Shown here: positions 1-9,465 of the stretch, piece by piece
How the letters are laid out: each line of letters opens with the position of its first letter
Numbering within the stretch: the stretch's first letter is position 1
From: a bacterium
Lineage (GTDB): Bacteria; B130-G9
DNA: 9,465 bases
Assembly: GCA_021160245.1 (NCBI GenBank)
Contig: JAGHCW010000183.1
Location: forward strand, 1 to 9,465
Reading direction: 5' to 3'
Made by a program: the position numbers and the translations under genes
Notes under the pieces: model-generated
Seen by the model: only the letters and a program-made list of their open reading frames with translations
Database searches by the model: none
What the model was told of the DNA's origin: nothing

Positions 1-352
1 GTGACTCATCAGGATAAACAGAGCATAGAACCATATCACACGCGGTCGGGTGTTGACCGACCTGTCGCACCTTCCGTGCTCGAAGGAGGAGGGTAAGGAC
101 GCAAACACTGATACCCTCCGAAGCCCACCGCCTCGCAATGTTCTTCTCCGGTCATGCATGTAAACCGGATCAAGGCGGGCAAAGTAGGACTTTCCCTATT
201 GTCATAATAGAACCTCAAAGTGTCGAGAACGGGACTAGGTTAAATCTCGTTCATAGACAAAGGTGACTGATTGTCTGTCTGTCCGACCACGAACATCCAG
301 CCAAAGAGTCGGTAGGGTGTCCGCCGGTTGAGCGAACACATCCTACGCAAGC

Positions 353-406
353 GGGTGTGATGGTCTTAGACCCGTCAGGATGCGTAATCATTCGACCATC
401 ACACCC
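353..406. repeat. 13-bp perfect inverted repeat
   Basis: GGGTGTGATGGTC at 353-365 is exactly complementary to 394-406, with a 28-base loop. TACGCA (344-349) and TGCGTA (381-386) form a further short complementary pair that would interleave with this stem. The first could be an RNA helix or a protein-binding palindrome. Confidence 0.75.
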
Positions 407-410
407 TGAT

Positions 411-500
411 AGTAGGGTCTTCTGGCAAGACCCTCTTGAAAGTTGAGACCCTACTCACGATTTCTCGGAAGAAATCCCTCGGTCTCAACTTCCGCTTTTT
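411..500 (+). promoter_or_regulatory. Switch-like set of mutually exclusive hairpins
   Basis: Three helices compete for the same bases. AGTAGGGTCT (411-420) can pair with 446-455 (10 bp). Alternatively AGGGTCTT (414-421) pairs with 427-434 in a tight 8-bp hairpin with a 5-base loop, leaving 441-450 free to pair with 481-490 (10 bp). That last helix encloses a further 6-bp hairpin (459-464/471-476) and is followed by TTTTT at 496-500. The layout resembles an antiterminator/terminator pair, although the T run begins five bases after the stem. The pairings are read directly; the regulatory role is inferred. Confidence 0.45.
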
Positions 501-501
501 C

Positions 502-776
502 AACAACACGAACGCATCGTTACCACTCGTTTGGCGTCCCCTCAACCCGCGAGGGGGTCTTTAGTGTGAGAGTTCATAACGTGTCTTCAGAAATCGGGAC
601 ATCAAATGATTGTCGTCGAATCGCGTGTCGTGCTTGACATAAGGTCATCGACGACAATCAGGTCGCGATTTCTGCAAACCCGTTCTTCTCTCTCACACAG
701 CCGCGAGCGCAAACGCGAGGCGTTTCCTAAGCGGTGACAGGACGCCAAACGCATGGTCAACACAAGGCGTGTTGTT
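502..776 (+). promoter_or_regulatory. Long nested imperfect palindrome; candidate structured RNA or ssDNA promoter
   Basis: Complementary blocks are nested in strict order: 502-509/769-776 (8 bp), 522-525/754-757 (4), 528-539/740-751 (12), 564-572/690-698 (9), 588-596/666-674 (9) and 607-619/648-660 (13). That is 55 exact pairs in one fold with internal loops. A small side hairpin (538-543/551-556) sits in the left arm. A perfect -35 hexamer, TTGACA, lies in the apical loop at 634-639, but I see no -10 box at normal spacing. The element sits just upstream of the first gene of the ArdC cluster. It may be a large structured RNA or leader, or a fold-back ssDNA promoter. Confidence 0.55.
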
Positions 777-787
777 TGAGCGTTTTT
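747..787 (+). terminator. Terminator-like hairpin upstream of the ArdC cluster
   Basis: AAACGC (747-752) pairs with 780-785 and CAACAC (758-763) with 769-774 around the loop AAGGC. Three G-U pairs (754-756 with 776-778) bridge most of the gap between the two helices. TTTTT (783-787) overlaps the base of the stem. The stem is not very GC-rich, so termination may be weak or conditional. Its 5' strand is also needed by the 528-539/740-751 helix of the long palindrome, and 769-776 by its outermost helix. The two folds therefore exclude each other. Confidence 0.4.
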
Positions 788-814
788 ATCACCCAAACCA
801 GGAGGAACTACTTT

Positions 815-1087
815 ATGCGAATTGAGTTACTGGAACCCGACAGTCTCTCTTGCGTAATCGTCAAGGCCGAAGATGGTCGCGAGCTCTTCATTCAGACCGA
901 CTTTGACTTCGCAGGAATCGCCTCAACATTCGGATGGCCCGGCTGCAAATGTGGCTCGAAGGGAACGGATGGCACTATCGACTGCCCCGACTGTGGAAGG
1001 CCAGCCCATGTCCTAATCACCGACGCCATCCACTGGATCGATCGCAATTGGGGCCTCGAAGTCGAAGACCCCGGATACTTCTCATAA
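815..1087 (+). CDS. Small Cys-rich (zinc-ribbon-like) protein
   Basis: The product is 90 residues. The ATG at 815 is chosen because AGGAGG (800-805) lies 9 bases upstream; an earlier in-frame start at 734 would run through the terminator-like hairpin. I do not recognise a family. Four cysteines, C44-x-C46 and C57-P-D-C60, are spaced like a compact zinc ribbon or knuckle. The rest is acidic with mixed hydrophobics, and there is no signal peptide or membrane segment. It is the first gene of a same-strand cluster with the ArdC-like gene, 61 bases upstream of it. The context suggests a small accessory or DNA-binding protein of the mobile element, but the function is unknown. Confidence 0.7.
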   Translation: MRIELLEPDSLSCVIVKAEDGRELFIQTDFDFAGIASTFGWPGCKCGSKGTDGTIDCPDCGRPAHVLITDAIHWIDRNWGLEVEDPGYFS

Positions 1088-1100
1088 ACCAGACCCACAC

Positions 1101-1121
1101 GGGGTCGGCTCGTCCGGCCCC
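1101..1121 (+). repeat. Intercistronic G/C-rich hairpin
   Basis: GGGGTCGG (1101-1108) pairs with CCGGCCCC (1114-1121), 8 bp with one G-U and loop CTCGT. No T run follows. It lies 12 bases upstream of the AAGGAG box (1134-1139) of the ArdC-like gene. It may be an mRNA stability or processing element, or a translation modulator. Confidence 0.5.
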
Positions 1122-1148
1122 ATCAACCCTCGAAAGGAGAACTACCCC

Positions 1149-1937
1149 ATGAACCCGAAAGTCATATCAGCCGTGAATCAGATCGTGGAGCTTCTTCAGT
1201 CAGACGACATCGGCGCGAAGATAGCGATCGCAACATATCCACCCTACGACGTCCCTTGCAGCAAATGGAGCCTACCGAATCAGCTACTTTGCCTAATAGC
1301 AGGGACTTACGACGCGAGAGGCTTCAGGCAATGGAAAGCCGCTGGTCGCTTTGTGAAGAAAGGCTCGCACGCATTCAGAATACTTATCCCGCGAATCGTC
1401 AAGACAGTTGACATGGAGTCACGTGAAGAACACCTATCACTGGCAGGATTCTTGACGGCGCCAGTATTCGCAGCATCGGACACCGACGGAGCCGATCTAC
1501 CAGACTACGAGCCACCCGAATTGCCCAAGCATCGCCTCATGGATGTCGCAGCCCGTTTCAACGTGAGCATTGACAGCATCCCGTATCAGAATCACATCAT
1601 GGGCCACTACAGCGAAGGGATGTTTGGAAAACGAATCCGACTGGCTAGTCCAGACGAAATTGTCTTCTGGCATGAGCTAGCCCACGCCGCACACCACAGA
1701 ATAGCACCAAGCGATTATGCAAGTCGCACAACGAATCAGCGCGAGCTAATAGCCGATCTTACAGCGGCCAGCATCGGCGCACTATTCGGCGAAAAGCTGA
1801 CAACTGCACGGAAGCTCAAGGACCATCTAAACAATCACAGCAAGAACCCCGGCAAGGAGGCGCTCTGCCTCATCAAGATCGTTGGTGTCCTCATGCACGG
1901 GATAATCAACAACACATCTGAAGTCGCCGCTGCTTGA
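1149..1937 (+). CDS. ArdC-like antirestriction protein (ssDNA-binding domain plus zincin metallopeptidase-like domain)
   Basis: The product is 262 residues, with AAGGAG 9 bases before the ATG. The N-terminal part (about residues 5-85) has the ArdC N-terminal signature: W40, N44, an aromatic/Gly stretch near Y54, R-Q-W at 60-62 and a V-K-K-G turn at 69-72, leading to a beta strand. The C-terminal part has a zincin motif, H175-E-L-A-H179, with a downstream third-ligand candidate E199 in R-E-L-I-A-D. ArdC proteins of broad-host-range plasmids bind single-stranded DNA and protect incoming DNA from restriction; how far the metallopeptidase fold contributes varies. The family usually runs about 290-320 residues, so this one is slightly short. 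It is the middle gene of a three-gene cluster. The family call is firm, but the activity in this element is inferred. Confidence 0.87.
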   Translation: MNPKVISAVNQIVELLQSDDIGAKIAIATYPPYDVPCSKWSLPNQLLCLIAGTYDARGFRQWKAAGRFVKKGSHAFRILIPRIVKTVDMESREEHLSLAGFLTAPVFAASDTDGADLPDYEPPELPKHRLMDVAARFNVSIDSIPYQNHIMGHYSEGMFGKRIRLASPDEIVFWHELAHAAHHRIAPSDYASRTTNQRELIADLTAASIGALFGEKLTTARKLKDHLNNHSKNPGKEALCLIKIVGVLMHGIINNTSEVAAA

Positions 1938-1952
1938 ACCAGGAGAATAACA

Positions 1953-1980
1953 AAGGGCCGGGGCAAGTGTCCCGGTCCTT
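1953..1980 (+). repeat. Intercistronic hairpin
   Basis: AAGGGCCGGG (1953-1962) pairs with 1971-1980, 10 bp with one G-U and an 8-base loop. AAGGAG of the next gene (1984-1989) starts three bases after it. Like the hairpin before the ArdC-like gene, it has no T run and sits just upstream of a ribosome binding site. Confidence 0.5.
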
Positions 1981-1996
1981 CAGAAGGAGAGCAATA

Positions 1997-2206
1997 ATGG
2001 CCCGTCAGCTGATCCTCAAACCTTCACCCCCTCCTGAGCCAGCAGCCACCCCTGCCAAGCTCCTCTCATGCCAAGATACCCCAAAGCGCAAGTGCTTCGG
2101 GATGCCCAGTATGCGAGCCAGAAAATGCTCTGTATGCAGAAACTTCGATCTCTGCTATTACGAATTCCTGCAAACCAGAAAACAGGGCACGATCAAACTA
2201 ATATGA
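1997..2206 (+). CDS. Small Cys-rich protein downstream of the ArdC-like gene
   Basis: The product is 69 residues. The ATG at 1997 is chosen because AAGGAG (1984-1989) is 7 bases upstream; the in-frame stretch beginning at 1934 overlaps the previous stop and runs through the hairpin. The N-terminal third is proline-rich (around residues 9-19). The C-terminal half is basic with a cysteine cluster, C44-S-V-C47 and C53, plus C25 and C33. This could bind a metal, but I recognise no family. It is the last gene of the cluster. I see no clear intrinsic terminator after it, only a short CCAG/CTGG hairpin near 2212-2222. Confidence 0.55.
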   Translation: MARQLILKPSPPPEPAATPAKLLSCQDTPKRKCFGMPSMRARKCSVCRNFDLCYYEFLQTRKQGTIKLI

Positions 2207-2941
2207 GACGGCCAGATTCTGGACCAGTACCTCAAGACCTCGCTATCCACTAGTATCGACATGCCCGCATACCCACATCTTGAATATCGGCACGACCATG
2301 CCTCTACATTTCGTATATCCGCACCCACACAGATTGACAACCACAACATATCGTGTAACCTCGACGAGTCGCGGCGAGAGCGTCCGTCGAGGCTGGCAGT
2401 AGAGTAATGGTAAACTGCTCCGTGACATCGTGACTGCTCGTTTGCCGCAATTCGCTAGCTCGTCAGCCGACGATCCTCTCACATGACCAAATCCATTCGA
2501 GATATCTGGAATTATTCCCTGCATCCCAGAAGACAATCCTATCGACTCGTTCCTGCTACTCTTAGCACCGTCGAGTATTTCTTGTGTCCCTGACTCTGAT
2601 CCTGAGTCGTCTTTCTTTCCAAGTCGTTACGAGTGAGGTGCCTTTCGTGCTTAAATCCGATTTAACGCCCCAAAGAAGCACTCATGATTGTTGAAGCTAC
2701 CTCCGTCTCCTTCGCAAGAGGAAGCAGCTTGCAGGGAACCAGGCCATGGGTCTAGCAGAGGTCCCAGGCATTCTATAATATACCCTCCTGTAATAGGCGT
2801 GACACTTTAGCGTGTCACCATGCTCTGCAAGCATCCTTACCGGCGGTAGGACATGATTCAGATGGTGTGTCTAAACGTGACACTTTAGCGTATGCACCCC
2901 CTTAAATAGCACGTATGACAACGGTCAGACATGCAGCCGTC
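2207..2941. other. Intergenic region between convergent genes
   Basis: No open frame here looks like a gene; translations on either strand are compositionally odd and lack ribosome binding sites. Visible structures are a hairpin at 2359-2365/2386-2392 (7 bp), GACTC/GAGTC at 2592-2596/2604-2608 followed by a pyrimidine-rich tract, a tight AT-rich hairpin TTAAAT/ATTTAA at 2651-2656/2660-2665 enclosed by GTGCTT/AAGCAC (2647-2652 or 2676-2681, sharing two bases), and a TATAAT at 2774-2779 without a matching -35. The convergent gene ends and the repeat near 2800-2890 fit decayed insertion DNA. Confidence 0.5.
2798..2891. repeat. 16-bp direct repeat around small palindromes; possible insertion-sequence end
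   Basis: CGTGACACTTTAGCGT occurs exactly at 2798-2813 and 2876-2891. The first copy extends into GTGACA...TGTCAC (2799-2818), an inverted repeat. Between the copies lie ATGCT/AGCAT (2820-2824/2830-2834) and a near-palindrome at 2834-2851. Repeated terminal-type motifs of this kind occur at the ends of IS21-family elements. No transposase is present, so the IS reading is a guess. A recombination or protein-binding site is also possible. Confidence 0.45.
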
Positions 2942-4270
2942 TCAATGTCTAAGACGTATCCCAAAGAGCCCGCGCTGGGAAGAGATACCTCTCTTGGCAT
3001 CTTTCCCATATTTCTCCCGGCATGGAATCAACTTCTTGATCAATGGTCCGAATACACGGCTCGAGCATTTGCCATACCCATGCTCCGTGGCGAATGCCCT
3101 GAATGCGGCATACACATCCGTCTGACGTTCCCACGCATCGAGATCAAGCACCACAGCCTCCCTCTTGAACATCAAGATCATCTTGCGAAGCGCCTCATCG
3201 CGTTGTCGTCGCTCTTCGGCCCTCTGCTTCCTCTTCCGGGTTTTCGGCGATGCTATGTTCCGTCTGTGATGCCTGCCTTTCATCGCACGACTGATCTTGT
3301 CCCGTATCCATTTCTCCTCCGAAGGGGCCGTTCTCGGCTCGCCTTCTGGATAGGGTGGCCGGTTCCTTTCGCTGTTCCATGTCTTCAATAGATCCTCGAC
3401 ATGCTCAGGCGCATAGCGCAGCGACAAGAAATGGCAGGCCAGTCGCCAGCAGGAACTATCTCTCGACCCAACAGAAACACCTCTCGCATATACCTGGTCG
3501 GGGGACAAGTCGTCTGTGGCACTCTCCGAGTTAGTTGGCCTCGGCTCACTCACGTCATTGGGCACAACTTGAGATTTCTTGTCACTTATGCAAGCAATCT
3601 CCCTCCGTATCTCCGCCAGTTGTGAACCACTGACTACACCAACATCGACTATCTCGGCTGGAGAATAGCCAGGGAAATACTCATATCTATGACCTTCGAC
3701 CTCACTTCCCGGAGCTACAGTCTGACGTGTAAGAATCTGGAGCTCAGCCGAATTGGCACCGAGTATTGACTTCCTTCGCTCACCCTCTTTCAACAGGTAG
3801 TAGAAATGTGCTCCCCGTCGAGTTCGCACCGCATCGCGATGCTGAGCGTCCGTTGACTTCTGGCTCGCGGGATCGGACATCCACATCCCATCACATGGGA
3901 TACGTGCGTTCGGGATCCATCCTAACAGCAAATTGCGATGCATCGCCTCAAGCTTGATAGGAGCTCTGGGGCAATCGGGACATATCAGTAGCGAGCCTGC
4001 AGCGACACTCGCGTCCAAGCCACTGAAGTAATCGCTGGCCACCTGCTCCAACTCGATGATCGCGTTCCCAAGCAATCTCAATGCTAATGTGTCTTTGCAG
4101 CTAAGATGCGCCCCGATCAGGTCATCCTGCTCGAAGATGTACTCTCGAGCCGTCGCTGACGCTATCGTCAACGTCAACGGTAGATACCCCCAGTCGAAGC
4201 TCTTCTCAATCTCCTGCACGTCCTTGGCTGTTCGTGCCCGCAACGCCAGCAGCTGGTGGCTTGTGCTCAT
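2942..4270 (-). CDS. Primase-like replication protein (prim-pol-like core, PriCT-1-like domain, C-terminal winged helix)
   Basis: The product is 442 residues. Residues about 150-210 resemble the later part of an archaeo-eukaryotic prim-pol domain: T-R-R-G-A-H (150-155), an A-E-L-Q strand (175-178), V-A-P-G-S (185-189) and G-H-R-Y-E-Y (193-198). Residues about 262-331 resemble the PriCT-1 primase C-terminal domain (R-G-V-S-V-G-S-R, W-N-S near 298, P-P-Y-P near 305). A charged Arg/Lys/Glu linker follows (333-365). The last 70 residues resemble the winged-helix tail of phage primase-helicases and end in G-L-F-G-I-R-L. I cannot find the acidic D-x-D of motif I, and there is no helicase ATPase. 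The N-terminal 130 residues are unassigned. The start has only a weak ribosome binding site. It lies 203 bases downstream of the HTH gene and probably belongs to the same transcript. Replication of the excised element is the likely role. Confidence 0.55.
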   Translation of the reverse strand: MSTSHQLLALRARTAKDVQEIEKSFDWGYLPLTLTIASATAREYIFEQDDLIGAHLSCKDTLALRLLGNAIIELEQVASDYFSGLDASVAAGSLLICPDCPRAPIKLEAMHRNLLLGWIPNARIPCDGMWMSDPASQKSTDAQHRDAVRTRRGAHFYYLLKEGERRKSILGANSAELQILTRQTVAPGSEVEGHRYEYFPGYSPAEIVDVGVVSGSQLAEIRREIACISDKKSQVVPNDVSEPRPTNSESATDDLSPDQVYARGVSVGSRDSSCWRLACHFLSLRYAPEHVEDLLKTWNSERNRPPYPEGEPRTAPSEEKWIRDKISRAMKGRHHRRNIASPKTRKRKQRAEERRQRDEALRKMILMFKREAVVLDLDAWERQTDVYAAFRAFATEHGYGKCSSRVFGPLIKKLIPCREKYGKDAKRGISSQRGLFGIRLRH

Positions 4271-4473
4271 CTTGTCGTCATAATTTGATGGATTACGAGA
4301 GCGGAAAGCTTAGTCATGTTCATTGTCCTGGTCGAAGCTCATGCGCATGATCATGGTCTAGATGTTCATTGGCCTGCCGTCTGCGTCCTTCAAGGGCATG
4401 AGCTTCAGGCGTATCTCCTTATGAAGCTTGCGCCTCGAGGCCTTGTTACGTCGGTTCTTTTTCTGTATGGCTG

Positions 4474-4686
4474 TTATCTCCCACCTCGCAAATCAATGGG
4501 GCTAACGCTGTTCTGTGACATAAACTTGTCCAATTCAATACGATCAAGTCGAACGCTCTTTCCGATTCTGCAGAATGGCAACCGGCGAACATCCAGTTTG
4601 TAGCGCAAAGCCGATTCGCTCATTCCGAGGTAGATCGCGGCGTCGTGAACATCCATGAAACGCTGTGTGATATTGCTGTTCTGCAT
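4474..4686 (-). CDS. Excisionase-type helix-turn-helix DNA-binding protein
   Basis: The product is 70 residues. AAGGAG (complement of 4693-4698) lies 6 bases before the ATG. Residues about 10-57 form a MerR-like/HTH_17 excisionase domain: a helix with A-A-I-Y-L-G-M (16-22), a recognition helix S-E-S-A-L-R-Y (23-29), a wing with L-P-F-C-R-I-G-K (36-43), and R-L-D-R followed by E-L-D-K-F. Such proteins act as recombination directionality factors or small regulators of mobile elements. It is transcribed away from the integrase pair across a short divergent promoter region, which fits both roles. The tail after residue 57 is short and unstructured-looking. Confidence 0.8.
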   Translation of the reverse strand: MQNSNITQRFMDVHDAAIYLGMSESALRYKLDVRRLPFCRIGKSVRLDRIELDKFMSQNSVSPIDLRGGR

Positions 4687-4723
4687 CTGTTTCTCCTTTT
4701 CAAATTGCCTGTTAGCGGCCTAG

Positions 4724-4734
4724 ACGTAATACGT
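4724..4734. promoter_or_regulatory. Candidate operator in the divergent promoter region
   Basis: ACGTAATACGT is an 11-bp palindrome with one central base. It lies between the two divergent genes and ends two bases before the -35 box of the plus-strand promoter. A regulator bound here, perhaps the HTH protein itself, could affect both directions. Confidence 0.35.
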
Positions 4735-4735
4735 T

Positions 4736-4765
4736 TTGACTCACTCCCAGATTGTCTGATACGAT
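4736..4765 (+). promoter_or_regulatory. Candidate sigma-70-type promoter for the integrase pair
   Basis: TTGACT (4736-4741) and TACGAT (4760-4765) are separated by 18 bases. The predicted start of transcription is about 4771-4776, at or next to the ATG at 4776. No Shine-Dalgarno box is visible there, so the message may be leaderless. An alternative TTG start at 4752 would lie inside the promoter. Confidence 0.45.
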
Positions 4766-4775
4766 CTTACATTAT

Positions 4776-5918
4776 ATGGAAACTGAGACCGCAAAATCTC
4801 TCTTGTCGAGGCTGTACGGCCGCGAAAGCGACCGATCGGACTTGTCCGTTACGGTGCATGACAGGAGATTATGGGAAGAGGCGAGACTGCAAGGGCAGGA
4901 AGTGTTGAAGAAGTGCGGTCCGCCGGCCGGCTGGCGGGCCTTCTGGAGCAAGTTGAGATTGGACGGGGTGGGCGTTCACGGTGAAACACGCCATGGATTT
5001 ATTACAGTGCTCAACGAGGAGGCTTCGATCCTACATAGGGCTGTGGTGCCCTGCAGATTGACGTTTCGGGAGTTGTGCGATCGGGTTCTTGGGTGGTTCA
5101 AGAGCGTGAAGACCCTTGCCTTGTATGAGCAGGACCGTGACTCGGCCGCCGATCTTTGCGAGACGTTCGGGGATAGACTGGCAGCGGACATTTCGCGGCA
5201 GGACCTTGACGGGTACTTACCAGCTCGAAGGGAGAAGGTGGGCTGGGCTTCGGTCTATCGTGAGATCAGTTTTTGCCGTCTTGTCTTTGATGTGGCAATC
5301 GCCTGGAAGTTGCTCGAGCATAATCCCGCGCCCATTGTTTGCGAGAATCCGAGGCACCACTTGGTGAAAACGCCTGATGAGCATACTTCGTGGTGCAAGA
5401 ATTATGACGTCATGATGTTCAATGTCCTCGAGATAAATGAAGTTGTCCGTGGCCTTCACAGATTCCAGGAGCCGAGTGGGGACATTTCGCGAGAACCGGA
5501 ATTAGAGCAGTTCGACCAATCGTATCTTTTTGACGAGGTCTTGCGAAAAATCGTCAAGCGATCTGTCGTGCCACTCTTGAGGCATCGATTGGGGACGTCC
5601 AAGCCCGATCGCAAGGTCTGGGAAGAGGCAGTTGAGGAAGCTTTTGCGTCGGAAGAAGTAAGAGGACAGCTTTCTCGTTGGACGAGTAGGAAGCAGCACA
5701 AGGAGGACCGAGAGAGGTTTCTTATGGCTTTGGAGGATGCAGGAGCCCCGTTACGGGAACGGCTGGCCGTCAAGCGCGGTAACCGACTACACGATTTGGA
5801 CTATCGCTATGGGTTACGTGGTAAGCTATGCATGTCAAGGCGTCTAGGGAAAAAGGGTCGGGAGGCAATGCGCCGCGCGGCGAAGCGCGTTTTGAGTATT
5901 AGGAGAAGCAATGGCTGA
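4776..5918 (+). CDS. Integrase-like core-binding-domain protein without a catalytic domain
   Basis: The product is 380 residues from the ATG at 4776; a TTG at 4752 would add eight. Residues about 96-190 resemble the SAM-like core-binding domain of tyrosine recombinases: T-F-R-E-L at the start, F-G-D near 131-133, an I-S-R-Q-D-L step, a helix with Y-R-E-I-S-F-C-R-L-V-F, then A-W-K-L-L-E-H-N-P-A-P at the usual domain end. After this one expects the catalytic domain, but I find no Arg...His-x-x-Arg...Tyr set. About 190 charged residues follow, ending in a strongly basic tail. The first 95 residues are unassigned. The gene overlaps the integrase by 8 bp, with AGGAG inside its end, so the two are probably translationally coupled. 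It may be a recombination accessory factor or regulator, or a decayed recombinase with a replaced C-terminus. Confidence 0.6.
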   Translation: METETAKSLLSRLYGRESDRSDLSVTVHDRRLWEEARLQGQEVLKKCGPPAGWRAFWSKLRLDGVGVHGETRHGFITVLNEEASILHRAVVPCRLTFRELCDRVLGWFKSVKTLALYEQDRDSAADLCETFGDRLAADISRQDLDGYLPARREKVGWASVYREISFCRLVFDVAIAWKLLEHNPAPIVCENPRHHLVKTPDEHTSWCKNYDVMMFNVLEINEVVRGLHRFQEPSGDISREPELEQFDQSYLFDEVLRKIVKRSVVPLLRHRLGTSKPDRKVWEEAVEEAFASEEVRGQLSRWTSRKQHKEDRERFLMALEDAGAPLRERLAVKRGNRLHDLDYRYGLRGKLCMSRRLGKKGREAMRRAAKRVLSIRRSNG

Positions 5919-6600
5919 GAAGGGCGGCGAGGCGAAGACGCGGGGTCTTTATCGGCGAGAGGGGAGCGATTTCTGGTGGATGGCTTATGGGACTGGGTCT
6001 GGCAAAGTGGTTCGAAGATCATGCGGGACGAAGAGCAAGCGGAAGGCTTTGCAGTACCTGTCGAAGATACGGGGTCAGATTGCGGAGAACCGGTATCTCG
6101 ACGTAAAGCGAGAGCCTCGGAGCACGCTCGGGGAGATCGTCAACTGGTATCTCTCGCGACCGAACTGTGGCGTTAGGGACAAGTTCAGTTGCAGGCCCAT
6201 CGTGAGCTATTTCGGAGCTGATAGACGATTCAGCGATATAGACGCGAAGTCGCTGATGGACTATCAGAAGTTCCGTCTGAAACAGACTCGTCGGCAAGGT
6301 GATAGGCTCGTCTGCGAGAGGACGGTCAATCGAGAGCTGTCGTTCATTTCCGCAATGGCCAATCGTGCGATCAAGGGTGGGCTGGCTGTCAGGAACCCGG
6401 CACGGGGTATCGAGAAGTTCGCCGAGCGACGACGTACTCAGTATTGCGCGCCTCGGAGATTGAGGCGCTTTTGGCTGCGTGTCGTGAGGGGCCGGGGTAT
6501 TTGTATGGTTTGGTGTTCGTGGCGCTTACTGCGGGCATTCGCAAGTCGGCGTTGCTTAGTCTCAAATGGCCGGACTTGGATTTCGGGCGCCGCCAGTTGA
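5911..6600 (+). CDS. int: Tyrosine integrase, N-terminal part (frameshifted gene)
   Basis: AGGAG (5901-5905) lies 5 bases before the ATG. Residues about 11-58 look like the arm-type DNA-binding domain (G-L-Y-R-R, F-W-W-M-A-Y, basic K-S-K-R-K). Residues about 72-165 are the SAM-like core-binding domain, ending in V-R-N-P-A-R. Integrase-like sequence stops at R-R-R-T-Q-Y (residues 173-178). The remaining 51 residues are out-of-frame Arg/Trp/Cys-rich translation of the catalytic domain. The true continuation is in the frame that resumes at 6444, so one base has been lost (or must be re-read) at about 6442-6446. I see no slippery heptamer there, which favours an indel or sequence error over programmed frameshifting. 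Confidence 0.8.
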   Translation: MAEKGGEAKTRGLYRREGSDFWWMAYGTGSGKVVRRSCGTKSKRKALQYLSKIRGQIAENRYLDVKREPRSTLGEIVNWYLSRPNCGVRDKFSCRPIVSYFGADRRFSDIDAKSLMDYQKFRLKQTRRQGDRLVCERTVNRELSFISAMANRAIKGGLAVRNPARGIEKFAERRRTQYCAPRRLRRFWLRVVRGRGICMVWCSWRLLRAFASRRCLVSNGRTWISGAAS

Positions 6601-7031
6601 CCGTTCGCAAGACGAAAGGGGGGTGTGAGCGTCGTGTGGTTTTGGCAGAGCAAACCGTGGAGGTCCTGAAGGGCATGTCCAGACGTTCGGAGTATGTGTT
6701 TACGTCGAGGACTGGAGGACGGCTCAAGGACATTCGGACGCCGTTCAAGAATGCCTGCAAGAGGGCAAAGATCGAGGGGATGGTATTTCACACCCTTCGA
6801 CATTGCTTCGCGTCGATGCTGGCTGAGCAAGGCGTGGACGCGATCAGCATCATGAATTGTCTTGGGCACAAGGGGATTTCGATGTCTTTGATCTATACGC
6901 ATTTGTCGGATGGGCGCCTCAGACAGGCGGTGAATCTACTACCGGAACTTCGGGGGGAACGTCCCGCGTCTGAGTCTGAGGAAGAGGGTGGGCGTGTTGG
7001 GAAAAGTTCACATTTGGTGCACATAGGCTGA
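6444..7031 (+). CDS. int: Tyrosine integrase, catalytic domain (frameshifted gene)
   Basis: Numbered from the TTG at 6444, the 195 residues hold a complete tyrosine recombinase catalytic set: R33 in T-A-G-I-R, K58 in the beta-hairpin T-V-R-K-T-K-G, H116-T-L-R119, H142 in C-L-G-H-K and nucleophile Y151 in Y-T-H. Nothing essential is missing. The TTG has no ribosome binding site, so it is probably not an independent start. Joining L-R-A-S-E-I-E directly to the Q-Y of the upstream frame rebuilds a normal integrase of about 370 residues. The gene ends about 60 bases before the tRNA-derived attachment site, as expected for a site-specific integrase of a tRNA-targeting element. Confidence 0.85.
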   Translation: MRASEIEALLAACREGPGYLYGLVFVALTAGIRKSALLSLKWPDLDFGRRQLTVRKTKGGCERRVVLAEQTVEVLKGMSRRSEYVFTSRTGGRLKDIRTPFKNACKRAKIEGMVFHTLRHCFASMLAEQGVDAISIMNCLGHKGISMSLIYTHLSDGRLRQAVNLLPELRGERPASESEEEGGRVGKSSHLVHIG

Positions 7032-7070
7032 TTTGAGCCTTACACGTTTCCGCTTATAGAAGCTGATTTG
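7027..7070. repeat. Short direct repeats beside the attachment site
   Basis: GCTGATTTG occurs at 7027-7035 and 7062-7070, between the integrase stop and the tRNA-derived core. The spacing (35 bp) and position fit arm-type sites bound by the N-terminal domain of an integrase or by its excisionase. This is inferred from position only. Confidence 0.3.
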
Positions 7071-7088
7071 CGGCGGTGACGCAGTGTC

Positions 7089-7137
7089 CTTAGGATCCAG
7101 TGGTTTTACCATGGGGGTTCGAGTCCCCCCTCTCGCA
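7089..7137 (+). other. Attachment site: 3' half of tRNA-Leu(UAG)
   Basis: Read 5' to 3': anticodon loop CTTAGGA (7089-7095, anticodon TAG), anticodon 3' stem TCCAG (7096-7100), long variable arm TGGT...ACCA (7101-7111), T arm GGGGG-TTCGAGT-CCCCC (7113-7129), acceptor 3' strand CTCTCGC (7130-7136) and discriminator A (7137). CCA is not encoded. The bases upstream do not supply a matching anticodon 5' stem, D arm or acceptor strand, so this is not a working tRNA. A block running from the anticodon loop to the 3' end is a classic att core for tyrosine integrases. The restored tRNA should lie to the left, on the same strand. Confidence 0.8.
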
Positions 7138-7187
7138 TTTTAGCCGCCTTCCAGTGCTGGACGACAACCGAACAGCTCCAGCGCATC

Positions 7188-7433
7188 TTAAGCGCAAGCC
7201 ACAGGAGCCGCCTTGCCCCTCAGAAGGCGTTCCGCTTGCTCGAGGGTGAGGCGCGTCGCCTCTATATGAGTTGTGTGATGCGCCTCGAGAACAAACGCGC
7301 GATGCCCTATCTCCCGAACCCACTCCTCGGACAAGGCCGCAGCCTCAAGAAAGCCGCGAGCCCGCTCAATCCGCGTGATCCCGGCGGTTACATGGTTAGT
7401 TATCGTGTATTGGGGCCTGAAGCCCTGGTTCAT
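7188..7433 (-). pseudogene. Fic family protein, N-terminal fragment
   Basis: The reading frame gives 81 residues, with AAGGAG (complement of 7441-7446) 7 bases before the ATG, so the start is real. It matches the N-terminal region of Fic AMP-transferases: F-R-P-Q-Y-T-I-T, a helix with I-T-R-I-E-R-A, then [10 protein letters not shown] (49-58) and [11 protein letters not shown]54-x-x-x-E58 matches the inhibitory-helix motif (S/T)xxxE(G/N), except that A replaces G/N. The frame stops here, and the catalytic FIC domain with its H-P-F-x-D-G-N-G-R motif is absent; tRNA-derived sequence begins about 50 bases on. It is most likely a gene cut by an old rearrangement at the tRNA. A stand-alone antitoxin-like remnant is possible. 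It is 38 bases downstream of the HEPN-like gene. Confidence 0.7.
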
Positions 7434-7471
7434 TGGGACACTCCTTCGCTACTGACCTGGTCGATGTCCCT

Positions 7472-8062
7472 TCAATAGGGGGCCAGTTGTTCGATTTCCT
7501 CGGCAAGTTTCCGCATCATCTGACTCAATTGCTCAAACCTGTTCTGGCGTTTCAGCCAGCTGCCACTCGATGCGATTCGTTCTTGATCAACGGCATTAAG
7601 GGCTACCTTCTTCGATGTAGAGCTTTCGTGGGCCGCGAAATTTCTTAGAGAGGACAGTCTTTCAAGCGAATCGCTATACTTGTTCTTCTTGATTGTGGTC
7701 AAGAGGGGGTAGTTATCCGGCAGGAATCTCTTCAGCGTTTTGATCAGACCGTCACGACCCTTGAAGTCAAAGTACCCCGTACCGATGATTAGATACTCGC
7801 ACACTTCGTCTGTGAGATGCTTGGGGAATCGTATGCCGGTTTTCTTTGAAAGGGTCTGAGTATCGTTATTGATGGCTCCTACGATAGCATGAAGCATTAG
7901 CCGCTCGAACTCGCGGTACAGCCTAATGATCGCATAGTTGTACAACCAAGAGATATGTTCTTTGCTCTGACCGGAAGACACGCTGTCCAGGAACTTTGAG
8001 ATGTCGTCGAGGGCTTCTAAGAAGCTCCCTGCGGCTTTCTTTACGCTTTTCTTCTTTGGCAT
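7472..8062 (-). CDS. HEPN-like protein (RiboL-PSP-like), putative RNase/toxin
   Basis: The product is 196 residues from the ATG at 8062; a TTG at 8083 would add seven. Neither start has a good ribosome binding site. The N-terminus is Lys-rich, followed by helical segments including an L-Y-R-E-F-E-R-L helix near residues 48-55, typical of HEPN proteins that sense or cut RNA. Residues 140-145 are R-N-F-A-A-H, matching the HEPN R-x4-H active-site motif with a polar residue after Arg. A Lys/Arg-rich region and a final helix follow. HEPN proteins of this kind often serve as toxins or defence RNases. No partner nucleotidyltransferase is visible. Its downstream neighbour is the truncated Fic gene, probably on the same transcript. 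Confidence 0.55.
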   Translation of the reverse strand: MPKKKSVKKAAGSFLEALDDISKFLDSVSSGQSKEHISWLYNYAIIRLYREFERLMLHAIVGAINNDTQTLSKKTGIRFPKHLTDEVCEYLIIGTGYFDFKGRDGLIKTLKRFLPDNYPLLTTIKKNKYSDSLERLSSLRNFAAHESSTSKKVALNAVDQERIASSGSWLKRQNRFEQLSQMMRKLAEEIEQLAPY

Positions 8063-8118
8063 AATCGAGGCATATCCGGGCAACTATGGTTTATGTGGTT
8101 CTCTCTGGTACTCCTTGA

Positions 8119-8132
8119 CCTCAACATTGAGG
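8119..8132. promoter_or_regulatory. Palindrome upstream of the HEPN-like gene
   Basis: CCTCAA-CA-TTGAGG is a 14-bp palindrome in the 270-base gap between the helicase stop and the HEPN-like start, about 57 bases upstream of that start. It could be an operator. I see no clear promoter boxes around it, and no terminator for the helicase gene in the gap. Confidence 0.3.
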
Positions 8133-8332
8133 GACTAGACAACTACACCCTCTGAGATAGATCCATGCTATACGCAACTTGAGCATCCTCTACAGGTGTC
8201 TCCAAAGGTGTCAACAATCTTCGGTATAACATGTTCTCTATTCCGGTTCAAGGCCAAGCCTTCCAATTGCGAATACCCCGGTCCATGAGGACTAATATAA
8301 TCGCGTTACCTCACCGCAGCCCACCCGATCAT

Positions 8333-9465
8333 TCAACCCTCCCCCAATATCTCCCTCCAATCATAAATCGAGTACGCGTAGCCTTGCTCGGTGAGGAAGC
8401 GCTGGCGGTTTTGGGCGGCCTCTTGCTCTCTGGTGTCTTTGGAGACGATGCTGAAGAAGTAAGCTCTTTGGCCGCGAGATTTGGGACGGAGTATCCGGCC
8501 GAGGCGCTGGGCCTCCTCTTGGCGGGAGCCGAATGTGCCCGAGACCTGAATTGCGACGCTGGCATCGGGGAGGTCAACCGCGAAATTGGCCACCTTGGAC
8601 ACAACCAGGATTCTGGTCCTTGAATTCCTGAAATCATCATAGAGAACCTCGCGCTCCACGTTCGGGGTCGCGCCGTGAATGAAAGGCGCGTCCAACATGT
8701 CCGCAATCTCCTGCAGGTGGCGGATGTAAACGCCGATAATGAGTATCTGCTCCTCGGCATACTCCGCAACAAGCCGCTTGACAATCTCGAGCTTCCTATA
8801 ATTCTCGGCCGCCAGCCGGTGCTTCTCGTGCGCCAGCCCAAGCGAATAGCTGCGCCTCAAATCCCTCGGCATCTCCACGCGTATCTCCGAGCAGTGCGCC
8901 TCGGCAATCCAACCCTTGTTCTCCAGGTCCTTCCAGGGCACATCGAACTTCTTCGGGCCGATGAGGCTGAAAACGTCCGCCTCGAGGCCATCTTCGCGCA
9001 CGAGCGTGGCGGTGAGGCCCAGCCGTCGTTTCGCCTGAAGCGATGCTGTCATCCGAAAGACCGGCGCAGGGAGAAGGTGGACCTCATCGTAAATGATAAG
9101 CCCCCAGTCCTTCTCCGAGAAGATGCTGAAATGTTTGAACTCCGCATCCTTCGACGTTCGGTGCGTCAGCATCTGATACGTGGTCAGGGTTATCGGCCGA
9201 ATCCGCTTCCTCTCGCCGCTGTACTCGCCAACGTCCGCGCTTTCGACGTTCGTTTTGTCCAATATCTCGTCGATCCACTGCCTTATCGCCACGATGTTTG
9301 TGCAGATGATGAGCGTCTCGGACTTGACGAGCGCGATAACCGCCAGCCCGACAATCGTCTTGCCGGAGCCGCAGGGAAGCACAATCACGCCGCTTCCCCC
9401 CTCCGATATGAGACCGGCGTAAAACCCTTCGGTTGCAAACTCATCGTAGAACACAGCGCAGTTAA
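8333..9465 (-). CDS. XPB-type SF2 DNA helicase (5'-partial)
   Basis: The frame is open to the right edge, so the N-terminus is missing; a GTG at 9454 is in frame but not a convincing start. The visible part has the XPB/Ssl2 (Rad25/ERCC3) signatures. Counted from 9454, these are Walker A L-P-C-G-S-G-K-T (26-33), Walker B box D-E-V-H (123-126), G-L-T-A-T (146-150) with the XPB R-E-D triad at 153-155, a thumb-like insertion around 198-220, and motif VI Q-R-L-G-R-I-L-R-P (316-324). The C-terminus is the usual R-Q-R-F-L-T-E-Q-G-Y. XPB helicases are ATP-driven DNA translocases linked to nucleotide excision repair and transcription in archaea and eukaryotes; the bacterial members are less well understood. 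The N-terminal damage-recognition domain and L-R-x-Y-Q motif lie outside the window. The gene probably belongs to the host side of the junction. Confidence 0.88.
   Translation of the reverse strand, partial: NCAVFYDEFATEGFYAGLISEGGSGVIVLPCGSGKTIVGLAVIALVKSETLIICTNIVAIRQWIDEILDKTNVESADVGEYSGERKRIRPITLTTYQMLTHRTSKDAEFKHFSIFSEKDWGLIIYDEVHLLPAPVFRMTASLQAKRRLGLTATLVREDGLEADVFSLIGPKKFDVPWKDLENKGWIAEAHCSEIRVEMPRDLRRSYSLGLAHEKHRLAAENYRKLEIVKRLVAEYAEEQILIIGVYIRHLQEIADMLDAPFIHGATPNVEREVLYDDFRNSRTRILVVSKVANFAVDLPDASVAIQVSGTFGSRQEEAQRLGRILRPKSRGQRAYFFSIVSKDTREQEAAQNRQRFLTEQGYAYSIYDWREILGEG

Follow-up and report, generated by a model that had tools for sequence, protein, structure and literature searches.

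The window examined here, a 9,465-nt stretch of DNA at the start of contig C134 (JAGHCW010000183.1) in the 3.43-Mb bacterial genome GCA_021160245.1, carries an extensive fold-back structure ahead of genes for a small Cys-rich protein and an ArdC-like antirestriction protein. This raises the question of whether the structure is a leader that controls these genes or a structured element in its own right and, in the latter case, which strand carries it and in what form. On the plus strand, positions 502-787 fold at -124.7 kcal/mol (z -7.80), with none of 200 dinucleotide shuffles as good. The nested complementary blocks described in the initial annotation are present as inverted repeats at 502-510/768-776 (9 bp), 522-544/735-757 (within which fall the claimed 4- and 12-bp blocks), 564-600/662-698 (holding the two claimed 9-bp blocks) and 607-619/648-660 (13 bp, 100% complementary). 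The fold and the gene positions bear out the view that a selected structure lies directly ahead of the small-Cys-protein/ArdC cluster. We also agree that it belongs to no known RNA class, since a search of the window with the Rfam 15 models, including GOLLD, ROOL, OLE and other large RNAs, returned no relevant match to E 5, and the same was true to E 1 for six loci with other copies. A protein-coding role is not suggested either, because the gaps between copies are of 1-2 nt, which speaks against coding as the explanation of the conservation.

The fold proposed at 502-787 is real, although not as a complete unit: it is one 286-nt domain of an element of ~1.3 kb, and was dropped as the unit once other copies revealed the larger block. 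Structure fills the window from position 1 to ~790 and continues past the left contig end, the consensus running from near 9880 of contig C59 to near 790 of the window (about 1.28 kb), whilst sliding windows over the coding region downstream of ~790 gave no consensus structure. Sliding windows set the limits of the element and the copies its leftward extension, so that the full length is pieced together from partial copies on several contigs and from few sequences; about 60% of it (~787 to 1 on the minus strand) lies in the window. The best-folding 200-nt windows were 301-500 and 501-700. The outer stem of the right-hand domain (502-510/768-776 and 522-544/735-757) encloses a junction with a hairpin (~701-734), the long arm and a further hairpin (~541-560).

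Table 1. Coordinates of the structured element, its parts and the neighbouring genes (window positions unless a contig is named).
Feature	Position	Strand	Basis and remarks
Window part of the structured element	1..787	-	Consensus folding z -6.3 (1-371) and -11.7 (374-800); candidate ncRNA, read right to left
Left extension beyond the window, homologous sequence	C59 (L038) ~9880-10370		Copies
Hairpin 353-365/394-406, 13 bp	353..406	-	Sequence, fold
Hairpin 440-450/481-491, 11 bp, 100% complementary	440..491	-	Inverted repeats
Right-hand domain	502..776	-	Inverted repeats, fold, two-copy minus-strand consensus
Long arm of right-hand domain, capped by the 13-bp stem 607-619/648-660	564..698	-	Inverted repeats; covariance model R2
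Terminator-like hairpin of the initial annotation, rejected as a terminator	747..787	+	Weak, T-run inside stem
90-aa Cys-rich protein gene (CxC...CPDC)	815..1087	+	Without Pfam match
ArdC-like antirestriction protein gene, HELAHAAH metalloprotease motif	1149..1937	+	Pfam, PHROG, alignment with ArdC-like proteins
Small Zn-finger-like protein gene (CxxCxxFDLC)	1997..2206	+	Alignment A2, genome search
Tyrosine integrase of the mobile element	5911..7031	+	Pfam Phage_integrase, 1e-31
Attachment repeat, 55 bp	7089..7143	+	Identical to 3' part of intact tRNA-Leu(TAG) gene on C170

Within the source genome, window positions 374-2210 have a second copy at the start of contig C228 (locus L005), 96% identical in the noncoding part. 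Contigs C59 and C170 each end in the left part of the element: window 1-371 is 88% identical to the C59 end (10371-10742), C170 and C59 are 86% identical over 1,062 columns, and window 1-67 is identical to C170, after which C170 diverges. In the sister-genus genome G001, contigs C145 (L016 1-960) and C171 (L027) carry relatives, and so do C176 and C89 at their ends; L016 1-105 matches C59 10221-10326 at 74%. Both assemblies have contig breaks inside the element, the pattern that a repeat would give. A covariance model of the left part (R1) matched 2 of 386 genomes, the source genome and its sister, in a collection that holds only four genomes of this phylum. The model of the window's arm (R2) did not find the sister-genus right half, and we therefore do not claim that the right halves of the two genera are homologous; the minus-strand layout there is nonetheless the same, the long outer stem being followed by one hairpin, the long arm and then another hairpin. 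Comparison of the element with phages and plasmids by blastn gave no match, DNA pattern searches of viral contigs gave none or chance matches in unrelated sequence, and the ArdC loci of viral contigs and Alicyclobacillus plasmids lack a large structured block upstream, where z -3 was exceeded in isolated windows only. Two pattern matches among genome contigs were rejected, one (L056) as a chance match in a coding gene and the other (L057 2250-2294; model R1 E 5e-6) as a hairpin, similar to two palindromes left of the window (described below), in which a Hyphomicrobiales contig ends.

Consensus folding of four alignment blocks on the minus strand beat column shuffles in every case (z -5.1, -6.3, -11.7 and -9.4) and exceeded that on the plus strand in each (-1.1, -0.7, -6.6 and -4.6, with the same controls). 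For window 1-815 as a single sequence, the fold was -304.8 on the plus strand versus -344.9 on the minus strand. The energy gap between strands exceeded that of shuffled sequence for window 1-800 (-38 versus -18 ± 6.6), C59 (-19.5 versus -2.5 ± 4.7), C170 (-72.7 versus -47 ± 6.5) and C171 (-43.4 versus -14.4 ± 6.3), and inside about 1-2 sd of shuffles in the remaining segments. G.U pairs made up 9-17% on the minus strand versus 2-8% on the plus strand, in nine of nine segments. Five substitutions between the window and its L005 copy fall at positions that are paired in the folds of both strands, and every one of them gives G.U on the minus strand and A.C on the plus strand; when such changes were counted on strand-neutral folds they again leaned to the minus strand, to an extent dependent on the reference copy. 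One block, formed by the near-identical ends of C176 and C89, is an exception with a slightly better fold on the plus strand, and the composition of unpaired bases, A-rich on the plus strand, did not clearly favour either strand. Overall, there is good support for placing the structure on the minus strand.

Covariation was seen on the same strand. The two sister-genus copies C145 and C171 share 106 minus-strand pairs of which none is broken, six are changed on both sides and 14 are kept through G.U, with conserved G.U pairs occurring within a long stem. In the left part (C59, C170 and C145), which is homologous in the sister genus and shows compensatory changes, 93% of cells are paired and eight pairs differ at both positions, a count reached in 0 of 500 shuffles; sliding the partners abolishes the signal. 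RNAalifold chose both of these structures on the same, small sets of sequences, and column shuffles are the fairer test; by these the energies are clearly outstanding, kept variable pairs rise clearly above shuffles only for the window with L005 and for C145 with C171, and double changes are never much above shuffles. Minus-strand double changes occur in other copies but not in 502-787, where the only comparison is the nearly identical L005 copy and where conservation and tolerance of G.U provide the support. Taken over these few sequences, the minus strand carries a conserved, covarying structure of the kind that marks large structured ncRNAs.

The element recurs in two bacterial genera that are related to each other, in both at the core of mobile DNA. 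It adjoins, and is divergent from, the cluster of small Cys, ArdC and Zn-finger genes, the last of which is kept beside it in both genera. Assignment of the ArdC-like protein draws on PHROG (anti-restriction protein, 1e-6) and on a Pfam ArdcN match of E 9e-4, below the family cut-off. In the sister genus, L016 1862-2174 and 11652-11843 hold decayed ArdC pieces, and the structured element and Zn-finger gene persist there. A relative of the small Cys protein (47% identity) is encoded on a 459-kb viral contig (L045 4956-5273), with several strongly folding stretches nearby. Further along the window the tyrosine integrase is split over two frames that overlap (5911-6600 and 6444-7031), as a frameshift would produce, and the 55-bp repeat lies downstream of it. 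Because window 1-67 is identical to C170 and the repeat matches the tRNA-Leu(TAG) gene there, the window probably makes up the right-hand end of an element of ~26 kb whose left 18.6 kb would lie on C170. This contig encodes an Hma-type helicase, a methylase, an ATPase, a DUF1016 nuclease and other defence genes; its defence island (L037, L066) comprises the Hma-like helicase, a DUF1156 methylase, a DUF499 ATPase, the DUF1016 nuclease, an AAA ATPase and a PRTase-CE protein. A second element, located beside tRNA-Leu(TAA), is probably formed by C59 joined to C228; it carries genes for an integrase and for type I restriction-modification as well as a primase-like gene, and HsdR, HsdM and HsdS follow the second cluster copy (L005 2142-7946).

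We infer that the element is transcribed as RNA, and our preferred reading, held with moderate confidence, is that ~787 to 1 on the minus strand of the window is part of a structured ncRNA gene of ~1.3 kb, the core of a family of mobile elements that are integrated at tRNA-Leu and carry defence genes. A folded single-stranded DNA on the minus (template) strand is the main rival, since a fold located here on that strand is compatible with this reading as well; the DNA would serve as a promoter of the Frpo/ssi type or as a single-strand origin of replication, and in the promoter version expression of the Cys, ArdC and Zn-finger genes would begin immediately on entry of the strand into a new cell. 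Frpo promoters precede anti-defence genes in plasmid leading regions, where regulatory regions of 50-350 bp were searched, and the element is like them in being a large template-strand fold directly ahead of antirestriction genes (PMC11541004), here of an ArdC cluster whose first start codon lies ~40 nt beyond the end of the fold. The minus-strand preference also persists with DNA energy parameters (z -6.0, -5.2, -11.0 and -8.2 in the four blocks), and RNA and DNA parameters do not separate RNA from single-stranded DNA. However, no sigma-70-like plus-strand promoter was found in window 1-1000, in a phylum for which sigma-70 may not be the consensus, nor a recognisable -35/-10 in the stem, and no relaxase was seen among the scanned proteins, in elements that are split over contigs and might be mobilised in trans. 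The element is, moreover, several times longer than the regions searched for Frpo (PMC11541004), and the conserved G.U pairs of the long stem suit RNA better than DNA. Priors, G.U content and length make RNA the more likely form, and we regard the single-stranded DNA reading as unlikely.

More doubtful still is a double-stranded site with many inverted repeats, at which the mobile element might, for example, start its replication or recombine. Two conserved palindromes left of the window (L038 10225-10253 and ~10300-10325) do have ATAA-N4..7-TTAT cores resembling tyrosine-recombinase (Xer-like) sites, and the C59 copy sits after the primase-like gene, yet such a site predicts no strand asymmetry where the minus bias is consistent, and long nested arms with G.U-type variation are atypical of protein sites. 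The least probable reading is that of the initial annotation, a plus-strand attenuator or riboswitch controlling the Cys/ArdC operon: the sequence lies directly ahead of the operon and its right half also folds strongly on the plus strand (z -6.6), but the conserved fold belongs to the minus strand, the plus strand is consistently weaker with a left half near zero (z -1.1 and -0.7), substitutions create A.C mismatches on it, and the supposed competing terminator at 747-787 is unconvincing, being a weak hairpin (-12.8 kcal/mol, z -2.4) that the terminator scan omits and whose T-run is mostly paired within the stem and shorter by one T in the second copy, so that no competing intrinsic terminator was found there on the transcript strand.

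If the element is indeed a large ncRNA, transcription would start near the base of the outer stem (~776), where inspection of the sequence gave only a weak promoter-like TGA-TAAAAA at 790-783 and none that was convincing, and the product would fold into a multi-domain particle. To the right of ~808, moreover, the copies show no sequence conservation. No clear terminator was found at the far end. An AT-rich stretch left of the structured block (L038 9605-9705), near-identical in the C59 and C170 copies, is possibly a promoter or terminator region. As a guess, the RNA may act in trans for the mobile element, in its maintenance or in interference with competing elements, and the small Cys and Zn-finger proteins might act with it.

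To our knowledge only a handful of very large structured bacterial RNAs exist outside the ribosome, most of them without known function. GOLLD, ROOL and OLE are, on the best reading, the closest kind, to which the element is comparable but not homologous: as a putative RNA it would share with them a very large multi-domain structure, and like GOLLD and ROOL, large RNAs of unknown function carried in phages and prophages (PMC12286853), it is found on mobile elements. It is longer, at ~1.3 kb versus ~0.66 kb for one ROOL (PMC12286853) and over 0.8 kb for GOLLD, and unlike all three is tied to the ArdC/Zn-finger cluster of tRNA-integrated defence elements. Abundant ncRNAs are also made by the phage satellite family Vibrio PLE, and phage ICP1 has noncoding transcripts of ~0.8 kb (PMC7567579); the candidate RNA resembles these by description, as noncoding transcripts of integrative elements and phages, and differs in its hosts and gene neighbours. 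We tentatively suggest, as a possibility that goes beyond our preferred reading, an undescribed RNA class of ~1.3 kb, longer than GOLLD, that would assemble into a particle, of RNA alone or together with the small Cys and Zn-finger proteins, and would be the conserved core of tRNA-integrated defence islands.

Should the structure instead prove to be single-stranded DNA, its size would be exceptional for a fold resembling a promoter or origin, and the known range of that mechanism would grow to include a phylum about which little is known. If the RNA reading is true, an RNA of ~1.3 kb tied to integrative elements that carry defence and ArdC-like genes would constitute a new class, and its fixed gene neighbours would offer a direct route to testing its role.
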